From NCBI GenBank assembly GCA_017591395.1, contig WEDG01007594.1, forward strand, positions 1-64,000: 64,000 bases of DNA, written 5' to 3'. The translations under genes were made by a program, and so were the position numbers. Below are positions 1-64,000 of this stretch, piece by piece. Under the pieces are notes generated by a model, which worked only from the letters and a program-made list of their open reading frames with translations, was not told the origin of the DNA and ran no database searches. The first letter of the stretch is position 1; each line of letters begins with the position of its first letter. This DNA comes from Schistocephalus solidus (lineage: Eukaryota > Platyhelminthes > Cestoda > Diphyllobothriidea > Diphyllobothriidae).

Positions 1-695
1 TTACCATATCGGCAGCTAAATCAGCCAATTCAATGCTGTACGCTATCAAGCGGGCATTTAAATTTTTCGAGGAAGACGGCTTTTTCTAAAAGTCTTCGGT
101 TCGTTTATAAGACCATATCTTGAATATGCGATCCAAGCCAGGTGACCATAGACCCAACAGGACTACAAAATGCTCGAAATGGTGCAACGGTGAGCCACAA
201 AACTAGTAAGAGTTCAAGGTGAACTGCCATGTGAGATTCGTCCAAATAACCTAAATTTTCTATCCTCTGAGTTAGACAGTTGCGCGGGAGACTTGATACA
301 TACCTTCCGTATCGTGCGTTGCATGGATTGCACCCTCCTATGAGATGACTTTTTCCAACTCGCCACTACGAATAATCTCCGAGGTCATTCATTCAAACTA
401 AGTGCCTCCGAGTAAGATTGATGTGAAGATGTATTTTTCACCAACCTGAGGCGATTGTAATGTCCCAGTCAGATGGATGAATTCAATCATCAGCTTGACA
501 TACATATGTTGCAGCCCCAAGAAGACTATGTGACCACTTAGCCTTAACAATATTAGTAAACCACGTATATCTGCCTGCATTCCCTTGACTGTAACTTCTT
601 TACATTGCTTTCTTATTTCTTGCTATTTTTTTATGTAACAAATAGGAGTTTCAGAGGCGTAAGCCTATTTTTCCCTCAAATACACTGAACTGAAC
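1..695 (+). mobile_element. Family A LINE, 3' tail (RT C-terminus and 3' UTR), left palindrome arm
   Basis: The plus strand encodes the broken C-terminal end of a CR1-like LINE ORF2. Recognisable pieces include AIKRAFKFFEEDGF, EYAIQARWP and NNLRGHSFKLSA, which match the same region of the long family A copy (EYAIQAWRPW and HLRGHPFKL at about 7.2-7.5 kb, minus strand). The frame is interrupted by several stops and shifts. A 3' UTR follows with the family's tail pattern, 'aaatagg...cctatttttccctcaa', ending in a short ctgaa/aactg repeat near 690. It is mirrored at 5425-6120. It cannot encode a working product. Confidence 0.75.
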
Positions 696-699
696 TGAA

Positions 700-1290
700 C
701 TAATCGTGAAAATATAATTATGGAGTATTTTTGCTGTGAGGAACGCACATGCCGTCAATAAATTCGTTTTTAACTTTTTCGGATGTTTAACGTGAAACTG
801 ATTGGTCTGATATGTGCTAGGGTGCAACGCGCGCGCAGGTCGATTTTCAAAAAGCTATGTGAAATCTAAAAATTTGAACGTTTTTCAGTTTATACTGTCG
901 TTATTGGCTTTAATTGCAGATAAATGTTTTGCATTTCTAGCCCTTAATCGTATATAATTACCTGTGGTCTTTTCTTTAACAATAGGTTAACCATACAGTC
1001 ACATTATTCACCCGACATAGCCTCATTTCTCGTTCTCAACTTTTAGCGTATTTATTTGTTTCCCTGCTATCTTTATTGGCTAAATTGCTGAGAGTTTTGA
1101 ATTCTCAGTTTTTGACAACCTTTACAGCTTGCTATCCTATAAATCCTCGTAGAAAACTTAGAATTATAGCTAGCTAAGATAGAATTAAGTTGAAATTTCA
1201 TAAATTGTATAACCTGCGTATCCTGCATAGATCTTTCTCTTATTTTCGATGAAAGATGAGAACCAACAAGCTCAATTCGTCGTGGCTTCA
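700..1290 (+). promoter_or_regulatory. Probable 5' UTR/promoter region of family B LINE, left arm
   Basis: This AT-rich stretch lies between the preceding LINE tail and the first family B coding similarity. It holds two imperfect copies of a motif, 'ttattggctttaattgcag' near 900 and 'tttattggctaaattgctg' near 1072, about 172 nt apart. It also has a 'catagcctcat' string near 1017 that recurs upstream of the other family B copy at 14.07 and 14.22 kb. Monomer-like repeats in the 5' UTR of a LINE often act as its internal promoter. Promoter activity here is inference only. The same sequence lies inverted at about 4880-5400. Confidence 0.4.
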
Positions 1291-3080
1291 CATGCGACCA
1301 AAACGTTGCTTTGAATACACCTCGCAGTTTCAACATTGACTCAAATGTACAACACGTAGTTAAAGCTAAAACAGCTAGATCTCGTCCGGTTTTACAGAAC
1401 TGCAATGACTTCATTATGAAGTTTGGATCCATTTTGTCTCATGCTCGGCAATCCTGTTCGATGGTATATCTGGATGTCTGCTCCTCAGGACTGCCAGGCG
1501 TCTCGATTCGCTTGTTCACTCTTGGTCGCCAGCGAGGCTTTTATAGGTACGAAACGCAATCACAATTTTCTCTATGTCGTACACAAACGCCCAGTTGACG
1601 TTGCCATGGACTTCTTTGTACTCGGGTGGTTTTAAATGAGAAATGGTGGAAAGCAAAACGCCTCTGCTTCGCGTAGCAAGCTCTATACCAGTTAAATTGT
1701 TGTCAACATTTGAGGGTTGACTCAATCTTTGCTCAACGAGAAATCGCACTTCTCTCGCTATTCGGAAATGACAAAATGTTTCCTTTGTCGAGATCTTACA
1801 CCAATGGACCGGAAGAAACACGGGTCCTTCTTTATCATCAATTTCTCAACCTTAATATTCATAAGTCTCGGGCTTATTTCCACTAACGTCAATGCAACTG
1901 CTGAATTCATCCTCTCCTCAGATGTCTCAGTTCGGTCCAGCTCACTCAACCTTCTAATCTCGTCTCCCCTCGCGGCCGAATGCTGCAGGTTTCGGGCGCT
2001 TTCAAGCCCGCCCGTAATGTTTGCGACCCCGTCTGAAGCATTTATGCGGTCTAACCCGTCTAATAGCATAGACTGCCAGTTTTCCCCTCTTAAAAACGCG
2101 AATTCTCCAGGCCTCTCGGGAGATTTTCAGCCTTATCGCATAAATAACCTTTCAAATACAAAATCCGCACTCGAAGCTAAATTTGACTGGCTAATCCTCC
2201 ACAAGCATAGCTCATCCCATAACCACTATCGGGTCATCCATTTACCCTCAATTATATCACCTCCAAGGCGGGTTTCGGAGTGATTCGTAAAATCCTAACA
2301 CAGACCAAAAGCAAAGATGGCGCTGATCTCGAGAAAGTGATCGCATACCGCCCTCTCCAACAGGCAAATAACCCTAACCACCGTGTAAACCAGCTCATAT
2401 AAGACCTGACTTTCCAGCATTTTAATTCTTATGGCTGCTTGCCATCTCCCATCAGCCCCTTAATTCCATCTAACTTCCCGTCATTCCGTTTTAATGACTA
2501 ACAGGCATATCCGGTCGTAACCCTATGGTGGTTCGATACCGGGAAAGTTTTATTCCTACACCTTTCAGATATCCTTTATCAGCCTTTTGTTAATGACGTT
2601 CTATATACCAATCGTTATGGCGCAGTTGGCAATTACCCTCCAAGCCGCAATAACTTCCAACTTAATTACCCACCTCCAATTTTTTAAAATTAATAATGAT
2701 AACCCTAATTTGGATACTCCGAACTACTCTAGATGTCATATTACTTAATGTTCAGATCTGGTATAAATAAGATGGCCCAACTTAGAGCCATTGCTTTCGA
2801 GTTAATGCCTGATGTTTTATGTGTAACTGAATCTTGGACCCATCCTTAATTTCAAACTCTTTTCCTTGTCATAGACCCATACGATCTCTACCGTCAAGAG
2901 CCCGCACTAGTAAGCGTGGTGGTGGTTGTCTTCTATATTAAAGCTTCATTTAAGCACTTCCTCTGTTTGATCTAGACGTCACGTCATTCTCTGGTAATTA
3001 CTGCTTCGCATCCATTATCCTGTCGCCCTGGCAAAAGGCTATTCTCGGATGTATTTACTAGCCCGCCTAATTCATCGGAT
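1290..3080 (+). mobile_element. Family B LINE, 5' half (broken ORF1 and start of endonuclease), left arm
   Basis: This is the left-arm copy of the first part of family B. Fragments of ORF1 can be read (SFNIDSNVQHVVKAK, then SRYSEMTKCFLCRDLTPMDR), followed by a Ser/Pro/Asn-rich linker and the first endonuclease block (AQLRAIAFELMPDVLCVTES). Frequent one- or two-base shifts break the frame where the right arm is open. Examples are an extra T in ctcttttcc, and aagagcccgc where the right arm has aagaccgc. The coding sequence stops dead at the palindrome axis at a point equivalent to the Pro-Pro after the Gly-Cys-x-Tyr of the related copy at 15.98 kb. No reverse transcriptase is present. Confidence 0.8.
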
Positions 3081-3097
3081 CCGATGAATTAGGCGGG

Positions 3098-3445
3098 CTA
3101 GTAAATACATCCGAGAATAGCCTTTTGCCAGGGCGACAGGATAATGGATGCGAAGCAGTAATTACCAGAGAATGACGTGACGTCTAGATCAAACGGAAAG
3201 TGCTTAAATGAAGCTTTAATATAGAGAAGACAACCACCACCACGCTTACTAGTGCGGTCTTGACGGTAGAGATCGTATGGGTCTATGACAAGGAAAGAGT
3301 TTGAAATTAAGGGATGGGTCCAAGATTCAGTTACACATAAAACATCAGGCATTAACTCGAAAGCAATGGCTCTAAGTTGGGCCATCTTATTTATAACAGA
3401 TCTAGCATTAAGTAATATGACATCTAGAGTAGTTCGAGTATCCAA
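3098..3445 (-). pseudogene. LINE endonuclease (EEP domain), N-terminal fragment
   Basis: A 115-residue open frame holds the first motifs of a LINE apurinic-like endonuclease. These are LNARSVINK (the Asn motif), then CVTESW with the metal-binding Glu, then a GGGCLLYIK strand. In CR1/Jockey-type LINEs this enzyme nicks the target DNA to prime reverse transcription. The catalytic Asp (GDFN) and His (SDH) blocks are missing because the sequence ends at the palindrome axis. The equivalent intact order is visible at 15.66-16.50 kb. It is certainly partial and inactive as it stands. Confidence 0.85.
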
Positions 3446-3461
3446 ATTAGGGTTATCATTA

Positions 3462-3812
3462 TTAATTTAAAAAAATTGGAGGTGGGTAATTAAGTTGGAA
3501 GTTATTGCGGCTTGGAGGGTAATTGCCAACTGCGCCATAACGATTGGTATATAGAACGTCATTAACAAAAGGCTGAAAGGGATATCTGAAAGGTGTAGGA
3601 ATAAAACTTTCCGGTATCGAACCACCATAGGGGTTACGACCGGGATATGCCTGTTGGTAGTTAAAACGGAATGACGGGAAGTTAGATGGAATTAAGGGGC
3701 TGATGGGAGATGGCAAGCAGCTATAAGAATTAAATGCTGGAAAGTCAGGTCTTATATAGCGGTTTACACGGTTAGGGTTATTTGCCTGTTGGAGAGGGCG
3801 GTATGCGATCAC
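3462..3812 (-). pseudogene. Pro/Asn/Tyr-rich linker between ORF1 and endonuclease of family B LINE
   Basis: This 116-residue open frame has no recognisable fold. It is rich in Pro, Asn, Tyr and Phe (pieces such as PFRYPFQPFVNDVL and NYPPSRNNFQLNYPPP). It sits between the ORF1-like domain (4095-4865) and the endonuclease start (3445), as a comparable Pro-rich stretch does in family C (20.16-20.50 kb). It is probably the flexible junction of ORF1 and ORF2. Whether it belongs to the end of ORF1 or the leader of ORF2 cannot be decided here. Confidence 0.5.
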
Positions 3813-4094
3813 TGAGATCAGCGCTATCTTGCTTTTGGTCTGTGTTAGATTTACGTCCTCCGGAAAACCTGCCTTAGGTGATATAATTGAGGGTAAATGA
3901 TGACCCGTGTGGTTATGGGATGAGCTAGCTTGTGGAGGATTAAATAATTTAAATTTAGCTGATTGCGGATTTTGTATTTGAAGGTTATTTATGCGATAAG
4001 GCTGGGGAAATTTCCCGGAGAGGCCTGGAGAATTGCGTTTAAGAGGGGAAACTGGCAGTCTATGTGCTTTAGACGGGTTAGACGGTATAAATGC

Positions 4095-4865
4095 TTAAGA
4101 CGGGGTCGCAAACATTACAGGCGGGCTGAAAGCACCCGAAATTGCAGTATTCGGCCGCGAGGGAGACGAATTAGAAGGTTGAGTGGAGGGGCTGACCGAA
4201 CTAGACATCTGAGAGGATGAATTAGCAGTTGCATTGACGTTAGTGGAAATAAGCCCAGACTTATGAATATTAGGTTGAGAAATTGATGATAAGAAGGACC
4301 CGTTTCTTCGGTCCATTGGTGTAAGATCTCGACAAAGGAAACATTTTGTCATTTCCGAATAGCGAGAAGTGCGACCTCGTTGAGCAAAGATTGAGTCAAC
4401 CTCAAATGTTGACAACAATTTAACTAGTATAGGAGGATTCTTGCTACGCGAAGAGAGGCGTTTTGCTTCCACTATTTTCTATTTAAAACCACCCGAGTAC
4501 AAGAAGTCCATAGCAACGTCAACTGGGCGTTTGTGTATGGGAGCATTTTTTAGGAGAAAATTGTGATTGCGTTTCTGTCTATAAAAAGCCTCGCTGGCGA
4601 CCAAGTGAACAAGCGAATCGAGACGCCTGCAATCCTGAGAGGGAACATCAGATATGTTACCATCGAACAGATTGCCGAGTATAGACAAAATGGATCCAAA
4701 CTTCATAATGAAGTCATTGCAGTTCTGTAAAGCGGACAGATCTAGCTGTTTAGCTTTAACTACGTGTTGTACATTTGAGTCAATGTTGAAACTGCGAGGT
4801 GTATTCAAGCAACGTTTTGGTCCCGAGGCATGTAGTTTACGACGAATTGAGCTTGTTGGTTTCAT
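4095..4865 (-). pseudogene. Family B LINE ORF1 protein (two open pieces)
   Basis: Two adjoining minus-strand frames (4479-4865 and 4095-4472) cover ORF1. They align by eye with the frame at 14477-14938. Shared blocks are LDLSALQNCNDFIMKFGS versus LDLDALENFNTIMSKYGS, HNFLLKNAP versus FNFLLKNVP, and AKRLSSRSKNPP in both, followed by CFLCRDLTPMDRR versus FICRDKTPMERR. The domain is not one I can name. Its place upstream of the endonuclease suggests the nucleic-acid-binding ORF1p of a LINE. The C-terminal part is Ser-rich. A family C relative lies at 19310-19700. Confidence 0.7.
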
Positions 4866-4879
4866 CTTTCATCGAAAAT

Positions 4880-5424
4880 AAGAGAAAGATCTATGCAGGA
4901 TACGCAGGTTATAATAAATTTATGAAATTTCAACTTAATTCTATCTTAGCGCTTTATAATTCTAAGTTTTCTACGAGGATTTATAGGGATAGCAAGTTGT
5001 AGTTGTCTAAAAACTAGAAATTCAAAACTTTCTCAGCAATTTAGCCAATAAAGATAGCAGGAAACAAATAAATACGCTAAAAGTTGAGAACGAGAAATGA
5101 GGCTATGTCAGGTGAATAATGTGACACTGTATAGTTCAACCTATTGTTAAAGAAAAAGACCGCAGGTAATTATATACGATTAAGGGCTAGAAATGCAAAA
5201 CATTTATCTGCAATTAAGCCAATAACGACAGTATAAACGAAAAAACGTTCAAATTTTAGATTTCACATAGCTTTTGAAAATCGACCTGCGCGCGCTTGCA
5301 CCCTAGCACATAAAAAAATCAGACCAATCAGTTTCACGTTAAACATCCGAAAAGTTAAAAAAACGAATTTATTGACGGCTTGTGCGTTCCTCACAGCAAA
5401 ATACTCCATAATTATATTTTCACG
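4880..5424 (-). promoter_or_regulatory. Probable 5' UTR of family B LINE, right arm
   Basis: This is the inverted copy of 700-1290. It is AT-rich with no coding potential, lies directly upstream (minus strand) of family B ORF1 and carries the same two imperfect monomers. A promoter role is inferred only from position and repetition. Confidence 0.4.
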
Positions 5425-6120
5425 ATTAGTTCAGTTCAGTTCAGTGTATTTGAGGAAAATAGGCTTACGCCTCTGAAATCCCTATTTGTTACATAAAAAT
5501 AGCAAGAATAAGAAGCAATGTAAAGAAGTTACAGTCAAGGGAATGCAGGCAGATATACGTGGTTTACTAATATTTTTAAGGCTAAGTAGTCACATAGTCT
5601 TCTTGGGGCTGCAACATATGTATGTCAAGCTGATGATTGAATTCATCCACAGACTGGGACATTACAATCGCCTCAGGTTGGTGAAAAAATACATCTTCAC
5701 ATCCAATCTTACTTGGGGCACACTTAGTTTGAATGAATGACCTCGGAGATTATTCGTAGTGGCAAGTTGGAAAAAGTCATCTCATAGGAGGGTGCAATCC
5801 ATGCAACGCACGATACGGAAGGTATGTATCAAGTCTCCGCGCAACTGTCTAACTCAGAGGATAGAAATTTAGGTTATTTGGACGAATCTCATATGGCAGT
5901 TCACCTTGAACTCTTACTAGTTTTGTGGCTCACCGTTGCACCATTTCGAGCATTTTGTAGTCCTGTTGGGTCTATGGTCACCTGGCTTGGATCGCATATT
6001 CAAGATATGGTCTTATAAACGAACCGAAGACTTTAGAAAAGCCGTCTTCCTCGAAAAATTTAAATGCCCGCTTGATAGCGTACAGCATTGAATTGGCTGA
6101 TTTAGCTGCCGATATGGTAA
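5425..6120 (-). mobile_element. Family A LINE, 3' tail, right palindrome arm
   Basis: This is the inverted copy of 1-695. The minus strand carries the broken RT C-terminus and a 3' UTR that ends at the ttcagttcagttcag repeat near 5425-5440. The two arms agree in gene content but differ by small indels. The copy ends at 6120, where SINE and (TA)n sequence begins. Confidence 0.75.
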
Positions 6121-6150
6121 ATGTCATGCATACATTATATATATATATAT

Positions 6151-6237
6151 ATTGTTAATGTGGAACCGACAAAGACAACGGAGACCGGAATGGCCATTTC
6201 TGGCTTATTAGCCGTCATCAGCCAGTCATACCCAGTC

Positions 6238-6240
<3 letters not shown>
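6151..6240 (-). mobile_element. SINE body, partial copy without tRNA head
   Basis: On the minus strand this reads from tgactggctgatgacggc through gccagaaatggccattccgg to gtctttgtcggttccaca and then runs into (AT)n. It matches the body of the fuller copy at 6291-6447 almost base for base but lacks the tRNA-like head. Similar bodies lie at 49.55, 49.86 and 61.58 kb. Confidence 0.8.

Positions 6241-6291
<51 letters not shown>
6236..6291. repeat. (TA)n microsatellite
   Basis: A nearly pure run of TA dinucleotides separates two SINE copies. Shorter TA runs occur at 6134-6153, 6450-6480 and 6890-6912. They lie at the ends of SINE and LINE tails and probably grew from the retroposon tails. Confidence 0.95.
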
Positions 6292-6293
<2 letters not shown>

Positions 6294-6447
6294 ATGATGT
6301 GGAACCGACAAAGACAAGGGAGACCGGAATGGCCATTTCTGGCTTATAAGCCGTCATCAGCCAGTCATACCCAATCTCAAATATGGAACACCTGGGATTC
6401 GAACCCGCGACCTTTGGTATTTGAGTCGAATGCTCTACCATATAATG
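6291..6447 (-). mobile_element. tRNA-derived SINE, near full length
   Basis: On the minus strand the element opens with a tRNA-like head. An A-box-like atggtagagcattcg (near 6440) is followed about 35 nt on by a perfect B box, GGTTCGAATCC (near 6390). The body then runs through gactggctgatgacgg and gccagaaatggccattccgg to tttgtcggttccaca, ending in (AT)n. An internal RNA polymerase III promoter of this kind drives SINE transcription, and a partner LINE supplies the copying machinery. No long direct repeats are evident because both flanks are simple sequence. Confidence 0.85.
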
Positions 6448-6481
6448 TCATACATATATTATATATCTATATAATATATAT

Positions 6482-6890
6482 TGGATTGTTGCCTGGACTT
6501 CTCGGACTTCTTTGAATTTGCCGCCACGAACCATCTCCGAGGTCACCCATTGAAACTGCGTGTCCAGCAGGCGAGACTGGATGTGCGCAAGTTCTCCTTC
6601 TCTGTCAGAGTCATTAAACCATGGAATGCCCTCCCTGAAAACGTTGTGATATCACCATCGCTGGAAAGCTTTAAACGGAAACTTGACAGTTTTATGTTCC
6701 AAAACGAGCCTGAGTGATGAGGAATTTATCTTAACCCTCGAGATTCGTGCACCACTTGTCATACTTTACGACCGCCTTTTGTACCTTTGCAACCCACACG
6801 GTTTCTCTGTATACCAAACTTAATTTTACGTTGCAAATAGGGTTCTCAAAGGCCCATGCCTATTTCCCTCAATAAATTGAATTGAATTGA
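6482..6890 (+). mobile_element. Family A LINE, 5'-truncated 3' tail
   Basis: A 78-residue frame (6481-6717) encodes the extreme C-terminus of a CR1-like ORF2, with HLRGHPLKL and VRVIKPWNALPENVV as landmarks. These match HLRGHPFKL and QRVVGAWTGLPDEVV of the copy on the other strand at 7026-7310. A 3' UTR follows with 'aaatagggttctcaaaggcc...cctatttccctcaataaa' and a terminal attga/aattg repeat near 6870-6890. It is arranged tail to tail with the long family A copy beginning at 6912. Severe 5' truncation is typical of LINE insertion. Confidence 0.85.
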
Positions 6891-7025
6891 ATAAATATAT
6901 ATATATAATATATAGTCACTTTATTGAGGGAATTAGGCTTTCGCCCTTGAGTTCCCTATTCATATGCAAAAATGTCAATAGTACAAACGTTTACAGTGAT
7001 AAATCTGACAAATGAAAATGTAGGG

Positions 7026-7310
7026 TCATCGATATATGTGGGCCAGGCACAAGCTGCCACTGCTTACACAATCTTCATTATATTTACAATAGTTTCTCAG
7101 AAAATGAGTATCTAGTTTGAATTTAAATGTGTTAACAGTTTCTGAAAGGACCACCTCGTCAGGGAGTCCGGTCCATGCTCCAACGACCCTCTGCGAAAAG
7201 GCGTTCCGACGGACTTCCGTGTGGACAAACGTCCTCTGCAGTTTAAAGGGATGACCCCGCAGATGTTCCGTCCCAGCCAATTCGAAGAAGTCAGCAAATT
7301 CTAGGCACAC
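7026..7310 (-). pseudogene. Family A LINE ORF2, C-terminal tail
   Basis: This is the last open piece of ORF2. It holds the conserved tail block FADFFELAGTEHLRGHPFKL and GAWTGLPDEVVLSE, found in CR1-like LINE proteins after the RT thumb. It is separated from the RT core (7369-8049) by a frame shift near 7320-7370. It corresponds to the tails at 6481-6717 and, broken, at 1-500. The function of this tail is not known to me. Confidence 0.75.
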
Positions 7311-7368
7311 TCGTGGCCTCTGACAATCCGGTAGGTTTGGATGAGGTCACCACGTAGTTGCCTGTAAT

Positions 7369-8049
7369 TTAGAGGAAACAAATCAAGTTCAACCAGTCTG
7401 GCTTCGTAATGCAGATGACAAAGATTCTTAACCATCTTCGTAGCCTCGCCTGCACTCGTTCCAGTTGTAAGTAATCCTTCTTAAACCACGGTCGCCAGGC
7501 CTGGATGGCATATTCCAAGTAAGATCGAACAAAAACACCGTAGGTTTTTCGGAAGAGTTCCTTATCAATCTGTACAAATCCACGTCTGAGCGCAAATAAG
7601 ACCTGTGTAGCGCGTTTAGCTGCCTTTAAACACTGTGAAGATGGTTTAAGTGAGGAGTTTATTAGAACACCGAGGTCCTTCTGTTCCTCAACAATTGAAA
7701 GGGGCTGCCCATTGAGAATGTATTGGTAGGAATCATCCTCCTCACTGGTCCTTATGGTACGCAGTCTTAGGACCACACACTTCCCAACGTTAAAATTTAA
7801 GAGCCAACGAGCAGACCAGCTGCTAAGACGGTTGAGATCCTCTTGAAGTGCGTGCCTATCGAAATCAGATCTGATGACCCTCCACAATTTAACATCATCT
7901 GAAAACATGATGGCGCTGCAATCCAGGTCGTTGACACAGTCGTTGATGTACACTAAGAAGAGTAACGGCCCTAATACGGAGCCTTGGGGGACACCACTTA
8001 GAACCGGAGTAGGTGTTGACTTCGAGGTATCGACGCACACAGTTTGCAA
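7369..8049 (-). pseudogene. Family A LINE reverse transcriptase, palm C-terminal half and thumb
   Basis: A 226-residue frame contains the RT motif LSGVPQGSVLGPLLFLVYIND, followed by the catalytic loop as FSDDVKLW, then WLLNFNVGKC, KDLGVLI and the thumb segment SYLEYAIQAWRPW. LINEs usually have Y/FADD at the catalytic loop, so this copy carries Ser in place of Ala while keeping both Asp. The upstream palm motifs are in another frame (8106-8624). The enzyme would copy the element's RNA onto nicked chromosomal DNA. Confidence 0.85.
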
Positions 8050-8105
8050 TCTAACCTGTAAGAAAGTCTGCGATCCAGGTCAGCAGCATTCCTCTTATGC
8101 CAATT

Positions 8106-8624
8106 TCAGATAATTTTGTAGATGAGACGTTTGTGTGGGACACTGTCAAACGCCTTCTTGAAATCAGTGTATATGACGTCAACCCTACCATTTTCCTCCA
8201 TTGCACGAGTCCACTGCTCTGTGAAGAGTAATAAACTAGAAAGACAGGAGCGATTCTGTCTGAAGCCATGCTGGAGATCTGAGAGTAATTGGTTTTCCTC
8301 AAGGAATTTCATAGTTGCCTTCTTGATTATTGATTCCATTATTTTACAGCAAATGGAGGTTAGGGTGACAGGCCGATAATTGTTGACATTAGATCGAGCA
8401 CCACTCTTGTATATGGGGTATATATTTGCTGCCTTCCATTCGGATGGCAGTTTCCCGGATTCAGTTGACGAATTAAATATATGCTCTCGTGGTTTGCACA
8501 GTTCGCTGGCCAGTTCTTTCAAGAACTTGGCCGGTATATCGTCCGGATCAGATGACTTCGCTTCTTTCAGATTTCGCAGTTCTCGTTCCACGAGAGGTTC
8601 CTGGAAGAGTATATATTCAAGCAC
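8106..8624 (-). pseudogene. Family A LINE reverse transcriptase, fingers and palm N-terminal half
   Basis: This frame carries the early RT blocks in order. They are the KEAKSSDPDDIPAKFL entry motif (usually G-PDGIP), WKAANIYPIYKSG, NNYRPVTLTSICCKIMES, QHGFRQNRSCLSSLL and motif A, TDFKKAFDSVPH, with a catalytic Asp. The first motif reads DPDD where related elements have GPDG, suggesting mutation. It links to the preceding endonuclease through broken sequence at 8625-8940, which still shows ILFHYINS of the connector. Confidence 0.85.
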
Positions 8625-8940
8625 TGGACCGGCTTCTATAACAGCACTGTTGACGTGGTCAAGCTGAATTTCCGGTTCTCTAGTGAATACCGAGGCAAAA
8701 ATAGACCTAAGTTCTCGGCCTTGTCACAATTTTCAACGACTTCAACACCATTCCCATCCATGAGTACTGCTACTGGGTCCTTGTTTTTAGTCGACTATTG
8801 ATATAATGGAATAAAATTTTTGGTTTATATTCAGCCTGTTGAATAATTCTTGATTCATAGTTCTTCCTTGCCTGACGAATCATTTTTTTGACAGAATTTC
8901 TTTGATGACGAAATTATTTGAGATGCTCTGCTGACCCTGT

Positions 8941-9687
8941 TTACCTGAATACCTTCCATTTTTTATTCTTCTTCTTTAGCTGCCTGTTAAGTTCTCTTGT
9001 TAACCAGGCGGGGCGACTATTCTTTTTTTGCACCTTCACTGGACAAAAGCGTTCAATCAGATCGAGTGAGACTGTCTTAAATGATCGCCAGTCATCCTCT
9101 GGATTCCCTTTAATCAAACAATCCCATCTCATAGACATCAGTTTTTTCCTCATCACGTTAAAATCAGCCTTCCATATATTTCGCTTGCATTCCGTTCCAT
9201 TCTGGCGCTGAGAATAAAGTGAGTTATCCCACATCAGCTTACTATGGTCACTCTTACCGAGGGGTGCAATAGAATACACTTCATAAATGCTAGAGAAGTC
9301 CTTCGTAAATACTAGGTCCAGGCAATTTGCTCTCTGGTTCTCTCTCAATCTCGTTGGTATGTTAACCTTCTGTACCAGAGGTTGGTCGAGAGTGAGATCC
9401 ATTAGCTTGTGGCCGAAGGAAGTTGGTGCACCATCAACTGTCAGATTTACCCAGTCTACTATAGGTGCATTGAAATCTCCAGCAATAAGCACATCCTGGT
9501 GACTTGCTACTTCCTTGAGCAAATGGAGGAGGGACTCATCAGGTGCACTTGGAATGTTCAATGGTCTGTAGATCGTCAAGAATTGTAGGTTCTGTGAACA
9601 ATCCTTTTTAATCTTTATCCAGAGAAATTCATATTCAAGGAAGATGGAGTGCGCTCGTTCGACTGCCGAGATTCCTGTCAACGACAT
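8941..9687 (-). pseudogene. Family A LINE endonuclease, C-terminal two thirds
   Basis: The 248-residue frame includes LIAGDFNAPIVDW, with the catalytic Asp and Asn of the EEP fold, and GKSDHSKL, with the catalytic His. A Lys/Arg-rich linker toward the RT follows (WLTRELNRQLKKKNKKWK). The upstream piece (9635-10066) stops after TRDVV and this piece restarts at an AERTH-like position. The segment that should hold the T-E-S-W glutamate and the G-G-G strand is therefore deleted, and the nuclease is predicted to be inactive. Confidence 0.85.
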
Positions 9688-10066
9688 CGCGGGTTCGGGC
9701 TGATACTAATGCTATGAGTTCATCTACTTTCGATAGGAGACTCTGAGCATTGGTATTCAAACATCTCAATTTAGACTGGGTAACTCCTCCATAAAGACTT
9801 CTGCGCATTTCGCGCGATTGAATACTAGAGTCTGTCATTGTTTTCCGAGATGAACTGGTGTCCATCCCGCCGACGCTGAGTTCTGATGAGTGGTCGTCAT
9901 CCGAGTTCTGGAGCGCCTTCTTTTTATTATTCGAGCTCTGTACAGTTGGGTACATCGTATTTAGTGTCCTCCATCTCGGCGAGAACCCACCTTGATTATG
10001 TACGGGGTCTGCCATAAGAAAGACCTCTTTATCACTTTTATTTCCCCGTCCTTTATTTGGAGCCAT
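9635..10066 (-). pseudogene. Family A LINE ORF2 start: leader and first endonuclease strand
   Basis: The frame begins at an ATG (10066) that overlaps the last 14 nt of ORF1. It carries a Lys/Ser-rich leader of about 90 residues, then YGGVTQSKLRCLNTNAQSLL, which contains the Asn-bearing first motif of the EEP endonuclease. Coding similarity ends at TRDVV where the deletion begins. The same leader is repeated twice in the second family A copy (27.65 and 28.00 kb). The start was chosen because the overlap and the leader are conserved between copies. Confidence 0.75.
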
Positions 10067-10637
10067 TTTCCCCCTGCTCGGTCCTCGTCTTCAGCTCTGC
10101 TCTCAGCATCCTCATTTTGTACCTTTCCTTGGGTTCGTAATCCGGCTGAAAAAACACATCCCTGTGTGAGCTACGGAGAGCTGTTCTCCGTTCTAGGAGG
10201 CGTGAAGCCTGAACATCATTTTCAAGAAGGATTTTAAGAGGCCTTGGTGATGATAGTTCATGTGAAACTTCCGCTTTCCCTAAGCGGAATGCTTTGTGCA
10301 CTGTAACGCATTCGCCATCTCGAAGAATCGAATATGAGTATTCTCGGAAAAGACTGAGGTCATGTTCTACCCTTTCCTTTGCAATCAGAGAAGTGGACTC
10401 GGGAACTCCTTTAATAACGAGATTGCGTTTTCGGTCGAAATGTATGTTTGGTGACTTTGAGTTCAGATTTGTTGATAGAGCATCAGTATCAGGAAGAATT
10501 CTACTCTGGTCGACGATGTTATTTGCGTCAGTATGAGCAACTATTCCTAAAGTTAATGGCAAACCCCTTTTGGGAACTTTGCCAATTTGCCCTGCACTTG
10601 CTCCTGTATTACCAACAGAGGATTGCACTTTGAGCAT
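10053..10637 (-). pseudogene. Family A LINE ORF1 protein, RRM-like core
   Basis: A 194-residue frame contains RNLVIKGVPES (like the first strand and RNP2 of an ORF1p RRM), VHKAFRLGK, RPLKILLENDVQASRLLERR (like RNP1) and a basic C-terminus, RSSHRDVFFQPDYEPKERYK. This is the order of the RRM plus C-terminal domain in LINE ORF1 proteins that bind their own RNA. The stop (TAA, 10055-10053) lies inside the start of ORF2. A paralogous ORF1 occurs at 26943-27640. Confidence 0.75.
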
Positions 10638-10639
10638 CT

Positions 10640-11299
10640 ATCGGTAAGAACGAACTTTTCCGGAGTTCAAACCCATTTTTTTGTGAAAGCTTCTTGGCCC
10701 TTTTCGACTTCTAATTCTTCGTCTTCGGAGCTTCAAATTCGACGAGCTTTTCAACTTCACCCTTTTTTGTATCATTCAGCAACGATGCCGCATATGTTTG
10801 TGTATCCAGCACATTTATGCTTCTGTCTAATCTGGATGACAGTAGTAAGGTGCATGAGCTGGTTTGATCTCCCTTTTCAAGGAAGGAAATTCCTACTGAT
10901 TTAATGAGCTCTGTAGACGCAATGTCTTTAAGCTCTACATTAGGTATTCTTGAGAAAGCTATATTTGGATACGCTATTTCTTTGGTTGGAATTCTCGTTG
11001 CTACGGGTTTTTTTTTCGGGTGAACTATGAACCTTATCTTTTAGATCGGCCATTTCTTGTTTCAAGTTACTTATCTCTTTCTCCATCAATAAGAATTTAT
11101 GCAAGAGATTTAAACACCCCATGCACTTTTCGTCCTCGTAGGTGACATTCATTAGTGTTCCCAGGCTTTTTTGCCCGCTTTGCAGGAGGAGAAGTAGTAA
11201 CAGAATATCGGTCTTTGTCATCTTTGTTTTGTTTGGATACAATTTTGTTTTCGAAATTGTCGTGAGGAGGTAGCCCAGTGGATATGTTCGTCGCCTCAT
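10640..11299 (-). pseudogene. Family A LINE ORF1 protein, N-terminal part (broken)
   Basis: This piece carries a Cys pair, CMGCLNLLHK, followed by a heptad-like coiled coil, MEKEISNLKQEMADLKDKV. It then continues in shifted frames with blocks such as SSCTLLLSSRLDRS and AALLNDTKKGEVEKL. The coiled coil probably makes ORF1p oligomers. The same Cys pair start (NYEDEKCMWC) is seen at 25380-25427 in the second copy. At least two frame shifts separate it from the RRM-like core. Confidence 0.6.
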
Positions 11300-11335
11300 A
11301 AAAATCTGCGACCTGGGTTCGAGACCAACTCTCGC
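11262..11335 (+). other. tRNA-like block antisense to family A LINE 5' UTR, copy 1
   Basis: On the plus strand, opposite to the LINE, an A-box-like TAGCCCAGTGG (11271-11281) is followed by a perfect B box, GGTTCGAGACC (11316-11326). Between them is a 5-bp stem, GTCGC (11290-11294) with GCGAC (11308-11312), at the anticodon-stem position. The acceptor and T stems are poor, so it is not a working tRNA. It may be a captured SINE head or an antisense RNA polymerase III promoter. The second LINE copy keeps the same block (25210-25275). Confidence 0.55.
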
Positions 11336-11663
11336 CGCGAATTTTTTTCCTCCGCACAGATGAGTCCTGAGCGTCTGCGTTTTCCATACCTCTTAGGACT
11401 GTATTCGAACGCATTTAATTTATAAATCCTCTTAAATAACTGGGCTAGGATGCAATAGCATTCAGCAGTCAGACTTCTAATAAGCATGCAACAACTCAGC
11501 CTTTGTTGCAACTTCTGTCTCCCTGATTGGAAGCAGATTAGAGCAGCACACCGCTGGCGTGAATTTGGAAGCAAGTGAACGTTGAAGCTTTTATTTCTCG
11601 TAGGGATAATGTCCTGGACGTGGGATAATCCTCAGTGATGGAATATTTTGATAGCCGCCCCTA

Positions 11664-11948
11664 ATAGCATGCCGATATAGCACTGATATACGTAAATCTC
11701 GACATTCCGAGATAGGAAATTGCCTCTGCTCATTGGTTAATCTATAATAAGATTCCGCGCTGTGATTGGTTGGCATGATAGTGTGTCTAGAGTGGGCGCG
11801 GGAAGCGGCCATCACACTTTTATTTCTCGTGGCTTGCGTACGCACGTGGTTGACCGTAACTCAGCCTGCCCTTCTGTCGAACCCTATATCTCATTACATT
11901 GTTTAACTGTTTACTATTTCAATTTATTTTGTTTATTAACCATCTAAA
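11664..11948 (+). other. Upstream flank of the transposase remnant
   Basis: No coding potential is recognised. The stretch contains two inverted CCAAT-like strings (cattggttaatc near 11730 and tgattggttgg near 11763). It lies between the LINE 5' end and the transposase start, so it may be the 5' terminal region of the DNA transposon. No terminal inverted repeat was recognised. Confidence 0.35.
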
Positions 11949-13722
11949 ATGTATAGGCAGCCCAGTAAAAGGACCATTTCAAGGCATGTTGCCCGTGATG
12001 TCGCGGAAATATACCGCGAAGTTAATGAGGAAATAAATAGATATAGATTAAAGCGCAGACGAGTTAAACATGACGAGGAAAGCATATCAGCATCGCCTAG
12101 TGCTCAAACTCTGATGGATATGCCCGTTGATTTAGATAATTCCACTGATGAGTCCAAAGATGACAGCGAGGGATATCCCTCAAATTGCTACAGATGTAGT
12201 AATTCATCATCCGATGAAGAGGAAAGCAGCACATAGAGTGGTATCCCCTCGCATACGTCGATTCAGGATAGGGTAAGGGAATGGGCAATTGAATCAAACA
12301 TTGCCCATAGCCACCTACGTAATGTTCTAGAAATTTTTAAATTGCTTGTCCCAGACATGCCCACAGACCCCCGAACACTGCTGAGGGTACCTTGCAGCTT
12401 TCGAGTTAGTAAAATGGGTACTGGGGAATATGTTCACCTAGGATTGGGGAGTAAAATTAAGCGACTCCTGGAGACGAGAAGAATTCCTGAAGGTGAGAAT
12501 GAGATTGTAGTTAATTTAGCTATCGATGGGTTACCCGTTTTTCGGAAGACCAAGCTAGGATTTTTGCCAATTTTAGCAATGGTTATCCGTTCTTTCATTA
12601 GTGCTGTATTCCCAGTTGTTATTTACTGTGGAAAGGCAAGCCAAATGATGTTCTAGCTTTTTGTAAGCAAACTGTGGATGAAATAAACCAGTTACAGTTA
12701 ACTGGTATTAGTATAGATAGCTTTGATCAGCCAGTTATGGTGCGCGTAGCAGCTGTTATATGTGATGCACTGGCTAGATCTTTTGTTAAGCAAATCAAGA
12801 ATGCTAATGCATATCATGGATGTGAACGGTGCGACATAGTTGGGGTATATATTGACAAAGTTGTATATGTTGGTGATGACAATATGGATAGAAAGGACGA
12901 TGACTTCAATCTGCCTTTGGACGGCGAACACAGGGCAGGAGTTTCACCATTCGCTGCCTGTAAGTTAGGTCTCATATCTAATTTTCCCCCTTAGATCCAC
13001 TTCACCTAGTATATCTAGGTGTAGTGAAGAAGTTGATTGGTATGTGGATTAGGAATCGAAGGTATAAGACGAGCGGTGTAGTTTACCCTCCTGTGCTGTC
13101 CACCTCTTCAGTGGAAGAGGTAAGTCGTCGTCTGTTGTCGCTTAATGTATACCTACCAGCTGAATTCGCACAGCGGGGCAGGAACTTACAGGAATATGAT
13201 TCTTGGAAGGGCACATAATTTAGGCAGTTTTTCCTATACCTTGGAATAGTAATTCTGAAATACATATTACCGAAAAGTCACTGGAAACATTTTTTATTAC
13301 TGTTTACAGCTATTCGATATTTATGTTGTCGAAAATTTTACGTAGATAACATTGGTTTTGCTAAACAGTTAATAAGAATATTTGTGCAGAAATTCCAAGT
13401 TTTATATGGTAAGGAACAGATGGTGTATAATGTGCACAGCATAATGCACATTGCCGACTATGTTCAGCGACATGGGTATCTAGATTCATTCTCGTCATTT
13501 CCGTTTGAAAGCTACCTATGTTTATTAAAGAAAATGCTGCGTAAGCCCTCGCAACCTCTGCAGCAAGTTGCCAGACGGTTAAGTGAGATAGAAGTTCATA
13601 TATTTGATACAAAGGAAACACGTCAGCCTAGATTTCTTCACAAGCATCACCGGGGCCCAGTTCCTAAAATTGTGAGCGCTGTGATCAATACAAATGCATC
13701 CAAACTGCACAGGTTAGAGTAG
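11949..13722 (+). pseudogene. DNA-transposon transposase remnant (CACTA/EnSpm-like guess)
   Basis: Translated pieces join into one protein. There is a basic then acidic N-terminus (KRRRVKHDEES, DESKDDSEG), then MPTDPRTLLRVP, IDGLPVFRK, CDALARSFVKQIKN with a CERC pair, LDPLHLVYLGVVKKL, LNVYLPAEFAQRGRNLQEYD, and YNVHSIMHIADYVQRHGYLD ending in SFSSFPFESYL. These blocks are common in invertebrate transposase-like proteins that I associate with the CACTA/EnSpm group; that assignment is from memory. In-frame stops occur at TAG 12234 and at the TAA after SWKGT (13218), with frame shifts near 12630, 12990 and 13270. It is dead. Confidence 0.65.
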
Positions 13723-13739
13723 ATAATTCCTTAGCAAAC

Positions 13740-13905
13740 GGATGCATTGCGCAGAAGCGTTAAGTCCAAGAAAATATTTCCCAAATTTAGAGACTGGACA
13801 ATCCACTCAAGAGTTATTCCAAATAAACGTGTCTTCTACACTAAGGTAGAGACTAAAACTTCGTAAACTCAAGGAGCTGAAATCCGAAAGCAATTTCAAA
13901 TATAT
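13740..13905 (+). repeat. Transposase downstream flank, repeated inverted at 24740-24888
   Basis: The string from gtccaagaaaatatttccc through cgtaaactcaaggagctgaa to aaagcaatttcaaa returns inverted and diverged at about 24740-24885. Similarity stops at 13904 on this side. It is probably the 3' non-coding part of the DNA transposon, present a second time in the window without its transposase. Confidence 0.65.
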
Positions 13906-14035
13906 ATATTCTCGAATTTTAAACTGATTTCTCCGTTTCCTGTTGAAAATATTAGCTTAATTATTGACAATTTATTGTATTTCTACCTCATTATCAGCTG
14001 CACACACTTGCAGTTATTGCAATTGCAAAAGAGTA

Positions 14036-14476
14036 AAATATAAAGTTTTTAAACTTTTTCACTCTACATAGCCTCATTAAAGTTCTCGCAGATTTACGTC
14101 AAAAGGACGGAATATAAAGGTTAATTCTAGAAATAAAGTAGAAATTTTTTAAGTTTACCTTATTTCCAGCGAAGAATAATTTGCAGTAACTGGTTTACCA
14201 GTTGATATAATTTTTCATCCTGCATAGCCTCTTCGCTAATTCTATTTTCAGTTTAAACTCGTTACCAAGCAGATATTTGCTTGCAGTGCCTTGCTTAAAA
14301 CACATATTTCAAATATAACATCTTTTATTCCGCAAAACGTCACTAGTGACAATTTTCCTTTCGTATTATCGATTTGAAAAATACTTGTATTTTAAAATCA
14401 ATTTGAAACCACAGTAAGGGCTTAGACGCAAACATCTTTTCGCGTAAAACTTCCACTAGAGCAACCCACCTTAAGC
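14036..14476 (+). promoter_or_regulatory. 5' UTR of family B LINE with monomer-like repeats
   Basis: AT-rich and non-coding. Two imperfect units about 157 nt apart share 'catagcctc' (14068 and 14225) and a 'ttgcagt' start (near 14010 and 14181). The same catagcctc core stands in the 5' region of the palindrome copies of this family. This arrangement resembles promoter monomers of LINE 5' UTRs; promoter function is inference. Confidence 0.4.
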
Positions 14477-14938
14477 ATGAAGAAATTAGACCTTGACGCC
14501 CTGGAAAACTTTAATACCATTATGTCTAAATATGGTTCTCTCTTCACGATCCTTGGTACCATTTTTGAGGGAAAGTTGTCTTCACTCACTTCTCAAAAAT
14601 GCGTGAAACTAAAGCCTTTTATAAACATGGTCAGTACCGAGTCCATTGACCGACATAAGAGAAGTTTCAATTTTCTTTTAAAAAACGTCCCCAATAGTAA
14701 AATCCCCCTGGACGTTGCATTTCATTTCCTTTACTCATGCGGCTTTAACTTTAAAAACGTTGAAGCTAAAAGGTTGTCTTCCCGTAGCAAAAACCCGCCA
14801 GTTCTGGTCAAATGTTTTTCAGCGATTGAAGTTGACCTTATTTTCTCTAAGCATGAGCACTCAGCTCAATATTTAAAAAACAAGTTATTTATTTGTAGGG
14901 ATAAAACCCCAATGGAACGTCGGGTTTCACCCTCATAA
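14477..14938 (+). pseudogene. Family B LINE ORF1 protein
   Basis: A clean 153-residue frame starts at ATG 14477. It has no domain I can name but aligns over its length with the palindrome copies at 4095-4865. Conserved blocks are LDLDALENFNTIMSKYGS, FNFLLKNVPNSKIPLDVAFH, AKRLSSRSKNPP and FICRDKTPMERR. Family C carries a diverged version (HNFILRNIPS, IEVDFILSRKE). By position it is probably the RNA-binding ORF1p. The frame stops at 14936-14938, and a Ser/Pro/Lys-rich reading continues out of frame to 15.45 kb. Confidence 0.65.
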
Positions 14939-15639
14939 GCAAACAAGAAGCCTTCGTCTACACCTTCAATATCAAAAGTTATCTCAGAGGTTTGTCCTGT
15001 AGCTAATGCAAGCCCACGGCCCTCCGGATCGACAGGAATTTCGATTCCAGCTGAATCTTCACCCGTTAACCTTGTTCCTGGTTTGAGTGAAATTGTGTCA
15101 AGACCTCTTCTTTCTCATCCCAAGCAAACCATGCCTGCTTTAGCTGCCAAATCTACTAAACCTAAGCAAACTCCTCGTAAATCTGATTCATTGGCTAATC
15201 CAGGCATTAAAATCAGTAATTTAATTACCGATGGGAAACCTGCTAACCCCTCAGCATCTACAACAGCTGCGAACGCTAACGTTAGCATCTTTCCAAACCC
15301 AAAAAGTGTCCGAAATCCCCAAATAATTAACGCTTCTTATTATGTTACCAGTTTTTCGAAATCATTTATTCCTTTTTCAAATGCACGTTTTTTCCGCCAA
15401 TTTATGCGAACTTCCCTCAAATCTCATTTCTATGCCACCCCCTATCTTTGAAACGCCACAATATAGCCTTCCTTTCCAAGGTTTTCATCCAAATATGCCG
15501 TTGTACAATAATCTCAGTTCTCTTAACAGTAACATTTCGACAAATTGTAGACCAGAGCAATTTGTTTCCCACCTTTCATTTCTTCTTTCCAGTTTTCTTC
15601 TCCGTCACCAAATTATCCTTTTTTATAAATACTGATGAG

Positions 15640-16499
15640 CGTAACCTGCAGCTCAGGAATACGCTCAGCTTAGTTTCACTCAATGCGAGATCAGTTGTAA
15701 ATAAGAGGGCTGAGCTTAGAACAGTAGCCTTTGAGCTTGATCCAGATGTGCTGTGGATCAATGAATCCTGGGTTCACACTCTTATTTCTGACTCGACGCT
15801 TGCTATAGTTAATTTCAATTTGTACCGACAAGACCACGTTGAAAAACGTGGTGGTGGTTGCCTCCTTTATATTAAGTCATCCTTTGTACATTTCCCTTTT
15901 CATCTGAACATTTGTCCTTTTCTGGAAATAAATGCTTTGCTTCAGTCATCCTCCCTCACAATAAAAAAGCGTTAACTGGCTGTGCCTATAATCCTCCGTG
16001 TTATTCTCGCAATGAAAGCGAGCGCTGTGAACTATTTGAAAAAGTTTCAGACACTCAATTTGATGTCAAAATAATCGTAGGCGATTTCAATCTGCCAGAC
16101 ATTGACTGGCAGGCAAATTCCTCTCCGCCTAAACATCAGAAATTGGTCGATACTATTAACTTTTTAAACATGTCCCAACTGGTCAGATCAGTTACTAGAA
16201 ATGACAACATTTTAGATTTAATTTTTACAAATGATGTCCACCCTCTCTTTATGAATTTCCATCATGATATATTCACAAGTGATCACGCAATAATTCACTG
16301 TTGTTTTCCAGTCCCCCTTCTTACGAAGCCTGAGGTTAAATGCAAAAACCTTGACTATGTTAACAAAAACCATGAAATGATAAATAATTTTGAAAGCACT
16401 CTAGATTGGCATAGCATATTCTCAATCAACGATCCAAACTTTTTCCGTGAGCTATTGCAGAGCCTCACAGAAAAAAATCCAGGCTTTAATCCCGTTTAA
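15640..16499 (+). pseudogene. Family B LINE endonuclease (EEP), one frame shift
   Basis: Two frames cover the domain. The first (to about 15975) has VSLNARSVVNKRAELR, WINESW with the metal-binding Glu, and a GGGCLLYIK strand. The second (15912-16499) has VGDFNLPDIDWQ and TSDHAIIHC, so the catalytic Asp, Asn, Asp and His blocks are all present. A single shift near 15.93 kb separates the halves. Family members usually read TESW where this copy reads NESW. The enzyme would nick target DNA for priming. All motifs being present makes this the best preserved endonuclease among the B and C copies. Confidence 0.85.
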
Positions 16500-16939
16500 G
16501 ATTTTTAATTCAAATACAGCTTCTTCTACTGTTCCGCATTTTTTCCAGAAGAGACTTAAATAATTACGAAAACAACTTAAAGATTCATCTTCAAGCTCTT
16601 TGTCAGTTTAATTAAGGATTGCACAAATATTTCAATTAGCATCGAAAATTAGGCTCGCGAGAGATAAGCGTAGGGAGTCTCGGGCACTAAGTGATGGCAA
16701 CTCATCCAAATCTGTTGCTCATACCTTCCATGTTTGGTCATCGGCTAAGCGTCTGAATGTAACTCCGCCCTTACTCGACTGTAACAAAATATTTGTTACA
16801 GACGATTTGGGCAAAGCAGGGTTGTTAAATTCGTTTTTGCCAACCACTTTACCACTGACACTAGCCCCACGACCACAATTACTCTGCTTTCAAATTCGCT
16901 TCTAACAACCATTAATTTCTCGCCTTCATGTATTCAAAA

Positions 16940-18501
16940 GGAAATAGCTCACCTAAAAAATTGACATTCGGTTGGATCTGATAACATTCCAAACTCACTT
17001 ATTAAACAGTTCAGGGATTTTCCACCTTTACTAAGCAAGTTATTCTCAGTATTTCTCGAAAATGGTTTCTTCCCCGATTATTGGAAAACTTATCTTATAA
17101 TACCAGTTTTTAAATCTGGTTCCCGCTCGGACATTCATAACTATCCCGGTGTTCATAAAACGCCCTCTCTTGCTAAACTCTTCGAAAAACTAATTGCAAA
17201 ACAAATCACAGATTTTTTCATAAGCAATCAAATTATCAACTTTTCCCAACATGGCTTCTTACCGGACCACTCTTGTGAAACCTGCCACATGTCTTTTCTA
17301 AATCTACTAACCTCTCTTCGTAATGATCATCTATCTGTAGTAGTTATCTATTTTTGATCTTAGTAAGGCATTCGATAAAGTGCCTCATAAACGACTTCTA
17401 GCTAAACTAGAAGCTATAGGATTTCGTAGTCCCCTTACTGACTTTATTAGATCATACCTAAATGATCGAAAGCAAAAAGTTTTAGTAGGGTCCTCATACT
17501 CAAGTGCTACCCCGATTGTTAGTGGTGTCCTTCAAGGTGCCGTATTAGGTCCTTTGTTGTTCTTACTGCATTTAAATGATATTTCATCGATAGTTAAACA
17601 TTCTCAATCTTTTTATTTATGCTGATGACCTCAAATGCGTGTATTCCTTCTCTAACTCTACGACCGAACGGTGCCTAGAACAAATTCATTCAGACTTAGA
17701 CGCTCTTTCGGCGTGGAGCTCCACATGGCTAATGGAGTTCTCACCTACTAAGTGTCGCTACATGAGATTTGGGCCTGTAAGACTGCCGCAACCTCTTATT
17801 TTTGAAGGTCGCCCCATGATTGAATGTTCCTCCATCAAGGACTTGGGCTTAAGCTGCACAATAAATTAGATCTTTCGCCTCATGCCGATAGAATTACGGC
17901 CAAAGCTGCTCAGATTTGCGGCTTTATTTCTTATAATTTCTACCTTCCTGCAATTAAATTAAGACTTTATCGTATGTTTGTACTTCCCATTCTTGAATTT
18001 TGCTGTCCTTTCTTCGGTTTAATGAACGAATATAGCCGTTTAAAAATTGAAAATGTCCAAAGACATTTCACAAAAAAACTCCTATTTCCGACTCTTTCAA
18101 CTACTTCCTACTCAAAAAGATGCCAGTTAATGAAGCTAAAATTTATTTGGGTCAGGAGACTTGAAGCAGGCTTTTGTTTCCTTTTCCGACTGAATAATAG
18201 TTCAACTATCCCCAAGCTTTCTGTCATTACCCCCGTTAGTCTTACTTATAACCTAAGAAATTCTGCACTAATTATACCTCCCCCTGCATCCTCCACGTGT
18301 AAACGCTCTCTCTTCTTTGCTTCTAGGTATAGTTTTCTTTGGAATAACTTGCCAATTGAAATTAGGTCGATAACTATTCTATCTGCATTCAAGCGAAGAC
18401 TGCACATTTATCTTAACACTGATTCTATTAACCTTTTATTTTCCTCATCTTTTCCAAGTAGCTTTCCCCAGGACTCGGAGAAAGGACCATCGGGAATTTA
18501 A
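16940..18501 (+). pseudogene. Family B LINE reverse transcriptase and C-terminal region, several frame breaks
   Basis: Readable RT blocks in order are GSDNIPNSLIKQF (16975), YWKTYLIIPVFKSGSRSD, QHGFLPDHSCET, motif A with LSKAFDKVPHKRLL (17370), SGVLQGAVLGPLLF (17520), a YADDLK catalytic loop split by a shift at about 17620, WLMEFSPTKCRYMRF, and a thumb region with LSPHADRITAKAAQICGFI. The C-terminus (17824-18501) has CCPFFGLM, WVRRLEAGFCFLFRL and SFLWNNLPIEIR. An LQGA in place of PQGS is unusual. Breaks occur near 17.35, 17.62 and 17.85 kb. Confidence 0.85.
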
Positions 18502-19102
18502 GTGACCCTCTTGAAACTATATTTTCGCTACCTCGAGTCGCCAATGAACTATGATGTCTCCTTATATCACCAGTCATCCAAACGACGAAGTCATTCGGAC
18601 GTACACATTCGGTGGTCCACAGTCTAAAATGCCACCGTTTGTTTGGATACTTACCATTATCAGAATTCAATTCTGGATCCTAAGATGCTGAAGACTTAAG
18701 TTCATTGACGCATTTTCGTGAGATTTTGTTTCATACGCCTAAGTGATCAAGAACGAATCACCTCGAAGTTTCATTATCAAGGGCAAGGGAGCGTGGACCG
18801 ATTTTTAAAGATAAGTGAACGGATTATTTTTACCATATTTATTGCCCCTATCGGTGAACTGTCTATTAATTGTTAGTTTAAAAAGCTCTTTTTACTGCTC
18901 CATATTATTTGTGGCGGCCATATAATCAATTGGACTAATTAGTTGCACTTTGCATAAGTGTGGTTAAAATTCTGCTCGGTTTTTCGTTTTCTATTAACTG
19001 TTTGAAATCAGCTGCCATTTTAGCCTATTTAAGTATACTCTTGTAAATTATTAACCCACTATTTTCTATTAAGTAAACCAAAATTCCGTCTACTAGCTTA
19101 CG

Positions 19103-19258
19103 ATGTCCCGCAAGCGACTCGCAAAAAGACGAAAGGTTGCAGCTTCCCTTCCATCCTTGAGTAATAGAATAATGGAAGGGGACCTATCTAGCGTGTGCGA
19201 GACTTCGCAGCCCTCTGTAGATATTGTCAACCCTAAAATCCCTTTGGTAAATCTGTAA
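19103..19258 (+). pseudogene. Short basic start of family C ORF1
   Basis: ATG at 19103 opens a 51-codon frame with a strongly basic beginning, MSRKRLAKRRKV, ending at TAA 19256-19258. In the next frame the sequence continues directly into the ORF1-like blocks (DELVDFLLKG from 19319). The short frame is therefore probably the true ORF1 N-terminus cut off by a one-base shift. A basic head would suit RNA binding or nuclear entry; that is inference. Confidence 0.4.
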
Positions 19259-19309
19259 CCTCTTGATCCTCTGATTGCTCAAGCCTACACCTCGTCCTGC
19301 GTTAATCGA

Positions 19310-19750
19310 TTGTCGTCTGACGAATTAGTAGATTTTTTGCTTAAAGGAACTATAACCAATGCCTCTGACACAGTTATCCAACAGGATTTTCAAGTCATTG
19401 GGATAATTAGCTCCGAAACCGAAGAACGGATAAAACGCAAGCATAATTTTATACTGCGTAATATTCCCAGTTACATATCTGCTTTCGACGGCGTGCGTTT
19501 GTTTCTGGAAAGCAGTGGCTTGGGATTCTGAGTCGCGTATGCTAAACGACTCCACTCGCTCAGTCGTAATGCCCCCATATTAGTCACGCTCTTTTCCTTG
19601 ATAGAAGTTGACTTCATACTCTCTAGGAAGGAGATTAGTAGATAATTTTGTCGAATATGGCATTCTTCGGTTTCCCCTGACCTCACCCCAATGCAGAGAA
19701 AACTGAGAAATTTTAAATTGTCGACAAGCTACAGAGAAATGACTACCGTT
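19310..19750 (+). pseudogene. Family C LINE ORF1 protein (broken)
   Basis: The first open part (19310-19531) has ERIKRKHNFILRNIPSYIS and VRLFLESSGLGF. After a stop and shifts the reading continues with AYAKRLHSLSRNAPILV, LIEVDFILSRKE and SPDLTPMQRKLRN. The order and spacing match family B ORF1 (FNFLLKNVPNS, FLYSCGFNF, AKRLSSRSKNPP, AIEVDLIF, RDKTPMERR). Families B and C therefore share ORF1 ancestry. Confidence 0.65.
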
Positions 19751-20509
19751 GTTGCCATGTTGAACAAATTGCCTCCAATTTAATCTACGGCTTCGCCATC
19801 TGAATCCCCGGCTAACTCTGCAGACCTTGATTAATCTTTTGGGATCCCAAGAAAACAGTTCTTCCTTTTTTCGTTCTCAAGACGGCAGTACTCCTCCTAT
19901 TACCATACCCATACTTAGTTTACCAGTTACTCCTGGTAAACCAACGCAGATTTCTAGCTCAAAGAAAGTCCGGCTAAAGTCTCAACCACTCGAAAACCGC
20001 AAACATTTAGCCTCTCCACGAAAACTACTCCGTTACGATCGCCTATTTCTCCCCAAAACATCCCCATCCCAACAACATCGAGTTTCCAGCTATCACCCAG
20101 ACCTCATACTGAGGCCGATAAACGAAACATACAAGCATTCTCGCCCAAAAATAGTGCTTCTGTGCCACGCACAACAGTGCATCCCCCACCCCGCAGCCAA
20201 CTTTCTCTACGGTCGTTTCCCCAGTTGTCTCTCAATACGAAGGGTCCTGCTGGACTACTAGACTCACCTGACCTTCTGTGTCACCTTAATAGTAATACTT
20301 TGCAGTATCCTGTCCAGGGATTTCCTGGTCATGCCCCAATAGCTAGCAGTTGTGCTCAGTTCCCCTGTCTGTCATTTCCACCTCCATATTTTACTCCGCT
20401 TCACCCACATCCGGCGCGTATGATCCCACCTTTTTTCCAGTACAGGGCGGGAGCACCCACCCCCTATGTTCAGTGGCCCGTGAACCACTGGATGAATTAG
20501 CCGCTCTCC

Positions 20510-21215
20510 CTAAAAAACAACCACCTTGCCCACTTAAACTGTTCGTACTAAATGCCAAATCCTTGCTCAATAAAATGCCCCTGCTTCAGACTCTAGTCAT
20601 TATCCACTGTCCAGATATCGTTATAGTAACTGAAACATGGGCAACACCTTCCGTAGCCGACCCCGAACTCTCTCTTATAGGTTATACTTGTACTCGAAAT
20701 GATCGCCATGACAGTCGTGGTGGAGGAAGCTGTATCTATATAAAACAAGCACTGAAATTTGGACCTTAGATCATCAACAATTTACTGCGGTTGACGAGAG
20801 CTGCTGGCTTCAAATTACCTTAAAAATAGGAACTCTTTACTCATTGGCTGTGTCTATTGCCCGCCCAATACCAGTGAGGATTTCGATCTTTGTCTCTCAC
20901 AAGCATTCCATGCCGCAGTTGACTTAAATTTTAAGTATTGCTTAATTGCAGGTGATTTCAACCTTTCTGACATTCGCTGGTTTCCGGTCCCCTCCGGCCT
21001 CATAAAGTTCGAGGACTTTCTCGAGGCCGTAGATATTGGCATGTGGACCCAGGTTGTTGACTTCCCTACCCAAGGATCAAGCATACTTGATCTAATCTTC
21101 TGCAGAGGTTGCCTGCCTTTGACAGTGTCATCATTAGGCCCACTTGGGAGCTCAGACCATGATATCGTTGTTTCTACACTACAACTCGAAACCGATGAAA
21201 TGCTTTCCAAAAAAT
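20510..21215 (+). pseudogene. Family C LINE endonuclease (EEP), one frame shift
   Basis: The first half (to 20768) has LFVLNAKSLLNKMPLLQ, VIVTETWATP with the metal-binding Glu, and RGGGSCIYIK. After a shift at about 20.77-20.83 kb the second half reads LIGCVYCPPNTSEDFDLC, CLIAGDFNLSDIRWF, SILDLIFCRG and LGSSDHDIVV. All catalytic blocks of the EEP nuclease can be seen. It ends at a stop near 21215, before the RT connector. The minus-strand open frame over the same bases is a shadow. Confidence 0.85.
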
Positions 21216-21296
21216 AAAGCTTTTTCTTTGATTTTCGATTAGCGCTTTCGACAGAATTATTGATACATCTTAACTCCCACGACTGGTCTAATTTCT

Positions 21297-21617
21297 TTGT
21301 GTCAGGATGTGAACACCTGTACCTGTATGCTTTACGAAGTTTTAGATGCACTTATTTCTCGTTTTGTTCCCCGTAAGAAATTAATTAATGTCATGGATGA
21401 GGTTTATCTCCCTTTATCTTTTCGCCGTAGGTTGCGTAAACTCTCTCGTCGATTCCATTTTCAAAACGACATTTCCGTTCTGCCCTTGATTCACCGTAAT
21501 TTTGAGCAGGCCAAGAGGCTAACCAAAGAAAAACGGCTAGCCGAAAGGGGTCAAATATGTCGAAAACCGTTCGTTAAATCTAGCGAAACTTTTTTCACGC
21601 GCAATAAGAATCCATAG
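21297..21617 (+). pseudogene. Family C LINE connector between endonuclease and RT
   Basis: A 106-residue frame is rich in Arg, Lys and Phe. It includes LDALISRFVPRKKLINV, LPLSFRRRLRKLSRRFHF and FEQAKRLTKEKRLAE. LINE connectors of this kind usually read 'P.w....l..l...k...w...k' between the two enzymes. It is followed by broken sequence until the RT entry motif at 21.84 kb. Confidence 0.6.
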
Positions 21618-21837
21618 TAAAACATGGCATCCCGTACTACTGGACTCCGTTGGCAATCCTGTAGTTGATGACAAATTGATGGCTGATAGTTTTAAAGTTT
21701 TCTTGTCCGGAACATTTATTGAAAATTCGACCGCTCCCCCCTCCGCCCATCCAGGTTTGGACCGGTGCCGTCCTTGAGACCATAACTTTTACCCTCTGGG
21801 ACGTAACCGTAGTCATTCGACGTTTCGTCAATCTTAC

Positions 21838-22944
21838 AGTCCTGGACCAGATGGCGTAGCGATCAGTATTATAAAGGCGGATGCTAATGATATTTTCCCG
21901 TCACTTCTATGTAAGATATTTAATCTAGCTTTTGAAAGTGAAACCTTTCCCAGTGTATGGAAGGAATCGCACATTCTACCTATCCCCAAACACGGCCAAT
22001 CTACGTCATTTGACGATTTTAGGCCAATCAACACATTGTCCGCAGCTTCGAAAATCCTGGAGACCTTGATCAAAGATAATATGATGTATCATTTAACTGA
22101 GAATAATCTATTGAGTGCAGCCCAGCATGGGTTCCTCAAAAAAGGTCTTGTGACACATGTCAGCTCTCTTTCTTTGATCATGTTCTACAATCTAGGGATA
22201 ATGGCTTTGCACTTTACATAGTCTATTTCGATTTCACCAAGGCCTTCGATCGTGTTGACCATGCCCTTCTTCTCCTGAAACTCCTCTTTCGGTACATGTG
22301 GTAAACTTCTGAGCTTGATATCTTCTTACCTGAGCTCTCGTACACAACATGTTAAGATCTCCAATGCTATCTCAAACTCGGCACGTGTGAGGAGTGGAGT
22401 TATTCAGGGAAGTGTGCTAGGCCCGCTTTTATTTTGTCTTTTTGTCAATGATGTGCCAGGTTTATTTCGAAATGGTAGGCCGTTTATGTATGCCGACGAT
22501 TTAAAAGTTGCCTATCGATACAAGCCGGCAGATCGCGACACCGTGCTTGATCTATTAAAAAATGATCTCGAGGCCTTTGCCCAGTGGTGCTGCACATGGC
22601 GCCTTTCCCTTTCTTGGCACAAATGTTCCGTTATGGTTGTCGGTGACAACCATCAGCCTCATCTAAGCATAGATGGCCACGATATAAATGTACCTGGCGT
22701 TGTTAAGGACCTGGGCATATCATATTCCAACGGTCTCAATCTTTCAGAGCATTGCGCCCTGATTGTCTCCAAAGCACGCAGAACTTCCGGATTTATCCTC
22801 CGAAATTTTAAAACTATTGATATTAGACTCCGCCTTTATAAAATGTACGTTAGACCTGGCCTGGAATACTGCTCGTTTCTATTTAGCCTTCTGCGCGCTA
22901 GTGAACGGAAGAAAATAGAATCGGTCCAGCACTTCTTCATGTAA
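21838..22944 (+). pseudogene. Family C LINE reverse transcriptase
   Basis: Blocks in order are PGPDGVAISIIK (21841), SVWKESHILPIPKHG, FDDFRPINTLSAASKILE, AAQHGFLKKGLVTH, motif A with YFDFTKAFDRVDHALL (22225, after a stop), then the 22315-22944 frame. That frame holds SGVIQGSVLGPLLFCLFVND, the catalytic YADDLKVAY, WRLSLSWHKCSVM, KDLGISY and the thumb segment RLYKMYVRPGLEYCSFLF. The catalytic YADD is intact. Frame breaks fall near 22.15-22.30 kb and after 22944. Confidence 0.88.
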
Positions 22945-23708
22945 AGAATTTTATCGTTGGAGCACCGTAATCTGTCGTATCAAGAACGCTGTGGGCTTGT
23001 TAACATTGATCCCTTATGGTTTCGCCGAATGCAGAAGGGACTATTTTTTTGCTGTTTAAGCTTTTGAATAGTCGTACATTCAATCCCCTTATCACTGTGA
23101 GGCAGCTTGACCATCCTCGGCGCAGCAGTCATCGCAATGTCTTTTTATTTCTTCCATTAGCTCGCACAGTTAAGTATCGACGGTTCTTTTCGTAAACGCC
23201 ATGGCCATGTGGAATAAACTTCCCCATGATATAAAAGTCCAGCGGAGTTATTCTTTGTTTAAGATAAATATTACTAGTTTTTTGCATTCAGAACAGTTTC
23301 CAAGAATTCTGGGCGCCGACACGGTAGAATCTGTTTTCCTGTTCGACGGAGTGCGCGGCATCTGAACCCGATCCCAGGTGTTACCTTGAGGGATACGGCA
23401 CCGTCTCTGCAGCCTGCACCCGTTGACTTCTTCGGCAGACAGTGAGCAACCGTACACGGATGCTTTCTTGCCTGGGGCAGAATCCCGGTTCCTAGCAAAG
23501 ACAGAGAGACTGCATACAGACTGCAATTGTGTTACCCTTCCCTGATCTGAATTGCTATCATCCGTACAGGCGGCAGTTTTTTCTCCTGGATAACATAAAG
23601 ATAGGAAAAACACTTATAATGATATATATTCAGGAGTTTTTTTTCACGGCCAGCCTCTACCCACTGAATATTTCATCTGACAATGCCTGTAAACCGGTAT
23701 TAAATACA

Positions 23709-23736
23709 ACTATTATTATTATTATTATTATTATCT
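23709..23736. repeat. (TTA)n microsatellite
   Basis: About nine trinucleotide repeats of tta/att inside the 3' UTR of the family C LINE. Confidence 0.9.
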
Positions 23737-24060
23737 CATTCTGAAATGCTACTACCGTATTAGCCTACTCTACCACATGACCATTTTTTCCTAAGCAGTT
23801 TTTTACATCTACCTTCTATTCAAAAATGAAGGCTTATTGAACTCTGCCTCCATTTTATGGTAGGAGTTTTTTTTCACAGCCTATTTTTTCTAGTTCACCA
23901 TTAAATTTAAAACATCGCTTACTGTTGACATAGCAGGACAAGTTATGTATTTGTACATTTTATCTGCACAAATTGTCATAACTTGATTTCGTTACTAATG
24001 TTTGCTTAGATAGTGCCTTGCCGGTGCTAAAAAAATATAAATTTTAAATTCTAAATTTAA

Positions 24061-24739
24061 AAGGGTGTCCAATAGCATACAAAATTATCCATTCTTTTAA
24101 AAACATCCGCGTTATGGCTGCAGTGGCCTTGAAGCCCGTCCTTCGAATTTAATCTTGAATTCCAATTACGCCGAGCTTTCGCAGTTTTCGTCATTACCAT
24201 ATTTAGATAATATCTCGCATGGAAAGCACTTGAAATTTGAAATAATATACTTCGTATTTCAGGAATATCATCTCGAAAGTTCTTCCATTTAGCGTACCTC
24301 TTTCTTTCGTGTCCATAATGAATTGACACGGGGGGAAAGCCCACTGGAACTCGCCGAAGACTCCTTCTGTCAATTCACGCCGGGACCTTACATCTGAAAT
24401 CCATGCTCAACATAAAAGCAAACCATCCTATTTATATGCTAAAAACCACTTCGTATAACTCTTCTCCAAAACCATCAAATACTACATAGGATTAAGTCAT
24501 ATTCCAACTTTCTTCATAAGCTCGGACAGTTTTTTCTGTATCTGTGCCCCCTGATGCAAGTACGGAACACTCTTCAAATCACATAAAATTTTGGAGAACG
24601 TTACTGGTCAGACAACACATGAGATTCGAACCCGATACCCTCGATATCGAAGACAATGGCAATTACGAATCCATAAAAAGGATTCAGTGTTTGCACGATG
24701 GGAATAAAAAACCACGTAGTTTGAGAAAAACCACGAGGT
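24061..24739. other. Unassigned stretch with a lone B-box-like site
   Basis: No protein similarity is recognised. On the minus strand near 24632-24622 the string GGGTTCGAATC matches an RNA polymerase III B box, but no convincing A box or tRNA fold is visible upstream. It may be a worn tRNA-derived fragment. The stretch lies between the end of family C and the inverted transposon flank. Confidence 0.4.
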
Positions 24740-24888
24740 TTGAAATTGCTTTCGAAGTTCAGCTGTTTTGAGTTTACGAAGTTTTACTCTCTACCTTTGT
24801 GCAGAAGAAACAATGGTTTGAATAGCTCTTGAGTGAATTATCCAGTCTCTAGATTTGGGAGTTATTTTTCTTGGACTTGAAGATCCTG
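24740..24888 (-). repeat. Inverted copy of the DNA-transposon flank
   Basis: The reverse complement matches 13740-13905 with substitutions and small gaps (cgtaaactcaaaacagctga, gaaagcaatttcaaac). It ends where the second family A LINE begins at 24889, so that LINE appears to have inserted into a non-coding piece of the DNA transposon. No transposase coding similarity accompanies it. Confidence 0.6.
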
Positions 24889-25209
24889 CGGCTATCCAAA
24901 TATTCAGTTACTGAATATTATTCCACGTCCCGGACGTTAATCCTACGAGAAATTCAAGCTTTAACGTTCACCTGCTTCCGAAATTCACGCCAGTGGTGTG
25001 CTGCTTTGATCCGCTCTCAATCGGGGAAGAAGAAGTCAACAAAGGCTGAGTCAGTGCATGGTTCTTAGAAGTCTGACTGCTGAATATTATTGCACCCTAG
25101 CCCATTTATTTAAGAAGATTTACAAATATAATGCATTTGCATACAATCCGAAGAGGTATGGAAAACACAGGTGCTCAGGATTCACCTGCTCGGGAAAAAA
25201 TTGATGCCG

Positions 25210-25275
25210 CAGTCGGGAGTCGAACACTAATCGCAAAATCATGTGGCGACGCACCTAACCCCTCTGCCACACCCA
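25210..25275 (-). other. tRNA-like block antisense to family A LINE 5' UTR, copy 2
   Basis: On the minus strand the A-box-like TGGCAGAGGGG (25269-25259) and the B box TGTTCGACTCC (25226-25216) stand at the same spacing as in copy 1. Between them is a GTCGC...GCGAT stem in which one G-C pair has become G-U. Again it is antisense to the LINE. It is not a good tRNA fold overall. Confidence 0.55.
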
Positions 25276-25653
25276 CACGGGAATCTGATAAACAAAATTA
25301 TATACAAACAGAAAAGGAGGGTAAAGACGGATATTATGTTACTACTTATCCTCCTGCCAAGCGGACAAAAAGCCTGATAACACTAAGGAATGTCAACTAC
25401 GAGGACGAAAAGTGCATGTGGTGTTAAAGTCTCCTTCAGAAATTCCTAACAACGAGAATTCCAACAAAAGACATTGCGTATGAAATATAACTTCCTCAAG
25501 ATTACCTACTGTAGAGCTGAAAGACATTGCATCTACAGAGCTCAATCAATCAGTAGACATTTCCTTCCTCCTAAAGGGAGAACGAACTAGCTCATGCACC
25601 TTACTACTCTCATCCAGCTCAGACAGAATAAGCAATGCTTTAGATACACAAAC

Positions 25654-26283
25654 TTAGGTCTACGTTACACGAATAAGCTAGCATTATCGCCTCATGCAGA
25701 TCGAATTTCTGCAAAGGATGCACAGATATGTGGTTTTATATCACATAATTTCTTACTTCTGGAAATAAAGTTAAACCTATACCGCATGTTTTTTCTTCCT
25801 ATCCTAGAATACTGCTGTCCCCTTTTTGGGTTGATGGACGCCTCTGACCGCAGTAAGATTGAAAAAGTTCAGAGGGTTTTTACTCTAAGACTATTTTCTC
25901 TTCCTGGATCCAGTATCTCTTATACGGGTAGATGCCAGTTGGCAAACATTAAATTTCTGTGGGTTAGAAGACTCGAAGCCGGTCTCTGCTTCCTGTTTCG
26001 CGTTATATCTAGCCCAAATCTCCCACGAATTAACGCTCTCAATCCGGTAGATCGATCATATTCCACTTGTAATTCCTCCATGATCATTTCACCACCCCTT
26101 AGCTCCAAAACTAACCGGTGTCAGTTTTTTGCCTCCAAATATGCTTTCATATGGAATAATCTTCCAGTGCAAATTAGGTTGTCGTCTACATTAGCTATTT
26201 TCAAAACCAAATTACGCAAACATTTAACTTCGAAAGATATAAAGTCCTTATTGTCTGTTTCCCTCCCAAACGCGCAACTTTAG
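25654..26283 (+). pseudogene. LINE reverse transcriptase, C-terminal fragment
   Basis: The open frame from the junction to the stop at 26283 has LSPHADRISAKDAQICGFI, FLPILEYCCPLFGLM, KFLWVRRLEAGLCFLFR and AFIWNNLPVQIR. It aligns residue for residue with 17860-18480 of the family B element. The catalytic palm is absent because the copy is truncated. This is one of the longest undamaged stretches among the LINE pieces, so the insertion is probably younger than its host. Confidence 0.85.
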
Positions 26284-26930
26284 GATTTTGAAAAGGGTCC
26301 TCAGGGTATTTGAGGCAGCTCCCTTGATATTATATTGGTCTCTAATTATATTTCCATCATCCTCTGCAGAGTCAATCTTTGTTGGTGGACTATGCAGTCA
26401 GCAAAGTCGCATCTCGATGATGATCTCGTGATCTCTACTGTCCCCTCTTCGTTTCGAACATTTTGTCTACGATGAGTTCGTCCTCTCTCACCTCCACTGG
26501 TGTTTATAAACAGCAGCTCTGACTGCTATATTATCTCTCACCCGACAAGGAGCGTTCCGATCCCTCATACGTTGTCAGCAACATCACAATACTATCCCAT
26601 TGCATTTAGCTATTAATTTTTTAGTGAAGCAGTTTTTTTCTCCTATTTTTTTTAAATTGGTGGCTCGCCGAACTCCGACTCCGATTTAACCCTAGGAGTT
26701 TTTTTACTGCTTATTTTCCAGTTCACCGTATATGCCAAAGGTTATTGACTTTTGTTTTAAAAATGGCAAATCGTTTTGAATAGTATATGTTTACCATAGT
26801 ACTCATTTCTGCTGTTCATATGGATGCTCACATAGTGCAGCAATTATCCACTTTGTATTTATTTAAACCACGGTACTAAGTTTGTAATGATGGGGCCCTC
26901 TGGGCCTTAAATATACAATTTATTTATTTA
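25654..26930 (+). mobile_element. 5'-truncated LINE (family B/C type), nested insertion
   Basis: The insert starts inside the RT thumb region and has a 3' UTR ending in (attt)n, 'tacaatttatttattta'. It is a typical 5'-truncated retrotransposition product of about 1277 bp. Removing it rejoins family A ORF1. No target-site duplication is visible at the junctions (cacaaac on the left, tatgcgg on the right), which is unusual for target-primed insertion. Its protein is closest to the C-terminal region of family B; its 3' UTR (gtttttttactgcttatttt) resembles family C. Confidence 0.88.
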
Positions 26931-26942
26931 TATGCGGCATCG

Positions 26943-28016
26943 TTGCTAGATGATATAAAAAAGGGTGACGTTGAAAAGCTCATCAAATTTGAAGGACTGA
27001 AGACAAAGAATGCGAAATCGAAAAAGGCCAAGATGATTTCACAAAAAATGAGTGAAAACTCCGATGAAAGCTTGTTCTTATCCATAGATGCTCAAGCAGA
27101 ACCCTCTGCTGGTAGTACAGAAGATAGTGCAGAACAAATTGGCCAAGTTCCCAAAAGGGGTTCGCCATTAACTTTAGGAATCGTTGCTCATACTGACGCA
27201 AATAGCATTGTCAACCAAAGTAGAATTCTTCTTGACATTGATGTCCTATCAACAAATCACAGCACCAAGTCACCAAACAGACATTTTGACCGAACACGCA
27301 ATATCGTTATTAAAGGGCCCCCCAGACTACTTCACTGATTGCAAAGGAAAGGGTTGAACATGACCTCAGTCTTTTCCGAGCATACTAAATTCGATTCTTC
27401 AAGATGGCGAATGCGTTACCTTACACAAAGCATTCCATTTAGGGAAAGCGGTTGTTTCACATGAACTATCATCACCAAGGCCTCTTAAAATCATTCCTGA
27501 AAATGATGTTCAGCTTCACGCATTCTAGAACAGAGAATGGCTCTCCGTAGCTCAAACAGGAATGCGTTTTTTCAGCCGAATAACGAACCGATGAAAAGGC
27601 ACAAACTGAGGATGCTGAGAACAGAACTGAACAGGATAACCGAACAGGGGGAAATGGCTCCAAATAAAGGAATGAAAAATAAAAGTGATGAAGAGGTCTT
27701 TCTTGTGGCAGAGTCCATACATCATCAAGGCGGGTCCTCACCGAGACAGATGACACTGAATACGAAATACCCAACTGTACAGAGCTCATATAACAAAAGG
27801 AAGGCGCTTCAGAACTGGGCGGACGACCACTCATCAAAAGACAGCATGGGTGGCATGAACATCAGTTCGTCTCGGAAAGCACTGACAGGTTCTAACATTC
27901 ACTCCCACGAAATGAGCAGAAGTCTATATGGAGGAGTTACCCAGTCTAAATTGAGATGTTTCTATACACATTCTAGCAAGATGAGAAACGAACAGGGGGA
28001 AAATGGCTCCAAATAA
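26943..28016 (+). pseudogene. Family A LINE ORF1 and ORF2 leader, second copy
   Basis: The first frame (26943-27338) has a basic region, KKAKMISQKMSEN, and RNIVIKG of the RRM-like core. Broken sequence follows to 27536 with recognisable RPLKIIPEN. The second frame (27537-28016) has ALRSSNRNAFFQPNNEP of ORF1 and then runs without a stop into the ORF2 leader (GEMAPNKGMKNK, YGGVTQSKLRC). In copy 1 these belong to two overlapping frames. One A fewer before the ATG (gggggaaatgg) fuses them here. Confidence 0.7.
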
Positions 28017-28176
28017 AGGATAAGAACATAAAATTGATGAAGAGGTCATTCTTGTTGCAGACCCCGTACATCATCAAGCCGGGTCCTCACCAAGACGGAG
28101 GACACTAAATACGATGTACCCAACTGTACAGAGCTCGTATAACAAAAGGAAGGCGCTTCAGAAGTGGGTGAACGAC
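27641..28176 (+). repeat. Partial tandem duplication, period 348 bp
   Basis: The string cgaacagggggaaa at 27641 returns at 27989. The following about 180 bp (ORF2 leader: atggctccaaataaagg to aaggaaggcgcttcagaa) is repeated with substitutions. The second unit breaks off at 28176, at the junction with the RTE element. Confidence 0.85.
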
Positions 28177-28199
28177 CGGCAGTTCGACCGTCGATTTCG

Positions 28200-29640
28200 A
28201 CGAGGTCCACCTTATGCTCCACACCAGGTGGTGCAGGGACGGTGACTTGCGCGTGAGTTAGTTTTAAGTGATAGTAGTCTTGCGCTGCAGCTACCGCACT
28301 CTCTCCTCCTCCCCGACCTGAGCCCGGTGTCAAGACAGAGTCAAGAAGACCGGAGATGGGAGAGGGCGCAGGTGGCTGGCGCGGCCGGAGCCGCCCCTGG
28401 GCGTGCCACCACACCTGGCTCGGATCCCACGGAGTGGGAGTGCCATAAAGGCCACATTAAGAAGGAGCCATTGCAACCTGACTCTCAGTCCGCCAGTCAG
28501 ACACGCCACACAAAACACACATTGGGCTGACCTCGCGGTCCGAGTTATCCCCTCAGTTGGCAACCTTCCAAGCCACGGCTTTTAGCGCACCATGATAGGT
28601 TCAAGCGCATCAGATTGTTTATAGTGAGGAAAATACGCTGAGCTCTCGACCTCACTCTCTTCCCCACCCCCAAAATCAGACCACTGTCCGAGCCGGTCAG
28701 TTGTCTGATGCGGAAGCAGGCGCAGCTGCTGGTGACCTCGTCTACGTGTACTACGTACACGACCTGGCCCCCCAAACACAAGCACCAGGATTTCACACAA
28801 CAGGGGGTTAAATGGCTTACATCTCACATGTGTGAGATAGCCAGAGGTCACGTTAAGAAGGAGCCATCGCAGGCTGACTCTCAGACCACCAGTCAGCCAC
28901 TCCACACAACACACATTGGACTAACTGCGAGGTCTGAGTGTAATTGTCAGTTGGCAAACTTCCAACCGCGGCGGTTAACGTTACCGACACTCTTTACCTC
29001 CCCCACCTGAGCCCGGTCTCACGACACAGGCAAGAAGACCGGAGATGAGAGAGGGCGCAGGAGGCTTGCGCGGCCAGAGCCGCCCTGGACGTGCCAACAC
29101 ACCTGGCTCGGATCCCACAGAGTGGGAGTGCCATAAAGACCGCATTAAGAAGGAGCCATTGCAGCCTGACTCTCAGTCCGCCAGTCAGCCACTCCACACA
29201 AAACACACATTGGGCTGACCACGCGGTCCGAGTTATCCCGTCAGTTGGCAACCTTCCAAGCCACGGCTTTTAGCGCACCGTGATAGTTTTAAGCGCGTCA
29301 GATTGTTTACAGTGAGGAACATGCGCTGAGCTGTCGACCTCACTTTCTCCCCAACCCCCACCATCAGACACTGTCCGAGCCGGTCAGTTGCCTGATGTGG
29401 GAGTGGGCGCATTGGCTGATGGATCGGCGTACCCGTCTTCGCGCCCCACAGCACGACCTGGCCCCCAAAACGCACACACCAGGATTCACAAACTCAGGGG
29501 ATAGGGAGCAGCCATCGACGTCTGACTCCCAGTCCACTGGTCAGCCACTCGACACACACAGCACATACACTGAGCCGACGGCGTGGTCTGGTGGAAGCGT
29601 CAGATTGGCAGACTTCCCAGCCACGGTTTCTAAGAGACCG
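28200..29640 (-). repeat. RTE 3' UTR with internal module repeats (688-bp tandem unit)
   Basis: The block with 'gtggcttggaaggttgcc', 'aactgacgggataactc' and 'gtgggatccgagccagg' occurs at 29290-29090 and again at 28600-28400, an offset of 688 bp. A more diverged third version lies at about 28985-28830. The same block appears at 38.2, 45.07 and 56.95 kb. Small open frames over it on both strands are shared between copies only because the DNA is similar, and they are not evidence of a gene. Confidence 0.8.
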
Positions 29641-29824
29641 TGATATACTCTGGTAAATGGTGATTGTGAGGGTGTTGTCGATGTATTCGTGTAGGTAGTG
29701 TGTGCTGATGTAGCTTAACCTCCGGTGGTTTACCAGAGGTTGTTGTGGAGGCGTATGTGTCTTAATAGGCCCATGTGGTGTGTAAATGTGCGGGAGCAGT
29801 GAAGGCGGGCGCGTCGACTGTATG

Positions 29825-30530
29825 TCAGAGCCCCAGGCACTGGTTCACCAGCCTCCGTGCGACGGATTCGCAGGTGACCGACCAGGCCGATGCGTGAGTT
29901 GAAGTTGCGGGCGCAGTGGGGGCAGGAAAAATCGGTAGAGGCTGGGGGATGTCATTCATGGTAGTGGGGGTGGCAGGGGCGGTAAGAATGGCAGGAGCGG
30001 AGGGTGTGCATGGTGTATCGGTGTTGTCGGCATTGTGGGGAATTCCGCTGTCATGGATGCGCATGTGACCGAATAGGCCCATGCGATGAATGAATGCGCG
30101 AGGACAGAGAGGGCAGTGGAGGCGACGATCTCTGCTGTGTGATGGTGCTCCAGGCACTGGCTCACCGGTCTCTGTACGATGTATTCGCAAGTGACCGACC
30201 AGGCCGATGCGTGAGGTGAATGTGCGGTCGCATTGAGTACAGCTTAGGAGAGATTCCCCATCGCTGATGGTGGTGGTGGTGGTGGTAGTGAAGGCGAAGG
30301 CGGTGGTGGGGTAGCAGGCGATGAGTAGATGGATGTGTTCTCTATGATGGTGGAAGTAATGGAATTGATGCCATGAGTGAGGGTGGGGGAGTCAGAAGGA
30401 GGGTTGGCAGAATTTGACGTAGAAATTGGAATTGTCGGATTGTTGGTGCATTGTGTCCGAAGATGTCCAACCAGGCCGATTCGCGCGCGGAAGATGCGTT
30501 GACAGCGCGGGCATGTTGGCAGGGCCTGGG
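29825..30530 (-). pseudogene. RTE LINE C-terminal C2H2 zinc-finger region
   Basis: Fingers in order are [19 protein letters not shown] (third zinc ligand H, last one lost in this finger), [20 protein letters not shown] with following H, CPLCPRAFIHRMGLFGHMRI with following H, and [19 protein letters not shown], in which the final His has become Arg. A last finger is shortened (HCSRTFTHHMGL), losing its Cys pair. A stop breaks the frame at 30244. The fingers probably bind the element's RNA or target DNA; this is an inference from their place at the ORF2 end. Ser/Thr/Pro linkers separate them. Confidence 0.8.
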
Positions 30531-31275
30531 CATTGGCGGTGTTGGTCCGGGGCGCTGGTGACTTTCGTGCCGCTCTTTTGGCCTTGGCGGCGGCGATCCG
30601 GTTGGCCTCATAGATTGCTGAACTAGTCTTCACTGATCTTCTCCATGCCGGTCTATCCTGGGTGAGGTCTTCCCAGGTCACCGAGTTGATTTGCAGGTGC
30701 TTCAGCGATTTCTTCAAAGTGTCCTTGTAGCGTCGTTTTTGACCTCCCTGCCGGCGAGAAACCGTAGCGACATCTCGGTAGAAAAGTCGTTTGGGTATTC
30801 GCTCGTCGTCCATTCTTACCAGGTGACCGCTCCATCGCAGTTGCACTTGCCTCAGCATGGCATTGATGCTGAGGATTCTGGTCCGCTCCAGGACATCCCT
30901 GTCCAGGATCCTGTCTTGCCATCTCAGCTTCAGTATTCTGCGGAGGCAGCTGAGATGAAAGTGATTCAGCTTCCTGGCTTGGTTCGAGTAGACGGTCCAG
31001 GTTTCCGCTCCGTAAAGGAGTGTCGTCAAGACGACGGCATTGTACATCTTCAGTTTCGTGTTCAGGTGAATACCGTGGCGATTCCACACGGAGGTCTTCA
31101 ACCGGCCGAAGGCCTGACTAGCTTTGGAGATCCGTTGGGCAACCTCGTCATAGATTCTCGTGTTGCGCGACATCGTGCTTCCTAGATAAGCGAAGGTTTC
31201 CACGTTTTTGAGTTGAGCACCGTTGACATTGATTCGAGGAGCATTGTATTCCGTGCTGGGTGGCGGCTGGTGCAT
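30531..31275 (-). pseudogene. RTE LINE reverse transcriptase, C-terminal region
   Basis: A long open frame has [72 protein letters not shown] and [19 protein letters not shown], the usual thumb and post-RT blocks of RTE/Craniofacial-development-protein-2-like retroelement proteins. It ends in an Ala/Lys/Arg-rich segment ([12 protein letters not shown]) that leads into the zinc fingers. Overlapping open frames on either strand are shadows. Confidence 0.88.
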
Positions 31276-31379
31276 GACAACCGTTTTAGGCTGTACTGAT
31301 TGTTAATCCAAAATCGGCGCAGCCTTCTGCGAAGAGGTCCATGTTCCTTTGCATGTCCTCCTCCGTCACGGTGTTAAGG

Positions 31380-32791
31380 GCGCAGTCGTCCGCGAAGAGC
31401 AAGTCATGAACTGTAGTCGTAGACACGCGCGTTGTAGCCTGCATACGCCGACTGTTGAGAGGGTGCCCGTCAGTTCTGTAGGCGATGCGGATACCAGGCT
31501 ACTCATCACGTTAGGCGTCCATCAGCATAGCCGAGAACATGAGACTGAAGAGGGTGGGGCCAGTACGCAGCCCTGCTTCACTCCGTTGGTCACTGTGAAT
31601 GCTTCGGATACCGTCCCGTTGTCAGTGACGCGCGCCGTTATCCCGTCATGAAGCTGACGCACCATGTGCGTGAACCGCTCAGGACAACCAATTTTTGCAT
31701 GACTTTCCACAGTCCGTCACGATTCACCGTGTCAAAGGCTTTCGTTAGATCCGCGAACGTAGTGTATAGGTGAGTTCGCATCTCCTGACACTTCTCTTGT
31801 AGCTGGCGGGCGGCAAAGATCATATCGGTTGTTCCGTGGTGTCGGCGGAAGCCACATTGGCTTTCCGGGAGCAGGCCCTGCTCTAGGTGACCGTTAAGAC
31901 GATTGAGAAGGATACGGGTGAAGATTTCCCGGCGATGTTGAGCAACGAGATGCCTCTGTGATTATCACAGAGTTTCCGGTTCCCCTTCCGTTTGCAGAGA
32001 TGGACGATGGTCGCGTCTTTGAAATCCTGAGGAACGTGTCCTTGGCGCCACATCTCCTGGAAGAGTGTTGTGAGTTCTGCCATCAGCCGGGGCCCACCGT
32101 GCTTGTAGACTTCCGGTGGGATTGCGTCGGATCCCGGTGCTTTACCGCTGGAAATCTGCTGCACGGCCCGGATGGTTTCTGGTAGGGAAGGCGACAGATC
32201 CAGGTCATTGTTCGTGTCCACTTGAGGGAGCCGGTCAATGGCAGCATCGGAGATGGCTGATGAGCAATAAAGAACGTTTCTAAAGTGCTCGGCCCAGCGC
32301 TTCAGAATTTGCGATTTCTCTGTCAGCAGTGTTGTGCCGTCAGAGCTGAGCAGCGGTGCGGACCCCTTGATACATGGGCCGTAGATGGCCTTGATGGCTT
32401 TGAAAAAGTTTTTCATTTCATTGCGGTCCGCATACCCCTGGATTTTCTCAGCCTGTCGGATCATCCAGGCATCCTGCATCTCCCGCAGCCGTTGTTGTAC
32501 AAGGCACCGGCATCTGAAAAAGGCTGCTTTGGTGGCGTCAGTCCGAAGGTCCATGTAGGCTTTGTGTAGTCCATTCTTCTCCGCGAGTAAGTTGCTGATG
32601 TCGGCGTCATTGTCGTCAAACCAGTACTGGTGTCGACGGTGTGCGCGTCCGAGGACATCGAGGGCGGTGGACTGGATGACATTTCGCAGTTGACACCATC
32701 GTGTCTCCACGGAAGCGTTATCATCTGGAACATGCAGGTCCTCCAGTTTCCCGGTTATTTGGTTGCTGAAATCAAAACAGTGAGCAGGCAA
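31380..32791 (-). pseudogene. RTE LINE reverse transcriptase core (broken)
   Basis: The frame 31883-32791 contains a connector rich in Arg (CRCLVQQRLREMQDAWM), GKAPGSDAIPPEVYKHGG, DFKDATIVHLCKRKGNRKLC and NHRGISLLNIAGK. After a shift, QLQEKCQEMRTHLYTTF is followed by motif A, ADLTKAFDTVNRDGLWK (31638-31823), then VTNGVKQGCVLAP (31522-31710) and the catalytic LLFADDCALN near 31384-31404. All catalytic aspartates can be read. Frame breaks occur near 31.85, 31.70 and 31.50 kb. Confidence 0.88.
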
Positions 32792-32845
32792 ATTTAATAA
32801 AAGAGTATTTAACTTAAGTGGCGGCCTCTTACCTTGGGGCCTTCG

Positions 32846-33646
32846 TCAGGGTTGCAGTCGGAGCCTCATCTGGGAGATGACGAGGGGGTGATCTGTCCAA
32901 CCATCGGCATCGCGGATCGCCTTGGTTACCAGCACGTCCTGTCGATCTCGCCTCCGGACGAGAACATAGTGCAGCAGATGCCAGTGCCGCGACCGAGGGT
33001 GCATCCACGTGGCCTTCTCCCGCGTCGGAAGGCGGAAGAATGTGTTGGACAGCAGGAGACGGTGTTCCGCACACGTGCGCAGAAGAAGGAGGCCGTTATC
33101 GTTACAGCAACCAAGACCGTGGGGACCCAGCACCCCCTGCCAGGCAGCGTGGTCCGTCCAGACGCGGGCATTGAAGTCACCAAGGACAATTAACTTGTCC
33201 TCTTTCGGCACAGTCGCCAGCAAGGCGTGCAGGTCCTCGTAGAATTTGTCCTTCGCCACATCAGAGCTCGTCATTGGGGGAGCGTAGGCACTGATGATGG
33301 TGGCAAACTGGTCTCCCAGAAGAGGCAGGCGGAGGCTCATCAGGCGATCATTGATACCAGGCGGCAGACAGGGCAGACGTCCCACAATGTCATTCCGGAT
33401 GGCAAAGGCAACACCAGCGTCGCGTCACTCTCTTTTTGGCCGGCCGCTCCAGAAGAAGGTGTAGCCGGCCCCCACCTCCTCCAGCTGACCCTGCTCGGAG
33501 AATCGGGTCTCGTTGAGAGCAGCAATGTCCACCTTGTAGCGCGCCAGTTCCCGAGCGACAAGCGCCGTCCTCCGTTCCGGCCGGTTGCTCCTAGGATTGT
33601 GTAAAAGGGAACGAACATTCCAGGCTGCTAGTGTGAGTGGACTCAC
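32846..33646 (-). pseudogene. RTE LINE endonuclease (EEP), one frame shift
   Basis: The start at 33646 reads LTLAAWNVRSLL (Asn motif), RYKVDIAALNETRFSEQG (metal-binding Glu) and GYTFFWSGR. After a shift at about 33.40 kb the frame 32846-33385 gives [34 protein letters not shown] and, at the end, [15 protein letters not shown] with the catalytic His. All EEP motifs are present. The 5' UTR (33650-34240) has no long frame of its own. Confidence 0.88.
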
Positions 33647-34249
33647 CAGAGCAGCCTGGAGGGTATGGCGAGGGGGATGGGGACGGGGGGTATTGTTGTT
33701 TGTTTGAGTTTTACGACCGCGTAGTTTGCGATCTGCGAGCTGCGGCTGGCTGCAGAAGACGTGATACCCAGCATTTGTTTAGGGCACCTTTTCTAGCCCC
33801 TTCCTCCGCGAGGAGGCAAGCAGTGCTGTCCCTAAATAGGGCTGCTCGGACATCCCAGACGGCTGCCGAACTTTACTATGGGTTACGGTTTTGTTTTAGT
33901 GGGAGAACGACCCGAGTTAGCCTGGGCCGCCTACGGGTTACTGTCGCCCCCAACGTAGGACTTTTTAAGAGGGGGGAGGTGGGAAGTTCGGGAGTCAGAC
34001 ATACCGGGTGTGGAGGCACACACAACACCGGAGACCCTCACCTGGTTAAGCCCGCTGGTCGTGACGGTTGCCCGGGGTGTGGCCGCTGGGAAGAACCCAA
34101 CTTCGAGGAGCCACAGGTGAGAGTTGGGTACCAGTTAGAGGCGGCCACAGGAGCATTCACCACCTGTACGAGACAAATGGAGCGACCAAATGCTCTGTGT
34201 GTGGTGCTTCCCCTAACTAGTACCCCTACACCCCCAGGCGCAACAGCAC

Positions 34250-34884
34250 GATGGTAAATCCACATAGGGAGTGTCACCTTCTATCTTTAGAGTGCCTTCA
34301 TGAGCAGAAGTGCCAACATTATTATATCTTGAAGTGGAGACCGATGTCTGTTGAAGACTAGAACATGCGGTACCGCTAGGGTAGCAGTCCATGATTCCGT
34401 CTGCTTGAGTGGCTAGTTTTTCTAATGAGGTGTTCGTGTCAAGCATAGCCAATACGTGCTGCATGCGCAGGGGAATCTTATCAAGTCAGATCTCCATCAT
34501 TCATATGACGATTAGCAAGCAAAGAACGCTTGTGGCGGATAAGCTGGGAAGGCGTTTGGTCGCCAAGTTCGACCTGAGTGAAAAGCTCACGAAGCATTCG
34601 GTTGGCCGACTTTGCCACACGATTAATTACAGTGTCCTTCAACCGGGTATAAGGCTCCTCAGCAGGGATCGCATCAAGGAGGTCCTCAACGTCAACAGCA
34701 ACATCAAAGGGAAGTGATTGCACTACGTATGAATAACGCGTGCGTTCACTGGTGATACGGTGTGTCGAGAAAACTCCCGCGATCTGCCTAAACCATACGC
34801 GAGGATTGATCGGCGTAAATGGGGCAATTTGAAAGAGAGGGTATTAACCTCAAGAGAGTCTGAGTTAGTCTCAGTTTCCGTCAT
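34250..34884 (-). pseudogene. Ty3/Gypsy Gag fragment
   Basis: From ATG at 34884 the reading is acidic, MTETETNSDSLEV. After one shift it continues FQIAPFTPINPRVWFRQIAG, RTRYSYVVQSLPFDVAVDVE, DLLDAIPAEEPYTRLKDTVI and ELFTQVELGDQTPSQLIRHK. This is the capsid-like pattern of Gypsy retrotransposon Gag in flatworms. It ends at the RTE 5' boundary (about 34240). Pol pieces of similar type lie upstream on the same strand, so Gag stands after Pol, the reverse of normal order. These are therefore separate fragments. Confidence 0.8.
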
Positions 34885-35264
34885 ATTTAGTGATATGGTG
34901 CGTAATAATAGAAAAATGGGGACACCAATTTGTAGTGTAGATAATGATCAAAACTGCTAAGAACCAAGGTGTACAAAAAATCTAACGCTAAGTGGGGAAT
35001 TCTGTGTCTAAACTACAAACGACTAAAGGACGGTAAAAATGACAGAGGATTTTTAGAATGCAGACTCACAAAAAACGTCGCTTTCTTAGATAGCAAATTT
35101 TGTCGAGGATTGAAATGAGCTCTGAACTAGATCCAGCAAGCTATGCATCAAAGATGATGAGCAGAGGCAGGAGTTCAATCGAGATGACGTCTGGCGGAAT
35201 GCAATCGAGAAATGAAGATCGATCGTTGCAATTGCCTGCAAATAATGGAGACAGATTAGTACAA

Positions 35265-36480
35265 TTAAGAGAGCAGTGACATGCAGCAGCGAAAACAGGA
35301 GACGTCCAACATGCGGATTGAAGTTGAGCTGTGTGTATTTATTTTCTTAGCACAGTAAAACGAGCGTTCATTAAGCTTCAGATGAACAAGAAAGATACAA
35401 ACATGCACATTGTACAAATACCAAAAAAGTTGAGGGAACACAATAATGGGAGATCCGGTGTTCCAGAAAAGCGTGAGCGACAGCATCAGCAGGTATATCT
35501 GAAAGAAGAGTGCGATGGGCCACCGCGTAAATCGGTCAAATGCAGTTAGTAGGTAATTACTACCACAGGATGTTTGTAAAGGGTCTACTAGATCTATGTG
35601 CACATGTGCAAAGCGGTCGTCAGAGGCAAGAAAAGTACCGGCTTGCTTACAGGCCAAGCATCCACGAGTCCATTGACGAATATCAGTGTTCATACTAAGC
35701 TAGAAAAAACGCTCGCTGATGAGATTCTGGGTAGCCCGGATGCCAGGATGACCGAGATAATGCAACGTGGTAAAAACATCTCGTTTCATCTCGCTTGGTA
35801 CTACAGGTCGAGAGAAACCAAGTGATACGTCACACAAGATGGTACCTCAGGAAGTAGACAGAGGAATGGCCTTGAGCTGAAGACTAGTATGTTCAAGAGG
35901 TTCAGTAAAATTTGGCCGGTGCCTCAGTTACCGAATGCGCTCTAAGTCAATGGAAGGCTGGACTATGGCGTTAATTGCAGGTCGAAAAAAATAGTCAGCG
36001 ACTTTATTAGAAAGGTCCTTAAGAAATCGAATATTTGTTAAGCAGTGAGAAATAAAATCGAAATGGTGAGTCTTTCGGGGTGAATACTTGTCAGGGAGAG
36101 TATAAAAGGCATAGCGGTTTGTGATCCGTATGAATACAAAAGTCTCTGCCTTCAAAAATAGTAGCGACAATTTTTAATTGCTAAATAAATGTTGAGTTCT
36201 TTACCAAAAGTGCTCTAACGCGTTTGGGAGGGTGCCAATTTGGCAGAGTAGAAGGCCAAGGGTTGGATGCACGTAGGGGTTTGTTGCTGACGCAATTGGA
36301 AGCGGCAACAAAAATCGGGAGTGGAGCATAAGTTAGAGTGTGAAATAGGGCAGTTGTATTCGCAAGGGTCTCTTTGAGATGTTGGAAAGTGTCCACAGCT
36401 GTGCCAGGAAAATAAAACTTGCGGTTGCTTTCGCGTAAAATATAAGTGGGGGGGGTACTCGGTGCTCACTGAGACCTCTG
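35265..36480 (-). pseudogene. Ty3/Gypsy Pol fragment: RNase H end and integrase start
   Basis: Minus-strand pieces are [22 protein letters not shown] RNase H sequence (36396-36181), then YAFYTLPDKYSPRKTHHFDF and DLSNKVADYFFRPAI (36170-35928). The HYLGHPGIRATQNLISERF zinc-binding motif of integrase (about 35750) and QWTRGCLACK with HIDLVDPLQTSCGSNYLLTAFDRFTRW (35693-35500) follow. The integrase core is cut before its full D-D-E set. It is paralogous to the plus-strand fragment at 40963-43268. Confidence 0.82.
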
Positions 36481-36529
36481 TCCGCATCGTCGAATACTAC
36501 TAACCCCCTATTATATTTAATATTGCTAG

Positions 36530-36935
36530 ATATGCCATAGCTGCACCTATCATCGAGGTCGTCGTTAAACGCCTAGATGCGTTCGCACTTGATGTTTTCC
36601 AGCTTTGTTCTAGTCGTGACAACAACAGCCGAAGTCGTTCCAAGGCTCGCCAACCGAGGTCTCCCACTCTCATTTCATGCCCATTCATAAAAAACGGTTT
36701 CTGCTGGTACCATCACACGTATGTATCTGATTCTCATCCCTCTCATTCTTCGTGTCATTACAAGAAATTCCTGATGGAAAAATTACCTGCCTACCTGTAG
36801 TGGTGACGAACGTGGTCTGTCAATCTTCCCCAAGTCGCTTACTCCACATTTTCGACAGGAGTTCTGGCCGTTATTTTCTTGTGGACACTGGTGCTTACAT
36901 CAGTCTTATTCCACCTTACTTCGAACGGCCGTAAG
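36530..36935 (+). pseudogene. Ty3/Gypsy Gag end and protease fragment
   Basis: The plus strand reads a basic Gag C-terminus (SRSRSKARQPRS), a damaged zinc-knuckle-like segment (GFCWYHHTY...SSCHYKKF), then a protease start, PSRLLHIFDRSSGRYFLVDT, followed by GAYISLIPP. Asp-Thr-Gly is the catalytic triad of retroviral-type aspartic protease. The frame is closed by a stop at about 36932. It is opposite in strand to the Pol fragment immediately to its left, so the two are not one element. Confidence 0.75.
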
Positions 36936-37228
36936 TCACCTAACCCTTAATGTTCTCTCCAAGCAGCTTATAATATCTCCATTAAAACGCTCGGTCAACC
37001 ATCTCTTATTTTGCATCAATTTATATGTAAGAATTCTCAGATTTGGTATTTTTGTTATGCAGCTGATGAGCTGTTGCGCAATTTGTTGGATCCAATAAAT
37101 CCTGCTCTGCTCGATTGCCTTACCTTCATGGCGGGAAACATGCTTCAAAACGTAAATTATTGTAGGATTTTACAAAGGTTGTGTATCTTTTTAATGGGAG
37201 TATTTTTACTAACTAAAACAAAACTTTT

Positions 37229-37738
37229 TTATTTGTGACTACATAGGCTTCGTTCCCATGCCCGCTGCATGGTGGAGTTGGCGGGTTGAGGACGTTTGAG
37301 TTTAGAGAGGTTGCCGCATAGTTGGCAGCTCCCTTGGTTCTTGTAGAGATTAACGATTATGGCGTACTTGAAATCTTGGGGGATTTGTCCTTGGTGCCAC
37401 ATCTCTTGTACGAGTTCTGTGGGTTGAATCCTTAGTTGGGAGACACTGTGCTTGTATATCTCAGCAGGGATCCCGTCTGATACAGGTGCTTTCCAGTCGC
37501 ATAGTTGCTGCGCGGTCTTGATAGTTTCGTGGAGAGAGAACTGGTGATCGAGGTCATCTTTGTTTTTCACTTGGGGCAGTCGGTCGATGGTGGCGTCCAA
37601 AATGGTGGGTCCTCTCTTGCCTGCAGTCGATAAATGGAATGACTCAAGTGGATTTGCTTCGTTCCCACGCGAGGCTAGATGTGATACTCGTCCGGCTCCA
37701 GCAGCGAACCAACCAGTAGCGTGGGCCAGACAGGGCAA
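37229..37738 (-). pseudogene. RTE LINE RT fragment, diverged copy
   Basis: The frame has DATIDRLPQVKNKDDLDHQF, CDWKAPVSDGIPAEIYKH, ELVQEMWHQGQIPQDFKYAI and CQLCGNLS, matching the same part of the RTE copy at 32.3-31.9 kb (DAAIDRLPQVDTNNDLDL, GKAPGSDAIPPEVYKH, QEMWRQGHVPQDFKDA). It stops before the catalytic palm. Divergence is greater than among the other RTE pieces, suggesting an older insertion. Confidence 0.75.
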
Positions 37739-37759
37739 TGATTAAGCGTCTGTGCTGGT

Positions 37760-38830
37760 GATCATGCGTCCTGGAGCTTGACAGTTCGGCCGTTGATTTT
37801 GATTAGGTCCACCGTATGCTCCACACCAAGTGGTGCAGGGACGGTGACTTGCGCGTGAATTAGTTTAAAGTGATAGTAGCCTTGCTCTGCAGCTACCGCA
37901 CTCTCTCCTCCTCCCCCACCTGAGCTCGGTGTCAAGAATGAGTCAGGAAGACCGGAGATGGAAGAGGGCGCAGGTGGCTGGCGCGGCCGTAGCCGCCCCT
38001 GGGCGTACCACCACACCTGGCTCAGATCCCACAGAGTGGGAGTGCCATTAAGGCCACATTAAGAAGAAGCCATTGCAGCCTGACTCTCAGTCCGCCAGTC
38101 AGCCACTTCACACAAAATACACAATTGGGCTGACCACGCGGTCCAAGTTATCCCGTCAGTTGGCAACCTTCCAAGCCACGGCTTTTAGCGCACTGTGATA
38201 GTTTCAAGGGCGTCAGATTGTTTATAGTGAGGAAAATGCGCTGAGCTGTTGGCCTCACTCTCTCCTCCACCCCCACAATCAGACCACCATCCGAGCCAGT
38301 GTCTGAGGTGGGAGTGAGCGCATTGGCTGACGGGTCGGCGTACCCATCTTCGCGCGCCACAGCACGACCTGGCCCCCATTACACACACACCAGGATTTAC
38401 TTACTCAGGAGATATGGAGGAGCTATCGCCGTCTGTCTCCCAGTCCACTGGTCAGCCACTCGACACACAGAACACATACACTGGGCTGACGGCGTGGTCT
38501 GGTGTAAGCGTCAGATTGGCAGCCTTCCAAGCCACGGTTTCTATGAAACCGTGTTTTTATCAGGTACATAATGATGATTGTGCGGGTTTTGTCTAAGTAT
38601 TAGTGTAGATAGTGTGCGCTGGTGTGGCTTAGCATCCAGTGGTTTACCGGAGGTTGTCGTGGGGGCGTATGTGTCCTAATAGGCCCATGCGGTGTGTAAA
38701 TGTGCGGGAGCAGTGAGAGCAGTGGAGGCGGGCATGGCGACTGTACGTTGGAGCTCCAGGCCCTGGTTCACCAGCCTCAGTGCGATGGATTCGCAGGTCA
38801 CCGATCAGGCCGGCATATACCGACGCAATG
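37760..38830 (-). mobile_element. RTE LINE 3' end (zinc-finger remnant and 3' UTR)
   Basis: The minus strand runs from a broken finger region (38830-38640, with phrases matching 29.87-29.70 kb) through the 3' UTR modules (gtggcttggaaggttgccaa at about 38180, ctcactctctcctcc) to the terminal block near 37790. It matches 29.9-28.18 kb but lacks the 688-bp duplication. Both copies end near 'cgaactg', marking the likely 3' terminus of the family. Confidence 0.8.
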
Positions 38831-38839
38831 ATAAACTTC

Positions 38840-39880
38840 CCTCATAGTACTAAGGATCAATTATTTAAGGCAAATCTGCAGAAACATATCGCTGTGTGAG
38901 AACACGCATCAGTTTCACATCAAAGGTGTTCCCTGAGAGCATGACCAGTCCAGGGCAGCATGATTGCGCTAAAAACTGCTGTCTCAGTCTCTATGTGACT
39001 TTTATTGCTTGTATTTGCCTTTTGTTACACGGGAACCTGGCATGTAGCCACCCATGTGTAACCTCCACCGACTTATTTTGAAGCTCTCTCCTAGAAAACC
39101 AAAGACATGAACAAGGCCCCTTCTAAGGCGTAAAAGGTGGAAGATGCAAAAGTACACCTGAATATAAGTGAACTGTCGCGAAATCTGTGTAGTTGCAGAA
39201 TTCAAAAGGAGCATGTTTCTAAATGGCCTTAATCTTTAAACTCCTTTGTCACTGAGGAACCAGCTGAGCGGTTGTGAAGAACCCAAAATAGGATGCAAAT
39301 AACACTCCTCGTAACTGCCAAAAAGTAAACGTGCTGAACGGCTGGGGGAAGGCGGAAGATAGCAAGGTTTAAGTCACAAGATACTCGGTAGTAAAAAAGA
39401 AAACAAGGGCACCAAAAACTGTTGCAAGCACTTGTAAGTGAGCAAACTACTAACAAACTGTTTTGCGCGTAGGGTTTCGCAGAGTATTGCCACCTCACAA
39501 CGCTGTGTTGTAAGATCGGGCAACACAAACAGGAAATAATTACCCCAGTAGCCGGTATATCTGCCGGGCTTTGATCGGTTTTCACATTTCTTGACTCCGG
39601 GAATGGTCCACGCGTGGAGGCGATCGATGCAAACGTAGGGACAAACAGCGAGTTTTGTCTTTGTCCGTAGATCTAGGTTCTCTTCCGACGATGGTTTTTC
39701 AAGACCCGCAACTCGTAATGCAGTTTTGTTAAGGATACTAGGCCAGTAAAGAGAAATCGCGGTTTAAGTCTGAAAAAAATTAAAAAACCGACCTGGAGCT
39801 TAAGGCGGATAAGAAGACAATGTGAGAAAAGCTATAAGCGTGGGACGGACTACCACAGGTTCTCCCTGAGTCCGAACCCC
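38840..39880. other. No recognised feature
   Basis: The short open frames on both strands here have no motif I recognise and do not resemble the neighbouring elements. It may be unique DNA between two RTE pieces. Confidence 0.5.
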
Positions 39881-40962
39881 GTTAACCGCCACAAATGGCA
39901 GGCTAAACCGTGTGCGGGTCTCCGACGTTATGTTTGACGTCACACATGGTACATCATTACTTCCCCCTGCCCCACCCCTACTCCACGAACACTGCGAGGG
40001 TTTGCGGTGCTGTGTGTCCCCACATCCGATATAACTTTGCCCTTCCCTTACACCCTTTTCCCCGTTTCCCTCATTCTACTGTCTTCCCCTACGGCCGAAA
40101 ATTCCTACGTTGAGCGCAACGCGAAATCACGTGGGCAGCCTGGTTGAATCGGGCCATTTTACCACTAAACCACCCATGACCCGTAGTGCAATTTAGCAGC
40201 CGTCTGGAACGACTAGGCCACCCTAATTAGGGACAGCACGGCTTACCCCCTCTGGCGGGGAGAGGGATAGAAAAGGTGCCTTAAACCACTGTTCGATCTT
40301 AAAAATTCTGTAGCAGACCGTGGGTTGCAGGCTGCAAAATACGCGGTCAAAACTCTCAAAACAACACCCAAACTCTTCTTCCTACCCCTCGCCTAACCCT
40401 CCAAGTTAGCCCCGGTCGCTCGGTTGAGTCCGCTCTCTCTAGCAGCCTGGAATATTTGCTGCCTTTTAGGCAATTCGAGGAGCAGCCGAGCGGAACGGAG
40501 GATGGCACTAATCGCTCGGGAAATTGTGCGCTACGAGGTAGACACCGCCACACTCAGCGACGAAAGTCAACTGGAGAAGGTGGGTATCAGTTGCACCTTC
40601 TTATAGAATGGCTGCCCCCAGACAGAAAGATACGACGCCGGCCTCGCCTTTGCCATTCGGACCGGCATCGTGAGAATTATGCCCTGTATGCCACTGGGTA
40701 TCAATGATCGCCTGATGAGCCTCCACCTGCCTCTCCGAGGAGACGAATTTGGTACAATAGTCAGCATATACGCGACCCTGATGACCACCTCCAACGAGTT
40801 AAAGAACAGTTCTACGAGGATCCACACGCCCTCCTGGCGACTGTGCCGAAGGCGGATAAGTTGATTGTCCTTGGCGACTTCAACGCCAGCGTCAGCACAG
40901 ACCATGCTACGTGGAAAGGAGCGCTGGGCACACATAGTGTTGATGGCTTCAATGAGAACATG
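39880..40962 (+). mobile_element. RTE LINE 5' part (5' UTR and endonuclease), truncated
   Basis: The 5' UTR matches the reverse complement of 34.03-33.65 kb (gggtctccgacgtt, agcagccgtctgg, tagggacagcac, gaaaaggtgcc). The endonuclease follows in three frames with [40 protein letters not shown] and [15 protein letters not shown]. It ends at DGFNEN (about 40962), where Gypsy pol sequence begins. The Glu-bearing segment is damaged (TLSDESQLEKVG where the better copy has ALNETRFSEQGQ). The RTE 3' part resumes at 43.39 kb. Confidence 0.82.
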
Positions 40963-43270
40963 TCAAAGAGGCCCCCTGCGGATGCAACTACCCTATTTCG
41001 TACTCTAACTTATGCTCCGCCCTCGAGTTTTGTTGCCACTTCCAATTGCGTCACAGCTGCAGCCCTTCAGCAACAAACCCTTACGAGCATCTAACCCTTG
41101 GCTTCTACTCTGCCAAATTGACCATCTCCCAAACTTATTGTAGCACATTTGGTAGAGAGCTCCTCAACATTTATTTAGCAAATAAAAATTGTCGTTACTA
41201 TGTTGAAGGCAGAGACGCTTGTACTTATACGGCTCACAAGCCGCTTACCTATGCCTTCTCTACTCCCCCTGACAAGTATTCACCCCGAGAGGCCCGCCAT
41301 TTCGATTTTAATTCTCACTGCTTAACAGATATTCGATTTCTTAAGGACCTTTCTAATAAAGTCGCTGACTATTTTTTTCGACCTGCAATTAACGCCATAG
41401 TCCAGCCTTCCATTTACCTAGAGCGCATTCGGTAACTGAGGCACCGGCCAAATTTTACTGTACCTCTTGAACATACTAGTCTTCAGATCAAAGCCATTCC
41501 TTTGTCCACCACCTCTGGTACCGTATTGTGTGACGTATCGCGTGGTACCCCTGAACCTGCAATGTATAGGTAGCTAAATATATAAATTGTCTATTTACGG
41601 TCCAGAGAGCCTCATCATTCCGAACTTACTACCGTCTTATAACCAAATACAATGTGCATATTCACTTCTCCATGTGACGATACACCCGATTCGCAACGAT
41701 TTCTCATTTTTAAAACAATAATCAACAATCTTTGGAATGTATGGTGAACTAGGAAAAAAACTGTGAAAAATACTCTTACGATGAAATCGGGGGCATACTT
41801 CAGTGAGCGCTCAATTTAAAAAAAAACTATAGAAGAATAGACTGCTTTCCTAAAAAATTAATAGCTAGATTTGATAGAATCGGTAGGATGCAGTGCGATA
41901 GGACCATGATCTTGATGACCACGTATGAGGGTTCCGAACGCTTGTTGTCTTGGTAGAGATCAAATAAAAGCCAAAGCTACTGTTCACAACCGTCAGGGAG
42001 GTTAGGCAGGAGGAGCACATCGTGGACAAGAGGGTGGAATCGCAGAGGGGACAGTTGAGGTCACGAGACCATTACCGAGAAACGACCTTACTGTCTGCAT
42101 AGTCCACCGATAAGGTGACGAAAACAGCAGAACCCGCCACGATCATCAACCGAGGCCGCGGAGACCATCACCAGGGTTTCAAGGAAGGAGGCATGTATCA
42201 AGGTTGTCAACAGTTGGCATTAATGGTTGAAAGAGTAGAGGATGAATACTAGCTGCGAAGATGGTCTTTGTAGAACCAAATGAGTGAGATGAAACGTGAT
42301 TTTTTACCGCGTTGCACAATCTTACTTATCCTGTAAGCAGCACTACCAAGCCTTTTGTTAGCGAGCGTTTCGTTCGGCCCAACATTAATACTGATATCCA
42401 CCAGTGGACACGTTCATATTTGGCCTGTCTGAAGGCCATAATCGCACGTCACAACAAAACTCCATTGGCATTTTTCTTGCACGTAACGCACGCTTTGCAC
42501 CTGTACACATCGATCTAGTTGATCCTTGGCCAACATCCCTTGGCTGTATTTATTTACTAACTGCAAATGACCGATTTACGCGGTGACCCATCGCAACCCC
42601 AGTTTCAAATAAAACTGCGGATACTGTCGCTCACGCCTTTCTGGAACACTGGATCTCCCATTATGGTGTTTCCACAAATAGCACCACAGATCGAGGCCAG
42701 TAATTTGAATCTAGACTTTGTAATGGCCTTGTGGCCTTGCATGATCTCGCCTACACATGATGACCTACCATCCCTAATCAAACGGCTTAGTCGAGCGTTT
42801 CTAACGTCAATTCAAAACCTTGGTCCGGGCCTATGAAAAGCCCTATCACTGGAGCGAGAATCTGTCCTCCGTCGTGCTCGGTTCCCATCCCATCCTCAAA
42901 CACGACTTGGAGTGTTCGCTACCACACTTGCTTGCAGCAATTTCCTTCGGATTCCCGGGGATATTTTCAGGCAGAGTCATAACTTAGCCCTCATGGATCA
43001 TACTGATCATGTTCAAATATTGCGCCAAGCAAAGACTTATTCTCGAGCCATACCTCGACGCGCTCCGGCAAGTAAGCCATACATCAAGCCTAACTTGCTG
43101 ACGTGTTCCTTTTTGATTTTCTGCGTAGATTGTGTTCGTAAGCCACTTAAGCAGCCCTTCGACAGACCATTCCGAGTTCTATCACGCACGGACAAGCATT
43201 TCAAAATCGTCCGTGCCGACCGCACCAAAGTAGCATCAGTCGACAGCCTGAAGGTGGCTTATACCTAGCC
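40963..43270 (+). mobile_element. Ty3/Gypsy pol fragment between two RTE parts
   Basis: RNase H sequence ([73 protein letters not shown]) occupies 40963-41435. An unrelated stretch follows at 41570-42330. Integrase then resumes (FVSERFVRPNINTDIHQW, RFAPVHIDLVDPWPTSLGC) with later Pol (PLKQPFDRPFRVLSRTDKHF, KIVRADRTKVASVDSLKVAY) to 43268. No LTR is seen on either side. It is closely related to the minus-strand fragment at 35.27-36.48 kb. Confidence 0.82.
41570..42335. other. Unassigned 0.77-kb segment interrupting Gypsy integrase
   Basis: The Pol reading stops after GTVLCDVSRGTPEPAM and resumes at FVSERFVRPNINTD. In the other fragment these are separated by only about 25 residues that include the zinc-binding HYLGHPGIRATQN. 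The intervening DNA has no coding or repeat similarity that I recognise. It replaced or displaced the integrase zinc finger. Confidence 0.6.
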
Positions 43271-43389
43271 TTTTCCCACCCTCCCAACAGAACCGCCATC
43301 TCCATGCATGCCAATATCCCTTGCTATTTCTCAGCTTCGGCTCACACTCTGCGCTTCCCCCTACCCCACAAACTCCACCCCTTACGTGC

Positions 43390-45960
43390 AGTGACCGTCG
43401 TGTCCGTTTCTATGACGAGCGGTTACCCAGTGGACTCTTATATGGAGTGGTCACCATGGGTATTTGTCCACAAAACGGCCAAGTGAAACGCTACAATGAC
43501 ACTGAAGATTTCCTTGAAGCAACTTTAGATCGACCCGACAAACTGGGATGAACTCGCTCGGAACCGGCCGCACTGGATGAGGATAGTGTAGACAAGAGAA
43601 GTGATCTACGAATCCCGCGGCACAAAGGCTGTCAAAGCCAAATGCGACGCTCGTAAATCCCAACTTCCCCTGCCTCACAAAGCCAACACTCGACCGCTTC
43701 AACACTCCTACGGTGTTAGCGAACACTCCGAGCACGAATCTATTTATTGAACATCTTCGGACCTACTGCAGCAGCTGGAAGACACCAATTTATTCCTCCC
43801 CGTCCAAATCTGACTCTCACCGCATGTCGATAAACAACCCTAACGGTTGTCCTGATCCCTGTCGCCATCCTCGACCAGCCTCCCCTCTCAACATCTGCTG
43901 CGACGGCGCCTGCCCCCACCATCTATGCAAACATTCATGACGCACCGTCTAACACCAACCCAACCACCGCAAGCACCAGTGATGTGGAATCGGTACCAAC
44001 CTATCCACACTACAACCACACCATCGCACGCATCGACTTGGTCGATCACCTGCGAATCTAGCGCACCAAGTCTGACGAAGCAGGGCAGGGGGTCCCGACA
44101 TAGAGTAACCGCGCGCGACTCCACTGGACTCACGGATCCCGTACATTCACACACCGTATGGGCCTGCTCGGTCACATGTACATCCACGAAAGTGGAATCC
44201 ACCGCGCTGCTGACACATCTAACATGTATTGCACACCCATCAACATTCCTATCACCTGTCCTCCCATGAGCGCTGCCACCAGCATCAGCAACACAACCCT
44301 CGCAGACTCAGCACCTCCTGACCTATCCTGTCCTCATTGTCACAGCACACGAATATCACGTATCGGCCTGGTAGGTCACTTGAGAATCCATCGCACGGAG
44401 ACAGAAGAGCCAGTACAAGGAGCAGCAACATACACCCGTCCCACCCGACCCAACATTGCGCACTGCCCACGCGCATTCACACACCGCACTGGCATATTAG
44501 GCCAAATGCGTCTTCATGAAAACCTGCCGTAGAACACCGTCGGCTATACCACATTACCACATATCCCCTCATCAGCCTCTACATCACGCACTATCACACG
44601 CAACACCATATAAAACGTGCTTTCAACCAGCACCTATTAATGAGAGGGCAGTGTCATCCTCGGCTCCTTCTCCACGTGACCGCTCTGGTGTATATGTGAT
44701 CTGAGCCTGAGACTGTCATGGTTTACTGAAAGCAGATGGTTGGAAAGCTAACAACTGACGCTATATACCAGACCACATCGTCGGCCCAATGTGTGTTGAG
44801 TGGCTAACCAGTGCACTAAATATCAGATAACGATGACTCCTTCTTACACCCCTGGTTTTGGTTATCCTGGTGTGTTTCAAGGGGGCCAGATCGTGCTGTG
44901 TTGCGTGCAAACGAGTTCGGCAGTCCTGTCAGCCACTGGGCCTAATCCCGCATTGGACAACTGACCGGCTCGGACGCTGACCTGATTCTGGGTGTGGAAG
45001 AGAGCGTGAGGTCAAAGACTCAGCACATTTTTTCACTACAGACAATCTGATGGTATACTACAGACGTGGCTTGGAAGGTTGTCAGCTGACGGGATAACTC
45101 GTTCCCCAGGCTAAGAGTCAGACTGCAATGGCTACTTCATACTGTGGCCTTTAGGGCATTTATACACACGCGGGATCCGAGTCGCCTCAATTTTTTGTTT
45201 TTGTTCTCGTTTGTGGTGGACCTCAGTGCGTGGGTCTGCACCACTGTAACACCCCACGAACTGCTCTAGTTTGCTTTAATTATGTGATCTCTCTTCGGCG
45301 TGGCCTCAGGATGGGAATGGTGTGATCACGTGTTGCCGAAGTTTGCCGGTGTCCCCTCCTTCCCTGACGCTGTCATCACCCTCCAGTCTCACTCGTCCGT
45401 CATTTATCGCTTCCTTTGCCATCATTATCCCTCATTGACCCTACCCCGCAGTTGCCGAAGCGCTGCACTCCTCACTTCTTTTCTAGTTGTATGTGAGACC
45501 ACTTCCCACTCCAAACTGATAAGAGTATGTGCAACACCATGCTTGGTATAATGTCAGTCCTCCCCTGTTCTGACTGTCTGATATCTCCCTTAACATATAT
45601 TTCTCGATATTCAGCTTATCTCTTACATCTATGCATGTGTGCTTGCCGAGCGATTAACAACCGTGTTTAGAGTTTGCATTATCAGAAGGCCTTATCAGGT
45701 CGTCTACTGATCATTTTGTGCTAACCTCGACGTCTTTGACCGCTAAACCCTCTCAAATCTTCGGTCTTCTTTATCCTGTCTTGACACCCTGACCAGGTGC
45801 GGAGTAGAACAAAAGGTGAGGTACATGCAGCGCAAGCCTGCCCTCACTATAATTCAGTGCAATTCACCGTCCCTGCACCAAAATGCTGTGGAGTACATGG
45901 TGGACATCATCGAACTCGACAGTCGAACTGATACCCATGACCACATTCCACCTAGGAAAT
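43390..45960 (+). mobile_element. RTE LINE 3' part (RT C-terminus, zinc fingers, 3' UTR)
   Basis: Reading starts with RRVRFYDERLPSGLLYGVV and KRYNDTEDFLEATLDRPDK, equivalent to [18 protein letters not shown] and [16 protein letters not shown] of the main copy, then NRPHWMRIV and KAVKAKCDARKSQL. Zinc-finger remnants follow (44158-44532: [19 protein letters not shown] with following IH; GQMRLHENLP at the end). The 3' UTR modules run from 44540 to about 45960 and end in 'cgacagtcgaactg'. It is interrupted and heavily mutated. Confidence 0.82.
44158..44532 (+). pseudogene. RTE LINE terminal zinc-finger reading frame
   Basis: A 124-residue frame holds the last fingers of the RTE protein. These are a partial finger (GLLGHMYIHESG), one complete C2H2 finger ([20 protein letters not shown] with following H) and a final finger that has lost its first Cys (AHCPRAFTHRTGILGQMRLH) and has Gln for His at one ligand. 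It ends at the family's usual C-terminus, LHENLP. Finger loss is similar to, but independent of, that in the copy at 29.8 kb. Confidence 0.75.
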
Positions 45961-48690
45961 CCCAACTTCAATCAGAATTCCGGCCTCGGTTCTTCAATTC
46001 TCGTTAAGTCCCATATGTAATCGTACCAAAGGTTAAGAACTGGATTGCCTACGTAAGGCGGACGTCATCGAGCCCGTGCAATATTCGGAATGGGTAGTTC
46101 AATAGTCCCTGTTCTTAAATCTGATGGTACCGTACGTACCTGTGTCTATCAATCTACTCAGCAACTATCGTCTCCCACCCCACAAGGATCTGTATGCACC
46201 TCTCTCAGGTGGTCAACAATTTACAAATTTAGACCTCAAGCACGCTTAAAACCAAGTCGTCCTAGATAACGAATCCCGAGTTACCCCAACCATCAATACA
46301 CACCGAGGTTTGTTTCGATGCAAACGATTAGGTTCTGCTTTTGGTTTACTTCATTGCTTGATTACTTCTCTCTTGAAGAATATATATCAAGTTTGCACAG
46401 ATCTTGATGATACATTATTAACCGGCTAATTTGGATATAGGCACCTAGAGAAGCTATCCCTAGCGCTAGCACAATTAGAAGATGCCGGACTCAAACCCAG
46501 TAGAGAGAAATGCAATTTCCTTGCAGTCTTAGTGGAATAGCTCAGCTATAAGGTGGATAAAAATGGCCTCCATCCACTCGAACAGGAGCTCAAAACCTTG
46601 AAAATGGTGTCATACCCCAAAAATATTAATAAACTGCGTTCATTCTTTGGGTTGGTTAACCAGTTTCGTCGATTTATGAATCAATCAGCTGCAATTTTTG
46701 AGCCCCTTTATCGAATACATGAAAAGAATCGTTGCTGGAACTGGTCGGAGGTGTAACAAAGTTCTTTTGAACAGGCAAAGGCGGATCTTACCGTCGCATT
46801 CATCCTGATTCATTACGACCCTAAAAGCCTATGATACTAAAATTCGATGCAGCTCTGTACGACGTGAGTTCGGATCTCATGCACCGAAATACTTCTGGGG
46901 CCGATTGCCTTTGCATCATGACCTATGCCCAGGTGGAAACCAATTACTCACAGCTAGATCAAGAGACTTTAGCAATGTTTGGCTTATAACGCTTCCAATT
47001 GCATCTGTTTGGCCGACCCTTCGAGATCCACACTGACTACAAACCCGCCTTAGGTTTTCTGGGCGAAAAACGAAGGATACACTAGATGTTCTCGCCGAGC
47101 ATCCAACGATGGCCAATCACGCTTTCGGCTTACACATGTAAGGAAATAAGTCATGGGTAGCGCCAACGTAGTGGCTGGCGCCTTGAGTAGGCTTCCATGG
47201 TAGATGATGGGATTAAGAGAGCACCTGCTTTTGAGACCATGAATCTTTCGCAGTACTTAATCAACGCACCCGTAACCTGTCAACGAATAAGATAGTGAAC
47301 ATCGGGAGATCCACTCCTAAGTCGAGTAGAAAGATTCTGGCAATTGGGCTGGCCGTCCTCTGCATCCACTGAATTTCACCCATTTAAGAACCGTCAAGGT
47401 AAATTAGGTCGACAAGACGGGTGCGTAATAGGGGGCAATTGTGTAGTTGTGCCACCACAAGGCCATCCTCAGATACTACACAATGTCCATCCTGGTACAC
47501 TTAGAATAAAAACTTTCGCGCGCAGCTATTTTTGGAGGCCCAAAATTGACGGAGATATCGAAAATATGGTAAAATCGTGCCACGTGTATCAAATAACATA
47601 AAAGACCTTACCGAAAGTATCCTGAAGCCTCGGGCCCTGCACAACCCGCCCTGGAAGAGGGTACCTATCAAATATTTTAGACAATTTCAAGGCTTTAGGA
47701 TTTTGTTGATGGCTGACGCCCACACTAAATGGATTGAGGCCACTCCGACCAGAAACTCTTGTACTTATGTTACTGCAATCAGTGAGATACGATCTGTTTT
47801 TTGTCTTCTTGAATATCTTAAGAGGTCGTTTCAGACAATGGCCCGGCCGTTACTAGTGCCGAATTTAGAGAAGTTAAGGAGGCAATGGAATAAAGCATTT
47901 AACTACTGCCCTGTACCAAACAATTTCAAATGGCCTTGCATAGCGCGCCGTTCCGATAATAAAGCGCAGGCTAGCCACACAGATGCAAGCAAACGTACCC
48001 CAAGAAGCTGTTACGCTTTTTGTTCAGCTACCACATCATACCAAACGGCTCAATTGGTTGTGCGCCTAGGGAATTGAGGTTCAAGTGACAGTTGCGCATA
48101 CGGCTCGATCTGCTTAATCCTGCAATGCATGAGAACGTGATCGAAGAACAGACGAACATGAAAGCGCGATATGATGTGCACATGTGACCTCGAATCTTCT
48201 TGCCTAACGAAAGTGTCTACACGCGACTGGATCATGAAGCGAACTGGTGTCCAGCAGCACTTCGAAAAAGTAAGGCACAGATAGCAGAATCATTGTTAGA
48301 AAATGGAGTAATTGTGCATCGACGTCTGGATAAAGTCCACAGTCGAACAGGCAGAAAGTTAAGAATTCGCGTAGGCTGAACTGCCAGCAACCCTTGATGT
48401 TGATTCTGGCGTCCCGAGGACAGAATATATATTGCCTGCACAGAACAAAATGCCACCAGCCGAGGTGTATGTTTCAAATAATCCTACTATCCGCCCAGCA
48501 CTAACGTAGGGGCACAGGAGCCACTGACTCTGCAAAACGGCGCAGAGGTTGAAAATACCGTTCAAAGAAATCGATCGGAATTCGCAAACCCATCCAACGT
48601 TTTCAGGACGAAACCCTTTAAAACATTAACTATCCCTTACTACCTTTACTGTTTCCCTCCTCGATGCTGTCCAATTTAGGTCGGAGGGGT
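45960..48690 (+). mobile_element. Second Ty3/Gypsy element: broken RT, RNase H and integrase
   Basis: Plus-strand order follows Pol. There is a pre-RT (RPRFFNSR, VPYVIVPKVK), RT fingers (KADVIEPVQYSEW, VPVLKSDGTVRTC, NYRLPPHKDLYAPLSGGQQF, RVTPTINTHRGLF) and the RT thumb (46553-46756: LRSFFGLVNQFRRFMNQSA). The RNase H remnant (HTDYKPALGF, about 47030), the integrase zinc finger and core, and the post-integrase region (RLDLLNPAMHENVIEEQ) follow. It is a different family from the fragments at 35 and 41 kb. Stops are frequent and the YxDD catalytic motif is not readable. Confidence 0.8.
47344..48077 (+). pseudogene. Gypsy integrase (zinc-binding and part of catalytic core)
   Basis: The frame 47344-47601 ends with HPGTLRIKTFARSYFWRPKI and DIENMVKSCHVYQ, giving the second His and the Cys ligands of the integrase H-H-C-C finger. 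The next frame (47577-48077) has NPPWKRVPIKYFRQFQGFRI and LMADAHTKWIEATPTRNS, the start of the catalytic core in which the first Asp is expected. Later reading (AFNYCPVPNNFKW) is shifted. The remaining Asp and Glu cannot be confirmed, and the integrase is inactive. Confidence 0.8.
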
Positions 48691-48693
48691 ACA

Positions 48694-48935
48694 ATGTATG
48701 CTACACGTAATGTCTAGACATCACGCCCCATGCATGCGACAAGTGACCATTCAAAGCAGACCATCTTTGTTCTGACTGCCCACTCTTCAGCGCATTTTAT
48801 TTGCCACGTCATACACTCCGCCATGCCCTCAAGACTCTTAATTTATAATGTCTCCTGTTCTCAGTACACGTCCTGTCCCCAAACAACCTGTGGTTTTGAA
48901 TACACAACAGCATCTGCCGTGACAGAGTAAGTCAT
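48694..48935 (+). repeat. Possible 3' LTR of the second Gypsy element
   Basis: Non-coding sequence begins with tgtatgctacacg just after the last Pol-like residues (VGGVQCML). It contains a T-rich tract and ends near gcatctgccgtgacagag. Position and the TG start suggest an LTR. No second copy was found in the window, so this is a weak inference. Confidence 0.25.
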
Positions 48936-49545
48936 AGTCAGATCCTAGGCACTACGACCTCTAGGCCCGGTATCGAAAAGAAAGAGATTTGACGCCAGTA
49001 GGTAAGGCACTGTATTCTGTATAGAATGATCGAATGACAGGTTAGAAGTTGAAAGTGGGACGATGGCACACATCCGGCGCCGGGAGCACCGCATCCCACA
49101 GTGTGGTATGCGCCAGGGCGCTTGGAGTGAGGGCATGTCGCAGGCAACCTTGAATTTAATTTTTCGAGTTGGAGAGCTGTGATTGGCCGAGAAACAGTCG
49201 GGAATTGGCCCACGCTTCCAAGTAAACGAGAGAGGAAATATTGCAACAGGTGCCCTGAGTGAGACCCACCTAAAGTTCTTAAATGGGCTTCCAGCTAGTG
49301 GAAATTTCACAGCGCGAGGTAACAATACGAGTTAGCATTAAGAATATGTTAACTGTAAGATGTTGCCTTTTATTGGAACAGCTGCTCGGTCACTTCGGTT
49401 AATCACGCCCATGGTCGTTCAATGCCTACATAAATCGAATAAATTTGCACATAAATTTTGCCCACGAAATTTCATTTCTGATAATCTTTGTTTGGAACAT
49501 GTCTCTCCAAAGCTTAAATCGGCGAAAGAGAACATTTCGGTATCA
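48936..49545. other. No recognised feature
   Basis: No motif-bearing frame and no resemblance to the other repeats in the window was seen. Confidence 0.5.
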
Positions 49546-49549
49546 GGCA

Positions 49550-49712
49550 GAATGATATAACCGACAAAGGCAAGGGAGACTGGAATAGCCATGTCCGGCT
49601 TATTAGCCGTCGTTAAACACCCATACCCGACCCAGGTGGTGCACCACCAAGGGATCGAACCCGCAACCTGTTGATTAGAAGCCAAACGCTCTAAACATTG
49701 AGTCACTGGCTC
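49550..49712 (-). mobile_element. tRNA-derived SINE, full copy
   Basis: On the minus strand a tRNA-like head lies at about 49705-49645. It has the B-box string gggttcgatcc, one base short of consensus, and an upstream ctagagcgtttgg A-box-like string reading as catg...agagcg. The body gtatgggtgtttaacgacgg, taataagccggacatggc and ccttgcctttgtcggtta follows. It is the same family as 6291-6447, with substitutions. Confidence 0.8.
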
Positions 49713-49852
49713 GTTGACTTGCCGGTTTCAATCAGGAATATTAACAATGGTAGATAGTCGCTCACTGATTGGTTACAGGACTCAATCGTTCAATTGTGCC
49801 TTGGGGCTCACTCTCGAGTCCCGCCAGCAGCCGCATGGCAGGTAATGATATA

Positions 49853-49990
49853 GGTAGAATGATATTATCCAGAAAGACAAGAGAGACTGGAATGACCATT
49901 TCTGGCTTATTAGCCGTCGTCAGCCAGCCATACCTAACCCCAGGTGGTGCCCCACCCGAGGATTGAAACCATCTGGTTTCAAGGTTTCGT
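49853..49990 (-). mobile_element. tRNA-derived SINE, diverged or truncated copy
   Basis: The body is clear (taataagccagaaatggtca, tccagtctctcttgtctttc). The head is worn: the B box reads ggtttcaatcc and the A-box half is missing beyond about 49985. It lies 140 bp from the previous copy in the same orientation. Confidence 0.75.
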
Positions 49991-52900
49991 AATTACTTTA
50001 TATTTGTAAGCAAAATCAAGATTTTTTTAAGAGTTAGAACCTGCATGGCATGCTCTCTCCTCAAGGGAAAAATATCTCTCTTGGTGGAGGTTTCCAAAAA
50101 CTCTTAAGCCACTTACTTTGACATGGATCACTTTGTACTCTGGGTAAGCAAAGCTACCAAATACACAAATACGGAACCCCAGGAAGAACCATAACGTCTG
50201 TTTCGAAGCTGAAATCAGCCTTTTAACTGTGAGTGGTCTTCGTGGAATTTACTATGGGTTCGGCAAAACCAGTCAGTGTGGTCAACCAATCGGCGAGCAG
50301 TTCAGTGGTTATGGGATTAGCGGTGCATGCGCTTACTAACCGCAGTTGCTGTGGCGACAAAGGGCACTTGGGTCTGCGGGGGAAGCACAGGTGAGTAGCC
50401 CGCGGCTCCATGTGCTGACGCCAAATTACCTGCAGTTCCAACTTTTAACCGAGGGAGGCCGAGTGGCCGTGGGTCAGGTAATCCCTGAAGTTGTGCAAGA
50501 CGAAGATTTTCTTTCGTCTGCTCCGCTGGTCGACAAGTTTGCTTGCCAAACTGACCTTCCGACGTCAACAAGACATTTCACCCGTGAATTTTTTAATCTG
50601 GCTTGGAGTAACCTGTAGAAAACTTGATCGGAAGCTCGGTCGATGAAAAAACATTTTAAAGAACAGAGTTTGCACCTAACAACATTTGAAAATTGTTCTT
50701 CTGATTACTTACGAACCTCCAAATAGAGGAAGGAATTACCGTTCACTTATGCTGGTTGATGACAAATATTTATTACTTGCGCTAACGATTGGCGCGATCG
50801 CAATGACAAGCTATGTTTAAAGTGCGAAGGGCATCTTCATCAACAACAGACTATCAAGTAAATATATCTAGCGCAAAAACTGGCCCCAGTATAATATTTA
50901 GAGATATACTGAACCCAACCAAACATAGGGAAGGAATGTTCGCGTCCGAAATCAGATTGCGCATACTATAAATTGCCATAAATCATGTTCTTCATCTATC
51001 CCTATTACATGTCATGCAAATATATAGTTTCATTTTTAAGTAACTTTAAGGTTTTAAGGCAATTAGTCGTAATTATTTGATTTTCCAGAAGGAATGAGAT
51101 AAATATACAGCCGTGATAATAGTTTTGGCAGATTCAGGCCTGATTCTATGCGAAATCCTCGCGCGAAAAAGACGCTGGTTGCGAGATTCGTTTCTACTTT
51201 GGTCAACTTAGAAGTCAAAAATTAAATTTATTACGCCGACTGATTTGCATGCCTCTGCCGGGACAAGAGTTTAAACCCAGCTTACCGGGTAAAAAGTTGA
51301 CAGTACTCATACAGGACATGAAGTGAAATCCTAGGATGACCGATCATACCGCTATCAATTCACATGAATTATGTTAAGAATTAAGGCAGTGAGCTAAAGA
51401 CATGATTGATAAGCCCGTGTTCGTCGAACCCGACATACAGCGTGCGCTACTTGAATAATGTAATCAACAAGAAGTCATGCGCACGCCAAGAAGCCAGGCG
51501 CAAATGGTCTGTCACTTGGCCCTTGCCTGGTCCGAACGGCGGCGCCGGTGGATGCCCAAACAAACCTCTGTTTTGCGCGAGGACAGCTAGTTGCCATCTT
51601 CGGGCCTGGAATGCATCGACCGATAGCATTCGAAATGTACCGAACAAAAACACCCATTTTGCCGGTGCTGATACATAGGCGCCCATAGGTGGAAGTAATA
51701 GCATATAATGGAAAAAAATTTCCTACTTCCACCTAGACTATCCTTTGAGAAAGGAAGCACTCACAGTTCCACGTGTTCTGCTATATCTGATTTGAACGGC
51801 AGGTTAACATTGACTAGAAGAGACTACCAGAAAATTGACGTAAGACCATTTCAAATACGGTTAACAAGCCTCGCCGCCACCCAAGCGATCGCATTTGAAA
51901 GGCTCAATTCGCAAAGCCGGCATAGTTTGAAAACCCCACGGACACGTACATAACCTGAACTCAGGCCGTGCCTCTGGTTCGCCATTTCGATGTTTAAGGT
52001 ATATTCAACGTACGTCTGTTGCAGGGTTTTAGGTCGTCGTCACGGATTGAACCAGATTTGCATTCATTAACTGCGTATTTGCTGCTCCGTTTGAAACGAC
52101 ACTGTCATCGTTTATATTAATTTTTTTTCGCGAACTTCAATGCAGATCGTCAGTCTCATGGGAATGTTGAAGGGTTCAATGATGATCCAAACACCTTATC
52201 TATCTTATACAGCATCACGAAATAGGTTAAACGCTTCTAAAAAAAGCCAGTGTTGTGAGTATGGCCGAGGGTGTCCCATGTATAATAGTCTACTTTGAAT
52301 CAAAAGGTCAGAAACGTCGCACCGGATGTGCTGGATGCACAGCTGCGAGGCTGCTTGCCTTACGAGGCTCGGCATGGTTAACATACTCTGATGGGTGAAA
52401 ATTCTATTAGCTACAAAGAATAATGGAAAACAGAAAACGTCTACTCAGCTCTCACCCGTCCTATAACACTTCCGGTTGTATTTAATAAAGACTTGGTTAG
52501 GTCTGTGGGACGTTGATAATCAAGATGACTGCCGTTCGGCAAAATACTAGATAGACGAATAAGCAGATCATGAAGAGAATATCAGTCCAGTTTATGTACT
52601 GATGGCAGTATAATGCAACAAAAGTTATCTGGTCAGCTTTGAACTAAGCAGAAAAGCCAAAAAATTGTATGGGGATATGAGGTAGAGAGAGTTACATGAT
52701 AGGCACTGGAGAACGACAGTATGAGGACCACCTTCAAAAAACTGCTCTAGAGGTGAAAGGAATAGAATAGATCTGTTAAGATTGATGCATTTATAGGCAC
52801 CTTCACGAGCTTCCCCCATAGAAAGCGGGAGGGAGGGTGTGGTCGTTGTTTAGCTTATTAAACAGTTTTTAGAGCGAGAAAATCATATTTAGAATGCCAA

Positions 52901-53176
52901 GGGGAAGTATGCGGAGAAAAGAGGGCGATTTCGCACAAAGTGCGGCCAACAGACAGCGGAGTCTTAAATGCAAAAACTGGATTTTCCCGTGGCCCTGGAG
53001 ACCTCCTGCTCGCTAAACTGCTTCTCCTTAACAACGAGTACATGGTACAGAGGCAGTTGGGAGGCGAGGAATTGTGCGCACCAGTTTGACAAAAGCCAAG
53101 CAATAAAGGTACAATCACAGTCAAATACAGACACAGGAAGAAATAGTAGACAAGGGTGAGGGGGAAGACTGTAAAA
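49991..53176. other. Gene-poor stretch downstream of the phosphatase gene
   Basis: No coding sequence I can support. Overlapping open frames on both strands at 51.41-51.73 kb look protein-like (ALVLAQNRG, PPAPPFGPGKG on the minus strand) but match nothing I can name and are probably part of an unrecognised repeat. This stretch holds the expected 3' UTR and polyadenylation region of the phosphatase gene next to 53177. The nearest poly(A)-like signal was not determined. Confidence 0.45.
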
Positions 53177-53971
53177 TTATGGAAGATGGCGTATGGGACT
53201 GGAGATCCGCGCCGTTTTGTGGGTCCCACGTGTCAAATCACCCAGGGAAAGACTGTGTGAGTAGGCTCGACCCGAGGAAGGTCGCGGTTGCCTGGTGAAA
53301 CCACGTACCCTGTTAGAGACCAAACCATCAGAATTGACCGAGGGCAGAGAGACGGTCCGCGAAGAGATTGGATAGAGGGCGGGACAGTAACTGGGTTCGG
53401 AGGTTGTTTCGTGGCCATTGGCAGGATCCTCTAACCAAATGACCAAAACGGTGATGTTGTCCATGGACCCATTGCGAGCGGCGCGGTTTGCTAGCGACTT
53501 GGCGAAGTCTCGACCTGTCATCCAGGTGACGGCAGCATCTGAGAATTCTGTCGGACTGCCTGGAGTGGAGGCAGGAATATTGAGAGGGTCTAAGAGACGG
53601 GCACAGTCGAAGGCGCTACAACCATAGGTGTCCCAAAAACCATCCGAAGCAATAATAAGACAGCAACCCAGAGAACCTGAAGTCCGAGGGAGTCGACGAT
53701 AGACACTCACTGAGGGCAGGTTGCACATGCCACGAATCGTGTTTGTGTCAGCGCCGATCGCCCGAGCCACGCCTGACATGCCACCTACTCGATAGGTACC
53801 CGGCACACTCAAGTTGGGCAGTTGCAAAGTGCTGTTCGAGAAGAGGGGAGTGACTGGAGCATCGGACTTTGACGGCTGCATTGGCGGTGAGTGGCTGAGT
53901 GGAGAGACGTCCTGCGCGTTAGGTTTGAAAGTGACGCAGCCACCAGCACGCAGTATGGATACGAACTCGAG
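53177..53971 (-). CDS. Phosphatase last exon with SDGFWD and DNIT motifs
   Basis: The exon is 795 nt (264 codons plus stop at 53179-53177). The acceptor is tttttcttggcttag before CTC GAG TTC at 53971. It encodes LEFVSILRAGGCVTF, a Ser-rich stretch, GTYRVGGMSGVARAIGADTN, CCLIIASDGFWDTYG with the metal-binding Asp, RDFAKSLANRAARNGSMDNI with the last metal Asp, then TVLVIWLEDP. A Ser/Arg-rich tail of about 75 residues follows. Where most PP2C enzymes have R-A-[FIL]-G-D, this has RAIGA, so a metal-site Asp is replaced by Ala, which could weaken activity. No later donor is needed. Confidence 0.88.
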   Translation of the reverse strand, partial: LEFVSILRAGGCVTFKPNAQDVSPLSHSPPMQPSKSDAPVTPLFSNSTLQLPNLSVPGTYRVGGMSGVARAIGADTNTIRGMCNLPSVSVYRRLPRTSGSLGCCLIIASDGFWDTYGCSAFDCARLLDPLNIPASTPGSPTEFSDAAVTWMTGRDFAKSLANRAARNGSMDNITVLVIWLEDPANGHETTSEPSYCPALYPISSRTVSLPSVNSDGLVSNRVRGFTRQPRPSSGRAYSHSLSLGDLTRGTHKTARISSPIRHLP

Positions 53972-56900
53972 CTAAGCCAAGAAAAAATGACAAAGAAAAA
54001 AAACAAAACGGTTCCGCTAAATGTTGAGACATAACTTTCTTTGTCATGAGGAGAAAATCAACTCCTCTTTCTACTACTGAAGGCAGCACAACAGAGGTTA
54101 TGATTATTCGGTATTAGTCAATGACTCGACTAATTCTGTGAACACCATAGTCAGTCTTAAGAAGGAAAGTTGGGTATCCCAGAAAACAAAGAACTATGTC
54201 CAATTAAAAATTGCCCTACTGGTGATGTCACACAAATCGCGAATCAGTTTCCTCGGAACAAAAAAGAAACTTGGCAGATGATGATGGCAAAGGGGCACAT
54301 TGCGATAAGGCCGGTAAACACAGGACACTCTACGGATAATTTTTCAAAGTCTGATATCGTAGTCACCGGCCAATGAGAAAGTCGCTGGCAATAATATAAA
54401 CGACGGCGGTAACGACAAGAAACAGCACACCACTCGCAGTGTAAAGAACGCAGTGAATAAATTACTAATACAAAATAGTTTTGTCTGCCATGAGTGTGTG
54501 TAAGACTAGAAGGCAAACAAGACTTGCCATATCGACATCCCAGGACTACTATCCTTATCGCGCGAAACCTTTACCAACAGTTTAGCCATCGTGAACGACG
54601 ACGTTCACCGTATGTCACACAGCAGGTCAGGCGCAAGGACGGTAACTTTCGCCGCGCTTATCACACTCTCTCATCTCACATCAATTTGACCTCGGTTGTA
54701 AAATGACGTGGCGAAGGTCGACGGCAGGAGCAGACACAAAGAAGCATTTGCAAAAAAGAAACTTATACAATGCAATATCCCAAAGTTAATCACGACTAGA
54801 GTTTGTTTGCGACAAACGGATATAGAGAGAACTTTGTATAGCAGTGCAGACGGCACGGAACAACTGCAGGATCGGCAGTGAGCAAACCCAGAAGTAGGCA
54901 GGCAGCGCGTTAGTGCCACCGTGCATCTGCCGCACAACTCACAGACCGGAGGCCTTACATTCCATTTTTTTACACTTGGATCAGATACCAAATAGAACTG
55001 AAGCACTGGATTAAGTGTCAAAATCTTTGAATAAATAATGCCGTGTGCTGAAGTTTCGGGCATTCAGTAGCAAATGAAGAAATAATTTACGGGCATGGTT
55101 CCCGGTCCGGTCGGTGCCCGGGCCCAAGCCTTAACGCCCGGGGGGACCTTGGCCTAGCGAAATCACGATGATGCTCTTGATATGGGGTACTGATTTATGG
55201 ACAGGGACAGGTGAAGAGTTTCTTGGTATAAGTCAGAAAAGGTTATTTCCCAGTACTGACATGGTCACTATTGAATGACCCCCCAACGGAAGCAACATCC
55301 AGTATCAACTAGTCTTGAAAGTTCGAAATGGTCCGTCATTAAAATAGTAGGGTGTGTGACGAATTGGGAAGACAAACGACCAAAGAGCAAGCATTCACAC
55401 ATCGTCTGTCGAACGTGGCGCAGTGTGTGCAAAAAGGACCACAGTGGACAAACAGGCCATCGGCTGGAAATTAGTTAAAGGATTTTCCAGAACGGTGGGG
55501 ACGATAGAAACGAACAGGCAAGGTCCAGGAAACAGTTCAGGAGGAGAATACTCGATCTCTGGAACACAAAGATTATTGGCCTGAAGTTTCGGATTCTCAT
55601 TCGAACCCATCATCAGAGACAGCAACAGATGAGTGTAATAAACCCACAATATGCGCCTTATTTATAGTACGTAGTGGTCACGTGATCACATGCATACTAC
55701 AATTAGCAGCTCTCACGATCACCACTGAGGGTCGTGATTGATGCGATAATGGCTTCGCCGTCAGAGATCGAGTCGTTAATTACCGTTATTTCATCATCCA
55801 TGTTGGAGGTTGGCGTGATAATTACCCAGCCATTTGGCTCACTGTCGTAGGAGCTGTTGGTCGCCCGCGCCCTCCCCACGCGACTGATTCCCCTGCTAAG
55901 GCAAAGCCTCAGCGAAGAATATGGGAAAGGGAGATCATTGAGATTGTTGATGGACTGCGAACCTGGGAACTCCAGCAGCTCACGCCTCACGCGGTTATCA
56001 CCTCTTGCTAGGAGTTGGGCCTCGTAAAACTTGAAATTATGGCCGGGTCCCTCGAGTGAGTTGCAACCTGAGAGCTAGCGTCTTTCCTCTTCACCGCTGG
56101 TGCGTGCTCAGCCATTCTTGTTCAATTAATGTGCCCGTTTCGCCGACGTAGTTGCTTTGTCCATAAATGCACCAGACCCGGTAAATGACTCTAGATGTTT
56201 TTTGTCGTGGAAGTGGGTACTCCGGCCGCTTCACACGGTGCCTCATTTACTGGATCTGGTGGAGGTGCGGACAAAGTAAATAAGTTGGAGAAAGCAGATT
56301 ACTCCAGACGCGGAAGGCCGAGCACGCAACAGCAATGAGGGTGAACGACGTCAGCTCTTAAGTCGCAGACCATTCGACGATAACCGGCCACACATTTAAG
56401 TTTTATGAAGCCGAAATTCTCGTGAGGGGCGATAACCGTGTGAGCCGAGAACTGATCGAGTCATGGCTTTCCGGTCCTCAGCCAACTAACGAGCGCAACG
56501 TCCATCCCATTCTGTATTTGGTGCTGAAACATTGCCTAGGCAAAGCAGTTAGCCACGCAGATACCCAATGTTCCTTGCACCAGTTTCGGTGAGCCAAGTC
56601 ACCCAAGAACCCATATAGCCTACAAAACTCCGGCAATTAGCAACTCGGCTACGAGCAATTACCACACCACGCGCAAACATCTGTGACGAACGCGGAAACA
56701 GATAATTCTGACAGATATGCAGGCGCATAACAATTGCATACTGTAACATCTAGTCAGTCAAACAATTATCGCACCAAGTGCACCTATCAGCGATGCCTTC
56801 GGCAGCCGCCAATGGTGATCGGCATGTAGTGACCGAGGAAGTACATCCTGGGACTGGAGATGGGAATAGAGAGTGAGGTCGATGGTTCAGCGCATTTTCC

Positions 56901-59900
56901 TCACTATAAACAATTTTACGCGCTTGAAACTATGATAGTGCGCTAAAAGCCGTGGCTTGGAAGGTTACCACAGACAGGATAACTCGTACAGCGCTTCCAG
57001 CTCACTGTCTGGAGTGGCTAACTGGCGGACTGAGTCAGGCTACAACGGCTCCTTCATAATGCGATCTTTATAACACGCCCACTCCGTGGGATTCGATCCA
57101 GGTGTTACGGCACGCTTAGGGGCGGCACTGGCCGCGCCAGTCACCTGCGCCTTCTCCTATCTGCGATATTCTCGACTTGGTCATGACAAGGGGTGCAGGT
57201 GGAGGAGAAGGAGAGAGTGCGGTAGATGCTGCGTACGTCTACTCTTACTATAATCTAATTCACGCGCAAGTCACTGTCCTTGCACAACCATGCTATGGAG
57301 CACACAGTTGGACATCGCCGGACTACGACAGTCGAACTGCATATCTTATAAATACTGCAAAACCTACGCAATCCACTACCCTTACCTGACTTCGTTTCTG
57401 ATTCTGGATTCGAGTGAAAATTCGATATGTCAGACTAACAAAGTTTTTGTTCTAGCGATCATGTCTCCCTCTTGATGACTGCTTCCCGAAACTCGCCTCT
57501 TTAAATTCAAAGCAGTCCGACTAAGGCCTCTTGTGTGAACGTGGCCTCACTTGAATTTCAGCGTTTGAGCAAGACTGACCGTTGGGGGGGGGGGGGGGGA
57601 GGGGGCAACCATGCCAAAACAAAGCGGGACTCTCGAAGAGAACAGAAACATGGACACAGAAGTTCGTAACTCATTCTCCGTTAAGGTAGCCGCCAGTTTT
57701 GAAGACTCCTTCAATGTTAATATAGTTATAGAAGGGAGATACGCGCACGCATACCGCTTGCTCAGGTCTGTGTAGAAAATCCGTGAGGACAACGAAGCTC
57801 ACGTTCCGATTTGATCGCGGTTTTTCAGAAATAGATTGTGTCCGACTGCGAAGATCTCCGGCAGGACTGATATGAGAGGCGCCTGCGGAGAATGACAAAT
57901 TCAGAGTTCCACCGACCGCTCCTGTGCAGGTGGTTGCAATACCGCTATCAGCAACAATTCCAACAACCCCCGACGGGCAAGAGTCCGTAGCTAGACTCTG
58001 CAGGGAGGGCTCGGAGAAATGGGTGCTCTGGCGCTTGGATGAGGGTGTGAGAGGGTTAGTGACAGCGGCTGAAACCTTCGGTCCGACGTCCGCAGCCGTG
58101 ACCGGAAAAATGCGTTCGGGCTGCTTCTGGGGTGGATCAGACGATGGCATGGAGTTGGAGCGGCAAGCAGCTGACCGCATCATCACTTCCACGCCCTCCT
58201 TGGTTTTCTCTGACGACGGTTGTTTGGTCAACATCTGGATGGCAGTAGTACCAACGTTGCCGGAAGTACAGGAGAAGAGAACGGCTTGTGAGTCTCCAAC
58301 CCAGGCGGTGTAAATGAAGTCTTCGTGGAGCAGACAAACGGTGGCAGTTGTCCCGGAATTCCAAAGCTGTCGTGCATAAAAGTAAACTTAAGCCAATGGA
58401 GAAAAGAGGGGGTGATACGAGTCGCGAAATATCACTAGGATGCCTGGTTCGGCAAATAGATCTAAAGTGAGTCGTAGCAATAAATAGAAAAATAACGTGT
58501 TGCCCACAATCAGCTATTCTAGTTAATGCTGGGTGAAATTGTACCCAAGGCAGCTACGTCATAAAAACAACACTTTCTAGGGGAGTGGCGGCATTTGAGA
58601 CTTCGAAAACGGAATACAAATAGCCCTGTATTCGAAATGTTCGCTTAGAAGTGTTTATATAATTGGTAGGTATAGTGTTTTCGTTTTTCAGAATAATGCG
58701 CGTACTTCTCCGAACGTGACCCTTAGTAGTGCACGAGTGTACACAAACTGTGGTCTCTAAGGCTCAGCAGCCCATGAAAATAATACAATTACGTTGCGAC
58801 AAAGAACTGAAGACGGCCTGAAAAACCGCTGAAACATTACTGCTACTGCTGCAACACTTTAGATTACTGCAACTACTGGGCTGAAGCTCTCGATATCTGG
58901 AAAACTTACCAAGGATTAAAATTTGCACCAAAAATAAATGTTCAAACAAACGGAGGGATATAGTCAGCGTGTGTTTAGTATCTGGAGTTGCGAACTTGTA
59001 GACTTGGGGAATGCGTCTTCTCAAAACGACAGACATCGACTTGAAAAGCTCGTTGGTTCATAAAAAATTACCGTCCTTAATGCGGAGTCGGTTTTGGACG
59101 TATCCGTCCAAACGGCTGACGATGCATAAGTTCGCCGCGCGGACCCCACTGAGAAAAGCCTACATACATGGATAAACTACTAGGTAGAAGCGAAAACACC
59201 GAAATACAACGGGTCGAGCCACCTCTGTAGGATATATAAATCGAAATTAGAAAAGTAGATGTAGGACCACAGAGCGGCCACATTGTGAGAGTATTAGAGG
59301 ATAGGTTCTAGAAGTCGCCGCTCAGAGTAGACGCTGCAGCACGAGCACCCAGATAAGGTGGACGAAAACGATAAAAGGATACGAGGACCGGGTTGAATTT
59401 CGTTGAGATGTATCCAGAATCTTAGACAAGGATTGCAGAAGGACTGTAGGTGTTTCGGTCTGTTATGGTCCCCTTTCCAGTGCCATAAAAGAAGTGTTTG
59501 ATTTACTTCATATGAAGACCGCTGTTACCTGACTCCAATCACATAAAAGCCTGGTTTGACAGGACTATGCAGCCGTGTGCTGGGTCGTGTAAGTTGAACA
59601 GACGAACCCTTTTTCCGCAAACCTGACAAGCAGGTGGCGTGATTGAAGGTGAAACACATCAATGAAAGGCCTTGGGACAATGTATCCACTGATTTCAGGG
59701 AACTGAGAGCCAGACAATAGAGGAAGGAAAATGGCGCCTAGCAGATGAGGAGATATAGACGTCCTTCGTGATTATATTAACCGAGAACAGTACAAGAGGA
59801 TGTGGGAGCTAAGGTTTTGCTACCGACCCGGAGACTGAAAAACAATGCTTCAGTTACTGAGCGCACTTCTCAAAAAGAGTTTTACAGCGAAATTTAAAAT

Positions 59901-62240
59901 TCACTTATTCCCGCGGCGTTGTCGAGTCCCCGATTACTATATTACTGCATGGGCGGCAAGGTTCAAAAACAAGCCCACTACCAACGGTGCACAATCCACT
60001 ACTTCGGATATTTTTTAGTCTCAAGAACATTTGCCAAGATTGCTGGAGCTGTAATCAGAGAATACGGAGTTCAAATGAGATACCAACCTCCTAACGAAGG
60101 CTTGCTTGAGGACAAACCAATCATTTCTGTACATTTCTAACATGGAATAAGTTATTAATGAGCATGGACCACATCCGCTCTTCCGGGAACATCTATGACC
60201 TAATAAGTGATTATCAAGGACAAAGACAAGCAGCGGATGCCCATTCATGCGAACGATGAACGTGAAGCAACTGTTCTTAACATACTCCAGGATCGGCAAC
60301 CAAGTGTTTACATCCTTTCGCTCTCCCTCTCTCACAGGAGATAGAGCGCTGCCACGACATATGAGCCTGGAGTGGATATGCAGGCACGTAGTTATACCGA
60401 ATCGAAGACTCATGTGGGCTACAGAAGGATGTTACACTGTACTTCCTGTATTCCACAAACGACCATCGCAGCAAGGGTTACGTGCAGATTGGGTAGGCAG
60501 TAATATAGAATGAGAGAGAGAGAGAGAGAGTGTGACAACGAAAAGGGACGGCCGGTCACAAAGGTTACACCCACCACCCCGATGTACTGGGGGAATATTC
60601 ACGTATAAGAAGATGAAGTTTATTTTCAGGTTTCAAGTGACAGTGGCTACACACTCACCTTACAAAGGTGCCGTTACGATTACACTGAACAAGCTGGAAC
60701 GTAGTGAGTTTTCGCGTGATAGTGAGCGAGTTGCAGTAAACTGAAAAGATTGCAAAAAGTCAACTTGCGCGTGGATATAGCGAGCAAAGGCATGATGGCC
60801 GCTCCGTTTACGGGATTGAAGATAAGCGGCAGGAGACATTCTAAACGCTAGTTGTGTTTTTGTGTTTTTAGTAAGCAGCGGAGAGTGTTGATGATTTTCC
60901 CAAACACGGAGATGATTCAATCAACGCCCGTAGATCTGAGTCAGTTTCACCAGAACGCAAGGGTAATAGCCTTCTGAATATTCAAAAAACAGGAGGGTAT
61001 ATTGACCCAAGTGTGATTAAACTCACGGCTTCCGGTGGGGCCTCGTAGCTCAGTTGACTAGAGCGTTGGCTGTACTAAAACCTTCCCTTTGCTGACGTGA
61101 GTTCGAATTCCACCAAGGTCGCCAACGTTTTCACAAGTGTGCCGCACGAATTATTCAAATGTGCCAAAGTCCTCCACTAAAACCATGAGAGCCTATCAAG
61201 CCTATCGCGGGGCGTAGAGGGTCAAGAATTCGAACAAATCTTAATGGAGGGAAATGCTAAAAACACGCTCAAATACGATTTTAAAACGAGCATGCTGATG
61301 ACCAAACGACTGGTCCCCTTCATAGTATCGAAAGCAAATAGAAAAAAAACAAGCTTAGAAGTCGAGAGCTCCTCTAGCCGAGTTCGCTAGAACATTTTAT
61401 TGAGATGCGACACAGATTTTGTTGATATGAGCAGTAACGACTACGTCTGTCAATAGCTTTGTTTTGTCAAACGGAAGATCCGGCAGCTGTGTATATTTTC
61501 ACTGTCCGTGGATGCATGATTGAACGTGTGAATTCATCGTTCCGGTGCACAGTGCAGTTGCTGTGAGATTGGGTTCGGAAGCAGGCACAAACAAAAACAA
61601 GGGAGAGCGGAATGGTCATTTTTTGCTGTCGTCAGTCAGTCAGTCCTATCCGAAAGCCAGGCCGGATAAAACCGAGTCCAATACCCTATCATCTAGGTCA
61701 CGGTCTCACGTTCCGTAGGTGACGATTTAGGATTTGCAGTTGTGGGCAGTGGCAGTCAGAAATTTGGTTCTATTGTGTGGCGGAATACGAGCTCTAGTTC
61801 GGAGCTGCAGCGCAAACCGAAAAGCCCGTTATGTGTTGCAGTCGTAATATATTGGCGAGCGAGAGCCTCACGCGTGGTTAATTTGTGATAACTGGGATGG
61901 TATTGGTGGCAAGGTATGTACTCGTACTTTGATTAAAACGAAGCCGGCTTACTGTTTTCCTCCGTATGACGAAGAGTAATGCAGAAGTATATAGCAATGG
62001 ACATTTGGGACTCACTCTCTCTCTGTGGCACTCGTTGACGGAGAAATTCAGATCATCTATCATGCTGGCCAGAATATCGGGAATGGTCTCTTGTGATTTG
62101 CGATCTTTGTTGGCAGGTAGAAAGCGACGTTGAAGACGGCGACTGAGAAGGAGAGGTGCAAGATTCGAGCAGTGTTCCGCGGCTTCCGGTCCTCCATGTC
62201 CATCAAACACTCCGCAACCGAAAATCATCGGGTATTCACC
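53177..62240 (-). CDS. PP2C-type (PPM family) protein phosphatase gene, three exons seen, 5' end missing
   Basis: Exons at 62240-62016, 58366-57755 and 53971-53177 join in phase 0 with AG/GT-type borders and give a continuous PP2C domain of 543 residues. The product would be a metal-dependent Ser/Thr phosphatase. Order: VFDGHGGPEAAEHC (metal Asp), SGTTATVCLLHEDF, AWVGDSQAVLF, a Ser/Pro-rich insert of about 130 residues, LTDFLHRPEQA joined to LEFVSILRAGGCV, a RAIGA block, LIIASDGFWD and GSMDNITVLVIWL. The ending resembles PPM1E/PPM1F, a weak subfamily guess. The start codon and the usual Arg/Glu-Asp N-terminal motif are not in the window. This is the only host gene I can support. Confidence 0.88.
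55400..56240 (-). mobile_element. Penelope-like element: GIY-YIG endonuclease end and 3' region
   Basis: Reading the minus strand in three frames gives VWCIYGQSNYVGETG (the Y-V-G half of GIY-YIG), AVKRKDASSQVATHS, FKFYEAQLLARGDNRVRREL, EFPGSQSINNLNDLPFPYSS, and an acidic Ser/Asp tail (55990-55703: SNMDDEITVINDSISDGEAI). Penelope-like retroelements place a GIY-YIG nuclease after the RT. The RT is not present upstream because a second, opposite fragment begins at about 56300. A hammerhead-like core follows at 55586-55616. Confidence 0.75.
55586..55616 (-). ncRNA. Hammerhead-ribozyme-like core in Penelope 3' region
   Basis: On the minus strand CTGATGA (55616-55610) and GAAAC (55590-55586) flank a hairpin. 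GGGTTC (55608-55603) pairs with GAATCC (55596-55591), six base pairs including one G-U, with a GAATGA loop. These two boxes around a stem II are the invariant parts of a hammerhead ribozyme, known from Penelope-like elements. An extra T stands between CTGATGA and the stem, and stem III and the cleavage triplet are not convincingly present. Activity is therefore doubtful. Confidence 0.4.
56310..56545 (+). mobile_element. Penelope-like GIY-YIG fragment, opposite orientation
   Basis: The plus strand reads AEHATAMRVNDVSS, VADHSTITGHTFKFYEAEIL, VRGDNRVSRELIESWLSGPQ and PTNERN. This matches, over the same residues, the minus-strand fragment (FKFYEAQLLARGDNRVRREL, SQSINNLND). The two fragments stand head to head and about 70 bp apart, so they form an inverted pair of C-terminal ends. 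One stop interrupts the frame. Confidence 0.75.
56845..57335 (+). mobile_element. RTE LINE 3' UTR piece
   Basis: Plus-strand sequence with gagtgaggtcgatggttcag, gtggcttggaaggtt and ggtggaggagaaggagagag ends with actacgacagtcgaactg. It is a 3' UTR-only copy of the zinc-finger RTE family, 5'-truncated, in the phosphatase intron on the opposite strand to the gene. It lacks the 688-bp duplication. Confidence 0.75.
57584..57599. repeat. Homopolymer of 16 G
   Basis: An uninterrupted G run followed by aggggg. It is a likely replication and sequencing problem site and may form a G-rich secondary structure. Confidence 0.9.
57755..58366 (-). CDS. Phosphatase exon with GTTA/GDSQ motifs and Ser-rich insert
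   Basis: The exon is 612 nt (204 codons). The acceptor is tttatgcacgacag before CTT TGG AAT at 58366. The donor is gtatgc after CAA GCG at 57755. It encodes LWNSGTTATVCLL, FIYTAWVGDSQAVLFS, about 130 residues rich in Ser, Thr, Pro and Lys (MLTKQPSSEKTKEG, CPSGVVGIVADS), then NVSFVVLTDFLHRPEQA. In ordinary PP2C enzymes the GDS strand and the LT.DH.P loop lie close together. This insert is therefore an unusual loop within the catalytic domain, possibly regulatory. Confidence 0.88.
60512..60530. repeat. (GA)n microsatellite
   Basis: About nine GA repeats in the first visible intron of the phosphatase gene. Confidence 0.9.
61039..61124 (+). tRNA. tRNA-like sequence, probably a tRNA pseudogene or retroposon head
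   Basis: GGCCTCG (61039-61045) pairs with CAAGGTC (61114-61120) in six of seven positions, counting one G-U. The D arm GCTC...GAGC is perfect (A box TAGCTCAGTTGAC). The T loop GTTCGAATTC gives a good B box. GTTGGC and GCTGAC can form the anticodon stem around a 20-nt loop that starts with TGTA, as in an intron-bearing tRNA-Tyr. Against a working gene: there is no variable loop, the T stem is weak, and the encoded CCA after the discriminator G suggests descent from a mature tRNA. Confidence 0.45.
61575..61715 (-). mobile_element. tRNA-derived SINE, diverged copy
   Basis: The body is recognisable on the minus strand (tatccggcctggctttcgg, gactgactgacgacag, atgaccattccgctctccct, tgtttttgtttgtgcc). 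The expected tRNA head beyond 61690 is degraded. It belongs to the family of 6291-6447 but is the most diverged copy in the window. Confidence 0.6.
62016..62240 (-). CDS. Phosphatase exon with VFDGHGG motif
   Basis: The exon is 225 nt (75 codons, phase 0 at both ends). The acceptor is ...cttcgctcactaag just before GGT GAA TAC at 62240, after a T-rich tract. The donor is gtgagt at 62015-62010. The encoded GCGVFDGHGGPEAAEHC holds the metal-binding Asp and Gly of the PP2C first motif, followed by a helix-rich stretch (LLLSRRLQRRFLP, DILASMIDDLNFSV). The open frame runs past the donor into intron, which is why the exon edge was set by the splice site. Upstream exon(s) are needed for the start. 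Confidence 0.88.
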
Positions 62241-64000
62241 CTTAGTGAGCGAAGAAATGTTTTTTTTAAAATTGATTACCGCTTAGGCGGTGGCGTCATG
62301 AAACTTAAAAAAGGAAGTGTGAAAGAAGATAATAAGAGACTGGCCTTTTGTGAGAGCATCGAGTTGGGCTCGGTAAAAAGTGTTGCGAAAAAGGTTAAAT
62401 AAGCCTTGAATGCATGTTTCTAAAGCGATTGCTCAGTTCCTGTGAATAAACGCGATGTATATGCAAAATACCCATCCCCCAACGCCACAACTTATGAAGG
62501 ACTGGAAAGAGAAATACGATCTAATAATATTAGAATATGCGGCGGGAAGCGATTGCTCGGTGGCTTACTTTTTCAGATAAGGTAATGGCAATCGCACAGG
62601 AATTATCCCGGGCTTGGGATTGAAGTTTTCGATGAGTTTAGAGGAACTCTCTACTGAACTAGGTCAGCGCAGGCAGAGGACAACAGTTGAGTTCCGGGTA
62701 GCAACTATAAATACAAGAACGCTGGTCCACCAAATTTATTCAACCGAAATTTTAAACTGTTAAGAGTCCAGTACTAGGCTTACCGGTGAAGCTGAGGGGT
62801 AAGAAACGAATTGGGTTGCCGGAAAATGCGGTTAGCGATGCGGGCTCATTTATGAAAGGCGCCAATGGCACTATTTGTGAGAAACATAAATCTTTGGGTT
62901 ACCAACGCTGGAGGTGTTACTTGGAAAAATAAAACACCACCATTGAAAACCGAATTCCAAAAATGTTACACCCAGGAGCGGACTTCAGTTGGATGAATAT
63001 GATAACCCAGAGGAGCATTCACCCTCGTTTTTACTCCGCTAGCAAACACAAGAGACCGTTGCAATAAAAAAATGAACCTAAAGATAAGTCCGATTTTCTG
63101 ATATTTATTTATTTATTGCCAGTTTAAACCGAGTGCAATCTTAAATGAATTTTGCAGGCAACACGACTGTTTAAAAAAACCATTAGTAAAATTATACTCT
63201 TATTTGTTAAGACAAAAAATGTTTACCTAAAACGATTTTTGAGATTTTGGACGCCTTAAACAAACAGGATGTTCTGTTTAATGAGACAAAAATAACACAC
63301 GAATAGGAGCAGTCATGCGGAGAAAGGATCTGTCAAAAGTATGAGTAACAGCTACACAATTTTGGCAGCTTTACCGTGTGTAGCACCCATGCCACTGAAA
63401 GTTAGGGGTAGCGACTTACGAGACATATTACGGCGGCTTCAAGTTTCTGTGACATTAAAAAGCTCCCACACCCACTGTCAATATCGACCCGTCACAGTTA
63501 CCACACTCTGCAGAGCAAAAAAAACGGGGCATTCGCACATTCTAGCAGAAAATAAAAAAATAAGCGCAGTATGCAAACTGTCTAGAGGTAAGATCTCAAA
63601 TTATACCAGCAGCCAGATCCTCATAGCAAACAGCTACCTATGTGCGTTCGTGGAGAGAAGGAAATAGCCTCCGAAGAACTGAGTTGATAAAGCGAAACAC
63701 CTAGGCTTGGCGGCTCGTTTCCTACGTGAAATGAGACTCAAAAACGGTAGGCAGCTTTCCAGTATCATTAGGAATGGAAGTCGCTCATAGGACTGGCGGA
63801 AGACTTTGCCGTCAGGTGCACGCCCAGGGAAACCATTCGTAAAAAGACAATGTTATCTATCGTCTGTCAGCTGAAATGTATTTCGGGAGAGGACGAGCAC
63901 CGTACAGAAACCAGTCGACAACTACGGACGAGAATGTGTCGACCCCTACAGACAGTGCGGAAATCGGAGCCGCGGAAGTCGCAGGTGGCACCCAATCGAT
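62241..64000. other. No recognised gene; likely upstream intron of the phosphatase
   Basis: I found no start codon or motif that would supply the missing N-terminus of the phosphatase (an M-E-D-type metal motif). A 108-residue open frame at 63341-63667 (plus) has no recognisable features. The region is AT-rich near 63.05-63.30 kb. Confidence 0.45.

What the first reader, a model, noticed from the sequence alone, without database searches (positions are those of the whole stretch)
1..6120. Six-kilobase palindrome with zero spacer; arms differ mainly by short indels
The axis is exact (3080|3081) and falls inside endonuclease codons of a LINE, so it is not explained by transposon ends. In the places compared, the arms differ largely by 1-5 nt insertions and deletions, many in homopolymers. 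This is the signature of two passes of one noisy long read (missed hairpin adapter or fold-back cDNA/DNA) kept as genome sequence. If real, it is a recent inverted duplication able to form a very large cruciform or hairpin RNA.
Basis: partly seen in the sequence, partly recalled or inferred. Interest (0 to 1): 0.75.

Follow-up and report, generated by a model that had tools for sequence, protein, structure and literature searches.

The report
Fold-back sequencing artefact at window edge
The first six kilobases of this sequence, probably from a tapeworm, read as a mirror image, but one half is an error-ridden copy of the other, as expected when a sequencing machine reads a DNA strand and then reads back along its partner and the result is kept by mistake.

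Summary
The palindrome is there as letters: 1-3079 is the reverse complement of 3080-6120, with no spacer (axis 3079|3080, one base left of the claim) and 115 exact bases on each side. Over 3147 columns the arms differ by 55 mismatches and 118 indel events, 2.15 indels per mismatch; seven ordinary repeat pairs of the same window have 0.06-0.29. New here: the differences are one-sided. Against five relatives of the LINE in the arms, the left arm needs 3-11 frameshifts per protein and the right arm 0-1. All 11 amino-acid-changing mismatches that relatives can judge fit the right arm. So the right arm, continuous with the flank, is genuine LINE DNA. The left arm is the same sequence plus about 5.5% difference events, rich in transitions, near single-read quality. 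Best explanation: a fold-back long read extended the assembly past its true end and was poorly polished. A genuine palindrome read badly in one arm is not excluded: no reads were available, and the window's own genome did not answer in 8 of 8 requests. Position 6120 only mirrors the window's first base; the true outer limit is unseen.

The parts
1..3079 (.). Left arm: noisy reverse-complement copy of the right arm, judged to be the false half
   Evidence: 55 mismatches and 118 indel events against the right arm; 3-11 frameshifts per relative
3079..3080 (.). Axis, between these two bases, no spacer, 115 exact bases on each side
3080..6120 (.). Right arm: clean, continuous with the right flank; 6120 mirrors window base 1 and is not an observed boundary
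   Evidence: 0-1 frameshifts per relative
3101..3466 (-). LINE endonuclease fragment in the right arm, cut short near the axis
   Evidence: Pfam Exo_endo_phos E = 2.2e-5; P0002 of Schistocephalus solidus 90% identical over 66% of the query
4095..4868 (-). ORF1-like region of the same LINE in the right arm, in one frame with one internal stop at 4479-4481 and ending at a stop at 4095-4097
   Evidence: P0004 of S. solidus 95% identical over 98% of the 4482-4868 query
3465..4094 (-). Open frame that continues the ORF1-like frame, no relatives found
   Evidence: none of 65 candidates at E <= 0.001
5680..6118 (-). 3' part of the reverse transcriptase region of a second, older LINE in the right arm; two separate tblastn stretches, 6118-5909 and 5802-5680
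   Evidence: tblastn with window proteins; homology not seen upstream of 6118

Best explanation
A fold-back (inverted-chimera) long read was used to extend the assembly past the point where real data ended. A strand was read from the right flank to the axis, and its complement was then read back without a spacer. The right arm was cleaned by ordinary reads of the locus; the left arm exists only in the chimeric read or in very few reads and kept near-raw errors. Shown: no spacer, one-sided errors where they can be judged, an indel-rich and transition-rich profile. Inferred: the read-level cause, a nanopore-like platform, and that the window starts at a contig end.
For: 2.15 indel events per mismatch against 0.06-0.29 in seven repeat pairs of the window. 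Frameshifts left/right: P0001 8/1, P0002 5/0, P0003 3/0, P0004 11/0, P0005 7/0; with two proteins of the window's own LINE copy, not found through the right arm, 9/0 and 7/0. Of 21 mismatches in the two coding stretches examined, 11 change a residue and have a relative: 11 of 11 fit the right arm; 6 are synonymous, 4 have no relative. 173 of 3147 columns start a difference, 5.5%, near the 5.7% reported for nanopore reads of bacteria with one basecaller (PMC8486125, passages). 42 of 55 mismatches are transitions, p = 8e-11 against one third, as reported for nanopore and not PacBio reads (PMC7671305, passages). Fold-back reads make up about 0.55-0.6% of nanopore genomic reads and often have no sequence between the halves (PMC12870357, parts 1-3 of 5).
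Against: No reads, depth or contig position could be seen. Insertions exceed deletions in the left arm, 81 to 37 (p = 6e-5), while nanopore errors are reported as mostly deletions or about even. The differences are clustered, while long-read errors are reported as rather uniform along reads. At 4097 the right arm has a stop codon and the left arm GAA, with no relative to judge it. One noisy arm is also what nanopore gives for genuine inverted duplications (PMC7229812, parts 1-2 of 4).
Confidence: 0.88

Rival explanations
1. A real, very recent inverted duplication without spacer (for example sister-chromatid fusion after a break) whose second arm was read badly. Nanopore reads lose accuracy in the second arm of genuine inverted duplicates, so the noise would reflect the chemistry and not a chimera.
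For: 80-100% of reads over known inverted-duplicate junctions had low quality in the second arm in yeast (PMC7229812, parts 1-2 of 4). The right arm and the axis are otherwise ordinary genomic LINE sequence.
Against: A real palindrome should also be read from its left side, which would give a good left arm (inference). The second-arm effect is reported to miss bases, so that the bad region is shorter; here the noisy arm is longer, 3079 against 3041 nt. No left flank is seen.
Confidence: 0.09
2. An old palindrome, or two inverted LINE insertions, whose arms diverged by ordinary mutation.
For: LINE fragments are common in the window. 42 of 55 mismatches are transitions, which natural divergence also gives (recalled).
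Against: Indel events outnumber mismatches 118 to 55, against 0.06-0.29 per mismatch in seven repeat pairs. The judgeable changes fall in one arm. Both arms hold the same two LINE fragments with the same junction, which independent insertions would not give.
Confidence: 0.01
3. The same kind of artefact by another route: a missed hairpin adapter in a PacBio read, whole-genome amplification, or end-to-end ligation of two copies of one fragment before sequencing.
For: Insertions exceed deletions 81 to 37, and PacBio raw reads are insertion-rich. Amplified DNA gave 11.8-47.8% palindromic reads against 0.5% in the unamplified control (PMC6218980, part 1 of 6).
Against: Transition excess, 42 of 55, is not reported for PacBio. 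No spacer or adapter remnant at the axis. The library preparation is unknown. This route is a variant of the best explanation, and its odds are counted inside it.
Confidence: 0.2

Closest known systems
Fold-back artefact reads (Breakinator paper, PMC12870357; parts 1-3 of 5 read)
   Same: Second half is the first half on the opposite strand at the same place, without sequence between the halves
   Different: That paper describes reads; here the pattern sits in an assembled sequence and one arm is clean
Inverted duplications read by nanopore with a degraded second arm (PMC7229812; parts 1-2 of 4 read)
   Same: One arm normal, the other with many errors, change at the axis
   Different: There the bad region is shorter than the good one; here the bad arm is longer
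[quoted passage not shown] part 1 of 6 read)
   Same: Artificial inverted repeats in long reads that disturb assembly
   Different: Amplification is not known for this sample, and only one palindrome of this size is in the window (listing cut at 120 rows)
LINE of Schistocephalus solidus (proteins P0002 and P0004)
   Same: Endonuclease 90% (66% of the query) and ORF1-like region 95% (98% of the query) identical to the right arm
   Different: The window's copy is a decayed fragment cut by the axis; the species of the window is not proven

Membership tests
Fold-back long-read artefact kept in an assembly | Two halves that are reverse complements of one another at the same place | tested here: met
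   2918 of 3147 columns identical
Fold-back long-read artefact kept in an assembly | Breakpoint of the two halves within 200 bp | tested here: met
   No spacer, axis 3079|3080; criterion from PMC12870357
Fold-back long-read artefact kept in an assembly | Axis near the middle of the read | not testable with these tools
   No reads available
Fold-back long-read artefact kept in an assembly | Other reads of the locus do not support the junction | not testable with these tools
   No reads available; own genome not answered
Fold-back long-read artefact kept in an assembly | Differences with the profile of sequencing noise, not of mutation | tested here: met
   2.15 indel events per mismatch against 0.06-0.29 in seven repeat pairs; judgeable ones are in the left arm
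Fold-back long-read artefact kept in an assembly | Error types of one known platform | tested here: inconclusive
   Transition excess like nanopore, insertion excess unlike it
Genuine inverted duplication | Junction-spanning reads and double depth | not testable with these tools
   No reads available
Genuine inverted duplication | Unique flank beyond both arms | tested here: inconclusive
   Right flank present after 6120; the window ends at base 1 on the left
Nanopore second-arm degradation of a real palindrome | Bad arm shorter than the good arm through missed bases | tested here: not met
   Left arm 3079 nt, right arm 3041 nt

The most novel reading that the evidence does not exclude
A true DNA end closed as a hairpin, or fused sister chromatids, in a tapeworm: a closed end read straight through would also give a palindrome without spacer and with a poorly read second arm, and the letters alone do not exclude it.
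Probability: 0.02. Interest if true: 0.7.

Novelty: not a real feature. Interest (0 to 1): 0.1.

Why it matters
It shows how the false arm of an assembly palindrome can be picked out without reads: relatives of a decayed coding element serve as yardstick, and repeats of the same window give the natural ratio of indels to mismatches. In practice 1-3079 should be masked or cut, since it would otherwise count as a false inverted duplication and a second copy of these LINE fragments. If it were real, it would be a very large, very young palindrome.

Tried and rejected
Old diverged palindrome or independent LINE insertions: rejected on the indel/mismatch ratio and the one-sided errors. LINE 5' inversion (twin priming, recalled): it inverts a piece without duplicating it, and each arm here holds two LINE fragments in the same order.

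No result: protein search with 3465-4094 minus, none of 65 candidates at E <= 0.001. So 34 of the 55 mismatches, those outside 4095-4868 and 3101-3466, were not put to relatives, and 4 of the 21 inside had no relative. Rfam 0 matches, ARAGORN 0 tRNAs. Paper listings showed no long-read genome paper of S. solidus (20 of 4,372 listed; 4 of 4; listings only). One search found 0 papers; nothing new was opened.

Limits of the tests: P0001-P0005 were found with right-arm translations and could lean towards the right arm; two proteins of the window's own LINE copy were not found that way and agree. The seven control pairs are 7 of the 8 best-scoring other repeat pairs; the eighth, left out, has 221 mismatches and 10 gap openings. 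Some of the seven overlap one another at 28180-29889, so they are not all independent.

Full report
Observation. Self-comparison shows an inverted match of 1-6120 with itself at 92.5% (listing cut at 120 rows). The arms meet without spacer at 3079|3080, one base left of the stated axis, with 115 exact bases on each side; of the 20 axes tested from 3070 to 3089 no other exceeds 2. The arm alignment has 3147 columns, 2918 identities, 55 mismatches, 37 events (68 nt) missing from the left arm and 81 events (106 nt) extra in it. Of five other gap settings, three gave the same counts and two gave 49 mismatches with 120 indel events and 83 with 102. The end at 6120 is the mirror of window base 1, so the palindrome's extent is unseen.

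Ordinary divergence? Seven repeat pairs of the window give 0.062, 0.087, 0.159, 0.129, 0.146, 0.092 and 0.286 indel events per mismatch; the arms give 2.15. Fisher's test against one pair, with BLAST's counts for it (7 and 149), gives p = 9e-37; the same pair under the arm aligner has 9 and 144. The pairs partly overlap and are 7 of the 8 best-scoring ones. The differences do not look like mutation. They are clustered: variance over mean in 100-column bins 2.17, p = 0.0005 in 2000 permutations. The longest identical stretches, 142, 115 and 107 nt, are not unusual: in 2000 random placements the longest averaged 109 and reached 242.

What the DNA is. On the minus strand, from the flank inwards, the right arm holds the 3' part of an older LINE (stretches 6118-5909 and 5802-5680), then the ORF1-like region (4868-4095) and endonuclease (3466-3101) of another LINE, cut near the axis. 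Proteins labelled Schistocephalus solidus match the endonuclease at 90% over 66% of the query and the ORF1-like region at 95% over 98%. The source is therefore probably a diphyllobothriidean tapeworm (taxonomy); the species is not proven.

Which arm is wrong? Relatives were aligned to each arm with a frameshift-tolerant aligner. Frameshifts left/right: P0001 8/1, P0002 5/0, P0003 3/0, P0004 11/0, P0005 7/0. A simpler second aligner gave P0001 8/1, P0002 5/0, P0004 9/0, P0005 8/0; P0003 was not rerun. Two proteins of the window's own copy at 14426-15921, not found through the right arm, gave 9/0 and 7/0. Other LINE copies of the window needed 0-2 frameshifts against these proteins, ten comparisons, some of them weak. 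Of 55 mismatches, 21 lie in the two coding stretches examined: 11 change a residue and have a relative, and 11 of 11 fit the right arm; 6 are synonymous; 4 have no relative. Among those 4, at 4097 the right arm has a stop codon where the left arm has GAA. Against P0004 each arm also shows one stop. The right arm's one frameshift (P0001) lies about 17-21 nt from the axis and is present in the left arm too, so it predates the mirroring.

Nature of the noise. 173 of 3147 columns start a difference, 5.5%. 42 of 55 mismatches are transitions (p = 8e-11 against one third). Transitions are reported as elevated in nanopore reads, and A-C and G-T transversions as slightly elevated in PacBio reads (PMC7671305, passages); PMC8486125 (passages) also reports a transition excess for nanopore, and a mean error of 5.7% for bacteria and 6.6% for human with one basecalling mode. 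Against a plain nanopore reading, insertions exceed deletions 81 to 37 (p = 6e-5), while those papers report mostly deletions or about even rates; and the clustering differs from the uniform errors reported along reads. The platform is a lean, not a result.

Mechanism. [quoted passage not shown] After whole-genome amplification 11.8-47.8% of reads were palindromic, against 0.5% in the control (PMC6218980, part 1 of 6). One such read at the edge of an assembled region would extend it back along itself. Ordinary reads polish the true arm; the false arm keeps the read's errors except where correction happened to work, which could explain the clusters. These steps are inferred.

The serious rival. 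Nanopore reads over genuine inverted duplications also go bad in the second arm (PMC7229812, parts 1-2 of 4), so a noisy arm alone does not prove an artefact. I favour the artefact because a real palindrome would also be read from its left side, which should give a good left arm (inference), and because that paper's bad regions are shorter than the good ones whereas the noisy arm here is longer (3079 against 3041 nt). Whether the window starts at a contig end could not be learned: 8 of 8 requests to the window's genome were unanswered. Indirectly, the mirror of base 1 lies 2 nt from where LINE homology stops and about 16 nt from a TA-rich tract, a likely place for an assembly to break.

Verdict. 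The letters are as described, the feature is very probably not biology, and the left arm is the part to discard.

Noticed in passing
6136-6245, 6275-6384, 49559-49693, 49873-49937: A repeated element: two direct copies at 92.7% with an (AT)27 tract between them, and relatives at 75-90% near 49.6 and 49.9 kb. Beside them at about 6404-6452 and 49650-49690 the minus strand reads like parts of a tRNA (motif recalled), so it may be a tRNA-derived SINE; ARAGORN found no tRNA.
   Followed up: partly
1-3079: The left arm's noise has more insertions than deletions (81 to 37) and 38 of 62 single-base insertions repeat a neighbouring base; the excess of insertions does not fit the usual nanopore profile and stays unexplained.
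   Followed up: partly
3077-3082: The centre of the palindrome is GGATCC. Any such centre is palindromic and this one has a 1 in 64 chance, but it would also fit end-to-end joining of two copies of a fragment at a GATC overhang (recalled).
   Followed up: no
4095-4097: In-frame stop TAA in the right arm's ORF1-like frame where the left arm reads GAA; no relative covers the site.
   Followed up: partly
6836-6960: A 125-bp stretch that is its own inverted repeat at 76%; by eye it looks like two LINE 3' tails meeting end to end.
   Followed up: no
14426-16499 and about 19337-21300: Two further copies of LINEs related to the one in the arms, with ORF1-like and endonuclease parts.
   Followed up: partly
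57674-58387: Minus-strand open frame with a protein phosphatase 2C match, E = 1.7e-8, likely part of a host gene.
   Followed up: no
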